64,000 nucleotides of DNA from an uncultured Litoreibacter sp. (GTDB lineage: Bacteria > Pseudomonadota > Alphaproteobacteria > Rhodobacterales > Rhodobacteraceae): assembly GCA_947504205.1 (NCBI GenBank), contig CANNGL010000002.1, forward strand, positions 62,001-126,000, in the 5' to 3' direction. A program made the translations under genes and the position numbers. The notes beneath the pieces are model-generated. The model made no database searches. It was not told where the DNA came from and worked only from the letters and a program-made list of their open reading frames with translations. Positions 1-64,000 of this stretch are shown in pieces (the first letter of the stretch is position 1; each line of letters starts with the position of its first letter).

Positions 1-375
1 CTCTCCATCCTCGCCCTCTACGGTCTGCTTGTGGCGATCACGTTGATCCTGCAAGCCACGGGCACGATGAACCAACTTGGCATGGGCTACCTTCTGTCAT
101 CGCGCGATGAGGGGCGCACCGCGCAAGGCATTGCCGCGCGGCTCGACCGGGCCTTGTCAAACTCTGTCACGGCAATGGCGCTGTTTGCCCCGGCGGTCCT
201 TATCATAGCGCTGCGCGACCAGCCTTCCGGCTCCAGCCTGCTGGCCGCTCAGGTCTTTCTGGCGGCGCGCGTTGTCTATCTGCCCGCTTATGCCTTCAAG
301 ATTACCGGCCTTCGCAGCCTCGCCTGGACCGTCGGCTTCTTCGCCACGGTTCTGCTTTACTTCATGGCGCTCTGA
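1..375 (+). CDS. MAPEG family membrane protein, 5' end outside window
   Basis: The reading frame is open from the first base of the window, so the gene begins upstream; a GTG at 31 is in frame but translation upstream of it is uninterrupted. The visible 124 residues are hydrophobic with about three membrane segments. The C-terminal part, containing ARVVYLPAYAF and a GFFATV-like end, is the typical end of the MAPEG (microsomal glutathione S-transferase-like) fold. The same C-terminal pattern recurs in the protein at 852-1262, so the two are paralogues. The substrate is unknown. Family assignment is fairly sure from the pattern; enzymatic activity is not shown. Confidence 0.7.
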   Translation, partial: LSILALYGLLVAITLILQATGTMNQLGMGYLLSSRDEGRTAQGIAARLDRALSNSVTAMALFAPAVLIIALRDQPSGSSLLAAQVFLAARVVYLPAYAFKITGLRSLAWTVGFFATVLLYFMAL

Positions 376-379
376 GCGG

Positions 380-823
380 ATGCGAGGCCTGCTTGTGAAA
401 TTGCGTTTGTCGGGATTGGCGATCTGCCTCGCTTCGATCACCGCCCTGCCCGCCGTGGGACAAACGCAAGAGACATGGGCGAAAGCCGAGGCTCTGGTTG
501 GCACGCATGCTGACCTCCATCGCGCGGCTCTTATGTGTTATGGCCATGACACGCCCGACTACGACCAGACCTTGACCGACTGGGAATTGCGGTTTCGGGC
601 GACATTGCGTCTGTTGCAGCGCAACGGTTACTCTGATGAGGCGAGCTTGCGCCTGCGCGGTGATTATGGCCCGGCCGCCATCTTCCCGTCCCGGCTCTAT
701 TCAAAAGCCGAACTCAAGGAGGGCTGCAAATCGATGCAGGTGCAATTCAAGCAGTTTGAAAATCGGGAGTTCACATCGCTTTTGACATCCGTCCGACGCC
801 TGCTTCAGCAGGCCTCCAAGTAA
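380..823 (+). CDS. Small secreted protein of unknown function
   Basis: A 147-residue protein starting at ATG 380, four bases after the stop of the preceding MAPEG gene. In-frame sequence runs upstream to 272 but lies inside the MAPEG gene. The N-terminus has a basic start (MRGLLVKLR), a hydrophobic core and an Ala/Pro-rich end near VGQTQ, which looks like a Sec signal peptide of about 27 residues. The mature part has two Cys (in MCYGHD and EGCKS) that could form a disulphide in the periplasm. I do not recognise the family. It probably shares a transcript with the MAPEG genes on either side. Confidence 0.55.
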   Translation: MRGLLVKLRLSGLAICLASITALPAVGQTQETWAKAEALVGTHADLHRAALMCYGHDTPDYDQTLTDWELRFRATLRLLQRNGYSDEASLRLRGDYGPAAIFPSRLYSKAELKEGCKSMQVQFKQFENREFTSLLTSVRRLLQQASK

Positions 824-851
824 CCCCAGAATCTCTTTCCGGAGCAGCCTA

Positions 852-1262
852 GTGACCACCGAGCTTTATGTCCTCACCCTCGCAGCCCTCTTGCAGGTCG
901 TTCAATATGTCCTGATGGCCGTCCCCGCCAATCTCGAACTTGGCGTCGGCAAGACCCTGAGCCCACGCGATCCGGACCGGATGGACAAGCCCCTGCAAGA
1001 ACAGATGAGCCCCGTGACAGGCCGCCTCTACCGCGCGCTCAACAATCACTTCGAAGGGCTGATCCTGTTCACCATCGCCGTGGTCGTCGTCACGCTGGCC
1101 GATCAATCCAGCCCGGTGACGCGCTTTTGTGCTCATACCTATCTGATTGCCCGACTGATCTACATTCCGGCCTATGCTCAGGGTCTGCGCCCCTGGCGGT
1201 CGTTGATCTGGTTTGTCGGGTTTGCTGCGACCGTGACAATGCTGATCGCAGCGCTTATCTGA
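852..1262 (+). CDS. MAPEG family membrane protein
   Basis: A 136-residue protein from a GTG start at 852, preceded by GGAGCAG as a likely ribosome site. It has three to four hydrophobic segments and the MAPEG-type end with YLIARLIYIPAYA followed by GFAATV. The RAL-N...DQ-S...AR-(V/I)YxPAYA order matches the partial gene at the window start, so these are tandem paralogues separated by the secreted protein. MAPEG proteins are integral membrane enzymes or MAPEG-like proteins; catalysis is not demonstrable here. In this bacterial group such genes are often found beside the 2-oxoglutarate dehydrogenase genes, and lpdA follows directly. Confidence 0.75.
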   Translation: MTTELYVLTLAALLQVVQYVLMAVPANLELGVGKTLSPRDPDRMDKPLQEQMSPVTGRLYRALNNHFEGLILFTIAVVVVTLADQSSPVTRFCAHTYLIARLIYIPAYAQGLRPWRSLIWFVGFAATVTMLIAALI

Positions 1263-1305
1263 TGCAGAGCGGGCCTGAACATTCTGGCAAGATCGACCGG
1301 CAAGT

Positions 1306-1348
1306 GCCATACGCGAGCCATACGTCCAGCCATACGCTCTGCCATACG
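1306..1348 (+). repeat. Four direct repeats of GCCATACG in the lpdA leader
   Basis: The 8-mer GCCATACG occurs at 1306, 1317, 1329 and 1341, with steps of 11, 12 and 12 bases, in the 121-base gap between the MAPEG gene and lpdA. Steps of about one helical turn put the copies on one face of the DNA. The role is unknown; a protein-binding array or a simple local duplication are both possible. Confidence 0.6.
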
Positions 1349-1383
1349 CAGTCTGGCGCCCCAAGAAGGTAAGGAGATACCCA

Positions 1384-2772
1384 ATGTCTAGCTACGACGT
1401 CATCGTGATCGGTTCTGGCCCGGGGGGCTATGTCTGCGCAATCCGCTGCGCTCAACTGGGTCTGAAAACCGCTTGTGTCGAAGGCCGCGAAACGCTTGGT
1501 GGCACATGTCTGAACGTCGGCTGCATCCCTTCCAAAGCACTGCTGCACGCCTCCCACATGCTGCATGAAGCCGAGCATAATTTTGCCGCGATGGGCCTGA
1601 AGGGCAAAAGCCCTTCAGTCGATTGGCCAGCGATGCTGGACTACAAGTCCAAAACGATCGGTCAGAATACGCAAGGCATTGAATTTCTTTTCAAAAAGAA
1701 CAAGATCGACTGGATCAAAGGATGGGCTTCAATCCCTGAAGCGGGCAAGGTCAAAGTTGGCGATGAGGTTCATGAAGCAAAGAATATCGTCATCGCCTCA
1801 GGCTCCGAAGTGGCAACTCTCCCCGGCGTCGAGATCGATGAGAAAGTCGTCGTCTCCTCTACCGGCGCGCTTGAGTTGGGCAAGGTACCAAAGAAGCTGG
1901 TCGTGATCGGCGCAGGCGTGATCGGGCTGGAGCTTGGCAGCGTCTACAAGCGCCTTGGATCAGAGGTAAAGGTGATCGAGTTCCTGGACCACATCACCCC
2001 CGGCATGGATGCCGAAATCCAAAAAACCTTCCAAAGAACACTTAAGAAACAAGGCCTTACCTTCCAGCTTGGCGCCGCCGTGCAGGGTGTGGAGGCCAAG
2101 GGAAGCAAGGCAAAGGTCACCTACAAGTTGCGCAAGGATGACAGCGAACATGTGGAAGAGGCCGACACGGTGCTCGTCGCGACCGGCCGCAAACCTTTCA
2201 CCGATGGGCTCGGTCTCAAAGAGCTTGGTGTCGATATGCACGACCGCGGGCAAATCAAGACCGACGCCCACTGGGCAACCTCCGTCAAAGGTATCTATGC
2301 GATCGGCGATGCGATCACCGGACCCATGCTGGCCCACAAGGCCGAAGACGAAGGCATGGCCGTTGCCGAGACAATTGCCGGGCAAAAAGGCCATGTAAAT
2401 TATGGAGTTATCCCCGGCGTGATCTACACACACCCGGAAGTGGCAACAGTTGGAAAAACCGAAAACGAGCTGAAAGAAAGCGGTCACGCTTATAAGGTCG
2501 GCAAGTTTTCTTTCATGGGCAATGGTCGGGCGAAAGCCAATTTCGCAGGCGACGGTTTCGTCAAAATCCTCGCGGACAAAGAGACGGATCGCATTCTGGG
2601 CGCACATATCATTGGGCCGATGGCTGGCGACCTGATCCATGAGATTTGTGTCGCGATGGAGTTTGGCGCTGCTGCCGAAGATCTGGCGCGGACCTGTCAT
2701 GCGCACCCGACTTACTCAGAAGCCGTGCGCGAAGCGGCTTTGGCCTGCGGTGACGGTCCGATCCACTCCTAA
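1384..2772 (+). CDS. lpdA: Dihydrolipoyl dehydrogenase (E3)
   Basis: A 462-residue flavoprotein that reoxidises dihydrolipoyl groups of 2-oxoacid dehydrogenase complexes with NAD+. Visible are the N-terminal FAD motif GSGPGGY, the redox disulphide Cys42/Cys47 in [13 protein letters not shown], the NAD-binding motif [11 protein letters not shown] near residue 180, and the C-terminal catalytic His441-Glu446 pair (HPTYSE). Length is normal. The start is ATG 1384 with AAGGTAAGGAGA just upstream. Placement behind MAPEG genes suggests that this is the E3 of the 2-oxoglutarate dehydrogenase operon, whose sucAB genes would lie left of the window; that part is inference. Confidence 0.95.
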
Positions 2773-2806
2773 CCCTTTGTCGCCGCTCAAGGAATTATTC
2801 GGCGAC

Positions 2807-3472
2807 TTAAGTGGCCAACATGCGCAAACCGTGGGTCACATCCGCCCGGACGGCCACACGCAGACCCGGTTCATCTCCGGCGCGCAGAGCCGCAACAATC
2901 AGCTTGTGGTGGCGCGGGACCTCTGTTCTGCGCAGCTTGCTGTAGAGCGAGGCCATTGTCGGGCCAAGCTGTAGCCAGACGGTCTCGGCCATGGCCAGCA
3001 TCGCTGGAGCCTGCGCCCTTAGATAAAGCGTGCGGTGGAACTCCAGATTGGCCCGGATGTAGCCAGCCGCATCGCGGCGATCCACCACTTGTGCGATGGT
3101 GCCATTGATTGACTGCAAGCGCTCAATCAACGCGATATGCGCCCTTGGCAGTGCACGAACAGCCAGCTCAGGTTCCAACAGTGCGCGAATGGAGGCAAGC
3201 TCCTCAATGCGGTCATTGGACAACTCCGGGGTCGAAATCCGCCCGGACGACGATAATGACAACGCCCCTTCGGCCACCAACCGACGCACAGCCTCACGCG
3301 CGGGTGTCATTGAGACATCAAATTCCTTGCCGATGCCTCTTAAGGTGAAGGCTGTGCCGGGCGATGTCTCACCATGCATGATACGTGTGCGCAGACGACG
3401 GTAGACCATGTCATTGGCCGCACCTGTCGCGGACACACCAGATGTTTCGGCAGTTCGGTTTTGAATAAGCAT
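2807..3472 (-). CDS. GntR family (FCD-type) transcriptional regulator
   Basis: A 221-residue regulator. Residues about 20-85 form a winged helix typical of GntR (LRTRIMHGE, TLRGIGKEFDVSMTPAREAVRRLVAEGAL), and the rest is an all-helical FCD ligand domain with His residues suited to metal or carboxylate binding (EFHRTLY, RHHKLIV). Such regulators usually respond to organic acids. It is convergent with lpdA and faces away from it, with only 34 bases between stops. The cognate effector and targets cannot be told from sequence; the gene may regulate itself through the TGTGATCACA palindrome just upstream. Confidence 0.88.
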   Translation of the reverse strand: MLIQNRTAETSGVSATGAANDMVYRRLRTRIMHGETSPGTAFTLRGIGKEFDVSMTPAREAVRRLVAEGALSLSSSGRISTPELSNDRIEELASIRALLEPELAVRALPRAHIALIERLQSINGTIAQVVDRRDAAGYIRANLEFHRTLYLRAQAPAMLAMAETVWLQLGPTMASLYSKLRRTEVPRHHKLIVAALRAGDEPGLRVAVRADVTHGLRMLAT

Positions 3473-3481
3473 GGCTCAGAC

Positions 3482-3491
3482 TGTGATCACA
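3482..3491. promoter_or_regulatory. Possible operator palindrome TGTGATCACA
   Basis: A perfect 10-bp palindrome lies 10 bases upstream of the GntR start codon. It fits an autoregulatory site by position, but a 10-bp palindrome is short and could be chance; its core also resembles a CRP-type half-site pair without the usual spacer. Confidence 0.3.
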
Positions 3492-3504
3492 AAGCCTGCT
3501 GAAT

Positions 3505-4200
3505 TCAAGCCATCTCGAAGCGAAATCGATGCAGAGAAGCGCCTTCTCGACGCAACCATGCCCTTGGCTCTTTGTAGTCGGGCATCAAGGCCTCCACCTG
3601 CGCCCAAAACCGCGGGGAATGATCCATAACAGCCAGATGCGCCACTTCGTGGGCCGCAACGTAATCAAGCACAGCCCCCGGGGCGAGGATCAAACGCCAT
3701 GAAAACATCAGATTACCCTCGGACGAACAGGATCCCCATCGGGAGCGGGTATCCCGGATTGAGAGACGCGAGTAGGAACGGCCCAATTCGCTAGAAAACC
3801 GTGTTGCGGCCTCTGACAATCTATCTCTGGCCAGAGTTTTCAGGAAGGCCTTGGTGCGGCTCGGAACTTTGTCAGGGCCATAAGGCACTAGCAGCGCTTC
3901 GGGCATCAAAACCACGCGTTTGCCGTCATGTTCGACAACCTCGCGGTCAACACCCTCGATCGGTATCTTTGATCCGAGGCTGACAACGCCGACCTCTGGC
4001 TGACGCGCCAAGTGCTTACGAATCCAAGCTTCTTTCTCGATCAAAAAATCCTGTGCCTCGCGCGGGTTTGACCGTCTTGGCACCGTTAGTGAGACCTTGC
4101 CGTCCAGACCGGATACGCGCAGCGAAATGCGCCGCGCCCGGCTTGAGCGGCGCAGCGTTACATCTATCGGGGGGTCTCCGAAACGAAAAGTGTCGGACAT
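3505..4200 (-). CDS. YgjP-type zinc metallopeptidase (M48/SprT-like)
   Basis: A 231-residue protein of the YgjP (DUF45) family. The family hallmark DTRSRWGSCSS is present, followed by the zinc-binding HEVAH at about residues 184-188 and the third-ligand region MDHSPRFW. The ATG at 4200 is chosen because it gives a usual family length; an in-frame GTG at 4254 would add 18 residues. The biological substrate of this family is poorly known. It is divergent from the FYDLN-type gene. No membrane segment or signal peptide is seen, so it is likely cytoplasmic. Confidence 0.85.
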   Translation of the reverse strand: MSDTFRFGDPPIDVTLRRSSRARRISLRVSGLDGKVSLTVPRRSNPREAQDFLIEKEAWIRKHLARQPEVGVVSLGSKIPIEGVDREVVEHDGKRVVLMPEALLVPYGPDKVPSRTKAFLKTLARDRLSEAATRFSSELGRSYSRLSIRDTRSRWGSCSSEGNLMFSWRLILAPGAVLDYVAAHEVAHLAVMDHSPRFWAQVEALMPDYKEPRAWLRREGASLHRFRFEMA

Positions 4201-4344
4201 CTGCTTGCCAGTACTTGTTTTTGCCTTTTGGACAGCATAGGTGAGCGGCCTCACTACGAAAAGCAGCCTTTTGCTTTGACACCGGAGTTCGGCTATGGCA
4301 ACTGGCGCAAATCCACATCTCGAGATTTAGAAAAGAGGACCCGG

Positions 4345-4686
4345 ATGCCCAAGGAAGAATGGGGCGTAAAGCGCGTTTGCCCGAATTGCTCGACCCGGTT
4401 TTATGATCTGCAAAAAGATCCAATGATTTGCCCGGCCTGTGCGCATGAAACGACGCTGGAGAGCCTCACAGGTAACAAATCCCGCACGATGCAGGCTGAC
4501 AAAGCCGATGCTCAGAACAAAGATGCCAAAGAGTCAGACGATGATGATCTGGTACTTGATGACGACGCAGAAGATGATGATGCGGATGTCGATCTGGGTG
4601 ATGACGTGCTCGAAGAGGACGAAGAAGACGATACAGTCAACCTCGACGAGATTGCTGACGTCGCAGCGGATGACAACGAAGACTAA
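4345..4686 (+). CDS. TIGR02300 (FYDLN acid) family protein
   Basis: A 113-residue protein. It opens with a zinc ribbon (CPNC at about 13-16 and CPAC at about 32-35) and contains FYDLQKDP, the signature of the alphaproteobacterial FYDLN-acid family. After residue 60 the chain is dominated by Asp and Glu in long runs and is probably disordered. ATG 4345 is chosen over in-frame upstream codons because the family begins MPKEEWG and GAGGAC lies just before it. The function of the family is unknown. It sits directly before tRNA-Ala. Confidence 0.88.
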   Translation: MPKEEWGVKRVCPNCSTRFYDLQKDPMICPACAHETTLESLTGNKSRTMQADKADAQNKDAKESDDDDLVLDDDAEDDDADVDLGDDVLEEDEEDDTVNLDEIADVAADDNED

Positions 4687-4788
4687 AGCGTCTTCAGATC
4701 GATGGAAGCGGGTGGCGTTTTTCGCTTGAACCGTTTGCCGCTTCCCCCTAGATACGGCTGCGCAACACACCAGTGGTGTCGCGCACAA

Positions 4789-4864
4789 GGGCCCTTAGCT
4801 CAGCTGGGAGAGCGCCTGCATGGCATGCAGGAGGTCAGCGGTTCGATCCCGCTAGGGTCCACCA
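4789..4864 (+). tRNA. tRNA-Ala (anticodon GGC)
   Basis: The 76-base sequence folds as a full cloverleaf with encoded CCA. The acceptor arms GGGCCCT and AGGGTCC pair with one G-U. The D arm is TAGCTCAGCTGGGAGAGC. The anticodon stem CCTGC/GCAGG closes loop ATGGCAT, giving anticodon GGC. The T arm is AGCGGTTCGATCCCGCT. Confidence 0.96.
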
Positions 4865-4876
4865 TTTTCCACATTA

Positions 4877-6202
4877 TTACCGGACTTCAGCCGCTGTTTC
4901 GAGCGCGGGATAACGCCATGCAAGCGTCACACCGCGCGCTGCCAAGAAGATCAACAGGCTCAACCAAAGGCCATGGTTTTCATAAGGTGTCATCAAAGCG
5001 AAGACGCAGATGCAATAGATCACCGTAGAGACCAACATCATATTGCGTAAGTCGCGGGTACGGGTGGCGCCGATAAAAATTCCGTCAAACATCCAAGAGG
5101 CAACGCCCACAAACGGAGCCGCGATCAGATAGATCAGATAGGTTCGCGCCTCCAGCCGCACTTCGGGCGAGGTTGTCATCAAATCGATGATTGCGGGGCC
5201 AGAGATCCAGAACCCCACGGCAAGGCAGCTGGTTATCACCACGCCCCATCCAGACGTCAAAAGTGCTGCACGTCGAAGCCTCGCCCGTCGCCCTGCCCCA
5301 AATGCTTGTCCAACCAAGGTTTCAGCGGCAAATGCGAACCCGTCCAAGGCATAGGCGGTGACCGACAGGAATTGCAGAAGAACCTGGTTGGCCGCGAGCG
5401 TGACGTCGCCAAACTCCGCCCCGAAAAACAGAAACGACATGAAGGCCGCTTGCAACAGGACTGACCGGATCAAGATATCTGTATTCACTACGGCCATACG
5501 CCTCAAGACGACGCGGTCAAACAGTCGTTCTGCCGCCCTCCAAGCGGTGCCACGAAATGCATCGCGGCAGAGCCAGAGGCCCAGTGCCAGTCCGGACCAT
5601 TCGGCGATGAAAGTAGCAACAGCCACGCCCTCCACGCCCCAACCAAGATGAAGAACAAACAGCAGATCGAGCAGGATATTGATGCCATTCATGCATATTT
5701 GGACAATCAGCACCGACCGCGTGCGTTCCAGTGCGATCAACCACCCGGTAATGCCATAGAGCGCAATCGCCGCCGGCGCAGAATAGACCCGGATGCGCAT
5801 GTAGTCTCTCGCAAGGCTTTCGACCTCTTCCGATGCAGGCGAAATCCAGAAGGCTCCTGCAAACAGCGGCAGCTGCGCGAGAATGATCACCAACCCCGCA
5901 ACACTACCGACCATCAGTGATCGGCTGAGCATGGCCTGCACTTCACCCTGCCGTCCTGCCCCCAAGGCTTGGGAGGTCATTCCGACCGTTCCCATTCGCA
6001 GAAACCCGAAAATCCAGTAGATACCGGTCAGGATGATGGCGCCGATCCCGACCGCTCCGATAGGTGCGGCCAAGCCCATTTGCCCGACGACGCCTGTATC
6101 GACCGCCCCCAAAATGGGTACGGTCGCGTTCGCCAAGACGATAGGTAGAGCTGTTTTCAGGACACGCTTGTGGGTAATCGCCTGCGCATCATCAGCAGCC
6201 AT
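4877..6202 (-). CDS. MATE family efflux transporter
   Basis: A 441-residue membrane protein with about twelve hydrophobic segments arranged as two similar halves, which is the MATE (DinF/NorM-like) pattern. Recognisable segments include LPIVLANATVPILGAVDTGVVG at the start and the second-half counterpart LAANQVLLQFLSVTAYALDG. MATE proteins export drugs or metabolites using Na+ or H+ gradients; the substrate here is unknown. The gene begins one base after the stop of the thioesterase gene upstream, so it is probably the last gene of a three-gene operon. Confidence 0.9.
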   Translation of the reverse strand: MAADDAQAITHKRVLKTALPIVLANATVPILGAVDTGVVGQMGLAAPIGAVGIGAIILTGIYWIFGFLRMGTVGMTSQALGAGRQGEVQAMLSRSLMVGSVAGLVIILAQLPLFAGAFWISPASEEVESLARDYMRIRVYSAPAAIALYGITGWLIALERTRSVLIVQICMNGINILLDLLFVLHLGWGVEGVAVATFIAEWSGLALGLWLCRDAFRGTAWRAAERLFDRVVLRRMAVVNTDILIRSVLLQAAFMSFLFFGAEFGDVTLAANQVLLQFLSVTAYALDGFAFAAETLVGQAFGAGRRARLRRAALLTSGWGVVITSCLAVGFWISGPAIIDLMTTSPEVRLEARTYLIYLIAAPFVGVASWMFDGIFIGATRTRDLRNMMLVSTVIYCICVFALMTPYENHGLWLSLLIFLAARGVTLAWRYPALETAAEVR

Positions 6203-6203
6203 T

Positions 6204-6713
6204 CTAACTGTCTGAACCAGACTGTGGTTGCATCAGGAAGTGCCCTGTAGCCTGCGCAAACAGACGCGAGCGATTGTCTTGCCAGGCTTCGACATGCACC
6301 GACGCATAACGACGCCCTGATCTGTTCAAACGTGCCCGCGCATAGGCGTCGCGGGGCAGGCCTGAACGAAGATAATCTACCGTAAAGTCGATGGTTTTTG
6401 GCATCTTTGGCGATGCCATCGTTTCTGGGTCCAGTTTTCCCGCTTCAAGATCTTGCCAGAGCGTGGCCCAAGTCAGCTCGACGACGGCGGTGATTTCAAG
6501 AAACGCGGCGATCGCTCCGCCGTGCAAGGCAGGCAGCACTGGATTACCTATTAGGTTTTCGGAATAGGGAAGCACAGCCGTTAATTCATCGCCCCTGCGG
6601 TCGACCTTAACCCCCAAGAACTGGGCATAGGCGATACTGTCGACCACGCGCAGCAAGGCGCCGTCGCGACGCGATTTGATAACCTGTACTGGCTCGGGTG
6701 CAGAACGGCTCAT
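6204..6713 (-). CDS. PaaI family thioesterase
   Basis: A 169-residue hotdog-fold protein. The region VLPALHGGAIAAFLE carries the 4HBT/PaaI pattern with HGG preceding the central helix, and DFTVDYLRSG followed by ARARLNRSGRRYASVHVEAW forms the usual beta-sheet core. Family members hydrolyse acyl-CoA thioesters. Its start overlaps the stop of the next upstream thioesterase by ATGA, so the two paralogues are translationally coupled and may form a heteromer; that is inference. The substrate is not predictable. Confidence 0.85.
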   Translation of the reverse strand: MSRSAPEPVQVIKSRRDGALLRVVDSIAYAQFLGVKVDRRGDELTAVLPYSENLIGNPVLPALHGGAIAAFLEITAVVELTWATLWQDLEAGKLDPETMASPKMPKTIDFTVDYLRSGLPRDAYARARLNRSGRRYASVHVEAWQDNRSRLFAQATGHFLMQPQSGSDS

Positions 6714-7150
6714 TTCGGCTCTTTCTTTACCATTGCAAATGTAAACGCACCCGTCGCTGCTGCAACGGGGTTGTCCGGATCATCATCAAGCGCTTGCGCC
6801 CGAACGAACGCCACGCTGCGCGTTACGTGATAAACTTCTGCCCGGGCTCGAATGCGCTGCCCCGGTGTTGCTGCGCGCATGTAGTCGATCCGCAAATCAA
6901 TGGTGGCAGTCCCTATCGTGGATAAGGGATGGCTCATTACAGCGGCTCCGCCACATGTATCCATCAAGGCCGAGACGGCGCCGCCGTGGATGACACCTGT
7001 TTCGGCATCTCCAACGAAGCGTTCATCCCACGGCATCGAGATTTCAGCCGCGCCATCACCGATTGCTTCAAGACGCATGTCCAACGCACGTGAATGCGGC
7101 AATGCATCGATGAATTGCGCGGCAGCTTTCGTCTTGGGATCGTTGGCCAT
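6710..7150 (-). CDS. PaaI family thioesterase
   Basis: A 146-residue hotdog-fold thioesterase. The motif GVIHGGAVSALMDTCGGAAV is the PaaI-type active-site helix, with IDLRIDYMRAATPG after it. ATG 7150 is chosen because AGGAAG lies eight bases upstream; in-frame sequence up to 7282 lacks such support. It is the first gene of the minus-strand operon thioesterase-thioesterase-MATE and is divergent from the first MerR gene. Proximity to the beta-oxidation genes hints at acyl-CoA turnover, but the substrate is unknown. Confidence 0.87.
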   Translation of the reverse strand: MANDPKTKAAAQFIDALPHSRALDMRLEAIGDGAAEISMPWDERFVGDAETGVIHGGAVSALMDTCGGAAVMSHPLSTIGTATIDLRIDYMRAATPGQRIRARAEVYHVTRSVAFVRAQALDDDPDNPVAAATGAFTFAMVKKEPK

Positions 7151-7297
7151 CTGCTTCCTGTTTTCGCGATCTGCCTTTGTTATTTCCTCTCTGGCAGTCG
7201 CGGACAAGAGCCAATCGATCCGCCCATGAACCTTTGGGGTTTTCACAGACACGTGTTTTCGGGCAATATCGCCCCATAACAACAGGGCCTGTCATTA

Positions 7298-7666
7298 ATG
7301 TCTGAATCACGCCTTAGCTTTAAAGAGATGTGCGCCGAATTTGATGTGACGCCAAGAACGCTACGCTACTACGAATACATTGAGCTGTTATCTCCTGAGC
7401 GCGAGGGGCGAAGTCGGTTCTATTTGCCCCGCGAAGTGGCACGCATGAAACTGATCATGCGTGGTCGGAAGTTTGGGTTCAGTCTGGAAGACATTCGTCA
7501 ATGGCTGGAGCTATATGATCAGGACCCGGAAAACCGTTTGCAGATGGAACGCTGGATTGAGCTTGCCGATGCTCAGTTAAAGGAATTGGGCGTCCGCAAG
7601 GCGCAAATTGATGAGTCGATTGCCGAACTTCAGGCCCTTCGCGATCAAGTTGCGAAGGGATTGTAA
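7298..7666 (+). CDS. MerR family transcriptional regulator
   Basis: A 122-residue regulator with the MerR winged helix at residues 6-75: MCAEFDVTPRTLRYYEYIELL, the REG wing, then KLIMRGRKFGFSLEDIRQWLELY. A coiled dimer helix follows (about 80-118). There is no Cys-rich metal site, which fits MerR members that sense small molecules or acyl-CoA. It is a close paralogue of the MerR protein at 7843-8244. No terminator separates the two, and the gap holds the palindrome at 7763. Confidence 0.88.
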   Translation: MSESRLSFKEMCAEFDVTPRTLRYYEYIELLSPEREGRSRFYLPREVARMKLIMRGRKFGFSLEDIRQWLELYDQDPENRLQMERWIELADAQLKELGVRKAQIDESIAELQALRDQVAKGL

Positions 7667-7762
7667 GAGATATTCTCGCGCGGACGGGGTTATTTTATGT
7701 CCCTCGAAGCTGGTTTACCTTCACTGACATTACGTCAACCTTAATCTGACGCGACGTTACAT

Positions 7763-7776
7763 TTACGTAAACGTAA
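7763..7776. promoter_or_regulatory. Candidate MerR operator TTACGTAAACGTAA
   Basis: An inverted repeat TTACGT-AA-ACGTAA lies in the 176-base gap before the second MerR gene, 67 bases upstream of its start. Extra half-sites are seen nearby (TTACGT at 7730 and ACGTTA at 7754). MerR proteins of acyl-CoA catabolism (LiuR-like) are known to bind ACGT-rich palindromes, so this is the likely control site of the MerR-fadE block. Binding itself is inference. Confidence 0.6.
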
Positions 7777-7842
7777 GCTTTACTTGTAGAGTGAAGCCTC
7801 GATCCGCATGTCAATCGCGTCACTGATGCGAAGGAGCAAGTC

Positions 7843-8244
7843 ATGACCGAAGAAACACTGACCATCCGAGAGATGTGCGATGCTTACGGCGTCACACCGC
7901 GCACGCTGCGTTTTTATGAAGCCAAAGAGCTGTTGTTTCCGATCCGTGACGGACAAAAGCGCTTGTTCACCAAAAGTGATCGTGCGCGTCTGAAACTGAT
8001 CCTTCGCGGTAAGCGGTTTGGCTTCTCGCTGGAAGAAATCCGCCAGTTGCTCGACATGTACCATATCGGCGATCAGCAAGCCACGCAGATGTCCCGTGCT
8101 TACGAGATCGCACGCGAACGTCTGGCTGATATGATTTCTCAGCGTGAAGAACTCGACAGCGCGATCGCAGAACTCGAAGAACAACTTCGCTGGGGCGAAA
8201 AGATGATCGCTTCACTGAATACACCGCAAAAAGCGGCCGAATAA
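7843..8244 (+). CDS. MerR family regulator of the fatty-acid oxidation block
   Basis: A 133-residue MerR protein: winged helix [21 protein letters not shown], wing with RDGQKRLF, then [25 protein letters not shown], and a C-terminal dimerisation helix. No metal-binding cysteines are visible. AAGGAG precedes ATG 7843. The acyl-CoA dehydrogenase gene starts 26 bases downstream, so the two are very probably cotranscribed, and regulation of beta-oxidation is a reasonable inference by analogy with LiuR-type MerR regulators. Confidence 0.9.
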
Positions 8245-8270
8245 CACAATCACTCATTTCGGAGAGCCCG

Positions 8271-10049
8271 ATGCCAACTTACACCGCGCCCACCAAAGAC
8301 ATGCAATTTGTTCTGCATGAAATGCTCAACGTCACATCTCAGGACGTTCCCGGCTATGACGAGCTTGATGCCGATTTTACCGGTGCCATTCTTGAAGAAG
8401 CAGGCAAGATTTCGTCCGAAGTGCTGCAACCACTGAATGTGGTTGGCGATACTGAAGGGTGTGTCTTGGAGAACGGTGTGGTGCGCACGCCAACCGGGTT
8501 CAAAGAAGCTTTTGATCAAATGAAAGAAGGCGGCTGGACCGCTCTTGACTGTGACCCGGAATATGGCGGCCAAGGCCTGCCCTATCTCATGGGAACCGCC
8601 GTTGGCGAGATGATGGTCTCCGCCAATATGGCTTTTAATATGTATCAGGGTTTGACCCACGGGGCGTATTCAGCCATTCACGCTCACGGCACAGATGAGC
8701 AGAAGGCAAAATACCTTCCAAAGATGGTCAGCTGTGACTGGACCGGCACAATGAACCTGACCGAGCCACATTGCGGCACCGATCTTGGATTGATGCGCAC
8801 GAAAGCTGAGCCACAGGACGACGGCAGCTACAAAATCACTGGCCAGAAGATCTTTATCTCGGCGGGCGAACACGACATGTCCGACAACATTATCCACCTT
8901 GTACTGGCCAAGATAGCTGGTGGCCCTGAGGGTATCAAAGGTGTGTCTCTGTTCATCGTGCCAAAATTCATCGTGAATGATGACGGCTCGCTCGGTGCAC
9001 GCAACGGCGTGGCAGTCGGCAAGATCGAAGAGAAGATGGGGATCCACGGCAACTCGACCTGTGTGATGAACTATGACGAAGCGACCGGTTACCTATTGGG
9101 AACCGAGCACAAAGGCATGCGTGCAATGTTCACGATGATGAACGAAGCGCGTCTTGGTGTCGGCCTCCAGGGGTATGCACAAGCGGCTGTAGCTTATGAA
9201 AACGCGGCCTGGTATGCCAATGATCGGCTGCAAGGACGCGCAGTGACAGGAACGGAAAACCCGGAGGGACCCGCCGATCCGCTGATCGTGCACCCAGACA
9301 TTCGCCGCAATCTGATGGACCAGAAGTCTTTTGTGGAGGGCGCACGTGCTTTCACGTTCTGGGGCGCCAGCCTGATTGACCGGGCTCACCGGAACGACGA
9401 CGAGGCGGCTGATGGCCTGATCTCACTGCTGACGCCTGTCATCAAAGGTTTCCAGACCGATAAGGGCTTTGAGTTCGCCACTGCGGCGCAACAGGTCTAT
9501 GGCGGTCACGGGTACATTGAAGAATGGGGCATGTCCCAATTTGCACGGGATGCCCGGATTGCAATGATCTACGAAGGCGCCAATGGCGTTCAGGCTCTTG
9601 ATCTGGTGGGACGGAAGCTTGCTCAGGATGGTGGGAAACACGTCATGGCTTTCTTTGATCTGGTCAAAACATGGATCAAGGAAAACGGTGGCAACGAAGA
9701 GTATGAAAAAGCCTTTCTTGAGCCGCTGAAAGCTGCTTCGAAAGACCTGCAAGCCGCTGGCATGTATTTCATGCAGAACGGCATGAAAAACCCCAATAAC
9801 GCTTTGGCCGGATCCTACGACTTCATGCACATGTTTGGGCACGTTTGTCTGGGCCTGATGTGGGCGCGTATGGGGAAGGCCGCGATGGATGCGTTGGACA
9901 GCGGAGCATCTGACAAAGCTTTCTACGAAAGCAAAATTGCAACGGGCAAGTATTACATGGCTCGGCAGCTCCCTGCGACCAGCATGCATCTGGCACGGAT
10001 TGAGACGGGTGCCGACACTGTGATGGCACTTGAAGCCGCGAACTTCTAA
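8271..10049 (+). CDS. Acyl-CoA dehydrogenase (long, DmdC/FadE-like)
   Basis: A 592-residue FAD enzyme that introduces the alpha-beta double bond in acyl-CoA. Recognisable parts are the FAD-loop region [36 protein letters not shown], the mid-domain ending in [30 protein letters not shown], and the catalytic-base region [20 protein letters not shown]. The protein is longer than 380-residue FadE types because of an extra C-terminal helical domain, as in the family that includes DmdC (methylmercaptopropionyl-CoA dehydrogenase). A DmdC role cannot be separated from general acyl-CoA oxidation by reading alone; the fadA/fadB neighbours favour the latter. Confidence 0.92.
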
Positions 10050-10055
10050 ACTGAA

Positions 10056-10085
10056 ATTGCCCCGGCATTCTGGCGGGGCAATTTT
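10056..10085 (+). terminator. Hairpin terminator after the acyl-CoA dehydrogenase
   Basis: The arms ATTGCCCCG (10056-10064) and CGGGGCAAT (10074-10082) pair perfectly over 9 bp with a 9-base loop and run into TTTT. It begins six bases after the stop codon and ends before the small gene at 10103, so it may attenuate rather than fully stop transcription of the downstream fad genes. Confidence 0.75.
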
Positions 10086-10102
10086 CAAGCGATCGAGGAT
10101 TC

Positions 10103-10315
10103 ATGGCAAAGCGTTTCAAAGCAACCCGGCGTGTAAATCTGGCTCTGACCGAGGACGGTTGGAGACGTGTGAAGAAATTTGCGAGCGAGGCAGGGTTGGA
10201 CGAAGGTGAGGCTATCTCCTTCATCTTCGAAAACTTCAGCTCTGTAATGAATGAAGACAACCTTACGCACCGGCTAAGACTGTTCAATGCCGAGCTTGAG
10301 GACCGCAAGCGCTAG
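10103..10315 (+). CDS. Small basic/acidic protein, hypothetical
   Basis: A 70-residue protein between the acyl-CoA dehydrogenase terminator and the GST gene. It starts MAKRFKATRRVNLALTED, with a short basic beta-like stretch followed by helices (WRRVKKFASEAGLDEGEAISFIFENF). The layout of strand-helix-helix resembles a ribbon-helix-helix DNA-binding protein, but no family match can be claimed. ATG 10103 is preceded by CGAGGATTC as a weak ribosome site. It has 25 bases to the next gene. Confidence 0.55.
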   Translation: MAKRFKATRRVNLALTEDGWRRVKKFASEAGLDEGEAISFIFENFSSVMNEDNLTHRLRLFNAELEDRKR

Positions 10316-10340
10316 GATACCGTCGGTTGGGAGGCCAAAC

Positions 10341-10964
10341 ATGACTGCGAAACTCTATTGCTTCGGCGAAAGCGGAAACGCCTACAAAGCGGCGCTTACG
10401 CTCGAATTGTCGGGGTACAACTGGGAGCCGGTTTTTGTCGACTTCTTCAAGGGCGAAGCGCGCTCCGACGCATTCAAGGCCGTAAACCCGATGGGTGAGG
10501 TGCCGGTTCTCACAGAAGGCGACCTTACCCTGACGCAATCGGGTGTCATCCAGCAATACGTGGTCGACCAGACGGGCAAGCTTGGCGGCGCGCCAACCGA
10601 CAAATACGAAGTTCTCCGTTGGGTTTTATGGGACAATCACAAGATGTCTAGTCAAGCCGGCGTGACACGCTTCCTAATGAATTTCCTTCCCGAGGAGAAA
10701 CGCCCACAAGAAGCGATCAAATTCCTACAGGGGCGCCTGGCGGCCGCGTATGTAGTTCTCAATGATCATCTGGCCGGTCGCGACTGGGTGGTTGGCGAAG
10801 AGCTGACGGTCGCGGATATTTCGTGCTGCGGATACCTGTTTTACGAGGAGCCTTTTGGCTTCGTCCGTGCAGACTGGCCAAACATTGATGCCTGGCTCAC
10901 CCGCATCAGCGAGCAACCCGGTTGGAAGCACCCGTATGACTTGATGCAAAAGGCACTCGGGTAA
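10341..10964 (+). CDS. Glutathione S-transferase family protein
   Basis: A 207-residue protein with an N-terminal thioredoxin-like domain (KLYCFGESGNAYKAALTLEL, then NPMGEVPVL and LTQSGVI, the glutathione-binding cis-Pro and Gln-Ser region) and a helical C-terminal domain (LNDHLAGRDWVVGEELTVADIS). ATG 10341 is chosen because GGGAGG stands just upstream; an earlier in-frame ATG at 10287 overlaps the small upstream gene. Bacterial GSTs of this size conjugate or reduce electrophiles; the substrate is unknown. It lies inside the fatty-acid oxidation block. Confidence 0.9.
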   Translation: MTAKLYCFGESGNAYKAALTLELSGYNWEPVFVDFFKGEARSDAFKAVNPMGEVPVLTEGDLTLTQSGVIQQYVVDQTGKLGGAPTDKYEVLRWVLWDNHKMSSQAGVTRFLMNFLPEEKRPQEAIKFLQGRLAAAYVVLNDHLAGRDWVVGEELTVADISCCGYLFYEEPFGFVRADWPNIDAWLTRISEQPGWKHPYDLMQKALG

Positions 10965-11049
10965 CCATGCTTTTCGGGGCCGCATATTGCATTGCTCAGA
11001 TCCTTGCTTACGTTAGGTTTTCCTGGCGTGGGGGCGAGGAGAGTAACGC

Positions 11050-11550
11050 ATGCTTGCAAAAACGGCCCTTGCTGGGATCTGGGTTTATCAAAACTATTTC
11101 TCAAAACGTAAGGGTTTTCGCTGCGCCTATTCGGTCGTTCATGGCGGAACGGGCTGCTCTGGTTATGCAAAATTTGCGATCCGTGATCACGGGTTCTGGC
11201 AAGCCATCCCCAAAATTCGCCGACGCTTCGCGGACTGCAAAGACGCCCATCTCGAAATACAGGCCAGTTGTCCCGTTCATGCCGAACCTGCGCCAGAAGA
11301 GCGCGACACTATCGACAGCCGGCAGCGCAAAGAACGACGGGCAGATAGAACAGGTTTCTGCTCCGAAATGGCTTGCTTCAGTCTCTCTGGATGCTGCGCC
11401 GGTTCCGCAGCCTCTCAATCGAAAAATGCAGGTGATGGCGCCTCCTCAAGTTGCGATATCGGAGCACAAGATTTCAGCGCCTGCTCCTGCGGTGCGCCCG
11501 ATTGCAGCGGATGCGACGGTTGCAGCTGCGATGGGTGCTCCTGCAATTGA
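11050..11550 (+). CDS. yidD: YidD family membrane-insertion factor with Cys-rich tail
   Basis: A 166-residue protein. Residues 1-60 carry the YidD signature: a short N-terminal hydrophobic helix, then YFSKRKGFRCAY, HGGTGCSGYAKFAI and GFWQAIPKI. YidD assists YidC-dependent insertion of membrane proteins at the inner membrane. Typical YidD proteins end at about 70-110 residues; here a 100-residue extension follows, with 13 Cys between residues 104 and 165 and a Cys-Ser/Gly-Cys ending that could bind metal. The start ATG 11050 has GAGGAGAG upstream. A longer frame on the same strand (10967-11572) was rejected because it lacks any family pattern. Confidence 0.85.
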   Translation: MLAKTALAGIWVYQNYFSKRKGFRCAYSVVHGGTGCSGYAKFAIRDHGFWQAIPKIRRRFADCKDAHLEIQASCPVHAEPAPEERDTIDSRQRKERRADRTGFCSEMACFSLSGCCAGSAASQSKNAGDGASSSCDIGAQDFSACSCGAPDCSGCDGCSCDGCSCN

Positions 11551-11568
11551 TCACGAACGGAGGGTCGC

Positions 11569-11916
11569 ATGATCCTTGTGGCATTTGCACTTGGAATGGT
11601 GCTGTGCGCGGTCGTGCTCAGCTTAATCCGCGCCGAGGACGGCGGACGCACGACTGACAAATTCGGCTCTGCGGTGACTCAATTTTCTGCATGGTGTGCC
11701 TTTGGCATGCTCATCATGGGCGGCACCTATGGGCTTGGCCTTGTTGTTCCCGCCGCCGCGGCGGCTGCGGTTCTGATTTTACGATCATCGTCTTTTGGTC
11801 AGCAGATATCTGCGCTGGCCCCCCTTAAAATGCCCCTTGGGATTGGCGCGCTTCTTGCAAGTGTTCTGACCTGGATCGGGGTTCTCAATCTGATGGAGGA
11901 CATCCCCTATGCCTGA
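11569..11916 (+). CDS. Small inner-membrane protein, hypothetical
   Basis: A 115-residue hydrophobic protein with four likely membrane segments (starting MILVAFALGMVLCAVVL; then WCAFGMLIMGGTYGLGLVV; VPAAAAAAVLIL; and PLGIGALLASVLTWIGVL). The family is not recognised. GGAGGG precedes ATG 11569, and its stop overlaps the thiolase start by eight bases, so translation is coupled to fadA. Together with yidD upstream it may form a small membrane module inside the fad block. Confidence 0.7.
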   Translation: MILVAFALGMVLCAVVLSLIRAEDGGRTTDKFGSAVTQFSAWCAFGMLIMGGTYGLGLVVPAAAAAAVLILRSSSFGQQISALAPLKMPLGIGALLASVLTWIGVLNLMEDIPYA

Positions 11917-13120
11917 AGCTTATATATATGATGCGGTGCGCACACCTCGCGGCAAAGGCCGCAAAGATGGCTCGCTTCATGAAGTGACAGCCGCACGACT
12001 GTCGGCCAACGTGCTGAACGCACTGAAAGAGCGTAACGACTTGCAAGGTCACGCTGTTGAAGATGTGATTTGGGGCAATGCCACCCAAGTCAAAGAGCAA
12101 GGCGGTTGTCTGGCCCGGACTGCTGTTCTGGCCTCCGATCTTGACGAACGCATTCCGGGTCTGTCGATCAATCGTTTCTGCGCCTCTGGTATGGAAGCTG
12201 TGAACTTGGCTGCCAACCAGGTCAAAGGCGGCGCTGGCGAGGCCTACATCGCGGGTGGTGTGGAATGCATGAGCCGCGTTCCCATGGGATCCGATGGTGC
12301 TGCGATTGCGGTTGATCCATCGATTGCGATGAACACCTATTTCGTGCCGCAAGGTATCTCGGCCGATATTATTGCCACCGAATACGGGTTCTCGCGCGAC
12401 GATGCAGATGCACTGGCTATGGAAAGCCAGAAACGTGCTGCAGAGGCTTGGGGCGACAACCGGTTCGACAAATCTGTTGTCACAGTCAAAGATCAAAACG
12501 GCCTCGCCATTCTCGATCGCGACGAATACATGCGCCCGGGCACGGACATGCAATCGCTTGGCTCTTTGAAGCCTGCGTTCAAGGACATGGGCGAAACAAT
12601 GCCAGGTTTCGACAAAGTGGCGTTGATGAAATACCCACATCTGGAACGGATTGATCACATACACCACGCAGGCAATTCATCGGGTATCGTTGATGGCTCC
12701 GCTGGCGTATTGATCGGTTCGGAAGAGTTTGGGAAGGCCAATGGGCTGAAAGCGCGGGCTCGTATTCGTGCGACGGCGAAAATCGGCACCGATCCAACGA
12801 TCATGCTGACCGGTCCCGTCCCTGTGACCGAACACATCATGAAATCGTCTGGCATGAAGATCAGCGACATTGATTTGTTCGAAGTCAACGAAGCTTTCGC
12901 CTCTGTGGTGCTGCGCTTCATGCAGGCCTTCGACGTGGATAGCGGCAAGGTCAATGTCAATGGCGGCGCGATTGCCATGGGTCACCCTCTGGGGGCGACC
13001 GGTGCCATCATCATCGGCACGCTTCTTGACGAACTCGAGCGGTCTGACAAGGAAGTTGGCCTGGCCACCTTGTGTGTTGCATCCGGCATGGGCGCGGCGA
13101 CCATTATCGAGCGGGTCTGA
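11909..13120 (+). CDS. fadA: Acetyl-CoA C-acyltransferase (3-ketoacyl-CoA thiolase)
   Basis: A 403-residue thiolase that cleaves 3-ketoacyl-CoA in the last step of beta-oxidation. The nucleophile is Cys91 in [10 protein letters not shown]; the catalytic pair is His359 in [14 protein letters not shown] and Cys389 in [10 protein letters not shown]. Length is typical for degradative thiolases. The gene overlaps the preceding small membrane protein gene and lies two genes upstream of fadB, with which it should form the trifunctional complex. Confidence 0.94.
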
Positions 13121-13137
13121 TAAGTCGCTAAAGTGAT

Positions 13138-14118
13138 ATGACGAAACGGATCGACATAAAGACGGCGTCGCAGGAAGCGGCCAAGACCATCTATCAAGAT
13201 ATCTTGGATGCTCTATCTGCTGCGCTGATGAGCTATGATCCGGCGATCCTCGTGAGTCATGTTGGTTTTCCGTTTCGCATGTCGACCCTTGAGCGTGACT
13301 TTCTCATCGAGTCTGAAGAAGACTGGCTTCGAAGTGCACGGTTGTTTCATCAGAATTTGGTCTCGCTAGGAGTGAACCATTATATCCGGCTGGTTTCGGA
13401 TGCAGACTTTCTGAGTGAGAACTATATCGAAGGACGGCATGTCACCCACACCTTGTGTAACGCGACACCCGTCGTTCCGTCTTACGAAAATCGGACAGTC
13501 TTGACCCGGAAAGATGGTGTCTGGCGCATTATCCAGATGGACAGCGCCATGCAAAATGATCGTTGGCCGATTTCGATGCCAAAAGTCGATATCACTCACA
13601 AACCCGTCTGGAACAAGCCTGAGCCGGGCGCCGATATAAGATGCACGAGCGCATCGCCTATTGCGCTTTATCAGACTTATCTCGATGCGTTGACGCGCAC
13701 CGTTATGGAAGATGACTTCAATGGTTGGTGCGAGATGTGCGACTTTCCCCATACCATCCATATGGAGCAGATCGATGAGGTCATAGAGACCAGTGAGCAA
13801 ATTCGACCATTTTTCAATATGTTGAGAGCTCAGATTACAGAGCACAAAGTCGATACATTTACCCGCAAAGCCGATCATGCGGAATTCATCAGTGCGTCGC
13901 AAATCTGCGGCTATCACACCACAAACCTGACCTCGAAAGGCGAGGTCAAACTTGGTCCGGTCGCGGGCCGATATATTCTGAACAGAACTGGCACCACATG
14001 GCGGATGGTCTCCGTGACCAACTCGCTCGCCAATGCCAAATTCCCCTATTCCCTGCCCGAGCTAAGCGACGCGCTTGTCTCGATGCGGGACATCCAAGAA
14101 AGGACGACACGTCAATGA
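13138..14118 (+). CDS. Tandem NTF2-like domain protein of unknown function
   Basis: A 326-residue soluble protein made of two similar halves (about 18-149 and 177-310). Each half starts Y-x-(D/T)-x-LDAL, has a central segment with DA-(D/E)-F(L/I)S, and ends with W-R-(I/M)-(I/V)...(A)xxN-x-(R/K)-(W/F)P-(I/Y)S-(M/L)P, the pattern of SnoaL/NTF2-like cone folds. The repeats are diverged, so this is an old internal duplication. It lies between fadA and fadB and overlaps the fadB start by ATGA, so it is cotranslated with beta-oxidation enzymes. Binding of a lipid or CoA-like ligand is a guess; no catalytic residues are identified. Confidence 0.75.
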
Positions 14119-16304
14119 CCGATTTCACCATGAGCACCGACGCTAAAGGCGTGGCCACGATTGTCTGGGACACTCAAGACAAATCCATGAACGTGATGAA
14201 CGAGCAAGGCTTCCGTGACCTTGATGCGTTGATTGACGAGGCATTGGCCGATGATGCAATCAAAGGCGTCGTCATCACCTCCGGCAAGGAAGATAGCTTC
14301 GCTGGCGGTATGGATCTCAACGTCATTGCGCGCATGAAAGAAAGCGCAGGCGATAACCCCGCGCAAGGTCTGATGGAAGGCCTGATGGAGTGTCATGCGG
14401 TTCTGCGCAAAATCGAGCGTGCTGGCATGGACGACAAGAACAAAGGCGGCAAACCTATCGCTGCGGCGCTACCCGGGACAGCGTTAGGGATTGGCCTGGA
14501 AATCCCTCTGTGCTGCCATCGTATTTTCTGCGCCGACAACCCAAAGGCCAAAATTGGTCTGCCGGAAATTCTGGTCGGTATTTTCCCTGGCATGGGTGGG
14601 ACTACGCGCCTTGTACGCAAGATGGGTGCAATGGCCGCCTCTCCCTTGTTGCTGGAGGGCAAGCTGAACGATCCGAAAAAAGCCAAAATGGCTGGTGTCG
14701 TCGATGAGGTCGTTGACGATCCAGTCGCCGCAGCCAAAGAGTGGATCTTGTCGGAACCAAAGATCGTCAAACCTTGGGACGAGAAGGGCTACAAAATGCC
14801 CGGCGGTGAGCCCTACCACCCTGCTGGGTTCATGACATTTGTTGGCGCATCAGCCATGGTCAATGGTAAGACGCAAGGTGTCTATCCCGCAGCCAAGGCG
14901 TTGCTTTCAGCTGTCTATGAAGGTGCCATGGTGCCGTTTGATACCGCCCTCAGAGTTGAGGCGCGCTGGTTTACCAATGTCCTGCTGAACCCGTCGTCTT
15001 CGAACATGATACGCTCCTTGTTCATCAACAAGGAAGCTTTGGAGAAGGGGGCTGTGCGGCCTGCCGATGTGCCCGATCAGAAAGTTGCCAAAGTCGGCGT
15101 GCTTGGTGCTGGCATGATGGGTGCAGGTATCGCGCTGGTTTCCGCTCTGGCTGGTATTGAGGTTGTACTGATCGATCAGAAGCAGGAAGCGGCCGACAAA
15201 GGCAAAGACTACACAACGGCATACATGGACAAAGGGATCGCACGTAAGAAAGCGACAGAAGAAAAGAAAGAAAAGGTTCTGTCACTGATCACCGCGACGA
15301 CCGATCTTGAAGCTCTGAAAGGGTGTGATCTGATCGTTGAGGCTGTCTTCGAGGATATGGGCGTGAAAGCCGAGATGACCAAGAAGGTCGAAGCAATTGT
15401 CGGCGAAGACTGTATCTTCGCGACCAACACTTCCACGCTGCCAATATCTGAATTGGCGAAGGCTTCGGTACGGCCCGAGCAGTTTATTGGGATTCACTTC
15501 TTCTCTCCCGTCGACAAGATGCTACTGGTCGAAATCATCAAGGGTGCAGAAACCGGCGATCGGGCGACAGCCAAAGCTTTGGATTACGTTCGTCAAATCC
15601 GCAAAACGCCCATCGTGGTCAATGACGCGCGCTTTTTCTACGCCAACCGCTGCATCATCCCCTACATCAACGAAGGCATTCGGATGCTCAAGGAAGGGGT
15701 GACCCCTGCCCTGATTGAAAATGCTGCCAAGCTGGTTGGGATGCCGCTAGGTCCGCTGCAACTGGTTGACGAAACCTCGGTTGATCTGGGTGTGAAGATC
15801 GCCAAGGCGACCAAAGCTGCGATGGGTGATGCCTATCCCGATGAGGCCGTGGATGAGGTGCTGTTTTGGATGGCCGATGAAGGCCGTTTAGGTCGCAAAT
15901 CGAATGCGGGTTTCTACGAGTACGACGAAAAGGGCAAACGTACAGGCCTTTGGGAAGGCCTCGCCGCTCAATACCCCGTTGCAGACACTCAGCCTGACGT
16001 GATCGAAGTTCAGCATCGTTTACTCTTCGCACAGGTTCTGGAAGCAGTTCGTGCCATCGAAGAGGATGTTTTGATGGATATCCGCGAAGGCGATGTCGGT
16101 GCGATCCTGGGATGGGGCTTCGCACCTTGGTCGGGTGGACCGCTGAGCTGGCTTGATATGGTTGGCACACCTTGGGCCGCTGAGACCACCAACCGTCTTG
16201 CCGAAACGCATGGCAACCGCTTCAAAGCGCCTGATCTTCTGGAAGATATGGCCAACAAAAACCAGAGTTTTTATGGCAGGTTTGACCCTGCCAAAGCCGC
16301 CTAA
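14115..16304 (+). CDS. fadB: Bifunctional enoyl-CoA hydratase / 3-hydroxyacyl-CoA dehydrogenase
   Basis: A 729-residue FadB-type enzyme. Residues 1-190 are a crotonase domain (SGKEDSFAGGMDLN for the first oxyanion region; LPEILVGIFPGMGGTTRL for the second, with the Glu and Gly expected). From about 320 an NAD-binding domain begins (KVGVLGAGMMGAGIALVSA), with HFFSPVDKM and two C-terminal dehydrogenase domains (GPLQLVDE, LGWGFAPWSGG). ATG 14115 is chosen because it overlaps the upstream stop as ATGA and the family starts there; in-frame sequence runs upstream to 13998. It works with fadA in fatty-acid oxidation. Confidence 0.94.
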   Translation: MTDFTMSTDAKGVATIVWDTQDKSMNVMNEQGFRDLDALIDEALADDAIKGVVITSGKEDSFAGGMDLNVIARMKESAGDNPAQGLMEGLMECHAVLRKIERAGMDDKNKGGKPIAAALPGTALGIGLEIPLCCHRIFCADNPKAKIGLPEILVGIFPGMGGTTRLVRKMGAMAASPLLLEGKLNDPKKAKMAGVVDEVVDDPVAAAKEWILSEPKIVKPWDEKGYKMPGGEPYHPAGFMTFVGASAMVNGKTQGVYPAAKALLSAVYEGAMVPFDTALRVEARWFTNVLLNPSSSNMIRSLFINKEALEKGAVRPADVPDQKVAKVGVLGAGMMGAGIALVSALAGIEVVLIDQKQEAADKGKDYTTAYMDKGIARKKATEEKKEKVLSLITATTDLEALKGCDLIVEAVFEDMGVKAEMTKKVEAIVGEDCIFATNTSTLPISELAKASVRPEQFIGIHFFSPVDKMLLVEIIKGAETGDRATAKALDYVRQIRKTPIVVNDARFFYANRCIIPYINEGIRMLKEGVTPALIENAAKLVGMPLGPLQLVDETSVDLGVKIAKATKAAMGDAYPDEAVDEVLFWMADEGRLGRKSNAGFYEYDEKGKRTGLWEGLAAQYPVADTQPDVIEVQHRLLFAQVLEAVRAIEEDVLMDIREGDVGAILGWGFAPWSGGPLSWLDMVGTPWAAETTNRLAETHGNRFKAPDLLEDMANKNQSFYGRFDPAKAA

Positions 16305-16308
16305 ACAT

Positions 16309-16340
16309 AAGAAGGCCCGGTCATTCGACCGGGCCTTCTT
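16309..16340. terminator. Strong, possibly bidirectional terminator
   Basis: A perfect 14-bp stem (AAGAAGGCCCGGTC with GACCGGGCCTTCTT) closes an ATTC tetraloop four bases after the fadB stop. The arms start with AAGAA and end with TTCTT, so it can serve both fadB and the convergent Hint gene. Confidence 0.9.
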
Positions 16341-16382
16341 GTTTCACAAGTTGCCTTGTGACGAGGGAAACTGAAGTTAGGT

Positions 16383-17000
16383 TTAGATCCAGGCGGGCGT
16401 GATTTTGCGACTGCGTGCTTTGCGATCTTGTTCACCCATATGACGTGCCAGCAACCGAGTCTGGCGATCATTGAGTGTCGGAAATGCATGGATGCCGTCC
16501 ATATCCGCTACATCAAAGAACACACCGCCTTGACCAACGAGTGTCTGTGGCTCTTCGAAAACAAGCGTCACATGACTGAGTTTTCTGTGAGTTCGGGCCC
16601 GTGCGATACCGCGATAGCCGACCAGAGACTGAGCTTTGACGCTAACGCAGTTTTCGCCGAACAAAAGACCGGCCGCATCGTCTTCGAGAACAAATCGCGT
16701 ACCAGGGGCCACGATTAATGGGTATTCGTTTCCAAGCGCCCCTTCCGGGATCAGCAGAGGCCATTGTCCAGCCGCGGCTTTTGCAGATGACACCAACAAT
16801 TCACCGCGCTCGATGCCAATAATGCGCTGCTTTCCGTTTTCAGCCGTCAAAACAGTGTCACCGACATTAAGTTCTTCGACAGGTGCCCAACGATGTGGAA
16901 GACCCACCATTGTTCCTGCAAACAGCCCTACGGCCGGTGCAATATTAAGAAGAAGAGGCTCAGCTTTGGCCCGCTGAGTGCGGCTTGCTTTAAAGAACAT
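16383..17000 (-). CDS. Degenerate Hint domain protein
   Basis: A 205-residue protein resembling the Hint (hedgehog/intein) proteins frequent in Rhodobacteraceae: the opening FAGTMVGLP followed by APVEELNVGDTVLTAENG, an I-G-I/RG turn, a segment like the SPxHR block (here APGTRFVLEDD), and a C-terminal part with VGQGGVFFDVADMDGI. The first residue of the Hint block, normally the nucleophilic Cys, is Gly here, and the usual His of the second block is missing, so self-splicing or cleavage is unlikely. ATG 17000 is chosen for the AGGTGGG site upstream; an in-frame start at 17063 lacks one. Confidence 0.75.
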   Translation of the reverse strand: MFFKASRTQRAKAEPLLLNIAPAVGLFAGTMVGLPHRWAPVEELNVGDTVLTAENGKQRIIGIERGELLVSSAKAAAGQWPLLIPEGALGNEYPLIVAPGTRFVLEDDAAGLLFGENCVSVKAQSLVGYRGIARARTHRKLSHVTLVFEEPQTLVGQGGVFFDVADMDGIHAFPTLNDRQTRLLARHMGEQDRKARSRKITPAWI

Positions 17001-17116
17001 TTTCCCACCTAAGATTGTTCGATGCAGACAGCTTCCGTGCGGACTGAGCCTGAGCGAGGGCACTAAAAAGGTAATTTCTAGGCGAATTGTGTCACGATTG
17101 AGAACAATGGCCTGCC

Positions 17117-17761
17117 CTAAAAGCTATAGCCAAACCTATTAATGTCCGGTTCGCATAGCTCTGCAACGAGATCGCGATCCCGCGCAGAGTACGCGTCTTG
17201 GTAGGGTCCGCGCCCAGACTTGTTGACATGAGGGATCGGCGGCAATTTCAACCCGAGAAGTTCTTCAAGCTGTTTACTATCCAGATCAATCGTCTCAAGT
17301 CGCAGGAAAACATCGCACTGCTCCTGCCCGGAGCTTCGTGTGACATATGATGCATATGGGTTGGCTTGAAAACTTCGGATCGTGTCAACATGATTGATAA
17401 AAGGGCTAAATTCCACACTCCTGGCCAAATCGACTGCGGGATGTTGGAAACTTTGGTGGCGCAACCAGTGGTAGTAACTCACAATGCGGTCCCAGGGGTT
17501 ACGCACCACCGTGAAAACTCGCATTGCATCAATTTCGGCCTCATCAATCAAACCGGGAATGTCCTTTAGAGTCGCGTGTTTCCACAAGCGTCCCTGACTA
17601 AGTTTACCCTTCCAACGATGCCTGCGCTTCACTGCCTTAGGCGTGTCTCCGAGACAAATGTCGTCCTTCCCCAACCGCGCTTCGAGAGCCAGAGCGAGTG
17701 AGGTACCGCCAGTTTTCGGGATATGCACAAAAATGTAGTTGTGATGCTTGGAGATAATCAT
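17117..17761 (-). CDS. Sulfotransferase family 2 protein
   Basis: A 214-residue cytosolic-type sulfotransferase. The 5'-phosphosulfate loop is visible as FVHIPKTGGTSLALAL (about residues 11-26), and the 3'-phosphate region as RVFTVVRNPWDRIVSYYHWL. Enzymes of this family transfer sulfate from PAPS to carbohydrates or lipids; the acceptor cannot be read. Its start overlaps the stop of the DMT transporter gene, so the two are an operon. The pairing suggests that the transporter may move the substrate or product, which is inference. Confidence 0.88.
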   Translation of the reverse strand: MIISKHHNYIFVHIPKTGGTSLALALEARLGKDDICLGDTPKAVKRRHRWKGKLSQGRLWKHATLKDIPGLIDEAEIDAMRVFTVVRNPWDRIVSYYHWLRHQSFQHPAVDLARSVEFSPFINHVDTIRSFQANPYASYVTRSSGQEQCDVFLRLETIDLDSKQLEELLGLKLPPIPHVNKSGRGPYQDAYSARDRDLVAELCEPDINRFGYSF

Positions 17762-18711
17762 CGCGCGTCACCCGCCGCAGCGCGAACAGGCTCTGACGTT
17801 CCGCCTCTCAAAACAATGAGAATGCCCGCTATTGCGATCAAAACTATACCGACGAGCGCTAATGTGTCAGGGATTTGCCTGTAGAGGATGTAGGCCCATA
17901 CACCCGCTGATACCAGAAACGAGTATTCAAAAACCGTCACATGGCTGGCTTCCGCCAATTGGTATGCTTTGATCAGCAAGCCGACACCGGTACCCGACAC
18001 CACCGCCTGCGCCAGAACCAGCCAGATCGCTCGCATAGTGAAGGGTTGCCACCCTGTGCCAAAAAAGCCGTCGCGCTGCGGCACTGTTTCTTGTCCCAAT
18101 AGAGCAAACCAAATCAGTCCTCCAATACCTATAAGACCTAAGGTCAGAAAAAAGCCTGCCAGCAATGCAATCGGAGTCTCATCTTTACATAGTTCTCGCG
18201 TTGCCAAGGCTCCGCATCCCCAAAACAGACCTGCCAAAACAGGCAATAATGACAATAGCGTCAAACCACTGGCATCTGGTTTAAGCACTAGGAGGACGCC
18301 CAGAAAACCAATCGCCACAGCAAGAATACGTATCGGCCCCACCGAATGTCCCAATGCCCCCCAACCAATCAGCAAAACGAAAATCGGTGACGTAAACAGT
18401 CCAGCGGCAACTTCAGCGATAGGGAGACTGGCCACCGCCCCAAAGTAGAGCACCATGGCCGTAGCCGTCAGCAAACTTCGTGTCGCGACGGCCCAGAGGC
18501 GAATAGCGCGTAGGCGCCAGCCGAGCCACAAGCTGAGGGGAACCAAGCCAATAAGAACGAACATCGCTCGCGTCGCGTGGAATTGCCAAAGGCCTATATC
18601 TTCGGCAATCATCGGTACAAAATTGTCGATAAATCCGAGCAACATCATCCCTGAGACCGCCAGCAATGCTGCTTGCCTGATCGATTGTGTTGGTGAGTTA
18701 TCTTGCCCCAT
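17758..18711 (-). CDS. DMT superfamily (EamA) transporter
   Basis: A 317-residue membrane protein with ten hydrophobic segments in two EamA-like repeats of five. Features include LFTSPIFVLLIGWGALGHSVGPIRILAVAIGF at the end of the first repeat and an equivalent segment near the C-terminus (FLVSAGVWAYILYRQIPDTLALVGIVLI). DMT exporters move amino acids or other metabolites. The gene is first in a two-gene operon with the sulfotransferase, divergent from the acyl-CoA synthetase gene. Confidence 0.88.
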   Translation of the reverse strand: MGQDNSPTQSIRQAALLAVSGMMLLGFIDNFVPMIAEDIGLWQFHATRAMFVLIGLVPLSLWLGWRLRAIRLWAVATRSLLTATAMVLYFGAVASLPIAEVAAGLFTSPIFVLLIGWGALGHSVGPIRILAVAIGFLGVLLVLKPDASGLTLLSLLPVLAGLFWGCGALATRELCKDETPIALLAGFFLTLGLIGIGGLIWFALLGQETVPQRDGFFGTGWQPFTMRAIWLVLAQAVVSGTGVGLLIKAYQLAEASHVTVFEYSFLVSAGVWAYILYRQIPDTLALVGIVLIAIAGILIVLRGGTSEPVRAAAGDAR

Positions 18712-18808
18712 AAGGCGAAGTCATGCCCTGCCTGCGCCTGATTTTCAATGATTGTGCGATGCTTTAGGTTACGTTACGAAACGCAAAGCATTTCGGGGAG
18801 GGACGCAA

Positions 18809-20434
18809 ATGGGTTGGATGGCTGACGAAACTGGTTTGGAACGGACCGCCGCAAACTATGTTCCACTTACACCCCTGTCGCATCTAAACCGAGCAGCTCA
18901 AGTCTTCCCTGCAAAGGAAGCGATCGTCTACGGCGACAGACGTTTTACTTATCTGCAGTACCATAATCGGGTGTCGCAGTTGGCATCCGCCCTGAAAGCA
19001 CGCGGTGTATGTCCCGGCGACGTTGTTGCGACATTGATCCCGAATTTACCAGCCCAAGCTGAAGCGCATTTTGGAGTACCTGCCTGCGGTGCCGTCCTGA
19101 ACACGATCAACACGCGCCTCGATGTGGCAACCGTCGCCCATATTTTCGACCACGGTGAAGCAAAGATCGTGCTCTGTGACACCCAATTTCTAGATTTGGC
19201 AAAGGCCGCTAAAGCCGAGTGCATTGGAGCAGGCCCAGAAATTATCGAAGTCGCTGACAACACCGCTGGATTTCCAGCCTCCGGAGAATTCACCGAGTAT
19301 GAGAGCCTTCTGACAGAGGGACAATCCGAGTTCCAATGGATCATGCCGGAAGATGAATGGGAAAGCCTTGCGCTGAATTATACTTCCGGAACAACAGGGA
19401 GACCCAAGGGCGTGGTCTATCACCATCGTGGTGCATACCTGATGACTATGGGCACGGTTATCTCATGGCGCATGCAAATGGGTCCCAAGTTTCTGGCGAT
19501 TGTTCCCTTGTTTCACTGTAACGGCTGGAACCATACGTGGATGATGCCGGTCTTGGGAGGTACTGTTGTCTGTTGTCGTGACATCACAGCAGGCGCGATT
19601 TACGATGCCATTGCTGACGAGGGCGTTACGCACTTCGGAGGTGCCCCAATCGTTTTGAACCTCATCGTCAACGCGAAAGACGCCGAACGCCGGGATTTCG
19701 ACCATACGGTCGAAGTCTTTACCGCCGGCGCCCCACCTGCCCCGGCCACGCTCGAAGCAATTGAGCAACTGGGGTTCAACGTGACCCAGGTGTATGGCCT
19801 GACGGAAACGTATGGCCACGTCACAGAGTGCCTGTGGGACGAGGTGTGGAATGCGGAAGATCAGGAAAAGAAGTCTGCGTTGAAGTCCCGCCAAGGCGTC
19901 GCTTTCCCGATGATGGAACGCGTGTCGGTCATTGATGAGGCGAATGCGCCTGTTCCCATGGATGGCCAGACCCAGGGCGAGATTGTGATGCAGGGCAATT
20001 CGGTCATGAAAGGGTATTTCAAAAACCCTGAAGCCACGGCCGAGGCTTTCGCAGGGGGGCATTTCCATTCCGGCGACATCGCAGTGCAGCATCCCGACAG
20101 CCATATTCAGATCGCAGACCGCGCCAAGGACATCATTATCTCGGGTGGCGAGAACGTAAGTTCCGTGGAGGTCGAAGGCGTTCTTATGGCTCACCCTGCG
20201 GTTCTGCTTTGCGCGGTTGTCGCAAAACCAGATGACAAATGGGGAGAAGTTCCCTGTGCATTTGTTGAGCTTAAAGAGGGGGCGCAGGCAAGTCCCGAGG
20301 ATCTGATCTCACATGCGCGTTCGAAGCTCGCCGGATTCAAGACGCCAAAGATGGTGATCTTTCAAGAGCTCCCTAAAACGTCCACGGGAAAGATTCAGAA
20401 ATTCGAGCTTCGCACACAAGCCAAATCACTGTGA
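18809..20434 (+). CDS. AMP-binding acyl-CoA synthetase
   Basis: A 541-residue ligase of the ANL superfamily that activates a carboxylic acid to its CoA thioester with ATP. The P-loop TSGTTGRPKG is near residues 192-201; YGLTETYGH is the A5 motif; DRAKDIIISGGENVSSVEVE is the hinge; and KTSTGKIQK carries the C-terminal catalytic Lys. ATG 18809 is chosen for the GGGGAGG site just upstream; in-frame sequence reaches back to 18752. Chain-length specificity is not readable; medium- or long-chain fatty acids, or methylmercaptopropionate as in DmdB, are possible. It lies near, but is not contiguous with, the fad block. Confidence 0.92.
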   Translation: MGWMADETGLERTAANYVPLTPLSHLNRAAQVFPAKEAIVYGDRRFTYLQYHNRVSQLASALKARGVCPGDVVATLIPNLPAQAEAHFGVPACGAVLNTINTRLDVATVAHIFDHGEAKIVLCDTQFLDLAKAAKAECIGAGPEIIEVADNTAGFPASGEFTEYESLLTEGQSEFQWIMPEDEWESLALNYTSGTTGRPKGVVYHHRGAYLMTMGTVISWRMQMGPKFLAIVPLFHCNGWNHTWMMPVLGGTVVCCRDITAGAIYDAIADEGVTHFGGAPIVLNLIVNAKDAERRDFDHTVEVFTAGAPPAPATLEAIEQLGFNVTQVYGLTETYGHVTECLWDEVWNAEDQEKKSALKSRQGVAFPMMERVSVIDEANAPVPMDGQTQGEIVMQGNSVMKGYFKNPEATAEAFAGGHFHSGDIAVQHPDSHIQIADRAKDIIISGGENVSSVEVEGVLMAHPAVLLCAVVAKPDDKWGEVPCAFVELKEGAQASPEDLISHARSKLAGFKTPKMVIFQELPKTSTGKIQKFELRTQAKSL

Positions 20435-20444
20435 GAACAGTTTC

Positions 20445-21281
20445 TCAAGCGGGGCCGGTTCGAACATAGTCGCGGGCGCGCTCCAGCAGCTGCGCACGAC
20501 CAGATCCAACAGTTGAACTCACTCCGAGGAAGTCTGCTAGTTTTTGAATAGCCTCATCCACGTAGTGAGATCCGACGACCTTCTGTGTCGTGAGCTGGAA
20601 CTGATCTTTCTGAGCCAACCCGTCTGAATGCTCCATAATTCGACCCGCAACACCCTGATAATCTTCGCAAAGCTCATCGTAGGTAATGTCCAACGCGTCT
20701 TGTCCAGACAGCGAGAAGAATCCATCCAGAAATCTCTGCTGATGTTCAATCAACGAGAAGTCGCGGAGCAACGCTTTGGGATCCAAACCAGCCAATGCGT
20801 CGGCGTGCGTGAGCCCCGTCGCCGCTAGATGATGCTGTTCTTTTCCCTCAATCACATGATTAAGTCGGGTCACATGAGAAAAGTATCTCGAGATCGCTTG
20901 GTCCAACGGATCTCTGGTTAGGTGGATACAGAAAACACGATCAAATTCTCCTGTCAGCTCGGCCCAAAACCGCTGCACAGCCGGAAGATCATAGCTGGGC
21001 ACGCGGTAGGCTTCACCAAGGTACATCTTGGCCATGAACGTTGCGTAGTCCGCCATAATCGTGAGCCCGGTCGCGCCCGTCGCATCAGTGCCGCGCCGCA
21101 GGAATACCCTGAAGTCTTCTGTCCCAAGCGGTGATCGCTCCGCTCGACCCAAGACTTCATCGACAAAAGACTGGGCAAAATGTTCGCCCAGTTTGCCCAT
21201 ACCACCCAAACTGGTGACCGAGGTCTCTAGGAAGGTGCTGCCGGCGCGTTGCGTGGTAAAAAGAGCAATAAGCACAGACAT
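20445..21281 (-). CDS. Stf0-like sulfotransferase
   Basis: A 278-residue protein with the P-loop-like start LFTTQRAGSTFLETSV used for PAPS binding, a 3'-phosphate motif FCIHLTRDPLDQAISRYFS, and a C-terminal part with YDELCEDYQG, all in Stf0-type order. Stf0 enzymes sulfate trehalose in mycobacteria; the acceptor in this organism is unknown. It is convergent with the acyl-CoA synthetase, with only ten bases between stops. It differs in family from the sulfotransferase at 17117. Confidence 0.85.
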   Translation of the reverse strand: MSVLIALFTTQRAGSTFLETSVTSLGGMGKLGEHFAQSFVDEVLGRAERSPLGTEDFRVFLRRGTDATGATGLTIMADYATFMAKMYLGEAYRVPSYDLPAVQRFWAELTGEFDRVFCIHLTRDPLDQAISRYFSHVTRLNHVIEGKEQHHLAATGLTHADALAGLDPKALLRDFSLIEHQQRFLDGFFSLSGQDALDITYDELCEDYQGVAGRIMEHSDGLAQKDQFQLTTQKVVGSHYVDEAIQKLADFLGVSSTVGSGRAQLLERARDYVRTGPA

Positions 21282-21501
21282 GATGACGGTGATCCCAGAC
21301 GTTCCGTTGTTCTGTTGAGGCCCCTTTGGGGCAATGAGGTCTGGCCCTGTTACCGCAACAGCTCTGCGAGGTCTAATCCCTTGTCAGTGTTTGGGTCATG
21401 CGGCCAGGCCACCGGCTGCTCCTCGCTCAATTCCATTGAGTGAGCGCGCGTTTAGCACTAGCCTGTCAGGTGAGGGATAACGAGCAGGTGAGCCGCATTC
21501 A

Positions 21502-22518
21502 ATGACGGCGCTAAGTAAATATGAACGGTTGGAATCGACAGGCTTGTGGCGCGAGTCTCTCGAAGCACAGCGTCGTGATGTGCATATTGCTTTTGGCAAT
21601 GCCTCTCTCATTATCAAGGATCATACCGATACGGCTCTGACCCATTGGTCCCTTCCCGCTATCCAACGGCAGAACCCAGGCCAAAGACCTGCGCTTTTCG
21701 TGCCAGGCAGCGATAGTAATGAAGAGCTGGAAATCGACGATCCAACAATGATTGATGCGATTGAGAAAGTGCGTCGCACAATCGAGCGTCGTCGCCCGAA
21801 AGCAGGCAGAGTTCGTGTGGCGGTCCTCTTGTCGATCGTCACAGTCATCGCCGCACTCGGACTGTTCTGGCTGCCCGGCGCAATGACACGTCATACGGTT
21901 TCGGTCGTTCCAGACAGCAAACGCCAAGCCATAGGCTTGGACTTGTTCAGACATGTTGAGAGCCTGACGGGACAAAGTTGCCACGCCGCTCGCGGTTCGG
22001 CGGCTCTCAACCGGCTCGCCGCACGGGTTTTGGGGCGTTCGGATCGATCGGTTCGGGTGATGCGGGACATGGCGCGAGATTGGGCCGATTTGCCCGGTGG
22101 GCTGCTTTTGATTTCGCGCAGGGTAGTCGAAGACCATGATATTCCAGACGTCGCTGCGGGTTACTTGATCCTTGCTGACATGTATCAGGATCAGCGTGAC
22201 CCGCTGTCGGAAGTGCTAAATCATGCAGGGACGCGGGCAACACTGACGCTTTTGACCACTGGCGAAGTCTCTGATGAAGTCTTGAAGGCCTACGCCTCCG
22301 ATCTGTTGGTCCAAAGCCCGAGCGATGTCGAAACGGCGGAGATCCTCGACCGCTTTGAGGTTGCGAAAGTACCTAGTACGCCCTTCGCCTATGCGCGCGA
22401 TATTACAGGCGAGACGGTGTTGCCATTGATAGAGGCAGATCCGTTTCGCGGAGAACCAACGCCATCGCTCCTCTCGGATGCCGACTGGGTGAGTTTGCAG
22501 GACATTTGCCTGCAATAA
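21502..22518 (+). CDS. Membrane-anchored protein of unknown function
   Basis: A 338-residue protein. Residues 1-100 are charged and probably cytoplasmic, one membrane helix lies at about 105-125 (VRVAVLLSIVTVIAALGLFWLPGA), and the remaining 210 residues are outside. The outer part has a single Cys pair candidate (SLTGQSCHA and the C-terminal DICLQ) and segments like RLAARVLG and YLILADMYQDQ reminiscent of degraded peptidase repeats, but there is no HExxH motif. I do not recognise the family. The 220 bases upstream hold no other gene or evident regulatory site. Confidence 0.65.
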   Translation: MTALSKYERLESTGLWRESLEAQRRDVHIAFGNASLIIKDHTDTALTHWSLPAIQRQNPGQRPALFVPGSDSNEELEIDDPTMIDAIEKVRRTIERRRPKAGRVRVAVLLSIVTVIAALGLFWLPGAMTRHTVSVVPDSKRQAIGLDLFRHVESLTGQSCHAARGSAALNRLAARVLGRSDRSVRVMRDMARDWADLPGGLLLISRRVVEDHDIPDVAAGYLILADMYQDQRDPLSEVLNHAGTRATLTLLTTGEVSDEVLKAYASDLLVQSPSDVETAEILDRFEVAKVPSTPFAYARDITGETVLPLIEADPFRGEPTPSLLSDADWVSLQDICLQ

Positions 22519-22531
22519 TCACACTTCGGCC

Positions 22532-23125
22532 TTAGTAGTCTTTATCCACCAGACGACGAGGTACCGTTTGAGTCCAAACCTTGTTCATGCTGGCTTTACC
22601 TGACGACGTTCCCACACCTCGCAAAGGATTGAGACGATCATCTTCCCACGCCGGAGCGTAGCCTCTGGGCGTTTTCATCCGCGCTTCGACAATGCGGCGG
22701 TTGGCACCTTTGGGGCCCTTTAATTGGCCACTGGGCTGCACCGATACAGTCTTGGTGCGAACGGCCTTGCGACCACTTGCTGCAGACTGAACCACGCGAA
22801 CCTTACGCGTTTTCTGTGGTTTCACAGTTCTCTTCACGGTTCTGACGGCCGTTTTTGGCACTGCAGACCGCTGTCCGGCGAATGTCGGTTGAAGCCCACA
22901 AATTTGCTGCCGGCTTCGGGTTACGCGTGGGACCCATTGCACCTGTCCGCCACGGCCTGCCCTGATAAACGCGCAGCCGCGATTGTCGATATACTGAGGT
23001 CCCTTAAACGATGCTGGTGGCAAGTTGACGGGACCCTTCGCATCGCGAAGAGCTTGAGCGTTGGCGGGGGCCAGTCCTAACCCCAGTGCGAACCCAAGAG
23101 CACCCAAAAACCGCAGAATCCCCAT
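22532..23125 (-). CDS. Secreted, strongly basic protein of unknown function
   Basis: A 197-residue protein with a Sec signal peptide (MGILRFLGALGFALGLG to about ANA at residue 23). The mature N-terminal region LPPASFKGPQYIDNRGCAFIRAG with VQWVPRVTRSRQQICG is like the N-terminal domain of roseobacter SPOR-domain proteins, but the C-terminal SPOR domain is absent. The middle is very rich in Lys and Arg (KTAVRTVKRTVKPQKTRK). ATG 23125 is chosen; a TTG at 23140 is in frame. Two Cys in the N-terminal region may pair. A cell-wall role is plausible but unproven. Confidence 0.65.
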   Translation of the reverse strand: MGILRFLGALGFALGLGLAPANAQALRDAKGPVNLPPASFKGPQYIDNRGCAFIRAGRGGQVQWVPRVTRSRQQICGLQPTFAGQRSAVPKTAVRTVKRTVKPQKTRKVRVVQSAASGRKAVRTKTVSVQPSGQLKGPKGANRRIVEARMKTPRGYAPAWEDDRLNPLRGVGTSSGKASMNKVWTQTVPRRLVDKDY

Positions 23126-23193
23126 AACAAACCCCCACAAGATGTTGTGGTAGTGTGCCGGAGAGCGCCTATGCTGTAAAGCTGCGAAACACC

Positions 23194-23826
23194 CTATTTG
23201 GTACCGAACATTCTGTCACCCGCATCCCCTAGTCCCGGAACGATATAGCCGTTTTCATTCAAATGGCTATCGACCGAAGCTGTCACGATAGGGACATCCG
23301 GATGCGCCTCTTTCATTCGTGCAATTCCTTCGGGCGCCGCGAGCAGACACAAGAATCGAATGTTTTGTGCCCCGGCCTTTTTGAGCAAATCAATCGCCGC
23401 GACGGATGAGTTACCGGTCGCCAGCATAGGATCCACGGCGATGACCATCCGTTGCTCAAGCACGTCGGGAACCTTGAAATAGTACTGCACCGGTTGAAGC
23501 GTTTCCTCATCCCTGTAGAGGCCTACAAAACCGACGCGAGCCGACGGTATCAGCTCAAGCATCCCATCCAACAATCCGTTGCCCGCGCGCAGGATCGAGA
23601 TCAAGGCCAGCTTTCGGCCCGCGAGGACCGGCGCATCCATGGGCTCAAGCGGTGTGTCTATCCGTTTGGTTTCCATCTCGAGGTTGCGGGTAACCTCGTA
23701 GGCAAGGAATTGGCTGATCTCTCTCAACAACTGTCGAAAGACTGCTGTCGGTGTCTCTTTATCTCGCATAAGGCTCAGTTTGTGCTGTACGAGCGGATGA
23801 TCGACGACGGTCAAATGGTCAGTCAT
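23194..23826 (-). CDS. upp: Uracil phosphoribosyltransferase
   Basis: A 210-residue enzyme converting uracil and PRPP to UMP. Family marks are [37 protein letters not shown], the PRPP loop [14 protein letters not shown], and the uracil-binding end [21 protein letters not shown]. Length is standard. Its start overlaps the stop of add by eight bases; it is the last gene of the nucleoside salvage operon. Confidence 0.96.
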
Positions 23827-24802
23827 TGGCAGTCTCCAGAATTTTTATGATTTTGTCGCGAGTTTTCTTGTCACAAAAGGCTGCGTCCATCGCCATTTTG
23901 TTGACTTGAAAGAATCTGTCGATATCCCAGTCGAATACAGCATTCAGACGGTCATATTCAGAACTCAGGTCGGTGTGAAAGAACGGTGGATCATCGGTCG
24001 AGACGCTGAGCAGCACGCCTGCTTTGCGCAGCCTTTCAATAGGATGTGCATCCCAGCTTGGATACACTCCGAGCGCGACATTCGAGCCCGGGCAAACTTC
24101 GAGATGGATTTCGTCCTCGGCCAACCGTTCGACAAGCGCTGGATCGTCAATGGATTGAACGCCGTGCCCGATGCGACTGACACTTAAGTCGTCCAGCGCT
24201 TCGCGGACTGATTCCGCCCCACCCCATTCGCCAGCGTGAGTGGTCAGGCCCAAACCTGCTTCGCGTGCCATATCGAAGCTGTAAGCGTAATCGCCTTGGT
24301 GACCGACGCTTTCGTCACCGCCCATACCAAATCCAGTGATGAAATCACCCATGGTTTCCACTGCGCAAACAGCAGCCGTTTTCGCCTGTTCCGGACCGAA
24401 ATGACGAATACATGTGATGACCCCGCGCATCTCAATCTCTGGTTCGGATCCAGCGGCATCTTCAATCGCGTCAGCGTAGTCACGCCAAGCTGCAAGGTCT
24501 CCGCCACCGCAGAAATCCGGGCTTAGGAATGCTTCGGTATAGACGACGCCCTGCTCGCGTGAATTTTCTAGAACAGCTTTGGTTAACCGGTAGAAATCTT
24601 CCGGCGATTTGAGTACCGTGCAAGCCGCCTCATACACGCGAAGAAATTGAGTAAAGTCCTCGAACCTGTAGCCGCCGTCTTCTGTAAAAACTCCGTCCAG
24701 GCTGATACTCTTCTCCTGCGCGAGACCACGAATGAAGCTCGGCGGGGCAGCGCCTTCCAAGTGCAAGTGTAACTCAACTTTTGGGACTGATTTCAAGTTC
24801 AT
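23819..24802 (-). CDS. add: Adenosine deaminase
   Basis: A 327-residue amidohydrolase that deaminates adenosine and deoxyadenosine to inosine forms. The zinc ligands HLHLEG are at residues 12-17, TTHAGEWGG carries the third His, RIGHG follows, and STDDPPFF holds the final Asp pair. Length matches bacterial adenosine deaminases. The start overlaps the deoB stop, and the order cdd-deoA-deoB-add-upp indicates one salvage operon. Confidence 0.95.
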
Positions 24803-25992
24803 AGGAAACTCTTTCCGGGACCTTTATTCGGAATGCCAAGATGTGCGGCTATCGATGCGGACACGTCTGAAAAGGCCACCAAGCCTACAGGTTTTTGGCC
24901 GACACCGACACCAAGGACAGGGACGCGTTCCCGCGTGTGATCTGTTCCATGCCACGTAGGATCATTGCCATGATCTGCCGTGATAAGTAGAAGATCATCC
25001 GGTTTCATGCGGCTGACGATCTCAGATAGTTTAATATTAAACCATTCTAAGTGTTTCGCATATCCAGCCACGTCGCGACGATGTCCGTAGAGGCTATCGA
25101 ATTCCACGAAATTGGCAAATGTGAACGATCCATCCTCTGCGGATTCGATAACCTCCAAAAGATGATTCAAAAGTTCTGCATCGTTGCCTTTACGACTGTT
25201 GGAAATACCTCGTCCAGAGAAGATATCTCCTATTTTTCCAATGGCATAGGTTTTGCGGCCCGCATCGTGCACCCAGTCGAGAAGCGTCGGGGCTGGTGGC
25301 GCAACTGCGTAATCTCGCCGATTGGTGGTCCGTCTGAAATAATGTGCATTGGTGCCCGTGAAAGGCCGAGCAATCACACGTCCCACTTTCATCTCGTGAA
25401 GCAACGGAGCGATTGTCTCGCACAGGTGCAATAGCCGCTGCAGACCGAAACTGTCTTCATGAGCAGCAATCTGAAAGACGCTGTCGGAGGACGTGTAGCA
25501 GATAGGGTTACCGGTTTTGATGTGCTCCTCGCCAAGCCGCGCGATAATCTCGGTGCCAGAGGCTGCTTCATTCCCAAGAATGCCGTCTACCTTCGCGATT
25601 TCGCAAACTTTGGCTATCAGTTCCTCCGAAAAAGACTCCTTCTGTGGAAAGAAATGCCAATCCCAAGGCACAGGCACACCAGCCAATTCCCAATGACCAG
25701 AAGGCGTGTCTTTCCCATTGGATACTTCAGTTGCAGCCCCCCAAAGCCCCTGAGGCTCGGCGATCAAACCCGGTGTTTCGTCAGCAGATGCGAGCCTAAT
25801 TGCGGCGCCAAGACCCAACTCATCCAACAGGTTTACCGACAACGCGCCCGAACGCTCCACGTCCGCTCGACCATCAGCGCAAACCTGAGCAATATGTGCA
25901 AGCGTGTTGGCGCCCAGATCACCAAAGGCTTCCGCATCTGGCGCACCGCCGCACCCCACTGAATCAAGCACAATGAGAAACGCGCGACTCAT
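24799..25992 (-). CDS. deoB: Phosphopentomutase
   Basis: A 397-residue enzyme of the alkaline phosphatase superfamily that interconverts (deoxy)ribose 1- and 5-phosphate. Recognisable metal and nucleophile regions are VLDSVGCGGAPDA at the start, SNGKDTPSGHWE with the phosphorylated Thr near residue 95, and ITADHGNDPTWHGTDHTRE near the end. It overlaps deoA upstream and add downstream. A segment encoding EWFNIKLSE contains a near-copy of the 18-bp palindrome found between maeB and the cupin gene (see findings). Confidence 0.95.
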   Translation of the reverse strand: MSRAFLIVLDSVGCGGAPDAEAFGDLGANTLAHIAQVCADGRADVERSGALSVNLLDELGLGAAIRLASADETPGLIAEPQGLWGAATEVSNGKDTPSGHWELAGVPVPWDWHFFPQKESFSEELIAKVCEIAKVDGILGNEAASGTEIIARLGEEHIKTGNPICYTSSDSVFQIAAHEDSFGLQRLLHLCETIAPLLHEMKVGRVIARPFTGTNAHYFRRTTNRRDYAVAPPAPTLLDWVHDAGRKTYAIGKIGDIFSGRGISNSRKGNDAELLNHLLEVIESAEDGSFTFANFVEFDSLYGHRRDVAGYAKHLEWFNIKLSEIVSRMKPDDLLLITADHGNDPTWHGTDHTRERVPVLGVGVGQKPVGLVAFSDVSASIAAHLGIPNKGPGKSFL

Positions 25993-27299
25993 GGTTTTAT
26001 TCCGCCAATGATCAGCTCGGGCTGCTCTGAGGCTTTGCCAGATATCGTGATAGCATTGCGCACCTGTTCCGCCGCCTGATTGGCGCGGATCTCAGATGTA
26101 GCGTGAATCATTGCAATTGGTGTTTTGCGGTCTGTCTTCGTCCCGATGCGTGCAATTTGCGACAAACCGACAGACGGGTCTATCCGGTCTGTTTCGAGAC
26201 GTCGGCCACCCCCCAACGACACAACGACATTCCCAAGCGCCCTGCTGTCAATTGCTGAGATGTATCCTGTCTCTGTCGCGAAAACCTCTTGTAGAACGGG
26301 TGCTTCCGGGAGCCTGCATTGCCAAGTTTCGCTAAAATCTTTCGGCCCGCCCATGGCATAAACCATCTTAGAGAAACGCTCCGCTGCGCCGCCCGAGCTG
26401 ATCGCCTCCCTAATCTTGGAGCATCCGGCCTCAACGCTTTCCGCCAGTTTCATGCGTGCAAGAAGCTCCCCACCCAAAGCTATGCTAACATCCAGCAGGC
26501 GATCTGAGGAGCGCTCTGCCGTCAGCGTCTTCATCACCTCGACTACTTCCACAGCGTTGCCTGCACTAGATGACAGAGGCTGGCTCATATCGGTAATCAA
26601 AGCGCTTGTTGGGCACCCCGCGCCGCTAGAAACCTCTACCAGTGATTGCGCGAGGTGTTTTGCGTCTTCAACATCGACCATAAAGGCCCCCGACCCCGTT
26701 TTTACGTCCAGAACCAAGCCATCCAAGCCCGCAGCCAGTTTCTTCGACAGAATGGACGCCGTTATCAGGTCAACCGAAGCGACGGTGGCCGTCACGTCAC
26801 GGATCGCGTAGAGTCGTCTATCGGACGGAGCGACCCGCCCTGTCGCGCCAACAATCGCGCATCCGACTGTTTCAACGACGTGGCGCAGCCTTTGAGGTCC
26901 GATATCGCATACATATCCAGGGATCGCTTCAAGCTTATCAAGTGTGCCGCCTGTATGTCCCAAACCGCGGCCAGAAATCATCGGCACGTAAGCGCCCACC
27001 TCAGCCAATGCCGGCGCCAGAAGCAGTGATACCGGATCACCCACGCCGCCGGTGGAATGCTTATCTAGCACGGGCCCCGGCAGATCCCATTGCAGAACAT
27101 CGCCCGAGTCTCGCATGCCCTCGGTTAACGCCACGCGGGCAGCGGGGCTCAGCCCGTTCAAGCAAACGGCCATCGCAAAGGCCCCGGCCTGCGCGTCAGA
27201 CACGTCTGCTCCGGAAAGCGCGTGGCCAAACCAGCGGGCTTCCCCATTTGTCAGTGGGTCTTTCTGCTTGACCTTCTGAAGGATTGCGCCAGCGTCCAA
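25989..27299 (-). CDS. deoA: Thymidine phosphorylase
   Basis: A 436-residue enzyme cleaving thymidine to thymine and deoxyribose 1-phosphate. Motifs include LDKHSTGGVGDPVSLLLAP for phosphate binding, SGRGLGHTGGTLDKLEAIPG, SKKLAAGLDGLVLDVKTGSGAFM, and a C-terminal domain with VSLGGGR. The length fits the family. It starts directly behind cdd with no gap and overlaps deoB by ATGA. Confidence 0.95.
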   Translation of the reverse strand: MDAGAILQKVKQKDPLTNGEARWFGHALSGADVSDAQAGAFAMAVCLNGLSPAARVALTEGMRDSGDVLQWDLPGPVLDKHSTGGVGDPVSLLLAPALAEVGAYVPMISGRGLGHTGGTLDKLEAIPGYVCDIGPQRLRHVVETVGCAIVGATGRVAPSDRRLYAIRDVTATVASVDLITASILSKKLAAGLDGLVLDVKTGSGAFMVDVEDAKHLAQSLVEVSSGAGCPTSALITDMSQPLSSSAGNAVEVVEVMKTLTAERSSDRLLDVSIALGGELLARMKLAESVEAGCSKIREAISSGGAAERFSKMVYAMGGPKDFSETWQCRLPEAPVLQEVFATETGYISAIDSRALGNVVVSLGGGRRLETDRIDPSVGLSQIARIGTKTDRKTPIAMIHATSEIRANQAAEQVRNAITISGKASEQPELIIGGIKP

Positions 27300-27695
27300 T
27301 CAAATCTCCATGTGAGAGCTGTCGAAGGCGCCCGGCAAAAGGGTTGCTACGGTAGTAGTCTCTATCTTGCCCGACATCGTCGCCAAGGTAACCGGCACGT
27401 CGTGGGCCGCAAATTCCGAGATTTTCTGGCGACATCCACCGCAGGGGGGTACTGGTGTCGGACTATCGGCAATAACGGTGATCTCTGTGATAACCCGCTC
27501 ACCTGCTGCGCACATTGCTGCGATTGCCCCCGCCTCGGCGCAAGTACCTTCTGGGTAGGCAACATTTTCAACATTGCAGCCTACAAATACCCGCCCAGAA
27601 CTGGTTATAAGCGCAGCTCCTACCTTAAAATTCGAGTAAGGCGCGTGGGCATTTTCGCGTACGGATTTGGCAGCATCTAGGAGAGTCTCGGGCAT
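27300..27695 (-). CDS. cdd: Cytidine deaminase
   Basis: A 131-residue homotetrameric-type enzyme that deaminates cytidine and deoxycytidine. The zinc site is formed by Cys and Glu in NVENVAYPEGTCAEAGAI and by PPCGGCRQ. Residues SNFKVGAALITSSGRVFVGCN form the substrate pocket. It appears to be the first gene of the salvage operon, and the 38 bases before it separate it from the prpE stop. Confidence 0.95.
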   Translation of the reverse strand: MPETLLDAAKSVRENAHAPYSNFKVGAALITSSGRVFVGCNVENVAYPEGTCAEAGAIAAMCAAGERVITEITVIADSPTPVPPCGGCRQKISEFAAHDVPVTLATMSGKIETTTVATLLPGAFDSSHMEI

Positions 27696-27733
27696 GCCGT
27701 ACCCTGCCCCGCAAAGGGACAGGGTGCAAGACC

Positions 27734-29626
27734 TCAGACCGCCGGATAGCCCAGTGTTTTGAGTGCGACCGCAATCTCATTCAATATCTCTGGATCATCG
27801 ATTGTGGCAGGCATTTTGAACTCTTTGCCATCCGCGATCGACACCATAGTTCCGCGCAAAATCTTTCCAGAGCGGGTCTTGGGCAAACGATCTACAACAC
27901 AAACCAGCTTGAACGCCGCAACAGGCCCAATCTTTTCGCGCACAAGCTTGATGCATTCCTTGCAAACTTGTTCGTGGGGTTTGTCGACACCTGAGCTGAG
28001 GCATACAAATCCCATAGGCAGTTGCCCTTTCAACTCGTCGGACACGCCGATCACAGCACATTCTGCGACATCTGGGTGCGAAGCCAGAACTTCTTCCATG
28101 CCGCCGGTCGACAGACGGTGACCGGCGACGTTTATCACATCGTCAGTGCGGGCCATGATGTAAACATAGCCATCCTCGTCCATCATCCCAGCGTCACCGG
28201 TTTCGTAATATCCCGGGAACGTCGTCAGATAACTTTTAAGAAAACGTTCTTCCGCATTCCAAAGAGTTGGCAAGGTTCCGGGGGGCAACGGCAGCTTAAC
28301 CGCTATCGCTCCAAGCTCGCCGCGCTCAACCTCGTGGCCGCCATCATCGAGAACCCGCACGTCATAACCGGGCATAGGCACTGTCGGCGATCCAATCTTG
28401 ATCGGCATCGGCTCAATGCCCATCGGGTTTCCAACGATCGTGTAGCCGGTTTCGGTCTGCCACCAATGATCAACGATGGGCTTGGCCAGATGCTTTTGCA
28501 TCCACTCAATCGTATCGGGGTCGGCCCGCTCACCCGCCAAAAAGATGGTTTTGAGATGGCTCAAGTCGTAGTTTGATATCAACTCACCCGCAGGATCCAC
28601 ACGTTTAACGGCGCGAAATGCGGTCGGCGCGGTGAAAAAGCTTTTGACCTTATGATCTGCGATCACACGCCAAAAAGTACCGGCATCCGGTGTACCGACA
28701 GGTTTCCCTTCGAATACAATAGTTGTGTTGCCATGAATGAGAGGCGCGTAACAAATATAGCTGTGGCCAACCACCCAGCCGACGTCAGAGGCCGCCCAGA
28801 ACACCTCTCCCGGCTCGACATCGTAGATATTTTTCATTGTCCAGTTCAAGGCCACAAGATGCCCTGCGGTTGGCCTTACAACACCTTTTGGCTGCCCAGT
28901 CGTTCCAGATGTATAAAGGATATAGGCCGGATGATCGCCCGAAACGGGAAGGCAATCGGCAGGTTGTACGTCAGCTTGTACCTCGTCCCAGTCATGGTCG
29001 CGTCCGGCGATCAGCTCTGCTCTTTCCTGATCTCGCTGCAAGATAACGCAAAATTCAGGTTTGTGGCTGGCAAGCTCGATTGCGCCATCCAACAGCGGTT
29101 TATACGCGACGATCCGTCCAGGTTCGATCCCACAAGATCCTGCGATGATGGCTTTAGGGGTCGCGTCGTCGATACGAACAGCCAATTCGTTGGAGGCAAA
29201 GCCGCCAAACACCACAGAATGAATTGCACCAATCCGCGCGCAGGCAAGCATTGCGACCAGCGCTTCAGGCACCATCGGCATATAGATTATGACACGATCA
29301 CCTTTGACCACCCCTTTCGAGAGAAGTGCGCCAGCAAGGGAGGCTGTCCTCTCTTTCAGTTCAGCGTAGGTGATCTTGGAGACGGTTTCAGTGACAGGGC
29401 TATCATAGATGATCGCAACCCTATCGCCATTGCCTGCTTCAACATGGCGGTCCACGGCGTTGTAGCAGGTATTAACCGATCCATCCTTAAACCATTCGTA
29501 AAGAGGAGCGGCCTCGTCGAACAGCGCCTTGGACGGTCGTTGAGACCAATCGATAGCCTCCGCCGCGTTCATCCAAAAGGCCTCAGGATCCTTTTGCCAA
29601 TCCTGATATATTTCGCGATATCCCAT
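27734..29626 (-). CDS. prpE: Propionyl-CoA synthetase
   Basis: A 630-residue ANL-superfamily ligase that activates propionate with ATP and CoA. The P-loop YTSGTTGQPKGVVRP, WWQTETGYTIVG, YETGDAGMMDEDGYVYIMARTDDVINVAGHR and the C-terminal PKTRSGKILRG with the catalytic Lys are all present. The start MGYREIYQDWQKDPEAFW and the length fit PrpE rather than acetyl-CoA synthetase. The 205-base upstream gap contains several TTTGCAAA-type boxes, as expected for control by a short-chain fatty acyl-CoA regulator. Confidence 0.93.
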   Translation of the reverse strand: MGYREIYQDWQKDPEAFWMNAAEAIDWSQRPSKALFDEAAPLYEWFKDGSVNTCYNAVDRHVEAGNGDRVAIIYDSPVTETVSKITYAELKERTASLAGALLSKGVVKGDRVIIYMPMVPEALVAMLACARIGAIHSVVFGGFASNELAVRIDDATPKAIIAGSCGIEPGRIVAYKPLLDGAIELASHKPEFCVILQRDQERAELIAGRDHDWDEVQADVQPADCLPVSGDHPAYILYTSGTTGQPKGVVRPTAGHLVALNWTMKNIYDVEPGEVFWAASDVGWVVGHSYICYAPLIHGNTTIVFEGKPVGTPDAGTFWRVIADHKVKSFFTAPTAFRAVKRVDPAGELISNYDLSHLKTIFLAGERADPDTIEWMQKHLAKPIVDHWWQTETGYTIVGNPMGIEPMPIKIGSPTVPMPGYDVRVLDDGGHEVERGELGAIAVKLPLPPGTLPTLWNAEERFLKSYLTTFPGYYETGDAGMMDEDGYVYIMARTDDVINVAGHRLSTGGMEEVLASHPDVAECAVIGVSDELKGQLPMGFVCLSSGVDKPHEQVCKECIKLVREKIGPVAAFKLVCVVDRLPKTRSGKILRGTMVSIADGKEFKMPATIDDPEILNEIAVALKTLGYPAV

Positions 29627-29720
29627 ACGTCGTCCTCCTCTCGCCGTCCGGTTCTGTTAGAAAGGCCCTGACATTACGGCAAGTAATTTGGTTGATCCTG
29701 CGTCAGTTTGGATCAATAAG

Positions 29721-29808
29721 TTTGCATATTCCTTCAGATTTACCCTGCAAACTTTGCAAATATTGCGCCAATTGCCGGATACCCGCAAAGCCACGCCCAG
29801 TTTGCAAA
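29721..29808. promoter_or_regulatory. TTTGCAAA-type box cluster in the prpE promoter region
   Basis: Between prpE and maeB lie TTTGCATA (29721), CCTGCAAA (29744), TTTGCAAA (29753) and TTTGCAAA (29801). Repeated TTTGCAAA boxes are the recognised target type of the ScfR regulator PccR for propionate genes in Rhodobacter; the spacing here is not the same in every pair. Binding is inferred. No ScfR gene is in the window. Confidence 0.6.
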
Positions 29809-29831
29809 CTTACCCATTGGCATCCGACTCA

Positions 29832-32111
29832 CTATCCGTAATGCGCCACAGGTGTTCCGGCGATGGCGGACACATTCAGCAAACCCCGCGCCGTGATCGA
29901 TGGAGTAACAATATGTGCCTTATTGCCCATACCCATTAAAATGGGTCCGACTTCGAGACCACTTGCCTTCATTTTGAGAATATTGCGCACGCCCGATGCT
30001 GCGTCGGTATTTGCAAATACCAAAACATTCGCAGCCCCTTCAAAACGTGACGATGGAAAAATACGCGCCCGGAGTTCAGCATCCAGAGCGGCGTCGGTGT
30101 GCATCTCCCCCTCGTAGCTGAAGTTTCGCGGTGCCTGATCAAGGATCTCTAAGGCCCCGCGCATCCGCGTTCCACTGTCGCATTCGAGATTGCCAAATTG
30201 AGAATGAGAACACAGAGCAATCTTTGGCTCGACACCAAACCGTCTCACGTGGCGGGCCGCAGCTATCACTGTTTCCGAAATCTGGGTTGGCGTCGGTTCG
30301 GGATGCACGTGCGTGTCGGCAACAAACAGAGGGCCGTCTTCGAGGATCATCAAGCTCAAAGCCCCAATTGGGTGGAGGTCGTCGGTTCCCAGGATTTGGT
30401 CAAGGTAGTTGAGATGCCAAAGATACTGCCCAAAGGTTCCGCAGATCAGCGAGTCAGCTTCGCCCCGATGAACCATAATCCCGCCAATGGCTGTTGTGTT
30501 CGTGCGCATGATCGCACGTGCTAGATCGGGCGTAACGCCCCGTCGCGCCATGATCCCGTGATAGGTCGTCCAGTAATCCCGATAACGTGGATCGTTCTCG
30601 GGGTTTACCAGTTCGAAATCTACGCCGGGACGTATTTTGAGACCCGCCCGCTCCGCCCGAATCTCCACGACCTCGGGCCGTCCAATCAATATTGGTTTGT
30701 CAGTTGTCTCCTCAATCATCGCATTGGCGGCGCGGAGAACGCGTTCGTTCTCACCCTCTGTGAACACGATCCGGCGCGCTTCAGACGCTGCGGCCTCGAA
30801 TACCGGGCGCATGATGAGAGCCGAGCGGAAGACCGACCCATCCAGCGACGATTTATAGGCTTCAAGGTCTTTGACCGGGCGTGTTGCCACGCCACTTTCC
30901 ATTGCAGCTTTTGCGACCGCGCTGGCAACAACCCCCATTAATCTCGGATCGAACGGTTTGGGGATCAGATAGTCAGGCCCAAAGGTGAGCTGTTCTCCAC
31001 GATAAGCGGCCGCGGCTTCAGCACTTGTTGTGGCGCGCGCAAGTGCTGCGATGCCTTCAACACATCCGATCTTCATGGCGTCGTTTATCTCGGTCGCACC
31101 GACATCAAGTGCGCCGCGAAAGATAAAGGGGAAGCACAGCACATTGTTGACTTGATTGGGAAAATCTGAACGTCCGGTGGCAATGATGGCATCTGGAGCA
31201 ACGGCGCGGACATCGTCTGGTGAAATCTCTGGGGTCGGATTTGCCAACGCGAAAACGATCGGACGAACCGCCATCTTCTTAACCATGTTTTGGGTCAAAA
31301 CACCCGGGCCGCTCAAACCAAGAAAGAGATCAGCATCACCAATTACATCGTCCAGGCTTCGCTTGTCAGAGGTCTGTGCGAAATCGGCTTTTTGCGGAGT
31401 CATTTCTGTCTCACGGCCTTCGTAAACAAGACCATCAATGTCGCAGAGCCAGACATTTTCTCGCCTTACGCCCAGTTTGAGCAGCATATTTAGGCAAGCG
31501 ATCCCCGCAGCGCCGCCGCCCGTTGAAACAACCTTGATATCCTCAAACTTCTTCCCAACCACCCGCAACGCATTGGTGGCGGCAGCGCCGACCACGATCG
31601 CAGTGCCGTGTTGATCATCATGAAACACCGGGATGTTCATTTTCTTGCGACAAAGGTCTTCGACAACAAAGCAATCCGGCGCTTTGATATCTTCGAGGTT
31701 GACTGCCCCAAAGGACGGCTCAAGTGCGCAGACGATTTCGGCCAGCTTTTCCGGGTCGCTTTCGTTCACTTCGATGTCGAAACAATCGATATTTGCAAAT
31801 TTTTTGAAGAGAACCGCTTTACCTTCCATAACCGGTTTGGAGGCCAGCGCACCGATGTTACCTAGGCCCAGAACCGCCGATCCGTTGGTCACAACAGCGA
31901 CTAAATTCCCGCGTGACGTATACTCTTGGGCGGTCGACGCATCGGCTTTGATCTCAAGACACGCTTCCGCAACACCGGGGGAATATGCCCGCGCAAGATC
32001 ACGACCATTGGCCAAAGGTTTGGTTGCTCGAATTTCCAGCTTCCCGGGTTTCGGAAACCGGTGATAATCCAACGCAGCCTGTCGCGCGGATTCTTTTCTC
32101 TTATCGGCCAT
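29832..32111 (-). CDS. maeB: NADP-dependent malic enzyme with phosphotransacetylase-like tail
   Basis: A 759-residue protein. The first 430 residues are the malic enzyme: YSPGVAEACLEI, NGSAVLGLGNIGALASKPVMEGKAVLFK, FHDDQHGTAIVVGAA, and an NADP fold STGGGAAGIACLNMLLKLG. The last 320 residues resemble phosphate acetyltransferase (VFTEGENERVLRAA, TNTTAIGGIMVHRGEAD, SHSQFGN) as in the MaeB type, where the tail binds acetyl-CoA and is regulatory. It converts malate to pyruvate. It is divergent from the VOC-bicupin gene; TTGCAAA boxes and an 18-bp palindrome occupy the gap. Confidence 0.95.
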   Translation of the reverse strand: MADKRKESARQAALDYHRFPKPGKLEIRATKPLANGRDLARAYSPGVAEACLEIKADASTAQEYTSRGNLVAVVTNGSAVLGLGNIGALASKPVMEGKAVLFKKFANIDCFDIEVNESDPEKLAEIVCALEPSFGAVNLEDIKAPDCFVVEDLCRKKMNIPVFHDDQHGTAIVVGAAATNALRVVGKKFEDIKVVSTGGGAAGIACLNMLLKLGVRRENVWLCDIDGLVYEGRETEMTPQKADFAQTSDKRSLDDVIGDADLFLGLSGPGVLTQNMVKKMAVRPIVFALANPTPEISPDDVRAVAPDAIIATGRSDFPNQVNNVLCFPFIFRGALDVGATEINDAMKIGCVEGIAALARATTSAEAAAAYRGEQLTFGPDYLIPKPFDPRLMGVVASAVAKAAMESGVATRPVKDLEAYKSSLDGSVFRSALIMRPVFEAAASEARRIVFTEGENERVLRAANAMIEETTDKPILIGRPEVVEIRAERAGLKIRPGVDFELVNPENDPRYRDYWTTYHGIMARRGVTPDLARAIMRTNTTAIGGIMVHRGEADSLICGTFGQYLWHLNYLDQILGTDDLHPIGALSLMILEDGPLFVADTHVHPEPTPTQISETVIAAARHVRRFGVEPKIALCSHSQFGNLECDSGTRMRGALEILDQAPRNFSYEGEMHTDAALDAELRARIFPSSRFEGAANVLVFANTDAASGVRNILKMKASGLEVGPILMGMGNKAHIVTPSITARGLLNVSAIAGTPVAHYG

Positions 32112-32131
32112 TTTCCCTCCCGGCTGAAATA

Positions 32132-32149
32132 TAGTTTAATATTAAACTA
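32132..32149. promoter_or_regulatory. 18-bp perfect palindrome between maeB and the VOC-bicupin gene
   Basis: TAGTTTAATATTAAACTA is a perfect palindrome 21 bases upstream of the maeB start and 91 bases upstream of the divergent gene. The size and A/T core fit a MarR- or GntR-like dimer operator. The regulator is unknown. A copy matching 17 of 18 bases lies in deoB at 25027-25044. Confidence 0.6.
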
Positions 32150-32162
32150 CTTTAGTGACATC

Positions 32163-32193
32163 TTGCAAACACAAGCTATCCGCCTATTGCAAA
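32163..32193. promoter_or_regulatory. Two TTGCAAA boxes upstream of maeB
   Basis: TTGCAAA occurs at 32163 and at 32187, with 24 bases between starts. The same box type clusters before prpE, so a shared short-chain acyl-CoA or RamB-like regulator is plausible. The boxes lie on the far side of the 18-bp palindrome from maeB, between it and the cupin gene. Confidence 0.4.
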
Positions 32194-32239
32194 TCGACAC
32201 TTCTATCCGCAGTGTGACGAAAAAATAGAGGGTCTGTCT

Positions 32240-33334
32240 ATGTCAAAGGGGGAAGTGAAGGCTGAAATCCTTTTGCCGACAAGCGAGTTACGGAATGATA
32301 TTCCGTTTTTTACGAAGACGCTTGGGATGCGCCTCGACATGATCTATCCCGCGGATGACCCGAGCGTGGCGGTATTCTCAGGTCATGGATTAAGGGTTCG
32401 CGTTGAAAAAGGTGCAGACGCTCAGCCCGGAACACTCCGCATTCTTACGGACAGCCCTGATAAATTTGCCGATGGTCAACGTAATCTAACCGCACCGAAC
32501 GGTACCAAAGTCGAAATTGCCGAACTGTCCCCACCGCTGGTGCTGCCTCAAACAGATCATGCCTTTGTCGTACGCCGGCTCGCTGATCAGGCACCTTGGG
32601 TCATCGGCCGCGCAGGAATGCAGTATCGCGACCTTATTCCCTCACGGCTTGGCGGCTCGATCATAGCCTCTCATATTCGCATACCAGATGGCGGCCCTGT
32701 GCCGGATATGGTGCACTACCACACGGTCGGATTTCAGTTAATCTTTTGCTATCGTGGATGGGTCGATCTTGTTTACGAGGATCAGGGGGAGCCGTTCCGC
32801 TTGCACGCTGGAAATTGCGTTATTCAACCGCCTGAGATACGGCATCGAGTGCTTTATGCTTCTGATAATATTGAAGTTATCGAAATCGGGGTGCCTGCTG
32901 AACATATCACCACAATTGATCACGATATGGAGTTGCCAAATCCTACGATCAATCCCGACCGGGAGTTTCAGGGGCAGAAATTCGTTCATCACAAAGCTGC
33001 TGAAGCGATGTGGAAGCCGTTTCGAATACCCGGTCTAAATTCACGCGACACGACAATAGCGGAAAACACGAAAAACGTTGCCGGAGTGCATGTCGTTCGA
33101 CCTGAAAATGCTACGCCATTTTCATCCCACAACGCGGATATTTTGTTTAACTTCGTGATGGAGGGTGAGATGACCCTTGAAGGGGACGGCAACGAACCAT
33201 TTCGACTAACGGCCGGCGACGCGTTTGTGATCCCGCCGGGATTGGCAACTCGATATTCCGAGATGAGTGCGAATCTTGAGCTACTAGAGGTTTCGCTTCC
33301 CGGGGTTTTTGAAACAGAAGTCGTGAGACGTTAA
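32240..33334 (+). CDS. Glyoxalase-like (VOC) - double cupin fusion protein
   Basis: A 364-residue soluble protein. Residues 8-100 resemble a VOC/glyoxalase half ([34 protein letters not shown]). Residues 135-225 are a cupin with a likely metal site (His159 and His161 in [11 protein letters not shown] and His202 in EIRHRVL). Residues 280-355 form a second cupin ([32 protein letters not shown]) that keeps His297 only and is probably not a metal site. No known enzyme with this layout comes to mind. It is divergent from maeB, and its stop codon shares bases with the nadK stop on the other strand. Confidence 0.8.
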
Positions 33335-34098
33335 ACGAATTGTTCTTGGATCAAGCGCTCTTCCAGGCCGTGCCCAGGATCAAACAGAATTCGATGTGTT
33401 ATGCTTGTTTCAGAAGAAATCTCGACTGACAAAACGCTTCCCGCAGTCCGGCTGTCAGCATCCGCCATGACGGGGCGCTTTTTCGGCTGCAAAACGTCGA
33501 AACGCACTTTGGCGGATTTCTGAAGCAACGCACCGCGCCAACGTCGTGGTCTGAATGCCGACATGGCGGTCAATGCCAAAACATCAGCCCCTATCGGCAA
33601 AATGGGACCATGGGCAGAATAGTTATAAGCCGTTGAGCCGGCCGGTGTGGACACCAATGCCCCGTCGCAAACCAGTTCTGACAGGCGTTCCCGCCCGTCA
33701 ACAGATATGCGAAGTTTGGCCGCCTGCGGACCCGCACGCAACAACGCTACTTCGTTAATCGCCAAAGCTTCCACAACCGATCCGTCTTCGCGAATAGCTT
33801 TCATCTTCAATGGGTTTATTAGTTCTACTTCAGCAGCACTCAAGCGATCCAACAGGCCCGGCTCGTAATATTCATTCATCAAGAACCCGACGGTTCCGCA
33901 ATTCATCCCGTAAACGGGTATTTCCAAGTGTTGTGTGCCATGAAGGGTTTGCAGCATGAAGCCATCGCCCCCCAGAGCGACGATTACGTCCGCCTCTCCC
34001 TCTGGCACGTCGCCATAAAGCTCGCCCAGAGCAATCTTTGCATCACGTGCGATGTCTGTTTCTGCGGCCGAAAAGGCAATTTTTTTTCGCGACGTCAT
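33331..34098 (-). CDS. nadK: NAD kinase
   Basis: A 255-residue enzyme that phosphorylates NAD+ to NADP+. The hallmark GGDGFMLQT starts at residue 43, followed by [12 protein letters not shown] and the substrate-binding region [28 protein letters not shown]. The length is within the range of short bacterial NAD kinases. The gene is convergent with the VOC-bicupin gene, the two stops sharing TTAA at 33331-33334, and divergent from glyA. Confidence 0.94.
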
Positions 34099-34202
34099 GG
34101 GCTTGTCCTGTACCTTGGCCTAAGTCTTTGCGCGGACCACGGTGGAAAACAAGCGGTTTTGCCGCCGGGATAGCGCGACAAAGCGTCGGAACAAGCCTTT
34201 TG

Positions 34203-34249
34203 TTTGAGTCAAATTGACCTTAAGACGCGCGCAGGAAACAGCGCCTGTT
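34203..34249 (+). promoter_or_regulatory. glyA leader with two short palindromes
   Basis: The 169-base gap between nadK and glyA contains TTTGAGTCAAA (34203-34213) and AACAG-CGC-CTGTT (34237-34249). The latter lies just before the GAGGAG ribosome site and could fold in the transcript. No recognised riboswitch pattern is visible. Regulatory meaning is uncertain. Confidence 0.25.
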
Positions 34250-34267
34250 CTTTGAGGAGATCGTCTT

Positions 34268-35563
34268 ATGAACGCCCAGCACCGTGATACGAAATTTTTC
34301 AGCCAAACTTTGGCTGACCGTGATCCAGAATTGTTTGGTGCAATTACCCAGGAGTTGGGTCGTCAACGCGACGAGATCGAATTGATCGCCTCTGAGAATA
34401 TCGTGAGCCGCGCAGTGATGGAAGCGCAAGGCTCGGTGATGACTAACAAATATGCAGAAGGCTATCCGGGGCGGCGGTACTACGGCGGCTGCCAATACGT
34501 TGATATCGCAGAGAACCTTGCCATCGAACGGGCGTGTAAGCTGTTCGGTTGTGAGTTTGCCAACGTTCAACCAAACTCCGGCTCTCAGGCCAATCAGGGC
34601 GTATTTCAAGCACTGCTGCAACCCGGCGATACCATTCTTGGGATGAGCCTCGATGCGGGTGGGCATTTGACGCACGGCGCAAAGCCCAACCAATCCGGCA
34701 AATGGTTCAACGCGATACAGTACGGTGTGAAAGCGGATACGCTTGAATTGGACTATGAGCAGGTTGCAACGCTGGCGGCTGAGCATAAACCGAAGATGAT
34801 CATCGCTGGCGGCTCGGCGATTCCGCGTCAGATTGATTTCAAAAAAATGCGCGAAATCGCCGATAGCGTTGGCGCATATCTCCACGTCGACATGGCTCAC
34901 TTTGCTGGCCTCGTGGCGGCCGGTGTCCATCCTTCGCCATTCCCGCATGCACACGTTGCAACCACAACAACGCACAAAACTTTGCGGGGCCCACGAGGCG
35001 GCATGATCGTGACCAATGACGAGGCGCTTGCCAAGAAGTTCAACTCTGCGATTTTCCCCGGTATTCAGGGTGGTCCTTTGATGCATGTAATCGCCGCCAA
35101 GGCAGTCGCGTTTGGTGAGGCCTTGGAGCCATCTTTCAAGGACTACCAAAGTCAGGTGATCGCCAATGCCAAGGCCATGGCGGATCAACTTCAAAAAGGC
35201 GGATTGGATATCGTCACCGGGGGGACTGACACGCATGTCCTGTTGGTCGATCTGCGTCCGAAGGGCGTTAAGGGAAATGCTACAGAAAAAGCTCTTGGGC
35301 GGGCACATATCACCTGCAACAAAAACGGCATTCCGTTCGACACCGAAAAGCCAACCATCACCAGCGGCATTCGTCTGGGCTCTCCAGCAGGGACAACGCG
35401 GGGTTTTGGCGAACCAGAATTCCGCGAGATCGCCGACATGATAGTCGAAGTGGTGGATGGGCTGGCAGCCAATGGCGAAGTGGGTAATGACGCCGTTGAG
35501 GCCTCTGTCAAAGCCAAGGCTCTGAAATTATGTGGTCAATTTCCGATCTACTCAAATCTGTAG
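34268..35563 (+). CDS. glyA: Serine hydroxymethyltransferase
   Basis: A 431-residue PLP enzyme that interconverts serine and glycine with tetrahydrofolate. It has [43 protein letters not shown] and the PLP lysine at 237 in [14 protein letters not shown]. The length is standard. GAGGAG precedes ATG 34268. A long open frame exists on the opposite strand over most of the gene but has no family pattern and is a coding shadow. Confidence 0.96.
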
Positions 35564-35581
35564 CTTCAACTAAAGACGCGT

Positions 35582-35604
35582 CGTCAGCCGGTAACAGGCT
35601 GACG
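35582..35604. terminator. Possible hairpin between glyA and the TetR gene
   Basis: CGTCAGCC (35582-35589) and GGCTGACG (35597-35604) form an 8-bp stem with a 7-base loop, 18 bases after the glyA stop. There is no T-run, and the hairpin lies within the 3' end of the convergent TetR gene, so termination is only a possibility. Confidence 0.35.
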
Positions 35605-36207
35605 CGCTGCCCTTTTTCCGGGCAAGCGCACGGCCTTGCCGACCATATCCGAGAAAAACTGTTCCACGTCCGCGAGCGCCAGACGCCCGTCGGGCCGATA
35701 CCAATTGGTAACGCCATTGAGCATCGCGATCATCGCAAGCGTCGTCAGCTTCGTGTCGGCCACATCAAAAATACCTTCGGCCTGACCGTCAATCAGAATG
35801 GCCTCAAGTGCGTCTTCATAACTTCTGCGCATGCCCTCCAGCTGCGCGAAATTCTCTGCGGAGAGATTTCTTAACTCCATGTAGCTGATAAAAACGGCAT
35901 CACGGCGCTCCAGATGAAACCTGATATGGAAGCGAGTGAAGGTTTCAAGTCGCTCGATCGGCGTGCCTGACTGATCTTCAGCCTTCCAGTACGACAAGAC
36001 GTCGTTCATGTGGTCGCGCAATAGATCAAAGAGAAGACTCTGTTTGTCGGGCGTATAGAGATAGAGGGCCCCTGCCTGAACGCCGACTTCGGACGCAATC
36101 TGGCGCATCGTCACCGAGGCGAAGCCGTGTCGGGCAAAAAGCTTGAGCGCTGCTTCGCGAACCCTAGGGCCTGTGATGTCTGCGTGGGAACCGATCTTTC
36201 GTGCCAT
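35584..36207 (-). CDS. TetR/AcrR family transcriptional regulator
   Basis: A 207-residue regulator with the N-terminal TetR helix-turn-helix: VREAALKLFARHGFASVTMRQIASEVGVQAGALYLYTPDKQSLLFDLLRDH. The C-terminal ligand domain (about 75-200) resembles TetR members near acyl-CoA genes (ETFTRFHIRFHLERRDAVFISYMELRNL), but the ligand is unknown. ATG 36207 is chosen because the TGAACA palindrome upstream would otherwise fall inside the gene; a TTG at 36228 is in frame. It is convergent with glyA and divergent from the lipoprotein gene. Confidence 0.88.
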   Translation of the reverse strand: MARKIGSHADITGPRVREAALKLFARHGFASVTMRQIASEVGVQAGALYLYTPDKQSLLFDLLRDHMNDVLSYWKAEDQSGTPIERLETFTRFHIRFHLERRDAVFISYMELRNLSAENFAQLEGMRRSYEDALEAILIDGQAEGIFDVADTKLTTLAMIAMLNGVTNWYRPDGRLALADVEQFFSDMVGKAVRLPGKRAARQPVTG

Positions 36208-36221
36208 AAAAGCACGATATA

Positions 36222-36235
36222 TGAACAACTGTTCA
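36222..36235. promoter_or_regulatory. Candidate TetR operator TGAACA-N2-TGTTCA
   Basis: An inverted repeat TGAACAACTGTTCA lies 14 bases upstream of the TetR start. Position and symmetry fit an autoregulatory TetR site, which could also control the divergent lipoprotein gene at 36308. Binding is inferred. Confidence 0.5.
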
Positions 36236-36307
36236 CTTCAAGCTTTCTCTGGCCGCCCAAAGTTGACAGCGCTTGTTATGATCAACAGCACGGTTTAGGT
36301 TCCGAGC

Positions 36308-36625
36308 ATGAAATTCTGTGATTGTTCACCTTGGTTGCTCGGAGCCCTGCTATTGTCCAGCTTGGTAGCCTGTAGCCCCAATCTTCCAAGCGTTGACGAG
36401 ACAATTAGCGCAAATGCGCGGCAGGCCCCCTTCCCCGAGCTCGTATCGTTACCCGCCCTTTTGGATGAGGCGGACCGTGGATCGAAAATTGAAGCGGAGG
36501 CGGATGCGCTGGCGGCACGAGTGGTGCGCCTGAAAGCGCGCGCCACAGCCCTGCGTGGTCGAAGCATTGTCGACGGCCAAACGCGCCTGAAGCTCGTGCA
36601 AGCCGTGGCCGCGCGTGGATACTAG
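36308..36625 (+). CDS. Small lipoprotein, hypothetical
   Basis: A 105-residue protein with a lipoprotein signal: hydrophobic LLGALLLSSLVAC, where the lipobox LVAC places the lipidated Cys at residue 22. The mature part is short and helical, with the segment IEAEADALAARVVRLKARATALRG predicted as an amphipathic helix. The family is unknown. It stands alone, divergent from the TetR gene and 89 bases before hom. Confidence 0.7.
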   Translation: MKFCDCSPWLLGALLLSSLVACSPNLPSVDETISANARQAPFPELVSLPALLDEADRGSKIEAEADALAARVVRLKARATALRGRSIVDGQTRLKLVQAVAARGY

Positions 36626-36714
36626 GCGAAAGCACACAACCCCGCGTTGCACCGCAGGAATTTTCCAACTAACAAGCGCTCAGAAAGACATCTGCCGATA
36701 GAAAGACCCTTGCT

Positions 36715-38001
36715 ATGACCAAACCGCTTCGTCTCGGAATTGCAGGGCTTGGCACTGTTGGTGTTGGTGTCGTGAAAATCATCCGCAAGCACCAAGACAT
36801 GCTGACTGCACGAACCGGTCGCAAGATTGAGATCAGCGCAGTTTCTGCTCGCTCCAAGGGGCGGGATCGTGGCGTATCGCTGAACGGATATGATTGGGAA
36901 GATGACCCCGTCGCCTTGGCAGAGCGAGACGATGTCGATGTTTTCATCGAGCTAATGGGCGGCGAAGATGGCCCAGCAAAAGCAGCGACTGAGGCAGCGC
37001 TGAAGTCAGGAAAAGACGTTGTCACAGCCAATAAGGCAATGCTCGCGATCCACGGTCAGTCCTTGGCCGAGGCTGCTGAAACCGGCGGGCAAGCGCTACG
37101 CTACGAGGCGGCGGTTGCCGGTGGTATCCCGGTGATCAAATCGCTGATGGAAGGGCTCGCTGGCAACGAAATCACGCGGGTCATGGGCGTGATGAATGGC
37201 TCGTGCAATTATATTTTGACCCGGATGGAAGACTCAGGCCTCAGTTATCAAGATATCTTCGCAGAAGCGGACGGTCTGGGATATCTGGAGGCCGATCCGC
37301 AGCTGGATGTCGGTGGGATCGATGCAGCACATAAGCTGGCAATATTGTCCTCTATCGCTTTTGGAACTCAGGTGAGTTTTGACGGAATCGAACTTGAAGG
37401 TATCGAACGGATTGCTGTCGAGGACATTCAGCAAGCCGCCGATATGGGATACCGTATCAAACTACTTGGTGTAGCGCAGATGACCGCCCGGGGCCTCGAA
37501 CAATCCATGTCACCTTGCCTCGTGCCAGCCCGAAGTCCCCTTGGGCAGCTTGAGGGTGGGACCAATATGGTCCTCATCGAGGGCGATAGTATTGGTCAGA
37601 TCGTCTTGCGCGGCCCCGGTGCTGGCGAAGGTCCGACCGCTAGCGCCGTCATGTCCGACATTGTTGATATCGCACGCGGGTCGCGACTGGCTACATTCGG
37701 GCGCCCTGCTACCAGCCTCAAGCAGGCCAAAGCCGCGCGATCTGCGGTACCGGCGGCGTATTACCTGCGATTGGCGCTTCAAGACAAACCGGGTGCTTTG
37801 GCCAAAGTTGCCACCGCCTTGGGCGAGGCCGGTGTTTCGATTGATCGGATGCGGCAATATTCGCATTCTGAGCTGACAGCACCAGTTCTCATTGTCACCC
37901 ACAAAACCACCCGCGACGCCTTGAACGTCGCCTTGGATCAATTGCCCAGTACCGGCGTTGTTGCAGCAGAGCCTGTTGCACTGCGAATTGAAGATCTCTG
38001 A
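36715..38001 (+). CDS. hom: Homoserine dehydrogenase
   Basis: A 428-residue enzyme reducing aspartate semialdehyde to homoserine in the threonine and methionine pathway. It shows an NAD(P) fold GIAGLGTVGVGVVKI, the catalytic region AGGIPVIKSL with NGSCNYILTRM, and DGLGYLEADPQLDVGGIDAAHKL with the active Asp and Lys. Residues 345-428 form an ACT domain (YYLRLALQDKPGALAKVATALGEAGVSIDRM), implying feedback control by threonine. glpX follows after 22 bases. Confidence 0.95.
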   Translation: MTKPLRLGIAGLGTVGVGVVKIIRKHQDMLTARTGRKIEISAVSARSKGRDRGVSLNGYDWEDDPVALAERDDVDVFIELMGGEDGPAKAATEAALKSGKDVVTANKAMLAIHGQSLAEAAETGGQALRYEAAVAGGIPVIKSLMEGLAGNEITRVMGVMNGSCNYILTRMEDSGLSYQDIFAEADGLGYLEADPQLDVGGIDAAHKLAILSSIAFGTQVSFDGIELEGIERIAVEDIQQAADMGYRIKLLGVAQMTARGLEQSMSPCLVPARSPLGQLEGGTNMVLIEGDSIGQIVLRGPGAGEGPTASAVMSDIVDIARGSRLATFGRPATSLKQAKAARSAVPAAYYLRLALQDKPGALAKVATALGEAGVSIDRMRQYSHSELTAPVLIVTHKTTRDALNVALDQLPSTGVVAAEPVALRIEDL

Positions 38002-38023
38002 GCTCCACGAAAGGACCAGCGCT

Positions 38024-38989
38024 ATGAGCAACTCTGAAGTATTCCAGGACCGCATGCTATCACTCGGTCTGGCCCGCGTGTCAGAGGCCGCGGCGCTGGC
38101 TTCCGCCAAATTGATTGGCCGCGGCGACGAAAAGGCTGCAGATCAGGCGGCTGTGAACGCGATGCGTGAACAGCTGAACATGCTCGATATCGCAGGCGTT
38201 GTGGTCATTGGTGAAGGTGAACGAGATGAAGCCCCGATGCTTTATATCGGCGAAGAGGTTGGCACCGGAAATGGGCCGGGCGTAGATATTGCTTTGGACC
38301 CTCTTGAGGGGACTACTCTCACCGCCAAAGACATGCCGAACGCCTTGACGGTGATTGCTATGGGTCCACGCGGCTCAATGCTGCACGCGCCGGATGTTTA
38401 CATGGACAAGCTGGCGATCGGTCCAGGCTATGCCGATGGCATCGTGAACATGGATATGTCTCCAGCTGAACGCGTCTCGGCGCTTGCACGTGCGAAGGGC
38501 TGCGGGCCGGACAACATCACTGTTTGCATTCTCGAACGCCCGCGCCACGAAGCTTTGATCGAAGAAGTGCGCGGGACAGGTGCCGCCATCCGCCTGATCA
38601 CAGACGGTGATGTAGCGGGCGTCATGCACACGGCTGAGGCCGCAATTACCGGGATCGATATGTATATGGGCGAAGGTGGCGCACCAGAAGGTGTTCTAGC
38701 CGCCGCAGCCTTGAAATGCATGGGTGGCCAAATGTGGGGACGCCTGCTGTTCCGCAATGATGATGAACGTGGTCGGGCGGAAAAAGCAGGCATCGAAGAT
38801 TTCGATCGCATCTACACCCGCGATGATATGGTTACCCAAGATGTTATCTTTGCAGCAACCGGTGTGACAGATGGGTCCATCCTGCAAGGTATTCGGCGCG
38901 AGGTTGGCTATTTGACCGCAGAAACTATTCTGATGCGCTCGAAAACCGGATCTGTCCGTCGCATGACCTATCGCAACCCAACGAGGTGA
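38024..38989 (+). CDS. glpX: Class II fructose-1,6-bisphosphatase
   Basis: A 321-residue GlpX enzyme hydrolysing fructose 1,6-bisphosphate in gluconeogenesis. Marks are VVIGEGERDEAPML, ALDPLEGTTLTA with the metal-binding Asp and Glu, and MGEGGAPEGVLAAAALKC. ATG 38024 is chosen for the AAAGGA site and the usual family start; in-frame sequence reaches back to 37958 within hom. It lies between hom and recJ with very short gaps, so all three are probably one transcript. Confidence 0.95.
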   Translation: MSNSEVFQDRMLSLGLARVSEAAALASAKLIGRGDEKAADQAAVNAMREQLNMLDIAGVVVIGEGERDEAPMLYIGEEVGTGNGPGVDIALDPLEGTTLTAKDMPNALTVIAMGPRGSMLHAPDVYMDKLAIGPGYADGIVNMDMSPAERVSALARAKGCGPDNITVCILERPRHEALIEEVRGTGAAIRLITDGDVAGVMHTAEAAITGIDMYMGEGGAPEGVLAAAALKCMGGQMWGRLLFRNDDERGRAEKAGIEDFDRIYTRDDMVTQDVIFAATGVTDGSILQGIRREVGYLTAETILMRSKTGSVRRMTYRNPTR

Positions 38990-38990
38990 C

Positions 38991-40736
38991 ATGTCAGCCT
39001 TTCTGGGCGTTGAGCAATCATTGACAAGTCGCCGCTGGATCGGACTCGATTCAGAAAGTGACCGGCTGTCCGAGGCGATGGCCCAGCAGACTGATATCCC
39101 TCTCACTGTTTGCCGCTCGTTGGTGAGGCTCGGAGTTCCGGTTGAAAATGCCAGCGCTTACTTGTCGCCGTCACTAAGGGACCTGCTGGCTGATCCGTCG
39201 AGCCTGAAAGATATGGACCTCGCCGCCGCGCGGCTTCTCTCCGCCGTCTCGGCGCGACAACGGATCGCTGTGTTCGCTGACTACGACGTTGATGGCGCTT
39301 GTTCGGCGTCGTTGCTGATCGCTTGGCTCGCGCATTTCGAGATGCAACCTACACTTTATGTTCCTGACCGCGTTGACGAGGGGTATGGGCCAAACGCGCC
39401 TGCGATGACCAATCTGGCAAAGGACCACGATCTCATCATCTGTGTCGATTGCGGAACGCTCAGTCATGATGCTCTTGCAGCAGCAGAGGCGGCCGACGTG
39501 ATCGTGCTGGATCACCACCTCGGTGACGAAACGCTGCCGCCGGCCTTGGCCATTGTGAACCCAAACCGTCAGGACGAAGATGGCAGTCTGGGTCATCTTT
39601 GTGCCGCGGGTGTCGTCTTTCTGCTGACGGTGGCCCTAAATCGCGATCTGCGTGCGGACGGCAAGACGGGTCCGGATCTGATGTCTCTGCTGGACCTCGT
39701 TGCACTGGCGACCGTGGCCGATGTTGCACCATTAATTGGTGTCAACCGCGCTTTTGTGCGTCAAGGCCTGAAGATCATGGCACAACGTGACCGATTGGGC
39801 CTGAGAGTGCTGGCAGACGTTGCACGCATTGACACAGCGCCTAGCGCATATCACTTAGGCTACGTTCTTGGGCCGAGGATTAACGCCGGAGGGCGGATCG
39901 GTGCGGCCGACTTGGGCGCACGTTTGTTGAGCACGTCTGACCCAAACGAAGCGGAACAAATTGCACAGAGACTTGAAGCGCTGAACACAGAACGTCGCGA
40001 CATAGAGATGAACGTTCGCGAGGAGGCTCTTGCGCAGGCTGAATCGCGCGGCCTTGAGTCCCCGCTCGCCTGGGCTGCCGGTGAGGGGTGGCACCCTGGA
40101 GTTGTTGGAATCGTCGCCGCACGCCTCAAGGAGGCGGCCAACCGGCCCGCTGTCGTCATTGGCTTTGACGGTGACGCTGGCAAAGGCTCAGCCCGCTCGG
40201 TCAGCGGGATTGATCTCGGCGCCCAGATTCAGAAACTCGCCGCAGAGGGGTTTTTGGAAAAAGGCGGCGGGCATAAGATGGCCGCGGGCCTATCCCTGTC
40301 TCGCGCGCAGCTTGAACCAGCTATGGCGCGTCTATCGGAGCTTATGGCCAAACAAGGCGCAGACCGTTTGGGACCGTCTGATCTTAGATTGGATGGGCCG
40401 ATCATGCCCGCCGCAGCGACAGTTGAATTGATCGAGGCCCTTGATCAGGCGGGCCCCTTCGGCGCTAGCGCCGCAGCGCCACGCTTTGCGTTTCCAGCAC
40501 AAACGATCCGCTTTACAAAACCTGTCGGCGACGGGCATCTGAAGTTGAGCTTTGGCACAATGGGTGACCAGGTCATCGACGCAATTGCATTCAACGCAGC
40601 ATCATCTGGGCTGATGCAGGCACTCGAAAACCATGATGGGCAGCCATTCCACTTGGCGGGCAGACTCGAAATCAACACATGGCGCGGACGACAATCCGTA
40701 CAGTTGCGCCTCGAAGATGCCGCACCCGCGGAATGA
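38991..40736 (+). CDS. recJ: Single-stranded-DNA-specific exonuclease RecJ
   Basis: A 581-residue 5'-3' exonuclease of the DHH family used in recombination and repair. The manganese site is formed by FADYDVDGACSASLL, ICVDCGTLSHDA and VLDHHLGDE. The DHHA1 domain shows EKGGGHKMAAGLS, and a C-terminal OB-fold domain follows. The start codon lies one base after the glpX stop, so translation is coupled. The length matches the RecJ family. Confidence 0.95.
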   Translation: MSAFLGVEQSLTSRRWIGLDSESDRLSEAMAQQTDIPLTVCRSLVRLGVPVENASAYLSPSLRDLLADPSSLKDMDLAAARLLSAVSARQRIAVFADYDVDGACSASLLIAWLAHFEMQPTLYVPDRVDEGYGPNAPAMTNLAKDHDLIICVDCGTLSHDALAAAEAADVIVLDHHLGDETLPPALAIVNPNRQDEDGSLGHLCAAGVVFLLTVALNRDLRADGKTGPDLMSLLDLVALATVADVAPLIGVNRAFVRQGLKIMAQRDRLGLRVLADVARIDTAPSAYHLGYVLGPRINAGGRIGAADLGARLLSTSDPNEAEQIAQRLEALNTERRDIEMNVREEALAQAESRGLESPLAWAAGEGWHPGVVGIVAARLKEAANRPAVVIGFDGDAGKGSARSVSGIDLGAQIQKLAAEGFLEKGGGHKMAAGLSLSRAQLEPAMARLSELMAKQGADRLGPSDLRLDGPIMPAAATVELIEALDQAGPFGASAAAPRFAFPAQTIRFTKPVGDGHLKLSFGTMGDQVIDAIAFNAASSGLMQALENHDGQPFHLAGRLEINTWRGRQSVQLRLEDAAPAE

Positions 40737-40807
40737 AGGAAGACTGCCTGAATTTTCCGCTTGCCACGCTAGGGCGATCCACCTAAATAACGCGTCACGA
40801 TCCCGGT

Positions 40808-40882
40808 GCTCCCTTCGTCTATCGGTTAGGACGCCAGGTTTTCAACCTGGAAAGAGGGGTTCGATTCCCCTAGGGAGTACCA
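40808..40882 (+). tRNA. tRNA-Glu (anticodon TTC)
   Basis: A 75-base cloverleaf with encoded CCA. The acceptor arms GCTCCCT and AGGGAGT pair with one G-U at the first position. The anticodon stem CCAGG/CCTGG closes loop TTTTCAA, giving anticodon TTC. The T arm is AGGGGTTCGATTCCCCT. Confidence 0.96.
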
Positions 40883-41188
40883 CCTTCGTTATCCCTCATT
40901 GCAATTGCTTCGACTGTTGGCCAAGCTGGTCAGGACAGTATTTCTGTCTTCTCAAAAATTGGAAAGAGCAATCAAACCGTCTTGGTGAGAGCAGTCGGGT
41001 GATCGCCAAAACTCACTGACCACAAAGATTTTTGCACGGTTAACCTATTGTAATTAGATAACTTATCTTAAACCGCTCACGGAAACGTCATTTCTACTAA
41101 GAATTTAGTTTGACATGTGTCGGTGTTCTGCGCTCTGATGCTGGTATCGGGACCTACCCGATCCAGAAAAATTTAAGGGAGGAGAAAG
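40883..41188. other. Gene-free 306-base stretch upstream of the glycerol importer
   Basis: No gene is visible. Part of it is A/T-rich. It contains the inverted repeat at 41056-41068, a good -35-like TTGACA at 41110 without a convincing -10 partner, and the GGGAGGAG ribosome site before the substrate-binding protein gene. It is the probable promoter region of the operon. Confidence 0.6.
41056..41068. promoter_or_regulatory. Candidate operator AGATAA-C-TTATCT
   Basis: A perfect 6-bp-arm inverted repeat with a single central base sits 120 bases upstream of the glpV-like start. It may be the site of a DeoR-type GlpR repressor, but the regulator is not in the window and the match to known GlpR sites is not established. 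Confidence 0.35.
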
Positions 41189-42928
41189 ATGCGCAAGTAT
41201 CTTCTTTCCGCAGTTGCAGCTGGAGCTGTGATGGCGGGATATAGTGGAGCTATGGCTGATGAAGCCGCTGCTCAAAAATGGATTGATTCCGAATTCCAGC
41301 CTTCAACACTAAGCAAGGACCAGCAGCTGTCCGAGATGAAGTGGTTCATCGACGCGGCTGGCGACTTCTCTGGCATGGAAATCAACGTCTTGTCGGAAGG
41401 CATTCCGACCCACGGCTACGAGTCAGAAGTTCTCACAAAAGCTTTTGAAGAAATCACCGGGATCAAAGTAAATCATCAGATCTTGGGCGAAGGCGAAGTT
41501 GTTCAGGCCGTGCAAACACAAATGCAGACCGGGCGAAATCTTTATGATGCCTATGTCAACGACTCCGACCTGATCGGCACACATTCCAGACTTCAACTGG
41601 CCTACAACCTGACAGAGATGATGGCTGGCGATTTTGCCGATGTCACGAATCCAGGCCTCGATCTGGATGACTTCATGGGTATTCAGTTCACGACTGGCCC
41701 CGATGGCAATCTCTACCAGTTGCCTGATCAGCAATTCGCAAACCTCTACTGGTTCCGTAAAGACTGGTTTGATCGTGAAGATCTGCAGACCGCCTTCAAG
41801 GAGAAATACGGCTATGATCTTGGCGTGCCAGTGAACTGGTCAGCCTATGAAGACATCGCCGAGTTCTTCTCGAACGACGTCAAGGAAATCGACGGCACCG
41901 CCATCTACGGTCACATGGACTACGGCAAGCGCGCGCCTGACTTGGGTTGGCGCATGACTGACGCCTGGCTTTCCATGGCTGGTGCTGGGTCCAAGGGTGA
42001 ACCGAACGGGGTTCCAGTCGACGAATGGGGCATCCGGATGGAGGCCGGGACCTGTAATCCAACAGGTGCATCGGTGACGCGCGGTGGTGCGGCAAACGGC
42101 CCAGCTGCTGTCTATGCGATCCGCAAATGGGACGAATGGCTGCGGAACTATGCTCCTCCGGGCGCTGCGTCTTATGACTTCTACCAGTCCCTGCCCGCTC
42201 TAAGCCAAGGCAACGTGGCCCAGCAGATCTTCTGGTATACAGCCTTCACAGCCGACATGGTGAAACCACAATCCGAAGGCAACAATACGGTTGATGGCGA
42301 CGGCAATCCCCTGTGGCGTATGGCCCCAAGCCCTCATGGTCCTTACTGGGAAGAAGGCCAGAAGGTTGGCTATCAGGATGTGGGCTCATGGACTATTCTG
42401 AAGTCCACACCAGTGGACCGCGCGAAAGCGGCTTGGCTCTATGCACAGTTCGTTGTCTCGAAAACAGTGGATGTGAAGAAATCTCATGTGGGTCTGACCT
42501 TTATTCGTGACAGTTCAGTTAACCACGAGAGCTTCACCGAGCGTGCTCCGAAGCTGGGTGGTCTGGTTGAGTTCTATCGCTCTCCTGATCGGGTGGCTTG
42601 GTCACCAACGGGCATCAACGTACCTGACTATCCAAAGCTGGCCCAAATCTGGTGGCAGCAAATTGGGGACGTGAACTCTGGTGCATTTACGCCGCAAGAA
42701 GCCATGGACCGTCTTGCTGAAGAGATGGATATTACCATGGCGCGCATGCAGCGCGCTGATGAAGCCCAGAACGTCTATGGCGGCTGTGGTCCTCGCCTGA
42801 ATGAGGAGCAGGACGCCGAATACTGGCTAAGCCAGCCAGGGTCTCCAAAGGCGAAGCTGGAGAACGAGAAGCCGCAAGGCCAGACCGTCAACTATGACGA
42901 GCTGGTTGCTCGGTGGAACGCCAACTAA
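41189..42928 (+). CDS. glpV: ABC transporter substrate-binding protein (glycerol, GlpV-like)
   Basis: A 579-residue periplasmic binding protein with a Sec signal (MRKYLLSAVAAGAVMAGYS to AMA, about residue 23). The mature protein has the family-1 extracellular binding fold, larger than most sugar-binding proteins. The assignment rests on length, neighbours and gene set: ATPases, two permeases and a DUF2160-type small membrane protein match the GlpSTPQUV glycerol importer of rhizobia. It is first in the operon and is separated from the ATPase gene by two hairpins, which may raise its expression over the rest. Confidence 0.82.
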   Translation: MRKYLLSAVAAGAVMAGYSGAMADEAAAQKWIDSEFQPSTLSKDQQLSEMKWFIDAAGDFSGMEINVLSEGIPTHGYESEVLTKAFEEITGIKVNHQILGEGEVVQAVQTQMQTGRNLYDAYVNDSDLIGTHSRLQLAYNLTEMMAGDFADVTNPGLDLDDFMGIQFTTGPDGNLYQLPDQQFANLYWFRKDWFDREDLQTAFKEKYGYDLGVPVNWSAYEDIAEFFSNDVKEIDGTAIYGHMDYGKRAPDLGWRMTDAWLSMAGAGSKGEPNGVPVDEWGIRMEAGTCNPTGASVTRGGAANGPAAVYAIRKWDEWLRNYAPPGAASYDFYQSLPALSQGNVAQQIFWYTAFTADMVKPQSEGNNTVDGDGNPLWRMAPSPHGPYWEEGQKVGYQDVGSWTILKSTPVDRAKAAWLYAQFVVSKTVDVKKSHVGLTFIRDSSVNHESFTERAPKLGGLVEFYRSPDRVAWSPTGINVPDYPKLAQIWWQQIGDVNSGAFTPQEAMDRLAEEMDITMARMQRADEAQNVYGGCGPRLNEEQDAEYWLSQPGSPKAKLENEKPQGQTVNYDELVARWNAN

Positions 42929-42942
42929 GGGGTCTCCCTGAC

Positions 42943-43005
42943 CAGCCCGGAAGGTGAGTGGTCCGGGCTGCACTAACGGACCGAGGCTTTATTGCGAGCC
43001 TCGGT
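42943..43005 (+). repeat. Two intercistronic hairpins between glpV and glpS
   Basis: The first has arms CAGCCCGGA (42943-42951) and TCCGGGCTG (42962-42970); the second has arms ACCGAGGCT (42980-42988) and AGCCTCGGT (42997-43005). Both are perfect 9-bp stems. No T-run follows. Such hairpins after binding-protein genes usually stabilise the upstream transcript or attenuate transcription. Confidence 0.7.
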
Positions 43006-43047
43006 TCATGTCTCCGACCAACGGAGCGGGTAAAGGTTCACAAGAAC

Positions 43048-44109
43048 ATGATCGAACTAAAAGAGATCTCAAAGCGGGTCGGGCAAATCTCGCATATTAA
43101 GCCGACATCTCTTGCGCTGCATCCGGGCCAATTCAACGTGCTCTTGGGCGAAACGGGCGCAGGTAAAACATCTCTGATTAAGCTGATGGCGGGTCTGGAC
43201 CCGGCGGCCTCAGGCAAAATTTACATGGATGGGCAGGATGTAACCAAGCTGTCGACGCAAAAGCGTAATATCAGCTTGGTGCATCAGTTCTTCGTCAACT
43301 ACCCACACATGACCGTCTTTGAAAATATCGCCTCCCCTCTGCGGGTTGCAGGCATGGCCAAAAGCGAAATCGAAGGACGCGTAGAAGAAGCCGCAAACAT
43401 TCTTCAACTGGGTCCAATGCTCAACCGGAAGCCGCAAGAGTTGTCTGGTGGACAACAGCAGCGCACAGCTTTGGCACGCGCCATTGCAAAAGAAAGCCGC
43501 GCGGTCTTTCTCGACGAACCTTTGGCCAATCTCGATTACAAGCTTCGCGAGGAATTGCGCGAACAGTTACCCGAGCTCTTCTCGGGACGCGGCTCGGTCG
43601 TTGTTTATGCAACGTCGGAGCCCGAAGAGGCCTTGCTACTGGGTGGCAAGACCGCACTCATGCAAGATGGCCGAGTGGCTCAGTTTGGAACTACCGCTGA
43701 CATTTACCGAAACCCGGAAAGCCTGACCGCCGCTCGTATTTTCTCGGATCCGCCAATCAATTCTGCCGAAATCACAAAGGTTGGCTCAGAAGCGCGGTTG
43801 GCATCAGGTGAGAGTTGGACCGTTGAGGGTGCTGTCGCTGCACTTGCCGACGGTGTCTACAAGATCGCCATCAGACCACATCACATCTTCCCCAATCCTG
43901 CAGCTGGGGCGACGGTCGCACTGAAAGGTTTGGTGCAGGTCACTGAATTGAGCGGCTCCGAATCCAGCGCCCATTTCGCACTTGGCGATGACAGCTGGGT
44001 GTCTCTGGCACAAGGTGTCCACCCCTACAAAGTTGGCGAGGCTCACGAGTTTTATATGGATCCTTCAAAGTGTTTCGTGTTCGCCCCTGATGGCTCGATG
44101 GTGATCTGA
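43048..44109 (+). CDS. glpS: Glycerol ABC transporter ATPase GlpS-like
   Basis: A 353-residue ABC ATPase with a C-terminal TOBE-like domain. Walker A is GETGAGKT (34-41), the signature LSGGQ (132-136) is canonical, and Walker B is VFLDEP (153-158). The H-loop normally reads THD but here is ATSEPEEA, so the switch His is Ser190. ATG 43048 is chosen; in-frame sequence reaches back to 42958 through the hairpins. The gene overlaps glpT by one base (TGATG). It would pair with GlpT, which has the reverse defect. Confidence 0.83.
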   Translation: MIELKEISKRVGQISHIKPTSLALHPGQFNVLLGETGAGKTSLIKLMAGLDPAASGKIYMDGQDVTKLSTQKRNISLVHQFFVNYPHMTVFENIASPLRVAGMAKSEIEGRVEEAANILQLGPMLNRKPQELSGGQQQRTALARAIAKESRAVFLDEPLANLDYKLREELREQLPELFSGRGSVVVYATSEPEEALLLGGKTALMQDGRVAQFGTTADIYRNPESLTAARIFSDPPINSAEITKVGSEARLASGESWTVEGAVAALADGVYKIAIRPHHIFPNPAAGATVALKGLVQVTELSGSESSAHFALGDDSWVSLAQGVHPYKVGEAHEFYMDPSKCFVFAPDGSMVI

Positions 44110-45182
44110 TGGCACGTATCACTCTCTCAAACCTTCGCCATTCTTACTATCGGAATCCCAAGGGGCCAGATGACTTCGCGCTGAAAGAAATAGACGTCAC
44201 GTGGGAAGATGGCGGTGCCTATGCTCTGCTCGGCCCGTCGGGCTGTGGCAAGTCTACCTTGCTCAACATAATATCGGGTCTTCTGACGCCCTCAGAAGGG
44301 CGGGTTTTGTTTGACGACAAAGATGTCACCAATCTGCCACCCGACCAGCGCAACATCGCGCAGGTTTTTCAGTTCCCGGTGATCTATGACACGATGACAG
44401 TCTACGACAATCTTGCCTTCCCATTGAAAAACCGTGGAGTTGGCGCAAGCCAGATCGACAGTCGTGTCCAAGCGATCGCCGAAATGCTGGATGTCACCGA
44501 TATGTTGTCCACGCGCGCCGCGCACTTGTCGCCCGACAATAAGCAAAAGATATCCATGGGGCGAGGCTTGGTACGCGATGACGTGAATGTCGTGATGTTC
44601 GACGAACCTCTGACAGTGATTGATCCTCATCTGAAATGGAAGCTGCGATCCAAGCTAAAAGAGCTGCACCAACGCGTGCGCGCCACGATGATTTACGTGA
44701 CCCATGACCAAACCGAAGCGCTGACTTTTGCTGACCAAGTTGTCGTCATGCAAGAAGGTGAAGTCGTTCAGATTGGTACACCGATTGAGCTGTTTGACCG
44801 GCCAGCCCATACTTTTGTCGGCCACTTTATCGGCTCTCCCGGAATGAACATTCTCGCGGGCGAATTGAAGGACGGCGGCGCGTTTTTGAACGGGCATAAT
44901 GTTGCTCTGGAGGGGCCGGTATCTGGCACTGATGGTGCGATTGAGATTGGTGTGCGCCCCGAATTCGTTGAGTTCGGCCCTGGCGGTCTGCCTGCGCGTG
45001 TCACAAATATCGCCGACGTGGGTCGCCACAATGTCGTTGAAGCGAGGATCGGAGATATCCCGATCAAAGCGAAAATCGAGGGCGATATTCCCGAAGTAGG
45101 ATCAGAGGTTGGCGTGATCCTCAAACAAGATCAAACCCGTGCTTATCGAGGTGGATGGCTGGCGACGGAGGCCCAATCATGA
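44109..45182 (+). CDS. glpT: Glycerol ABC transporter ATPase GlpT-like
   Basis: A 357-residue ABC ATPase of the sugar-importer type with a C-terminal TOBE-like domain. Walker A is GPSGCGKS (42-49), Walker B is VVMFDEP, and the H-loop YVTHDQTEA has its His at 199. The signature, normally LSGGQ, is LSPDN at 140-144. The protein therefore supplies a good ATP-binding face but a poor signature face. It overlaps glpS upstream and the permease gene downstream, as expected for one complex. Confidence 0.83.
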   Translation: MARITLSNLRHSYYRNPKGPDDFALKEIDVTWEDGGAYALLGPSGCGKSTLLNIISGLLTPSEGRVLFDDKDVTNLPPDQRNIAQVFQFPVIYDTMTVYDNLAFPLKNRGVGASQIDSRVQAIAEMLDVTDMLSTRAAHLSPDNKQKISMGRGLVRDDVNVVMFDEPLTVIDPHLKWKLRSKLKELHQRVRATMIYVTHDQTEALTFADQVVVMQEGEVVQIGTPIELFDRPAHTFVGHFIGSPGMNILAGELKDGGAFLNGHNVALEGPVSGTDGAIEIGVRPEFVEFGPGGLPARVTNIADVGRHNVVEARIGDIPIKAKIEGDIPEVGSEVGVILKQDQTRAYRGGWLATEAQS

Positions 45183-46042
45183 AGACGGAAAACCAGAAAG
45201 CTTGGTTCTTTGTACTCCCGGTTCTGTTTCTCGTAGCGTTCAATGCCTTGGTACCGATGATGACCGTGGTCAATTATTCGGTGCAGGAGACGTTCGGCGA
45301 CAATCTGTTCTTTTGGCAAGGACTTGATTGGTTTGAGCAAATCCTGCGCTCCGACCGCTTTCACGCGGCGTTGGGACGGCAGTTCCTGTTTACCTTCATG
45401 ATCCTGATCATCGAGGTTCCGCTTGGTATCATCATCGCGCTTTCGATGCCGCGCAAAGGCCCCTGGGTACCAGTTTGCCTTGTCCTGATGGCCCTGCCGA
45501 TGCTGATCCCTTGGAACGTGGTCGGGGCGATGTGGAACATCTTCACGCTGCCCAAGATCGGGCTGCTGGGTTATCTGATGAACGATACCCTCGGCATCAC
45601 CTATGACATGACGCAGGATCCCCTTGCAGCGTGGATCACGATCATAGTGATGGATGTCTGGCACTGGACCTCGCTGGTGGTGCTATTGTCCTATGCCGGT
45701 CTCGTGTCGATCCCGGATGCTTATTACCAAGCTGCAAAGATCGACGGGGCAAGCCCGTGGGGTGTCTTCCGCTACATCCAGTTGCCGAAAATGAAAACGG
45801 TGCTGACCATCGCGATCCTTTTGCGCTTTATGGACAGCTTCAACATCTATACAGAACCTTTCGTTCTGACAGGTGGCGGACCAGGCAACTCCACCACGCT
45901 TCTGTCGATTGACCTCGTAAAAATTGCGTTGGGACAGTTTGACCTTGGGCCTGCGGCTGCGATGAGCCTGATCTACTTCGCAATCACACTCCTGGTCAGC
46001 TGGGTCTTTTACACATTGATGACAAAGGATGACGCGAAATGA
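45179..46042 (+). CDS. glpP: Glycerol ABC transporter permease GlpP-like
   Basis: A 287-residue inner-membrane permease with six hydrophobic segments (first FVLPVLFLVAFNALVPM). The EAA loop that docks with the ATPase is visible as YYQAAKIDGASPWGVFRYIQLP near residue 190. ATG 45179 is chosen because it overlaps the glpT stop as ATGA; an in-frame start at 45155 would overlap further. It would form the channel together with the next permease. Confidence 0.85.
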   Translation: MKTENQKAWFFVLPVLFLVAFNALVPMMTVVNYSVQETFGDNLFFWQGLDWFEQILRSDRFHAALGRQFLFTFMILIIEVPLGIIIALSMPRKGPWVPVCLVLMALPMLIPWNVVGAMWNIFTLPKIGLLGYLMNDTLGITYDMTQDPLAAWITIIVMDVWHWTSLVVLLSYAGLVSIPDAYYQAAKIDGASPWGVFRYIQLPKMKTVLTIAILLRFMDSFNIYTEPFVLTGGGPGNSTTLLSIDLVKIALGQFDLGPAAAMSLIYFAITLLVSWVFYTLMTKDDAK

Positions 46043-46836
46043 GAAAACGCTCCCTCATCCCGATCCTGTACATCGCCTTTTTGATGCTGCCGATCTACTG
46101 GCTCGTTGCGATGTCCTTCAAGACAACGAACGAAATCCTCTCGGGGTTCTCGTTGTTCCCACAGACCTTCACACTGGACAATTATCGGACGATCTTCACC
46201 GACCCGAGCTGGTACTGGGGCTATATCAACTCCATTATCTATGTGTCGCTGAATACCGTGATCTCGGTGGCAGTTGCCCTGCCCGCAGCATATGCATTTT
46301 CGAGGTATCGGTTTCTTGGGGACAAGCAACTGTTCTTCTGGCTGCTGACCAACCGTATGGCACCGGCGGCCGTTTTCGCCCTGCCCTTCTTCCAGCTATA
46401 TTCAGCCGTGGGTTTGTTCGACACGCATATTGCTGTGGCCCTGGCACATTGCCTTTTCAACATTCCCTTGGCGGTTTGGATTCTGGAGGGCTTCATGTCT
46501 GGCATCCCGAAAGAACTGGACGAAACTGCTTATGTAGACGGTTATTCCTTCCCCAGATTTTTCACCAAAATCTTCCTGCCCAATATCAACGCGGGCGTTG
46601 GTGTGGCGGCGTTCTTCTGTTTCATGTTCTCCTGGGTCGAACTGTTGTTGGCGAAAACGCTTACTGCGGTGGAGGCCAAGCCCATCGCGGCCACAATGAC
46701 CAAGACCGCTTCAAGCGCCGGCTATGAATTGGGACTGCTTGCGGCTGCCGGGACACTAACGATCATTCCGGGAGCCATCGTGATCTATTTCGTACGCAAC
46801 TACATCGCCAAGGGCTTCGCCCTGGGGAGGGTCTGA
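46039..46836 (+). CDS. glpQ: Glycerol ABC transporter permease GlpQ-like
   Basis: A 265-residue permease of the MalG type with six membrane segments (first ILYIAFLMLPIYWLVAM). The EAA loop is LDETAYVDGYSFPRFFTKIFLP around residues 155-176. It starts by an ATGA overlap with the preceding permease gene and ends in an overlap with the small membrane protein gene. Confidence 0.85.
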   Translation: MRKRSLIPILYIAFLMLPIYWLVAMSFKTTNEILSGFSLFPQTFTLDNYRTIFTDPSWYWGYINSIIYVSLNTVISVAVALPAAYAFSRYRFLGDKQLFFWLLTNRMAPAAVFALPFFQLYSAVGLFDTHIAVALAHCLFNIPLAVWILEGFMSGIPKELDETAYVDGYSFPRFFTKIFLPNINAGVGVAAFFCFMFSWVELLLAKTLTAVEAKPIAATMTKTASSAGYELGLLAAAGTLTIIPGAIVIYFVRNYIAKGFALGRV

Positions 46837-47234
46837 TGTTTAGAACACTGGCGGTATTTTTGATGTCGACGACTGCCTCATGGGCGCAAGGGTGGGGCAA
46901 TGTCGCGAAAGAGCCCGAGGAGAAAGGCTTTTCCTGGACTGACCCGCTCTGGCCCGACTTCTGGATGGCGTGGACACCGGCGACCTTGTTGGTGTTTGTG
47001 GGAATTTTCTCGGCTATGGGGATCATCACCGTGCTGGAGATCAGTCGATGGCGCGACGGTCTTGAAAGGCCGGGTATCCTTGGATTAACCACGACCCTTG
47101 GCGATCGCCTTTTTATTTCGCTTCTTGGCTCCGCTTGGATTTTCATCGCGTGGCTGGGGGTTTTCGGAACGCCTTTGTGGATTCCGCTTGGCATTGCCAT
47201 CCTTTGGGGCGTTTTTTGTTTCTGGAAAGTTTGA
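46836..47234 (+). CDS. glpU: DUF2160-type small membrane protein (GlpU-like)
   Basis: A 132-residue membrane protein. The N-terminus MFRTLAVFLMSTTASWA resembles a signal or first helix; then come membrane segments at about 45-67 (WTPATLLVFVGIFSAMGIITVL) and near 88-130 (LFISLLGSAWIFIAWLGVFG, WIPLGIAILWGVFCFW). Size, position as last gene of the operon and the pattern fit the DUF2160 component seen in glycerol importers. Its role in transport is not established. It overlaps glpQ by one base. Confidence 0.75.
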   Translation: MFRTLAVFLMSTTASWAQGWGNVAKEPEEKGFSWTDPLWPDFWMAWTPATLLVFVGIFSAMGIITVLEISRWRDGLERPGILGLTTTLGDRLFISLLGSAWIFIAWLGVFGTPLWIPLGIAILWGVFCFWKV

Positions 47235-47310
47235 AAAATGAATTGGCGACTGTTCGCGGTTGTCGCTAGACTATTTATCAGCCGACAGACCTCGGGACTT
47301 ATGTGGACAC

Positions 47311-47709
47311 ATGGTGCAACAACGTAAAAAACCTAAGCTACTGACTGAGGTGGAGCTGGAATTCATGACAGCTCTTTGGGATTTGGAAGAAGGCAGCGTC
47401 AGAGATGTGCTCTCACAGCTCGCTCCGGAACGCGGTCTCGCTTACACATCAGCGGCGACGATCTTGCGGATCCTTGATGAAAAGGGATTTGTCACAAGCA
47501 GGAAAAAAGGGAAAACCCTTATCTATAAGCCAGAATTGGCAAAGGACGCCTATCAGACGCGTTCTCTTCAGAACCTATCGGCAAAGCTCTTTGACAACAC
47601 ACCCGCCACGCTTGTGGCGCGCCTTGTTGATGATGCGGGACTGTCGCAGGAGAGCCTAGAGGAAATTCGAGCGCTACTGGATAGGAGATTGAGGGATGCC
47701 TCAGGTTAG
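47311..47709 (+). CDS. BlaI/MecI family repressor
   Basis: A 132-residue winged-helix repressor: LLTEVELEFMTALWDLEEGSVRDVL, then AYTSAATILRILDEKGFVTSRKKGKTLIYKP, a near-canonical BlaI domain, followed by the dimerisation helix. ATG 47311 is selected because the family begins here; in-frame sequence reaches back to 47260. Repressors of this kind are inactivated by an M56 protease, and the M56 gene starts 14 bases before this gene stops. An inverted repeat ATGTG-GA-CACAT overlaps the start region. No beta-lactamase lies nearby. Confidence 0.88.
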   Translation: MVQQRKKPKLLTEVELEFMTALWDLEEGSVRDVLSQLAPERGLAYTSAATILRILDEKGFVTSRKKGKTLIYKPELAKDAYQTRSLQNLSAKLFDNTPATLVARLVDDAGLSQESLEEIRALLDRRLRDASG

Positions 47710-48832
47710 ACCGCTCATAGACGCCTATATAGACGCCAATATCATTTTGATGATCGCCTTTTTGGCGTGGTGCGTTGCGCGCGCGATCTTTAAGAAAACA
47801 TCCCTGAAACATGACTACGGTCTCCAGCTTCGACTATCTGAAGGCTTTATGCTTGCAGCCGTTATCAGCCCTCTGGTGGCGCTCGGTCTAACACGCGGCA
47901 TTGACGCGCTGGTGCCCGGCCAATCATTGAATGTCGCAGATATCGCCATCTCACAGTTTCTGAACGGCCGGCTGAGTATGGATGCTGTGCAATTCGAAAC
48001 CATACTAAGCCTGCGGCAGGACGCTGTGATAGAACTGGCCTATCTCGATGGCGGCTTGGCTCAGGCGGTTGTTGCGCTGTTCATCGCAGGCGTAGCTTTT
48101 TATTTTGGCAAGGCATTTATCGGCGCGTGGTCTGTGCGCTCGGTCATCAACAACAGCTACATCTGGCGCCGTTTCGGCCGCCTGGATCTGCGCCTAAGCG
48201 ACACGATCCGCGTGCCGTTCTCAACGCGAGGTCTCTGGCGGCGACATATCGTATTGCCGTCGGCGATATTGACGGAGCCTGCGAGCCTGAAGATTGCTCT
48301 GGCCCACGAGCTCCAGCATATGCGCCGAAATGATACGGAGTGGGAGCTGGCGCTGGTTTTCCTCGAACCACTGTTTTTCTGGAATCCTGCTTTCCGGATT
48401 TGGCGCCAGAACATCGCTTTGCTGCGCGAATTGAGCTGTGATCAAATGGTAATCAAACGCCGTCAAGTGAACCCTCATGCCTACGCCAATTGTTTGCTGT
48501 CTATGTGCAAGCGCAGTTTCCTCGGGCGCGGCTCTGTCTCGCTCGTGACGCCTGCGGTCCCATTCTTTCAGCTTGGAACCGGCGCGCATGGTCGACGTAA
48601 CTTGCAGGCGTTGCGTCAACGCGTACTGGCCATTTCGGCACCCAATCCAAATCTGAAGACATCGAAGCTGCTTTTTTGGGTTCCGTTGGTCACTGCCAGC
48701 CTTGTTATTGGCGCCAGCGCTTCGGCCATTCAAAGACCTGCTGACTGGAGCCATGATCGACTGATGCTATCGACGGTCGTTAATCTTGAGCGCCTTGAAT
48801 CGCTCAATACGTCGCTTATTCGCAGTTGGTAG
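47696..48832 (+). CDS. M56 family membrane metallopeptidase (BlaR1-like without sensor domain)
   Basis: A 378-residue protein with three N-terminal membrane helices (about 14-32, 50-67, 120-142), a cytoplasmic zinc-protease domain with HELQH at 204-208 and the downstream ELSCD (245-249), and a fourth helix at about 326-346. BlaR1 and MecR1 carry a penicillin-binding domain after the last helix; here only about 30 residues follow, so the signal must be sensed by another protein or by the membrane part. It presumably cleaves or inactivates the BlaI-like repressor encoded just upstream. Confidence 0.87.
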   Translation: MPQVRPLIDAYIDANIILMIAFLAWCVARAIFKKTSLKHDYGLQLRLSEGFMLAAVISPLVALGLTRGIDALVPGQSLNVADIAISQFLNGRLSMDAVQFETILSLRQDAVIELAYLDGGLAQAVVALFIAGVAFYFGKAFIGAWSVRSVINNSYIWRRFGRLDLRLSDTIRVPFSTRGLWRRHIVLPSAILTEPASLKIALAHELQHMRRNDTEWELALVFLEPLFFWNPAFRIWRQNIALLRELSCDQMVIKRRQVNPHAYANCLLSMCKRSFLGRGSVSLVTPAVPFFQLGTGAHGRRNLQALRQRVLAISAPNPNLKTSKLLFWVPLVTASLVIGASASAIQRPADWSHDRLMLSTVVNLERLESLNTSLIRSW

Positions 48833-49002
48833 GCACGAAAGCCCAAGTTTTTAAGCGAATCTGAACATGAATGATAAATGAACGCAGCGTTCCCAATGCG
48901 TTTAACCAGAATCAGGCATAAGTGTGTCAACGGTCGATCGGAAGCTCCGCAAAGACCACGCAGACACCACGCCCTCCAGTGGTCAGAACGAAGGGAAAGC
49001 AA

Positions 49003-49191
49003 TTGAACGGTACGCTCGCACATAAAGCAGCAGTGGGACGCCTTCTGGCGATCCAGGCCGCCGATGTGCAGCAGGTGGGGTCCAAGCCTGTCACCGTTCA
49101 ACTGCAATCCCCATCCAAGAAAGAATTTCCCTCCATCGAAAGTGTGTTGGCCGCTTTCGATCGCAGCGCCCCTCTGATCAACGCTGCTTAG
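49003..49191 (+). CDS. Small protein of unknown function, TTG start proposed
   Basis: A 62-residue protein if translation starts at TTG 49003, which has AAGGGA eight bases upstream. In-frame sequence runs back to an ATG at 48922 that lacks a ribosome site and would add a low-complexity Pro/Arg-rich segment. The protein starts with GTLAHKAAVGRLLAIQAADV and ends ESVLAAFDRSAPLINAA, with no Cys and no membrane segment. A strong terminator follows after 33 bases, so it is a separate short transcription unit or the tail of the BlaI-M56 unit. The family is not recognised. The 170 bases upstream hold no other gene. Confidence 0.5.
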   Translation: MNGTLAHKAAVGRLLAIQAADVQQVGSKPVTVQLQSPSKKEFPSIESVLAAFDRSAPLINAA

Positions 49192-49224
49192 TTACGACAC
49201 ACACGCCACAACACACCAAACTCA

Positions 49225-49256
49225 GGGTCGCTTCTCGAAGCGACCCTTTTTTCTTT
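49225..49256 (+). terminator. Intrinsic terminator
   Basis: GGGTCGCTT and AAGCGACCC form a perfect 9-bp stem (49225-49246) with a CTCG tetraloop followed by TTTTTTCTTTT. It ends the BlaI-M56-small protein unit. Confidence 0.93.
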
Positions 49257-49312
49257 TCTGAACCGATCGTTCATCCTGCATTCACGTCGAACCTGTTAAG
49301 CCTGTTTCCAAC

Positions 49313-49765
49313 ATGAAAAAATACTGCCAAATAGCACTTGCCTCACTACTGGCCCTCACGACGTCTGCGTCGGCCGATACAGTCGTGCATGGCACTGCGG
49401 GCAGTGACACCTCGGTTTCCAGCGCCACAGTCATTAATCTAAGAGATGCAATGACCAACGTCGCAAATATGCTCGACGGCCAAACGCTTGATGCGCGCGT
49501 TATCGAAACCGACCAAGTCTATTACAAAATTCTCGTCAAGACGTCCAAAGGACGGCTTGTCAGTGTCCTCCTCGATGCCCACTCAGGCAAACAGGTTCCA
49601 ACCAAGTCGACTGCTCAAAAAGACCTCCTACTTGTAGCAGCACCCCCCTCTGAAACTACCTCTGTCACGGCTGCATTGAACGATGTGCTTGTAAATGCCG
49701 AAACGACCGCAAGTTACGCAAATGCGCCTGGTCCACGCAGGATTGATGGCAAAGGAAAAGACTAA
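49313..49765 (+). CDS. Secreted PepSY-like protein
   Basis: A 150-residue protein with a Sec signal peptide (MKKYCQIALASLLALTTSASA, about 21 residues). The mature part has the PepSY-like pattern: a helix (LRDAMTNVANMLDGQTLDARVIE), then YYKILVKTSKGRLVSVLLDAHSGKQV. PepSY proteins are often found beside PhoPQ-like two-component systems and may modulate envelope proteases. The response regulator gene starts 44 bases later, so cotranscription is likely. The fold assignment is by pattern only. Confidence 0.65.
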   Translation: MKKYCQIALASLLALTTSASADTVVHGTAGSDTSVSSATVINLRDAMTNVANMLDGQTLDARVIETDQVYYKILVKTSKGRLVSVLLDAHSGKQVPTKSTAQKDLLLVAAPPSETTSVTAALNDVLVNAETTASYANAPGPRRIDGKGKD

Positions 49766-49809
49766 AAGCAGCCATATTTTCTCCAAATTCGGAGACTAGC
49801 CATCGCACC

Positions 49810-50469
49810 ATGAGAATACTCTTGGTGGAAGATGAAGTTGCGATCTGCGAGCAAGTCTCACGGCTGTTGAGGGCCGAGGGACGTGTTGTTGATGTCGCCC
49901 ATGATGGCGAGGAGGCCTACTTCCTCGGCTCAACCGAACCCTATGACATGATCATCCTCGATTTGGGACTGCCTAAACGGGATGGCGTCTCGATCCTGAA
50001 AGACTGGCGGGCAGAGGGTGTGGACACGCCCGTCCTGATCCTGACAGCACGCGACGGATGGTCGGACCGTGTGGATGGGCTCGACGCAGGCGCCGACGAC
50101 TACATGACCAAGCCATTTCACATGCCGGAACTTGCAGCGCGCGTACGTGCGATGCTGCGCCGCCGTACTGGACAAACCAATCCGATCTTCGAGAAGAACG
50201 ACCTGGCCTTTGATACTAGAAACGGCCGCGCAACATTCGGCGGCGTACCAGTTGATCTGACGTCGCAGGAGGTCGCCGTTTTGTCGTATCTCGTGCACAA
50301 CAATGGGCGATTGATCTCTCGAACCGAATTGTCAGAACACATCTATGAATATGATGGCGACCGCGACTCAAACACTATCGCGGTTTTCGTGGCGCGTTTA
50401 CGCAAGAAATTGGGAAGTGATCTCATCCAGACCATACGCGGTCGTGGGTATATGATCGACGCGGCCTGA
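49810..50469 (+). CDS. OmpR/PhoB-type response regulator
   Basis: A 219-residue regulator. The receiver domain has acidic residues at 7-9 (VEDE), the phosphorylatable Asp51 in IILDLGLPKRDG, and Lys101 in YMTKPF. The C-terminal winged helix (about 125-219) shows LTSQEVAVLSYLVHNNGRLISRTELSEHIY and NTIAVFVARLRKKLG with TIRGRGYMID. It overlaps the kinase gene by one base (TGATG). By context it resembles PhoP-like regulators for envelope conditions. Confidence 0.95.
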   Translation: MRILLVEDEVAICEQVSRLLRAEGRVVDVAHDGEEAYFLGSTEPYDMIILDLGLPKRDGVSILKDWRAEGVDTPVLILTARDGWSDRVDGLDAGADDYMTKPFHMPELAARVRAMLRRRTGQTNPIFEKNDLAFDTRNGRATFGGVPVDLTSQEVAVLSYLVHNNGRLISRTELSEHIYEYDGDRDSNTIAVFVARLRKKLGSDLIQTIRGRGYMIDAA

Positions 50470-51821
50470 TGCTGTCGCTCCGTAGACGCGCAATCCTCGG
50501 AGGCGCTGTTACGCTGGTCCTGTCCATCGTGATCGGCATGTTCGCCTTGTCGTCCTTCATTGATGGAAAAACACTTGAGCGTTTTGATAGCGGCCTGAAT
50601 GACCGTCACACACAGCTTGTCGTTGCTCTCTCGACCAGCGAAGGGAACCCAACCCGGCTCAAAGCCAGCTTATTCGACCCAGCCTATAGCACTCCACTCT
50701 CCGGCAGATATTGGCAGGTCATGGGACCAAATGGCCAAATCTACACATCGGGCTCGCTCATTGATCAGACGATCCAAATCGTCGGCGCTCCGGTCGGGCA
50801 AGTCCTCGATATCACCTCCGCGCAAGGTCCCTACGGAGTCGCTGTTCGCGCAGCGCATCAACGCATCATTCTAGAGGGCGGCCAGATCTGGAACGTGATC
50901 GTCGCCAACGATATCGCACAACTCAACGCAGAGCGCGAACGCACCCTACGCAGTTTGCTTCTCGCCTTTGCCCTCATCGGCATGCTGGCCCTTGCTGGTT
51001 CAATCTTGCAAACAACCGCAATCTTGCAACCCATCGAGAAACTGCGCCGCGACGTTGCAAATCGGTGGGACCGCAACGAGGATCTTTCGCCCACAGATTA
51101 TCCCGAAGAGGTTTCGCCCCTTGTGGAGGATATCAACGAACTTCTGGCGCGAAATCATGAGATCGTTGCGCGCGCCCGACGCCAAACCGCAGACCTTGCC
51201 CATGCTTTGAAAACACCGTCGGCAATACTAAGGAACGAATTAAGCACCCTTGTCGGTGACGCCGACAAAATTCAATCCGCGACAGATGCTCTGGACCGCC
51301 TCGATGCGCAGTTGGGTCGCTCACTGGCGCGTATGCGCGCCGCCAATAGCGCAGCGTCCATAAATCACAGAACCGACCTGTCAGCCTCTATTGCCCGGTT
51401 TGTCCGTCTATTCGGCAAACTCGCTGAGCGGGACGGCAAAACGATCGAAAGCCGCGTGACGGATGGCCTTCATGTCCCCCTCGACAAACAGGATATTGAA
51501 GAAGTGTTGGGCAACATCTTAGACAACGCTTTGAAGCATTGCGCATCAAAAGTGCGGATAAGTGCTGCGACGACCGAAAACGTGGTGTCGATACAAATTG
51601 AAGATGACGGACCCGGCATCCCTCAAACTGCGCAGCGTGAAGCCCTACGCGCAGGCGGGCGGCTCGACCAGTCCAAGCCCGGTACAGGTCTGGGTTTAGC
51701 TATCGCCGTCGATCTACTGCACGCTTATGGTGGCGAGCTTGACCTCGCTTCGTCCGATGATCTGGGCGGCCTTGCCGTGCTGATCAAAGTTCCAGCGAAT
51801 ATGGGTTTGAAAGTCGCTTAG
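50469..51821 (+). CDS. Sensor histidine kinase (PhoQ-like)
   Basis: A 450-residue membrane kinase. The first helix is at about 10-28 and the second at 163-183, with a periplasmic sensor domain between (about 30-160). The phospho-acceptor is His245 in QTADLAHALKTPSAIL. ATP-binding boxes are visible: EEVLGNILDNALKH (N), IEDDGPGIP (G1) and GTGLGLAI (G2). It is paired with the response regulator just before it. Its stop shares bases with the stop of the convergent tartrate dehydratase-like gene. Confidence 0.94.
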   Translation: MLSLRRRAILGGAVTLVLSIVIGMFALSSFIDGKTLERFDSGLNDRHTQLVVALSTSEGNPTRLKASLFDPAYSTPLSGRYWQVMGPNGQIYTSGSLIDQTIQIVGAPVGQVLDITSAQGPYGVAVRAAHQRIILEGGQIWNVIVANDIAQLNAERERTLRSLLLAFALIGMLALAGSILQTTAILQPIEKLRRDVANRWDRNEDLSPTDYPEEVSPLVEDINELLARNHEIVARARRQTADLAHALKTPSAILRNELSTLVGDADKIQSATDALDRLDAQLGRSLARMRAANSAASINHRTDLSASIARFVRLFGKLAERDGKTIESRVTDGLHVPLDKQDIEEVLGNILDNALKHCASKVRISAATTENVVSIQIEDDGPGIPQTAQREALRAGGRLDQSKPGTGLGLAIAVDLLHAYGGELDLASSDDLGGLAVLIKVPANMGLKVA

Positions 51822-52486
51822 CCGATCAGTTCGTCACCGCGATCATCTGTTTCGCCAAAACGCTTGAGAACCGCGGGCTTCGTCCCCTCGTAAACGCGAG
51901 CCAAATTTTCGGAAATTCTTTCGTTTTCGCGCTCAAACAAGCATTCGCCCTGTAAGTTAGACGCAACGATGAAGGGTCCCATCTTGTTACATCGGATGAC
52001 CCACATGGCTTGCGCCAGACCAAGTTCATCCCGCCAATGCACCGCTTCGACGTTCTCGACGCCCCGACCCAGCAACGCGCCCGTACCGTATCCGACCGTC
52101 GACAGATAGATTGCACCGTTGGGCACAAAGTAGTCCTTGTAGTCTTTCGACGACATGCCACCTTTGCCGATGATCAGCTTGGCTCCAGTTTTTGCAATCC
52201 ATTCAGGTAACCATTTGGCAAACCGGAAAGAGGCTGTCGCGGTGACCGCGCCCATGTCGAAGGAGCCATCTTCCCGAATGGCGGCAGCTGGAGAGCAATG
52301 AAAATTAGCAGCGCTCTGGCTCGGCAGTTCCATTGGGATATTCGCCTGCTCCTCGAGCGCGCGCATGTAGACACCCTCGCGCGCGGTATACATCAGGCCA
52401 TCGAGATAGACGATATCGCCCAGCTTCAACTCGGCGATGGCATCAGATGTCGGCGTGGTCGACAGGCGTATCTGGCGCGGCTTCAT
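51818..52486 (-). CDS. Class I fumarase/tartrate dehydratase-like beta subunit
   Basis: A 222-residue protein matching the C-terminal half of class I fumarase, split as in TtdB. Visible patterns are LKLGDIVYLDGLMYTAREG, FHCSPAA, AKLIIGKGGMSSKDY and YLSTVGYGTGALL. With the alpha subunit it should hydrate a fumarate-type double bond. It is the last gene of the overlapping seven-gene cassette and convergent with the kinase gene, with stops at 51818-51821 sharing bases. The specific substrate (fumarate, mesaconate or tartrate-like) is not readable. Confidence 0.86.
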   Translation of the reverse strand: MKPRQIRLSTTPTSDAIAELKLGDIVYLDGLMYTAREGVYMRALEEQANIPMELPSQSAANFHCSPAAAIREDGSFDMGAVTATASFRFAKWLPEWIAKTGAKLIIGKGGMSSKDYKDYFVPNGAIYLSTVGYGTGALLGRGVENVEAVHWRDELGLAQAMWVIRCNKMGPFIVASNLQGECLFERENERISENLARVYEGTKPAVLKRFGETDDRGDELIG

Positions 52487-53439
52487 TCTGCGGCCTCCTT
52501 GACTTCATTCCAAGCGACCGTGTCGCGTCGTTGAAACGGAGTGAACCAATCTGGATCGGTACGATATTCGACCCGGCCGTCGGCAAACAGGCGGGCTACA
52601 GCGCGCCGGGATGACAAGCAGAATGCGTGGACGGACATCTGCATTCCGCCAGTATGGCAGTAGCCGACTTCAATATTGCAATCGATCACCATGTTTTTGC
52701 CGACAAAACCCATCGCGCCCATACCAATCGAGTTTCCAAGCGTTTTGAATTCGTCTTCCAGCTCGGCGATGCGAGGATCAGGGTTTCGCGACCCGACAAC
52801 GCGCAGAGTCGAGGCCCGTTTACCCAGAACCATGCAGGTATCTTTTGAGCCTCCCAAGCCGATACCGATGATAGCTGGCTGGCAAGCAAGACCACGTTTA
52901 CCAAAGGCCACAAGCGTATCGAGATAAAATCGCTTTATCCCCTCGATACCGTCGGAGGGAAACAACATGCGATAATCTGTTCCAAACAACCCGCCCTTAT
53001 GGACCGTAATAAGATCGATCCAATCTCCTTCGGGTTCGAACCCGTATTCGATTTCAGGTGCGCCAATACCCACATTGTTGTCATGGTCCGTGCGCCACAG
53101 GGGATGTACCCGATTGGGTCGCAGCGGCACGCCGTTGGTGGCATTTGCGGTGGCGCGTCTAAGAGCGGTTTCAAGCGCGACCGGACCCCCTTCGATCGTC
53201 GCGTCATTTGCTATTTTGACATACCAACGCGGGACCCCAGTATCGCCGCACATAGCGCGTCGATCTTCTTTCGCGGCTTCGTAATTCTCTAACATGGCCT
53301 GAAGCACAAAAGAGCTGAGATCCCCGTCCTCAGTCTCCGCGGCGGTTTTCAAACCAGCGAGATAATCATCGGGTATCTCGATCGCCGCTTTAGCCATCAG
53401 AGCTTCAGCGGTAGATTGGATGAGGTCGATAGAAATCAA
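52483..53439 (-). CDS. Class I fumarase/tartrate dehydratase-like alpha subunit
   Basis: A 318-residue subunit with the three candidate cluster-ligand cysteines of the family: Cys64 in MCGDTG, Cys186 in LACQPAIIGIGLGG and Cys274 in SVHAFCLSSRRA, matching the order known from TtdA and class I fumarases for a labile [4Fe-4S] cluster. It overlaps the beta gene and the upstream DAO gene by four bases each. The pair is separate from a normal class I fumarase, which is one chain. Confidence 0.87.
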   Translation of the reverse strand: MISIDLIQSTAEALMAKAAIEIPDDYLAGLKTAAETEDGDLSSFVLQAMLENYEAAKEDRRAMCGDTGVPRWYVKIANDATIEGGPVALETALRRATANATNGVPLRPNRVHPLWRTDHDNNVGIGAPEIEYGFEPEGDWIDLITVHKGGLFGTDYRMLFPSDGIEGIKRFYLDTLVAFGKRGLACQPAIIGIGLGGSKDTCMVLGKRASTLRVVGSRNPDPRIAELEDEFKTLGNSIGMGAMGFVGKNMVIDCNIEVGYCHTGGMQMSVHAFCLSSRRAVARLFADGRVEYRTDPDWFTPFQRRDTVAWNEVKEAAE

Positions 53440-54518
53440 AACGCGCCCCTTTCCTGTTGCACTATCATATCTCGGTTAAGGTCGTAGCGCGACCAGTCTG
53501 ACGATACGGTATCGCCGCCGAAGAACTCGCCGATCAAAGGTGCCAAAGTTACGCCGCTATGGGTAACAGCAACAGATAGTCCTGCGATACCGGGGACGGC
53601 TCCGATCAACGGGTATCCATCGCGGGGGATGTGCCTGCTGCGCCGGACGACCTGCTCCACTTCCAACTGCGGGAGCCCTGGGAACATCCGCTGAATTTCG
53701 TCTATGGCTGTCTCAACGGCGAGATCAGCGGCATCCTTAGCGGTTTTGGCGAGCGAGCTTGCAATCATAAATCGACCCGATGCGTCCTGCCAGAAATCCA
53801 ATGACGGGCTCGCAAAAATCGGTAATGCCACACGCTTGGTGAGTTTTGTTTGGATCAAGACGCCGGGGCTAGCCCGAACGGACAGATCAACATTGAAGGG
53901 CTTGAGCAAGTCTGCCGATCCAAGTCCGGCAGCCACGATGACCCGATCAGTCGTCAGCTTCTTTCCATCGGACAGAACCACGCCGGCTATACGCCCCGCC
54001 TCGGTTAGCATGGTCGCAACATGCCCCTTCTGGAACACGGCGCCCTGACTTATGGCGGCGTCACGAAACCACTTTACCAAACTCGCGGGATTACCCGCGC
54101 CTTCGCCCTTTACATACAGCGCAACCTCAGGGGGACTGGCGAAATCGGCTACGGAATTTTTGAATTCACTCTGTCCGAGCAGGCTGACCTCCAACCCCAA
54201 ATCTCGAAGAAAGTCCGCGTGGGCCTCATGGCCCTTGTTCTGAGTGCCCCAAATCAGGGTGCCTGGAAAGGTGGCCGGAAGCGACGGGTGATCATTGGCC
54301 AAGTTGTGCCATGCTCTGAGGGACTTGGATCGAAGCCGAGCGTAGTCGGGATCTGACGTCGATGAGACATTGATCCAGGCCAGCGAACCCAAAGAAGTTT
54401 GAGTCGACGCATCAGCGCTGTCGATGCAGGTAACGACGTGACCATTTGCTGCGAGTTGGCGCGTGATCGCTACCCCCACGATACCAGCACCGACTACCAA
54501 GGTATGCCCAGTGGTCAC
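53436..54518 (-). CDS. DAO family FAD-dependent oxidoreductase
   Basis: A 360-residue flavoprotein with the N-terminal dinucleotide motif VGAGIVGVAITRQLAANG and the DAO-type end (YPLIGAVPGIAGLSVAVTHSGVTLAPLIG). It is of the type that oxidises secondary or D-amino acids or 2-hydroxy acids, with no clue to substrate. It overlaps the SdhA-like gene upstream and the fumarase-alpha gene downstream by four bases, so it is probably made in the same stoichiometric programme and works on the same pathway. Confidence 0.85.
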   Translation of the reverse strand: MTTGHTLVVGAGIVGVAITRQLAANGHVVTCIDSADASTQTSLGSLAWINVSSTSDPDYARLRSKSLRAWHNLANDHPSLPATFPGTLIWGTQNKGHEAHADFLRDLGLEVSLLGQSEFKNSVADFASPPEVALYVKGEGAGNPASLVKWFRDAAISQGAVFQKGHVATMLTEAGRIAGVVLSDGKKLTTDRVIVAAGLGSADLLKPFNVDLSVRASPGVLIQTKLTKRVALPIFASPSLDFWQDASGRFMIASSLAKTAKDAADLAVETAIDEIQRMFPGLPQLEVEQVVRRSRHIPRDGYPLIGAVPGIAGLSVAVTHSGVTLAPLIGEFFGGDTVSSDWSRYDLNRDMIVQQERGAF

Positions 54519-56266
54519 TGGGCGGCGACCAGCGTGTCTGGTTCCCCATCCGGTAAAATCGTTTCTCCGGGCCGAACGATTGAGAAATCGACTGGTGCGC
54601 GCGAGACGCTGATCCCATCAGCGTTTTGGCGCGCGACTGTGAAGTAAGAGCCGTCCAGATCGCCGGGGTCCGGTCGATCTTCGCGGTAATGTGCACCACG
54701 GGAATTGTCCCGTGCGAGAGCCGCTTTGGCGATGACCTCAGACACGTCGCAAAGCGAACGCATGTTCAGCCAATCGTGCCAAGTCAAGTTAAACGCCAGA
54801 TTGTCGGAAGCAACGCCGACCGTCATTAGCTCTTCAGAAATGTTCGATAAGCGTTCCAAGCCCCTGCGCAGACCAGCCTCGGTACGCATGACCCCCACAT
54901 CCTCCCACATTGCTTCCTGCAGAGTTTGACGCAGGGGTTGGACCAAATCTGCTTTCAAACTGAGTGGATGACGAGCACGGTCGATTTCAGCTAATAACAC
55001 ATCTCCGTCAGGGTCGCGCAGGCTTTCCATCTTGCGGATATCTGCGCCCATCACATCCCCTGCAATGCCGCCATAAACTGTGGAGTTTGCAACGCCGTTC
55101 CCCCCAAGCCGGTTGGATCCATGTGCGCCGCCAGCGTCCTCGCCTGCAACATATAGACCCTCAAGGGCTGTCCGGGTATCGACATCTACAACCACGCCGC
55201 CCATGAAGTAATGCGCGGTGGGGACCACTTCCACCAAACCGCCAGCGAGATCAAAACCACTATCGGCGCAGCGCTTGACCATACCTTTGAACTTCGAGCG
55301 AACATTTTCGGCCCCGAGATGGGCCATTGAGATGAAAACACCTTCCTGCTCGGGGTCATTGTTCTTGCGCATCTCATCGAAGATACCTCGACTGACGACA
55401 TCACGGGTCGCGCGCTCACCTTTTGCGTCGTAGTCGAACATGAAGCGTTGACCAGCATGGTTCAAAAGTTGCCCGCCCGCACCGCGCAATCCTTCTTCCA
55501 ACACAGTACCAGTCATACGGGTGTGATCCCCGGCAAGCAGGCCCGTTGGATGAAATTGCACCATCTCCATATCGCGCAGTTCGAGACCTGCTCGGAGTGC
55601 CATGGCCAAGCCGTCCATCGTCTTGTCACCTGACGGCGTATGGTAGCGGTACATTGTCGGGCCACCGCCCGTCGCCATCAAAATGGTCTTGGCGCGAACA
55701 AATCGCAAACCACCTGTGCGCATATCGATCATCAGAACACCTGACAGCGCCGAGCCGTCTTTGCTTGGGATAAGACCGATTGCGCGATGCTCTTGAAGTT
55801 TTTCCACTGGCTGCGCCAGAACTTGTTCCATGAGCCGGTTGATGATTTCGATGCCCGTCAAGTCGCCCTTGTGAACCGTTCTGTCCGCTGTCTGCCCCGC
55901 AAAAGCCTTCTGGTGCAGCGAGCCGTCTGTGTTGCGGTCGAAAAAACAGCCAACCTCGTTTTCGAGTTCATGGATGCGCACAACGGCTTGTTCGCAAAGA
56001 CGCCAAGCCATGTCCTGATTGGGAAGCCATTTGCCCCCTTGGATGGTGTCCATGAAGTGCCGCTCGACGGTATCGCCGCCACCCAGCGCGACGTTGTAGC
56101 CCCCCTGCACCATACGGGTGCAACCGCATTTGCCGATCAGGCCCTTGACGGCGATTGTAATCTTTGTGCCCTCAGGAGCTGATTGCTGCGCATGAAGCGC
56201 CGCAAAAAGACCCGCGCCACCAGTGCCGAGGATCAGGATATCGGTATCGTGGCGTGCAATTCGCAT
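54515..56266 (-). CDS. Succinate dehydrogenase/fumarate reductase-like flavoprotein
   Basis: A 583-residue flavoprotein of the SdhA/FrdA family. The FAD motif GTGGAGL is at 14-20. Dicarboxylate-site residues are conserved: the His in QFHPTG, the Arg in EGLRGAGG, the Arg in TRDVVSRGI, the His in TAHYFMGG and the Arg in GSNRLGG. The position that holds the FAD-linking His in SdhA (S-H-T before QGG) is Cys49 here (GCTRMVQGG), so FAD is probably not covalent. ATG 56266 is chosen because it overlaps the stop of the anchor gene by one base; in-frame sequence reaches further upstream. Confidence 0.86.
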   Translation of the reverse strand: MRIARHDTDILILGTGGAGLFAALHAQQSAPEGTKITIAVKGLIGKCGCTRMVQGGYNVALGGGDTVERHFMDTIQGGKWLPNQDMAWRLCEQAVVRIHELENEVGCFFDRNTDGSLHQKAFAGQTADRTVHKGDLTGIEIINRLMEQVLAQPVEKLQEHRAIGLIPSKDGSALSGVLMIDMRTGGLRFVRAKTILMATGGGPTMYRYHTPSGDKTMDGLAMALRAGLELRDMEMVQFHPTGLLAGDHTRMTGTVLEEGLRGAGGQLLNHAGQRFMFDYDAKGERATRDVVSRGIFDEMRKNNDPEQEGVFISMAHLGAENVRSKFKGMVKRCADSGFDLAGGLVEVVPTAHYFMGGVVVDVDTRTALEGLYVAGEDAGGAHGSNRLGGNGVANSTVYGGIAGDVMGADIRKMESLRDPDGDVLLAEIDRARHPLSLKADLVQPLRQTLQEAMWEDVGVMRTEAGLRRGLERLSNISEELMTVGVASDNLAFNLTWHDWLNMRSLCDVSEVIAKAALARDNSRGAHYREDRPDPGDLDGSYFTVARQNADGISVSRAPVDFSIVRPGETILPDGEPDTLVAAQ

Positions 56267-56601
56267 CAGATCGCCTTCAGAAAAAACGTGCCGGACACAA
56301 ATATCGCCAATGCGATTGAGGTGGCCGCCATGGTTTTCTGGCCAGATGACCAACCGAGACGTTCCAACGCCATCAATCTGAGTCCCCCAAACGCATGCAG
56401 CGCCAACAGAAACACCAGCCCGAACTCGGCGACTTTGACAAAGGGTAATTCGGTGAGGGTCAAGACTCCGTCCAAACCTTCCGCGCCACGAAGGGCCATG
56501 CCCAGCACCCAAAAATGTAGCGGCAGAAACAAGGCCAACGCGAGACCGGACACGCGATGGGCCACGAAGGCAATCCATAATGGATGCGCGCGGGCCTTCA
56601 T
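56266..56601 (-). CDS. Complex II-like membrane anchor, SdhC-type
   Basis: A 111-residue membrane protein with three hydrophobic helices. Candidate haem or quinone residues are in HRVSGLALA, PLHFWVLG and LHAFGGLRLMA, which follow SdhC patterns. It starts at ATG 56601, overlapping the upstream anchor gene by four bases. It should hold the SdhAB-like dimer on the inner membrane and pass electrons to quinone. Confidence 0.78.
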   Translation of the reverse strand: MKARAHPLWIAFVAHRVSGLALALFLPLHFWVLGMALRGAEGLDGVLTLTELPFVKVAEFGLVFLLALHAFGGLRLMALERLGWSSGQKTMAATSIALAIFVSGTFFLKAI

Positions 56602-56930
56602 GCCAACGTGACCGCGAACGTGGCTTGCAGGCCCAGTGCCGCAAGCCCCAAAGCAATAACGATAGTCAGGACGCGCAAAGAGGATCCGACAACGCCGAGC
56701 CATTCGTGTGCTACAACTCGCACGCCGATCGCAGCATGGACGGACACCGCCAAGACAAAGCTTCCGTAGAAAAGAAACCAAAATACGGACCCTTGCGTGC
56801 GGCCTAGAATCTCTGCCGCTGTCAGGCCGCCTTGGATCGCATATATCATGGTTGCGATATGGCCTATGACCAGCGGGATCATTATCAAAGCGGTGATGCG
56901 TTGGAGCATGTAGAGGCGCAGATCAAGCAT
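56598..56930 (-). CDS. Complex II-like membrane anchor, SdhD/SdhC-type
   Basis: A 110-residue membrane protein with three helices and His residues in IGHIATMIY, SVHAAIG and VAHEWLG that could bind haem. It starts at ATG 56930, overlapping the iron-sulfur gene by eight bases. With the other anchor it gives a two-anchor complex II layout, but which one is SdhC and which SdhD is not certain. Confidence 0.75.
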   Translation of the reverse strand: MLDLRLYMLQRITALIMIPLVIGHIATMIYAIQGGLTAAEILGRTQGSVFWFLFYGSFVLAVSVHAAIGVRVVAHEWLGVVGSSLRVLTIVIALGLAALGLQATFAVTLA

Positions 56931-57654
56931 TTCGCTTCCACCAATTCTTGACCGTTTCCCGTTTGAGATTGGCGATAGCGGACAGCGGATCCAGCTCGTT
57001 TGGACAATACTGCGTGCAACTTCCGATGGAGTGACAGTTGTGGCACCCGCCAGTCCCCGAAATCGCTGCAAGGATGTCCTCGCGACCGCTGTCTTTCTCG
57101 TCTTTGATCAACGTCCACGCGCGTTGCAGCGCCGCTGGCCCCAGATAATCGGGATTGCCGGCTACCGTATCGCAAGCGGCGTAACAGACAGCACAATTTA
57201 TACATTCGATGGCCGTGTTTGCTGCCACACGGTCCGCACTTTGCATATCGACAGGGGCCATCAGATCATGACGATCAGCGCTTGGATGATGGTGCGCCTC
57301 AGCAGCAGTCCATTTGTCAAAGAATGGATCCATATCGGTTGCAAGATCTTTCACAACCGGAAGGTTTCTGAGCGGACCAATCTTTAGCTCTCCGTCCCGC
57401 GCAACTTTGTTGACATGCGTACGGCAGGTCCAGCGTGGCTCATCATTGACCATCATCGCGCATGAGCCACACATCCCCACCCTGCACGCAAACCTGTAGC
57501 TGAGCGTCGGGTCAGCATTGTGCTGTATCCATGAGACGATATCGAGAACGGTCTGGCTGTCATGTTGCGGCACCTCGAAGGTTTCGAACTGGCCAGCATC
57601 TGCGCCACGCCAAACCGAAACTTTCAACTGCCTTTCAGCCTTTTGCGACGACAT
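56923..57654 (-). CDS. Succinate dehydrogenase/fumarate reductase-like iron-sulfur subunit
   Basis: A 243-residue SdhB-family protein with complete cysteine sets: [2Fe-2S] Cys57, 62, 65, 77; [4Fe-4S] Cys151, 154, 157 and 217; [3Fe-4S] Cys161, 207, 213. These match the SdhB pattern, with an extra Cys204. It is the first of seven overlapping genes. The iolG stop lies 58 bases upstream on the same strand with no evident terminator, so transcription may continue from the inositol genes. Confidence 0.88.
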   Translation of the reverse strand: MSSQKAERQLKVSVWRGADAGQFETFEVPQHDSQTVLDIVSWIQHNADPTLSYRFACRVGMCGSCAMMVNDEPRWTCRTHVNKVARDGELKIGPLRNLPVVKDLATDMDPFFDKWTAAEAHHHPSADRHDLMAPVDMQSADRVAANTAIECINCAVCYAACDTVAGNPDYLGPAALQRAWTLIKDEKDSGREDILAAISGTGGCHNCHSIGSCTQYCPNELDPLSAIANLKRETVKNWWKRNA

Positions 57655-57712
57655 TCACATCTCTCCCTGCTCGCACTTTAGCTATGCTTCAATGCGGCGG
57701 GAAGAGAAGAGT

Positions 57713-58699
57713 TCAGGGGGCGACAGGCGCGCCCGTATCCTTCGATTTCTGCGCAGCATCGGCGATGCGCTGCGCCGCCAATCCGTCCCTGATCGACGGC
57801 GTCGGCATCTGTCCGTTGGCGATGCAATCGATGAAATGCGCCATCTCGAGGCGATATGCTTCTTCGTAGCGCTCAAGGAAAAAATGCTTTGCCGGTGCAC
57901 GCCGAAAGCCTGCCTCCGTCGCAATCTCTACAGCGTTTTCCAACTTGTTCTCTGCCCGCAACAGACCTTTCGCCCCATGCACCTCGACGCGCTGATCGTA
58001 GCCATAAGACGCCCGACGGGAGTTCGATATCTGACAAATCTTCCCGGAAGTCGTGGTCAGAACAACCGCAGCTGTGTCGACATCTCCGGCCCGCCCGATC
58101 TCTGGATCTACAAGTGCGGAGCCTGTCGCATAGACGCTAACGGGTTCCTCACCCAACAAGAACCGCGCCATATCAAAATCGTGGATCATCATGTCCCGAA
58201 AGATTCCGCCAGAGCTTTTGACGTAGCTGATTGGCGGAGGCGACGGATCGCGAGAGAGGATGGTGACAAGTTCGACATCGCCAATTTCGCCATCCGCGAT
58301 GCGCGACCTGATCGCTGCAAAATTGGGATCAAATCTGCGGTTGAAAGCGGTCAGAAATGGTACACCCGCTGCTTCGACAGTGGCCATGCACTCCTCAATG
58401 CGCGCGACTGACATGTCGACCGGCTTTTCACAGAAGATGGCTTTTCCTGCTTTGGCCGCTGCCTGTATCAGATCGAAATGGGTGTCAGTTGGCGTGCCGA
58501 TAACGACTGCATCGATATCCGGTGACCCAATGATTTCCAGACTGTCGCGAAGCTCTGAACCCGTTTTCTCGGCGAGCGCTTGACCGGCCGCAGACACCGC
58601 ATCCGAAACAGCTACGATCTTTGCACCTTCGAGCGACTGGATCGAACGCGCGTGAACTTGCCCTATCCGACCGCACCCAAGAAGTCCAATTCCCTGCAT
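57713..58699 (-). CDS. iolG: Inositol 2-dehydrogenase
   Basis: A 328-residue Gfo/Idh/MocA enzyme that oxidises myo-inositol to scyllo-inosose with NAD+. It has GLLGCGRIGQVHARSI at the start and CEKPVDMS with Lys91, and a C-terminal domain with DMMIHDFDMARFL containing the catalytic Asp and His. Placement among iolD, iolC, iolB and the aldolase supports the assignment over other members of the family. It ends 58 bases before the complex II-like genes. Confidence 0.88.
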   Translation of the reverse strand: MQGIGLLGCGRIGQVHARSIQSLEGAKIVAVSDAVSAAGQALAEKTGSELRDSLEIIGSPDIDAVVIGTPTDTHFDLIQAAAKAGKAIFCEKPVDMSVARIEECMATVEAAGVPFLTAFNRRFDPNFAAIRSRIADGEIGDVELVTILSRDPSPPPISYVKSSGGIFRDMMIHDFDMARFLLGEEPVSVYATGSALVDPEIGRAGDVDTAAVVLTTTSGKICQISNSRRASYGYDQRVEVHGAKGLLRAENKLENAVEIATEAGFRRAPAKHFFLERYEEAYRLEMAHFIDCIANGQMPTPSIRDGLAAQRIADAAQKSKDTGAPVAP

Positions 58700-58700
58700 G

Positions 58701-59531
58701 TCAGGCTCCTTTGAAATTAGTCAGGACCTGTCTGGTCGCTGCTACAAGCGGCTGATGAGTGTCTTTGAGTATCTGTACCCGATCAAACCGATCAGGATCT
58801 GTGTTTACGGCGTCTCGCAATGCAGAGCCAAAGGCCATGCGCAATTCCGTACCGATATTGAATTTGCATATACTGGAGGTCTGCGCCAAGTTTTTACGTT
58901 GCGCGACAGGCACACCAGATCCCCCATGAATAACCAGCGGAACCTCTGTTACAGCTTCAATGGCACGGATGCGATCAACATCAAGGCCGCCTTCCTTGTC
59001 TTGCTGCAGATGCACGTTACCGACCGATATTGCCATTGCGTCGATGCCCGTGTCATTGGCAAACATGGCCGCCTCCTCTGGATCGGTTCCGGCGGAATTT
59101 TCTCCATTGGCGTATCCTACAAATCCGATTTCGCCTTCACACGAAATACCAGCTTTCCGGGCAAGTTCAGCGATGGCAGCGGTTTCGTCGATGTTCTGGG
59201 ATAGTGGCTTTCGCGACCCGTCATACATGAGCGACGTGAAACCGCTATCCAACGCCTCGCGGCAATCTTCAAAGGAATAGCCATGGTCAAGATGGGCCAC
59301 CACCGGGACGCTTGCGGCCTCTGCCAAATGGCGAAACATCTTTCCAAGTATGGGTAAGGGTGTGTGCTCGCGGCAAGACGGTCCTGCCTGCAGAATGACT
59401 GAAACGCCCTCGGCTTCAGCGGCCTCAACATAGGCGCGCATATCTTCCCAACCCAGTGTCACCAGACCCGCAACGGCATAGCCGTTCTTCAGCGCTGGCT
59501 GAAGCACCTCAGATAGTGTCGCGAGGCTCAT
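58701..59531 (-). CDS. Class II aldolase, IolJ-like
   Basis: A 276-residue class II aldolase of the Fba/GatY type with zinc-site regions VVAHLDHGYSF and VIHGGSGVP and catalytic ISCEGEIGF. In the iol cluster it most likely cleaves 5-dehydro-2-deoxy-6-phosphogluconate to dihydroxyacetone phosphate and malonate semialdehyde. The symbol iolJ would suit but is not given because the family is broad. It overlaps iolB by four bases and is separated from iolG by a single base. Confidence 0.8.
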   Translation of the reverse strand: MSLATLSEVLQPALKNGYAVAGLVTLGWEDMRAYVEAAEAEGVSVILQAGPSCREHTPLPILGKMFRHLAEAASVPVVAHLDHGYSFEDCREALDSGFTSLMYDGSRKPLSQNIDETAAIAELARKAGISCEGEIGFVGYANGENSAGTDPEEAAMFANDTGIDAMAISVGNVHLQQDKEGGLDVDRIRAIEAVTEVPLVIHGGSGVPVAQRKNLAQTSSICKFNIGTELRMAFGSALRDAVNTDPDRFDRVQILKDTHQPLVAATRQVLTNFKGA

Positions 59532-60367
59532 TTGAACTTGGCGACCATGTCCATGATGCCAGGGATCGTATGTAACTGCTCGGCATGGGTCGGCTGGAAA
59601 TACTGCACAAGGCTGCGTTGGCTCAAGCCACCGAGAATTGTGAAGTAATACATTTCATAACCCGGAAGAACAGCGCAGGGATGGTAGCCTTTATCAAGAC
59701 AGATCGTAGAGCCATCCATGATGTGGTAGGCATCGCCCGGCTTATTGTCTTCGCGCTGCAACATCTGAACACCCGATCCGTAGTTGGGGCGGAAGCGGAA
59801 GTTATACGTTTCATCGTGTCGTGTTTCATCAGGCAGGCGATCTGTGTCATGTTTGTGCGACGGAAATCCCGACCAACCGCCCTGACCAACAGTATAAAGT
59901 TCGGAGACCAGCAACCGACCCACCTGGTCTTTTTGTTTCTGACCCAGAATATGTTTGATTTTACGGTGGGTCTTGGTGTCGTCCGACCCATATTGCACCA
60001 GATCAAGCTCGTCCTTGCGAACGGCGAAAGGTTTCAGAACGTCGTCGAACTTGGCACCCGCGACGAATACCTCACAATCGGACGCGGCGCTGATGCCGGC
60101 TTTCGCGCCGGTCGGCACGTAGACGCCCTCCGGCTCCCCATCCCAAACATCTTCGCCACGCCCCCCTAGGGCTTCAGCCTGAAACTCACCCACGCCGACA
60201 TCAATGGTGCCTGTCGCGGGCACGATGCAGGTTTCATACCCGGCCACGTCGTAGTCGAAGCTCTCACCCGCCTTTAGTTTGACGATATTGAAATAATTCA
60301 ATGGAACCAAAGCGTTGTTTGGCTCAACAATTGGTTCGTTTTTGTTGTCGAAGGGTGGGATATGCAT
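59528..60367 (-). CDS. iolB: 5-deoxy-glucuronate isomerase
   Basis: A 279-residue bicupin of the IolB/KduI superfamily, cytoplasmic. Patterns include GWSGFPSHKHD with metal-binding His, ETYNFRFRP, DGSTICLDKGYHPCAVLPGYEMYYF and the C-terminal end. It acts after iolD in inositol breakdown. It overlaps the aldolase gene and starts three bases after the stop of iolC. Confidence 0.88.
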   Translation of the reverse strand: MHIPPFDNKNEPIVEPNNALVPLNYFNIVKLKAGESFDYDVAGYETCIVPATGTIDVGVGEFQAEALGGRGEDVWDGEPEGVYVPTGAKAGISAASDCEVFVAGAKFDDVLKPFAVRKDELDLVQYGSDDTKTHRKIKHILGQKQKDQVGRLLVSELYTVGQGGWSGFPSHKHDTDRLPDETRHDETYNFRFRPNYGSGVQMLQREDNKPGDAYHIMDGSTICLDKGYHPCAVLPGYEMYYFTILGGLSQRSLVQYFQPTHAEQLHTIPGIMDMVAKFK

Positions 60368-60370
60368 CGG

Positions 60371-61363
60371 CTATCCTTTTGATGGATCGGTTGGACCCGG
60401 ATGGGTCATAAGAAAATCTTCGAGTTGTGTCAGATCAGGAAGGGCTGGAGCGCAGCCCGGCTTACCAACGACGATTGCTGCGCATGCTGATCCACGCAGT
60501 ATCGCGTCATCAAGGTCATAACCGGCTGCTATGGCGGCTATCAGACCAGCCATGAAGCTGTCCCCTGCCCCAGTCGGTTTGAGAGCATCAACCTTGTAAA
60601 TGCCAGTGCGCGTTTCGCTGTCACCTTGATAGGTTATCGCCCCTTCCGGCCCCATCTTGTAGATCACGACTTCTGCCGAATTGTGCGCAAGCTCTTTTGC
60701 CTTGCCCAAACCTTTAGCCACATCGCCGGCCATAAAGCCAAATTCTTCATCATTGCCGACAATCATGTCAGCCAGCGCACCCGCTTTTGACAGGACCTCC
60801 TCCGCAACTTGCGGGGATGGCCAGGAATATGGGCGGTAATCGACATCAAAAATTATCGGCAGTCCGGCCTTTTTTGCGAGATCGAATGCGTGAAAAGCAG
60901 CGGATCGCGATGGTTCTGCCGCAAAGACAGTGCCAGCCGTGATCAGGGCACCGTATGCCGCGTAGTCCACTGCTTCGACATCCTCGACGGTCATTTGAAA
61001 GTCGGCGGCGCCGTTCCGGTAGATAACAGACTGGTGTCCATCCAGTAAGGTCTCGTAAACGGCGAGCGAATTGCGTGCCTCGCCACCCACCGATTTAACA
61101 TGACGCCGATCAAGGCCGTATTTGTCCAACTGGTTTAGACAATATCGTCCAACGCTGTCGTCACTGACAGACGTAACCAGCGCGGCCTTACCGCCAAAAC
61201 GGCAGATACCAGCACCAGTATTGGCCGCTGAACCGCCAAGTCCGGAGTGAAACACCTCCGCCTCTTCCGTCTTGGTTCCGGGCGGGTGTGGAAAGAAGTC
61301 CATGCCTGCCCGACCGATGATCAGAAAATTGTTCTGGCGGATGCCATCCACAAGGTTGCTCAC
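60371..61363 (-). CDS. iolC: 5-dehydro-2-deoxygluconokinase
   Basis: A 330-residue PfkB-family kinase. Visible are the N-terminal GRAGMDFFPHPPG, GGSAANTGAGICRFG, and the PfkB signature LKPTGAGDSFMAGL with the catalytic Asp. GTG 61363 is chosen because it stands one base after the iolD stop with GAGGTGT upstream; an ATG at 61411 would add 16 residues and overlap iolD. The product phosphorylates the deoxygluconate intermediate for the aldolase. Confidence 0.88.
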   Translation of the reverse strand: MSNLVDGIRQNNFLIIGRAGMDFFPHPPGTKTEEAEVFHSGLGGSAANTGAGICRFGGKAALVTSVSDDSVGRYCLNQLDKYGLDRRHVKSVGGEARNSLAVYETLLDGHQSVIYRNGAADFQMTVEDVEAVDYAAYGALITAGTVFAAEPSRSAAFHAFDLAKKAGLPIIFDVDYRPYSWPSPQVAEEVLSKAGALADMIVGNDEEFGFMAGDVAKGLGKAKELAHNSAEVVIYKMGPEGAITYQGDSETRTGIYKVDALKPTGAGDSFMAGLIAAIAAGYDLDDAILRGSACAAIVVGKPGCAPALPDLTQLEDFLMTHPGPTDPSKG

Positions 61364-61364
61364 C

Positions 61365-63236
61365 TCAGACACCTCGCCTTTGTCGTGTCCGGGTCGCTTC
61401 CCAGTCTTCATGAGCTATCCGAATTTTCTCATTGTCACTGACTTGAGGTGTTCCGACCTCCCACCAGGTATGGCCCTGTGTGGTCCAGCCTTCGTACGGG
61501 TCGACCTGCATCACGATAATGCTGGTTTTGTCTGCGTTCTTTGCTGCTTGAAACGCGGTGGCAAGTTCGGACGGATTGCTAACGGTTACGGCGTTCGCGC
61601 CCATTGCCTTGGCATGGGCTTCGAAGTCGACGGCAAACGCCTCTGGGATCGTTGGCGCGTCGGACAGGAGGTTATTGAAGCTTTCATTCCCGGTGTTGTT
61701 TTGCAGCTTGTTGATGACGGCGAAGCCCCCGTTGTCCAGCACCAGAACAATCATCTTTTTCTGGCTGAGCACCGAAGAGTAGATGTCGGAATTCATCAAC
61801 AGATAGGACCCGTCGCCGCAGAATACGATTGTGTCTTGGTCTGCCTCGCGCTCCGCTTGCGCGATGCGTGCGCCCCAGCCACCGGCAATCTCGTAGCCCA
61901 TGCAGGAAAAGCCAAATTCCACATCGACAGTTCCGATATCCAACGTCCGCCAGTTTGCGGTGACCTCGGCTGGTAGCCCGCCTGCGGCAGCCACGACGCG
62001 GTCACGTGCGTCACATAGTTCATTCACAACGCCGATGGCTTGCGCGTAGGAATTGGGCCGGTTGCCGGGTTTGACGTTCTCGGCAACGTACTCATTCCAC
62101 TTTGACCGCTCTGCCTGCGCATGCGAGGTCCAGTCCGACGGCGCGCGATAGCCCTCCAAGCCCTTTGTCAGAGAGACGAGGCCATGTTTGGCGTCACCAA
62201 TCACCGGCAAAGACATGTGTTTTTGTGCATCGTGACGCGCGAAATTCAGACCAATGAACTTGGCCTCTTTGGAAAATGCCGTCCATGACCCGGTGGTGAA
62301 ATCCTGCAGGCGTGTCCCGACCGCTAGAATAACATCTGCCTGCTCGGCAATTGCATTTGCGGAATCTGAGCCCGTTACGCCGACTGGTCCGATATTCAAC
62401 GGATGGTCCCAGAGCATGTTGGCCCGTCCCGCTATGGTCTCAACCACGGGTATGTCGCTGGTTTCAGCCAAGTCGGTCAGTTCCTGAACGGCGTCGGCAT
62501 ATTGCACACCGCCGCCCGCAATAATCATCGGGCGCTTAGCTGATCGAAGCAGGGCAATCGCCTCCTCGACCTCCCGTGGGTCCGGCAAAGGTTGGCGGAT
62601 GCGGTAAACCTTCTTGGCGAAGAAGGACTTGGGATAATCATAGGCCCAGCCCTGAACGTCTTGCGGCAGACCAATGAAGGCCGGACCGCAATCAGCGGGA
62701 TCCAACATTGTGTTAAGCGCTGCAGGCAATGACTGAACGATCTGAGCCGGATGGGTGATGCGATCCCAGTAGCGGCTGACTGATTTGAACGCGTCATTCA
62801 GGCCGATGGCCGGAGAGTTGAAGTGTTCAAGCTGTTGCAGAACGGGGTCGGGCAGACGCGTCAGGAACGTGTCGCCACAGAGCATCAGAACCGGTAGCCG
62901 ATTGGCATGAGCCAAGGCCGCTGATGTCAACAGGTTGGATGTCCCCGGACCCGCCGATGCGGTGCAGAACATAAACCTGCGGCGCAGCCATTGCTTGGTG
63001 TATCCGGCCGCGGCAAAGCCCATGCTTTGCTCGTTTTGACCGCGGTATAATGGTAGCGCTTCACGGTGCTCGTAGAGTGCTTCGCCCAGACAGGGTACAT
63101 TTCCGTGTCCGAATATGCCGAAACCACCACCGCAAACGCGATGCTCCACCCCGTCAATCTCGATATATTGATTGGCAAGCCATTTGATGATGGCCTGCGC
63201 GGTCGTCATGCGAATGGTATCAGGTTCAGTACTCAT
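61365..63236 (-). CDS. iolD: Trihydroxycyclohexane-1,2-dione hydrolase
   Basis: A 623-residue ThDP-dependent enzyme that opens the ring of the inositol-derived dione. It shows NEQSMGFAAAGYTKQ with the ThDP Glu, GPGTSNLLTSAALAHANRLPVL, and the ThDP-binding CGDGSYLLMNSDI followed by VLVLDNGGFAVINKLQ. ATG 63236 is chosen because GGGAGGGG lies upstream; in-frame sequence reaches back to 63284. It is the first gene of the minus-strand iol operon; iolE and iolA are not in the window. Confidence 0.9.
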   Translation of the reverse strand: MSTEPDTIRMTTAQAIIKWLANQYIEIDGVEHRVCGGGFGIFGHGNVPCLGEALYEHREALPLYRGQNEQSMGFAAAGYTKQWLRRRFMFCTASAGPGTSNLLTSAALAHANRLPVLMLCGDTFLTRLPDPVLQQLEHFNSPAIGLNDAFKSVSRYWDRITHPAQIVQSLPAALNTMLDPADCGPAFIGLPQDVQGWAYDYPKSFFAKKVYRIRQPLPDPREVEEAIALLRSAKRPMIIAGGGVQYADAVQELTDLAETSDIPVVETIAGRANMLWDHPLNIGPVGVTGSDSANAIAEQADVILAVGTRLQDFTTGSWTAFSKEAKFIGLNFARHDAQKHMSLPVIGDAKHGLVSLTKGLEGYRAPSDWTSHAQAERSKWNEYVAENVKPGNRPNSYAQAIGVVNELCDARDRVVAAAGGLPAEVTANWRTLDIGTVDVEFGFSCMGYEIAGGWGARIAQAEREADQDTIVFCGDGSYLLMNSDIYSSVLSQKKMIVLVLDNGGFAVINKLQNNTGNESFNNLLSDAPTIPEAFAVDFEAHAKAMGANAVTVSNPSELATAFQAAKNADKTSIIVMQVDPYEGWTTQGHTWWEVGTPQVSDNEKIRIAHEDWEATRTRQRRGV

Positions 63237-63315
63237 CGCGACGCGACCCCTCCCAGGATTTTTGAGCGCTCCCACAGAAATCATCTTGCGAGATTTCGAT
63301 TCTCAAGATACTGAT

Positions 63316-63333
63316 TTTGCAACCGGTTGCAAA
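63316..63333. promoter_or_regulatory. LacI-type operator between iolD and the divergent oxidoreductase
   Basis: TTTGCAACCGGTTGCAAA is a perfect 18-bp palindrome with the central CG typical of LacI/GalR operators. It lies 80 bases before iolD and 25 bases before the start of the divergent gene, so one LacI-family repressor of inositol use could control both. The repressor gene is not in the window. Confidence 0.75.
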
Positions 63334-63357
63334 CATATTTCCGCGGGAGGATTGCGA

Positions 63358-64000
63358 ATGGCCGAGATTGGGATCGGGATCCTTGGCGGCGGGTATATGG
63401 GCAAAGCGCATTCCGTTGCGATGTCTGCGGTTGGTGCGATCTTCGATACATCGCTCAGACCCAAACTGGAAATGATCTGCACCTCGACCGCTGACAGCGC
63501 CGAACGTTATCGCAAGGCCTATGGCTTCAACCGCGCAACCGCCGACTGGCAGGTCCTCGTCGAAGATCCGAAGGTGGAAGCGATCATCATCGCAACACCA
63601 CAGGAAACCCATCGCGAGATTGCTGAAGCGGCCTTTGCGTTTGGCAAACCTGTCATGTGCGAAAAACCAATGGGGTTGGGCTTGGATGACGCCACAGCAA
63701 TGGTTGCGGCGGCTGAAGCCTCGGGATGCGCCAATATGGTGGCTTATAACTACATCCGGACGCCAGCATCGCAGTTTGCCCGCAAACTGATTGCCAACGG
63801 GGAGATCGGCCAAATCACCTGGTTTCGCGGTGAGCATACGGAAGATTTCTATGCGGACCCTACCGCCCCCGGCACGTGGCGGATGCATGGTGATGCCAAC
63901 GGCTGCATCGGCGATCTGGCGCCCCATATCTTCAATGCCGCGCGCGCACTTATTGGCCCCATCGCCGAGCTGAGCGCCGTCGTCGAAACTGTGCATGAAA
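63358..64000 (+). CDS. Gfo/Idh/MocA family oxidoreductase, cut by window end
   Basis: The first 214 residues are present. The NAD-binding motif GIGILGGGYMGKAHS is at residues 5-19, and CEKPMGLG carries the catalytic Lys. NYIRTPAS and DLAPHIFNAARALIG follow as in inositol or sugar dehydrogenases of the family. GGGAGG precedes ATG 63358. It is divergent from iolD and shares the palindrome at 63316, so an inositol-isomer dehydrogenase is likely. The 3' end is outside the window. Confidence 0.86.
   Translation, partial: MAEIGIGILGGGYMGKAHSVAMSAVGAIFDTSLRPKLEMICTSTADSAERYRKAYGFNRATADWQVLVEDPKVEAIIIATPQETHREIAEAAFAFGKPVMCEKPMGLGLDDATAMVAAAEASGCANMVAYNYIRTPASQFARKLIANGEIGQITWFRGEHTEDFYADPTAPGTWRMHGDANGCIGDLAPHIFNAARALIGPIAELSAVVETVHE

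Follow-up and report, generated by a model that had tools for sequence, protein, structure and literature searches.

This locus raises the question of which substrate is handled by a group of overlapping genes that resemble a complex II, a flavoprotein oxidase and a class I fumarase. The genes are located in the window, i.e. the 64-kb stretch of DNA that was analysed. All seven are encoded on the minus strand of 51818-57654, in the order sdhB, anchor, anchor, sdhA, DAO, fumarase alpha and fumarase beta:

56923..57654, minus strand: iron-sulfur subunit of the SdhB type, 243 aa, with its 12 Cys arranged in three groups as in complex II
56598..56930, minus strand: membrane anchor 1, SdhD-like, 110 aa; Sdh_cyt; TIGR02968 with 29.5 bits (cut-off 41.8)
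56266..56601, minus strand: membrane anchor 2, SdhC-like, 111 aa; TIGR02970 with 54.9 bits, above the cut-off of 52.3
54515..56266, minus strand: sdhA-like flavoprotein, 583 aa, ATG start
53436..54518, minus strand: DAO-family flavoprotein, 360 aa, GTG start, between sdhA and fumarase alpha
52483..53439, minus strand: class I fumarase-like alpha subunit, 318 aa, TTG start
51818..52486, minus strand: class I fumarase-like beta subunit, 222 aa, ATG start

From sdhB to fumarase beta, successive genes overlap by 8, 4, 1, 4, 4 and 4 bases. The gene names are consistent with both Pfam and NCBIfam. The seven genes with overlaps of 1-8 bases, as described in an earlier note on this DNA, are thus confirmed. 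Broad NCBIfam models are reached (dhsB, 193 bits with a cut-off of 88; cytochrome b anchor, 55 with 52; alpha-subunit domain, 206 with 101). The equivalog cut-offs are missed by the flavoprotein and the hydratase subunits (sdhA_forward, 328 of 727 bits; fumarate hydratase, 196 of 276; TtdB, 119 of 264), which are therefore regarded as family members and not as standard enzymes.

A canonical SdhA is encoded elsewhere in the same genome (G000:C2, ~41-43 kb; TIGR01816 with 923 bits, cut-off 727), adjoined by SdhC, SdhD and SdhB as read by eye, and FumC is found at G000:C1, ~529 kb (TIGR00979 with 735 bits, cut-off 665). The second sdh and fumC for which the earlier note had proposed to check are both present, its claim that the cassette is distinct from the TCA-cycle set is borne out, and the seven-gene set can be considered accessory. 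A spare copy of TCA-cycle enzymes with no special substrate would be favored by family membership only. This is most improbable, as the cassette SdhA shares 35% identity with the genome's own SdhA, motifs are changed in both enzymes, the neighbors are accessory, and the occurrence is patchy (6 of 20 other genomes of the same genus, 42 of 394 genomes of the family). With the canonical genes located elsewhere and both enzymes altered, the duplicate reading was rejected.

The gene order was compared across 80 loci of relatives. Without the DAO gene, the six-gene order is kept in all 69 loci where all six genes were found. The six-gene cassette is also plasmid-borne in Sulfitobacter, Paracoccus, Pseudorhizobium, Methylobacterium nodulans and Pseudomonas, and a related dehydrogenase occurs in Rhodococcus and haloarchaea. 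A DAO homolog was found at none of the 80 loci (35% identity, 60% coverage) and at none of 103 loci under a second threshold (E 1e-10, 50% coverage). Among the 394 family genomes, its best match shows 39% identity; the nearest family homologs range from 37 to 39%, and the short loci surrounding them gave no clue to function. Among solved proteins, those closest to it are glycine/D-amino acid oxidases, whose scores are modest and reach at most 83 bits. Of the seven-gene order whose conservation was to be checked, six genes hold and the DAO gene does not; the seven-gene set was rejected as a conserved unit, and the role of DAO in a joint route, as suggested in the earlier note, is not upheld. 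The DAO gene would be a lineage-specific insert between sdhA and fumarase alpha. As a guess, its product could oxidize a sulfonated hydroxy or amino acid, e.g. sulfolactate or D-cysteate to sulfopyruvate.

In the sdhA-like flavoprotein, R289, H240, H353 and R387 are present (numbered by the translation 56269-54518, one above the count from the ATG); these are presumably the catalytic Arg, the two substrate His and the second Arg, with the active-site roles of the aligned SdhA positions. The usual FAD-linking His is replaced by Cys in all 33 aligned SdhA-like sequences and also in the haloarchaeal and Rhodococcus relatives. The usual substrate-binding Thr of the TEG motif, which we take to be the contact to the second carboxylate, is replaced by a Glu that is invariant in the 33 sequences. 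A loop insert of ~6 residues is found as well, and HGANRLGSNSL is changed to HGSNRLGGNGV. An Fe-S subunit and two membrane anchors are encoded in the same operon. In fumarate reductase, such changes of the FAD-linking His cost succinate oxidation, and the Cys at this position makes an oxidative role less likely, except if FAD is retained in another way. Glu in place of Thr at the distal substrate site is not obviously suited to an anionic sulfonate. An AlphaFold2 model built with the 33 sequences has a mean pLDDT of 74, with values below 50 at residues 241-248, 254-256 and 380-391; as confidence is poor at the active-site loops, no pocket argument is drawn from it.

Active-site motifs of the hydratase are changed as well. 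Its alpha subunit carries CGDTG instead of CQDTG and KGGLFGTDYRM instead of KGGGxEN; its three cysteines coincide with three in 7xky, a solved alpha subunit, when the two are aligned. Among the 112 loci with a match, some of them places counted twice, CGDTG is found in 103, CADTG in 5 and CQDTG in 4, the latter being only 31-34% identical.

The genes that surround the cassette in relatives point to sulfur. At least one of TauE, YeiH, SorA-like, SuyB-like, ComC-like and ComE genes is located at 51 of the 80 loci. A TauE-type exporter gene is found at 47, of which 37 lack any other sulfur gene of the set, and the other sulfonate genes occur at 14. Not all TauE-family proteins are sulfite exporters. 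TauE lies within 1.5 kb of the cassette block at 35 of the 46 loci measured. SorA-like genes are found at 8 loci, in each case starting 0-52 bases past fumB, and YeiH at 5. SlcC-like, ComC-like and ComE genes occur at one locus each; the SuyB-like proteins, found at 2, match the galactarate dehydratase model only, below its cut-off, and no sulfolyase model. The cassette of Paracoccus sp. IB05 is flanked by SuyB-, SlcC- and ComC-like genes, that of a Rhizobiaceae bacterium by a SuyB-like gene, and Methylobacterium nodulans combines the six-gene order with a SorA above the cut-off. The most complete sulfolactate-plus-SorA set adjoins an SdhA relative in M. oryzae. Its flavoprotein is 62% identical and its fumarase alpha, which has the ordinary CQDTG motif, 34%; these low identities, the motif and a different gene order mark it as a cousin of the cassette and not an orthologue.

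Further neighbors are dehydrogenases and transporters. A Zn-alcohol dehydrogenase gene occurs at 13 of the 80 loci, at 12 of which it precedes sdhB by 0-1021 bases. An SSADH-type dehydrogenase gene is found at 6 loci, at 3 of these together with the former. Judged by family, such a pair could act as needed for the conversion of 3-hydroxypropanesulfonate via 3-sulfopropanal to 3-sulfopropionate. Parts of tripartite tricarboxylate transporters are present at 28 loci, and CoA-transferases nearest to the succinate-glutarate and mesaconate CoA-transferase models at 9.

In the window itself, no TauE, LysR, TctC/TctA or other neighbor of the reference set was found along the 64 kb, and the next 14 kb beyond it contain only weak LysR- and IolG-like matches. 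A cluster of LysR, ComD-position, ComE and SlcC-like genes is located ~19-22 kb past the window end, ComD being named by its position. ComE and Xsc of this genome score above their NCBIfam cut-offs, and a PGDH-family gene adjoins ComE. Across the family, ComE is present in 22 of the 42 cassette genomes versus 60 of 352 others. The association is uneven (6 of 18 versus 29 of 156 in the first 174 genomes, p = 0.21), and ComE is also associated with iolD, an unrelated marker (p = 0.013). Xsc is found in 37 of 42 cassette genomes versus 208 of 352 others and, with 245 of 394 genomes, is alone too common to discriminate.

The cassette is preceded by inositol genes:

57713..58699, minus strand: iolG, inositol 2-dehydrogenase; TIGR04380 with 441 bits, above the cut-off of 355
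58701..63284, minus strand: remaining inositol genes (class II aldolase, IolB-like, iolC, iolD)

A gap of 58 bases separates the end of iolG from sdhB downstream of it, both genes being on the minus strand; as no terminator-like site was listed in this gap, iolG and the cassette may share a transcript. Iol genes adjoin the cassette at 3 of 103 loci, with several in L117 and L119 and iolG in Paracoccus seriniphilus (L040), so that an inositol link unique to the window's genome is ruled out.

Published work connects some of these loci to sulfonates. Roseovarius nubinhibens ISM carries the cassette with TauE, LysR and TctC/TctA. A thesis cited in PMC11489063 reports homotaurine breakdown by this strain, with 3-sulfopropionate, sulfoacrylate and sulfolactate as intermediates. 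The same paper describes bacterial breakdown of 3-hydroxypropanesulfonate and 3-sulfopropionate as previously unreported, one thesis excepted, and labels the TauE of Enterococcus gilvus as a probable 3-sulfopropionate exporter. In P. onubensis (L093), eleven cassette genes adjoin one another with TauE as the seventh. According to PMC12421959, cluster 3 of Paracoccus wurundjeri Merri comprises eleven locus numbers, MDP0926751-0926761, the seventh being a TauE homolog, and is labelled fumarate/tartrate/Krebs; nine of its proteins were raised on sulfofucose, and a Krebs cycle link was suggested by the authors. No gene assignment for the sulfosuccinate, sulfofumarate or 3-sulfopropionate/sulfoacrylate steps was among the top matches listed in a search of literature largely from non-subscription journals.

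From the gene content, gene order, changed active-site residues and neighbors observed here, a substrate, a direction and a product can be predicted. A membrane-bound dehydrogenase of the complex II type would oxidize 3-sulfopropionate, which is the sulfonate counterpart of succinate, with 3-sulfoacrylate as the product, and electrons would reach quinone from FAD by way of the Fe-S clusters and the pair of anchor subunits. Water would then be added to sulfoacrylate by a two-subunit Fe-S hydratase of the class I fumarase type, yielding 3-sulfolactate. Other genes would account for the breakdown of sulfolactate to sulfite: in the window's genome probably the LysR, ComD-position, ComE and SlcC-like cluster together with Xsc, and in other bacteria SuyAB/SlcC/ComC. 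That the six conserved genes encode such a 3-sulfopropionate dehydrogenase and sulfoacrylate hydratase is given an even chance. Some sulfonate as the putative substrate is well supported, and 3-sulfopropionate as the exact one moderately so, both on sequence evidence. Counting against the 3-sulfopropionate reading are the missing reference neighbors and the inositol genes in the window, the Cys and Glu of the flavoprotein, the many loci with TauE as sole sulfur gene, the uneven ComE association, the galactarate dehydratase match of the SuyB-like proteins and the cousin status of the M. oryzae set.

Other substrates would also fit parts of these data. Hydration could take place at the sulfonated carbon after the same first step on 3-sulfopropionate, releasing sulfite and malonate semialdehyde, which a methylmalonate-semialdehyde dehydrogenase would convert to acetyl-CoA. 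The gene for this enzyme directly follows fumB in Pseudomonas sp. MPC6 (695 bits, cut-off 448), the iol pathway also ends in malonate semialdehyde, and inositol genes adjoin the cassette in the window, L117 and L119. This route has a small but real chance: the dehydrogenase is found at 0 of the 80 loci, iol genes are rare beside the cassette, sulfolactate-type genes are partners too, and in class I fumarases the hydroxyl is bound adjacent to the carboxylate coordinated by Fe, which favors sulfolactate. Sulfosuccinate, oxidized to sulfofumarate and hydrated at the sulfonated carbon to sulfite and oxaloacetate, has carboxylates at both ends as in normal complex II, and sulfite-type genes lie beside the cassette together with tri-/dicarboxylate-type transporters. 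It is nevertheless rather unlikely, since it leaves the alcohol and semialdehyde dehydrogenases and the C3-fitting SlcC/ComC/SuyB-like genes unexplained, and the R. nubinhibens report, as cited, names 3-sulfopropionate.

The earlier note had proposed a route for a free dicarboxylate other than succinate. Its desaturation-hydration pair acting on a succinate-like acid is retained; a plain dicarboxylate is not, as the neighborhood in relatives points to a sulfonate. A non-sulfur C4/C5 route, e.g. from methylsuccinate via mesaconate to citramalate, with the TauE-type transporters moving something else, would account for the tripartite transporter parts and the CoA-transferases, which fit mesaconate/citramalate chemistry. 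However, the same orthologues repeatedly have SorA-like, YeiH, SlcC/ComC- and SuyB-like genes as neighbors, DAO is not conserved, and the Paracoccus cluster, if identical to the cassette as its description suggests, is induced on a sulfosugar; such a route is unlikely.

The 3-sulfopropionate reading has a further-reaching form, held tentatively and with less confidence than the assignment of the six genes itself. A dedicated 3-sulfopropionate:quinone oxidoreductase and sulfoacrylate hydratase, present in many Rhodobacterales and other proteobacteria, the dehydrogenase having relatives in an actinobacterium and in haloarchaea, might be the missing aerobic link from homotaurine and 3-hydroxypropanesulfonate to sulfolactate, and the flavin-site Cys could mark a new mode of FAD binding in complex II. 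Algae, plants and gut bacteria produce C3 sulfonates, which make up large pools of organic sulfur, and the cassette would cover a step of the sulfur cycle for which genes have apparently not been named. If so, genes annotated as succinate dehydrogenase and fumarase would belong to the sulfur cycle, perhaps also the set tied by one proteome study to the Krebs cycle. The breakdown of C3 sulfonates would become traceable in genomes, and the claim could be tested in a cultured strain.

Compared with known systems, genes similar to those of sulfolactate catabolism (SuyAB, SlcC, ComC and SlcHFG, with a ComDE plus Xsc branch, in Chromohalobacter, Paracoccus and Roseovarius) are found at some cassette loci; the gene names are those used in PMC12421959 and PMC5812351. 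The entry points of the pathways described there are sulfolactate, cysteate or a sulfosugar, and none of these pathways has an upstream Sdh/fumarase-like pair. Cluster 3 of P. wurundjeri Merri agrees with the P. onubensis locus in gene count, TauE position and fumarate/tartrate annotation, a match based on these features of the published description and not on sequences. The hydratase resembles two-subunit class I fumarase and L-tartrate dehydratase (FumA-alpha/beta, TtdAB) in its alpha/beta split and three Fe-S cysteines, but the cassette clade is set apart by CGDTG or CADTG and by KGGLFG(T/S)DYRM. Similarly, the dehydrogenase shares with complex II and FrdA the subunit plan, the Fe-S cysteines, the two anchors and, in an alignment with E. 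coli FrdA, the catalytic Arg/His set, whereas the order sdhB-anchor-anchor-sdhA, Cys for the FAD-linking His, Glu for Thr, the loop insert and HGSNRLGGNGV distinguish the cassette from both.

Seven genes of the window overlap one another on the minus strand, with successive overlaps of 8, 4, 1, 4, 4 and 4 bases, which confirms the earlier description of a set overlapping by 1-8 bases. The iolG gene of the inositol cluster precedes this set by 58 bases, and no terminator-like site is listed in the gap.

Gene sets in this part of the window
51818-57654, minus strand: iron-sulfur subunit (sdhB), two anchors, SdhA/FrdA-family flavoprotein (sdhA), DAO-family flavoprotein, class I fumarase-type hydratase alpha (fumA) and beta (fumB)
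57713-63284, minus strand: inositol genes

The conserved unit consists of six genes, without DAO. A scan of named genomes yielded at least 80 loci; the full six were detected in 69 of the 80 listed, in the same order in 69/69, and between one and three were not detected within the stretches examined in the remaining 11. No DAO homologue was detected in the 80 loci listed (35% identity, 60% coverage) or, at a looser threshold, among 103 loci. The seven-gene order proposed in the earlier note thus holds in relatives for six genes and fails for DAO. The best DAO match in 394 family genomes, where no more than five candidates were scored in each, is 39% identical; 72,556 plasmid records gave three hits at an E-value threshold of 1e-20, none above 28% identity. 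A CoA-transferase is inserted between fumA and fumB in 8 of the loci listed. Other inserts at this junction or between sdhA and fumA, recognised from translations by eye rather than by family search, are isochorismatase-like, SDR-like, homocysteine-methyltransferase-like and Uma2-like; loci with extra genes at these positions are L050, L052, L054, L057, L062, L067, L069, L073, L080, L083, L094, L095, L096 and L123. The DAO gene is best regarded as a further insertion at an internal junction of this kind.

The cassette is not the TCA set, as had been suspected: the genome of the window encodes both a second SdhA and a FumC. The second SdhA is 35% identical to the cassette flavoprotein over the shared part and clears the succinate dehydrogenase equivalog cut-off (923 vs 727 bits), with SdhC, SdhD and SdhB recognised by eye in its cluster; FumC scores 735 bits against a cut-off of 665. 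The single match to the alpha-subunit family PF05681 in this genome is the cassette's own. The distribution is patchy, with the cassette present in 6/20 other genomes of the genus and in 42/394 family genomes, the window's own included.

In the flavoprotein, whose residue roles we take to be those of E. coli FrdA, Cys replaces the FAD-linking His and Glu the substrate Thr. Both are invariant in 33 clade sequences and common to Rhodococcus and haloarchaeal relatives, and the catalytic Arg and His residues are retained. In hydratase alpha, CQDTG is changed to CGDTG or CADTG and KGGGxEN to KGGLFG(T/S)DYRM (motif survey of 112 matching loci, several spanning the same place). Both enzymes therefore depart from the succinate/fumarate pattern, which is what a change of substrate would call for. 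The chief concerns are the Cys and Glu, since neither obviously suits oxidation of an anionic sulfonate, and the predicted flavoprotein model is too uncertain at the active-site loops to decide this question.

The pattern of sulfonate-type neighbours first appeared in annotated plasmid loci, with TauE/SafE and YeiH-type exporters, NIPSNAP and sulfite dehydrogenase. One such locus, S190, has no TauE or other sulfite gene close by, and in Paracoccus seriniphilus the sole sulfite-type gene, YeiH-type, lies about 7 kb away.

Neighbours among the 80 loci listed (35% identity, 60% coverage)
TauE: 47
Alcohol dehydrogenase: 13
SorA-like: 8 (L047, L050, L052, L054, L065, L067, L095, L107)
NIPSNAP: 8
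SSADH-type dehydrogenase: 6
YeiH: 5
SuyB-like: 2
SlcC-like, ComC-like, ComE: 1 each
MMSDH, Xsc: 0 each

In 37 of the 47 loci with TauE, it stands alone among sulfur-type genes of the reference set; its distance from the block is at most 1.5 kb in 35 of the 46 loci measured. The SorA-like genes, relatives of molybdenum sulfite dehydrogenase, start 0-52 bases past the fumB end in 8/8 loci, and alcohol dehydrogenase ends 0-1021 bases ahead of sdhB in 12/13. Against NCBIfam cut-offs, the SorA proteins of Methylobacterium nodulans and M. oryzae pass (696 and 685 vs 600 bits) and the L095 protein falls far short (171); the aldehyde dehydrogenases are narrowly below SSADH (617-633 vs 646), and the NT-26 dehydrogenase comes close to sulfolactaldehyde reductase (324 vs 348). 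Behind the SorA-like gene in L047, L050 and L067 comes a gene for a thiamine-diphosphate enzyme, whose family has acetolactate synthase and 2-hydroxyacyl-CoA lyase as its closest models.

Experimental links come from two species. In Roseovarius nubinhibens ISM, the six genes occur with TauE, LysR, TctC, TctA and a CoA-transferase. PMC11489063, citing a Konstanz thesis, states that this strain degrades homotaurine via 3-sulfopropionate, sulfoacrylate and sulfolactate, and that reports of 3-hydroxypropanesulfonate or 3-sulfopropionate breakdown were otherwise lacking. In P. onubensis (L093), eleven genes adjoin: sdhB, two anchors, sdhA, fumA, fumB, TauE, LysR, binding protein, permease and ATPase. 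According to PMC12421959, nine proteins of a P. wurundjeri cluster with eleven locus numbers, the seventh a TauE homologue, are up on sulfofucose; the cluster is labelled fumarate/tartrate metabolism with a possible Krebs-cycle link. Judging by count, position and annotation, not by sequences, we infer that it corresponds to the L093 cassette.

Across the 394 family genomes (393 genera), ComE, a sulfopyruvate decarboxylase subunit, is found in 22/42 cassette holders vs 60/352 others (p = 1.4e-6), and Xsc in 37/42 vs 208/352 (p = 1.6e-4). The unrelated inositol marker iolD served as control in 174 of these genomes, chosen by handle order. There, the values are 6/18 vs 29/156 for ComE (p = 0.21), 15/18 vs 91/156 for Xsc (p = 0.04) and 12/18 vs 78/156 for iolD (p = 0.22), and iolD itself co-occurs with ComE (p = 0.013). 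The association is therefore suggestive but non-specific. The genome of the window carries Xsc at C2:444372 and, at about 145-148 kb of the same contig, a cluster of LysR, an ORF in the ComD position, ComE and a PGDH-family gene; a second, weak ComE-like match lies at C5:150878-151294 (105 bits, below cut-off).

Taken together, the substrate of the conserved unit is quite probably some short sulfonate. The best reading, to which we give an even chance, is a sulfonate counterpart of two TCA steps, with a complex-II-type dehydrogenase converting 3-sulfopropionate to sulfoacrylate and a fumarase-type hydratase forming 3-sulfolactate. In a less likely alternative, water would be added at the sulfonated carbon, releasing sulfite and malonate semialdehyde, the latter a product shared with the inositol pathway. 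This would agree with the inositol genes beside the cassette in the window and in 3/103 other loci searched: L117 (on the opposite strand, homologues of IolB, IolC, IolD and the aldolase), L119 (homologues of IolB and the aldolase at 78-79% identity) and L040, the P. seriniphilus locus (one iolG). Such adjacency is rare and may not be due to chance. For the window's own copy, the route to 3-sulfolactate is given lower odds because its setting is atypical; no partner of the TauE, LysR or TctC/TctA kind turned up when the window was scanned with the reference neighbours.

As a purely speculative alternative outlet, a CoA-transferase and a TPP enzyme could together lead from sulfolactyl-CoA to formyl-CoA and sulfoacetaldehyde. 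Genes for a CoA-transferase and a 2-hydroxyacyl-CoA-lyase-like TPP enzyme lie near the cassette in L030, L034, L050 and L054. Separately, the haloarchaeal plasmid loci L026 and L027 have SdhA-like and SdhB-like genes without annotated anchors or fumarase, adjoining UxaA pairs, TauE and a gene annotated as argH, whose product may stand in for the hydratase.

The 3-sulfolactate reading would supply genes for a sulfur-cycle step to which none are assigned in the literature searched. UxaA-family pairs occur in two haloarchaeal and two Methylobacterium annotated plasmid loci; galactarate dehydratase is the one model they match, at a score below cut-off, so that a reading as SuyAB rests on neighbours. 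Ldh-family genes are additionally present in Haloarcula sp. GH36 and M. oryzae, nearest to L-sulfolactate dehydrogenase and far below its cut-off (164 and 204 vs 500 bits). The M. oryzae order (short UxaA, long UxaA, further on SlcC-like and ComC-like) resembles the one given for P. wurundjeri in PMC12421959. The M. oryzae locus is a cousin of the cassette, with a 62% identical flavoprotein, a different fumarase alpha (CQDTG) and a different gene order. The cassette enzymes themselves are a variant of known enzyme kinds.
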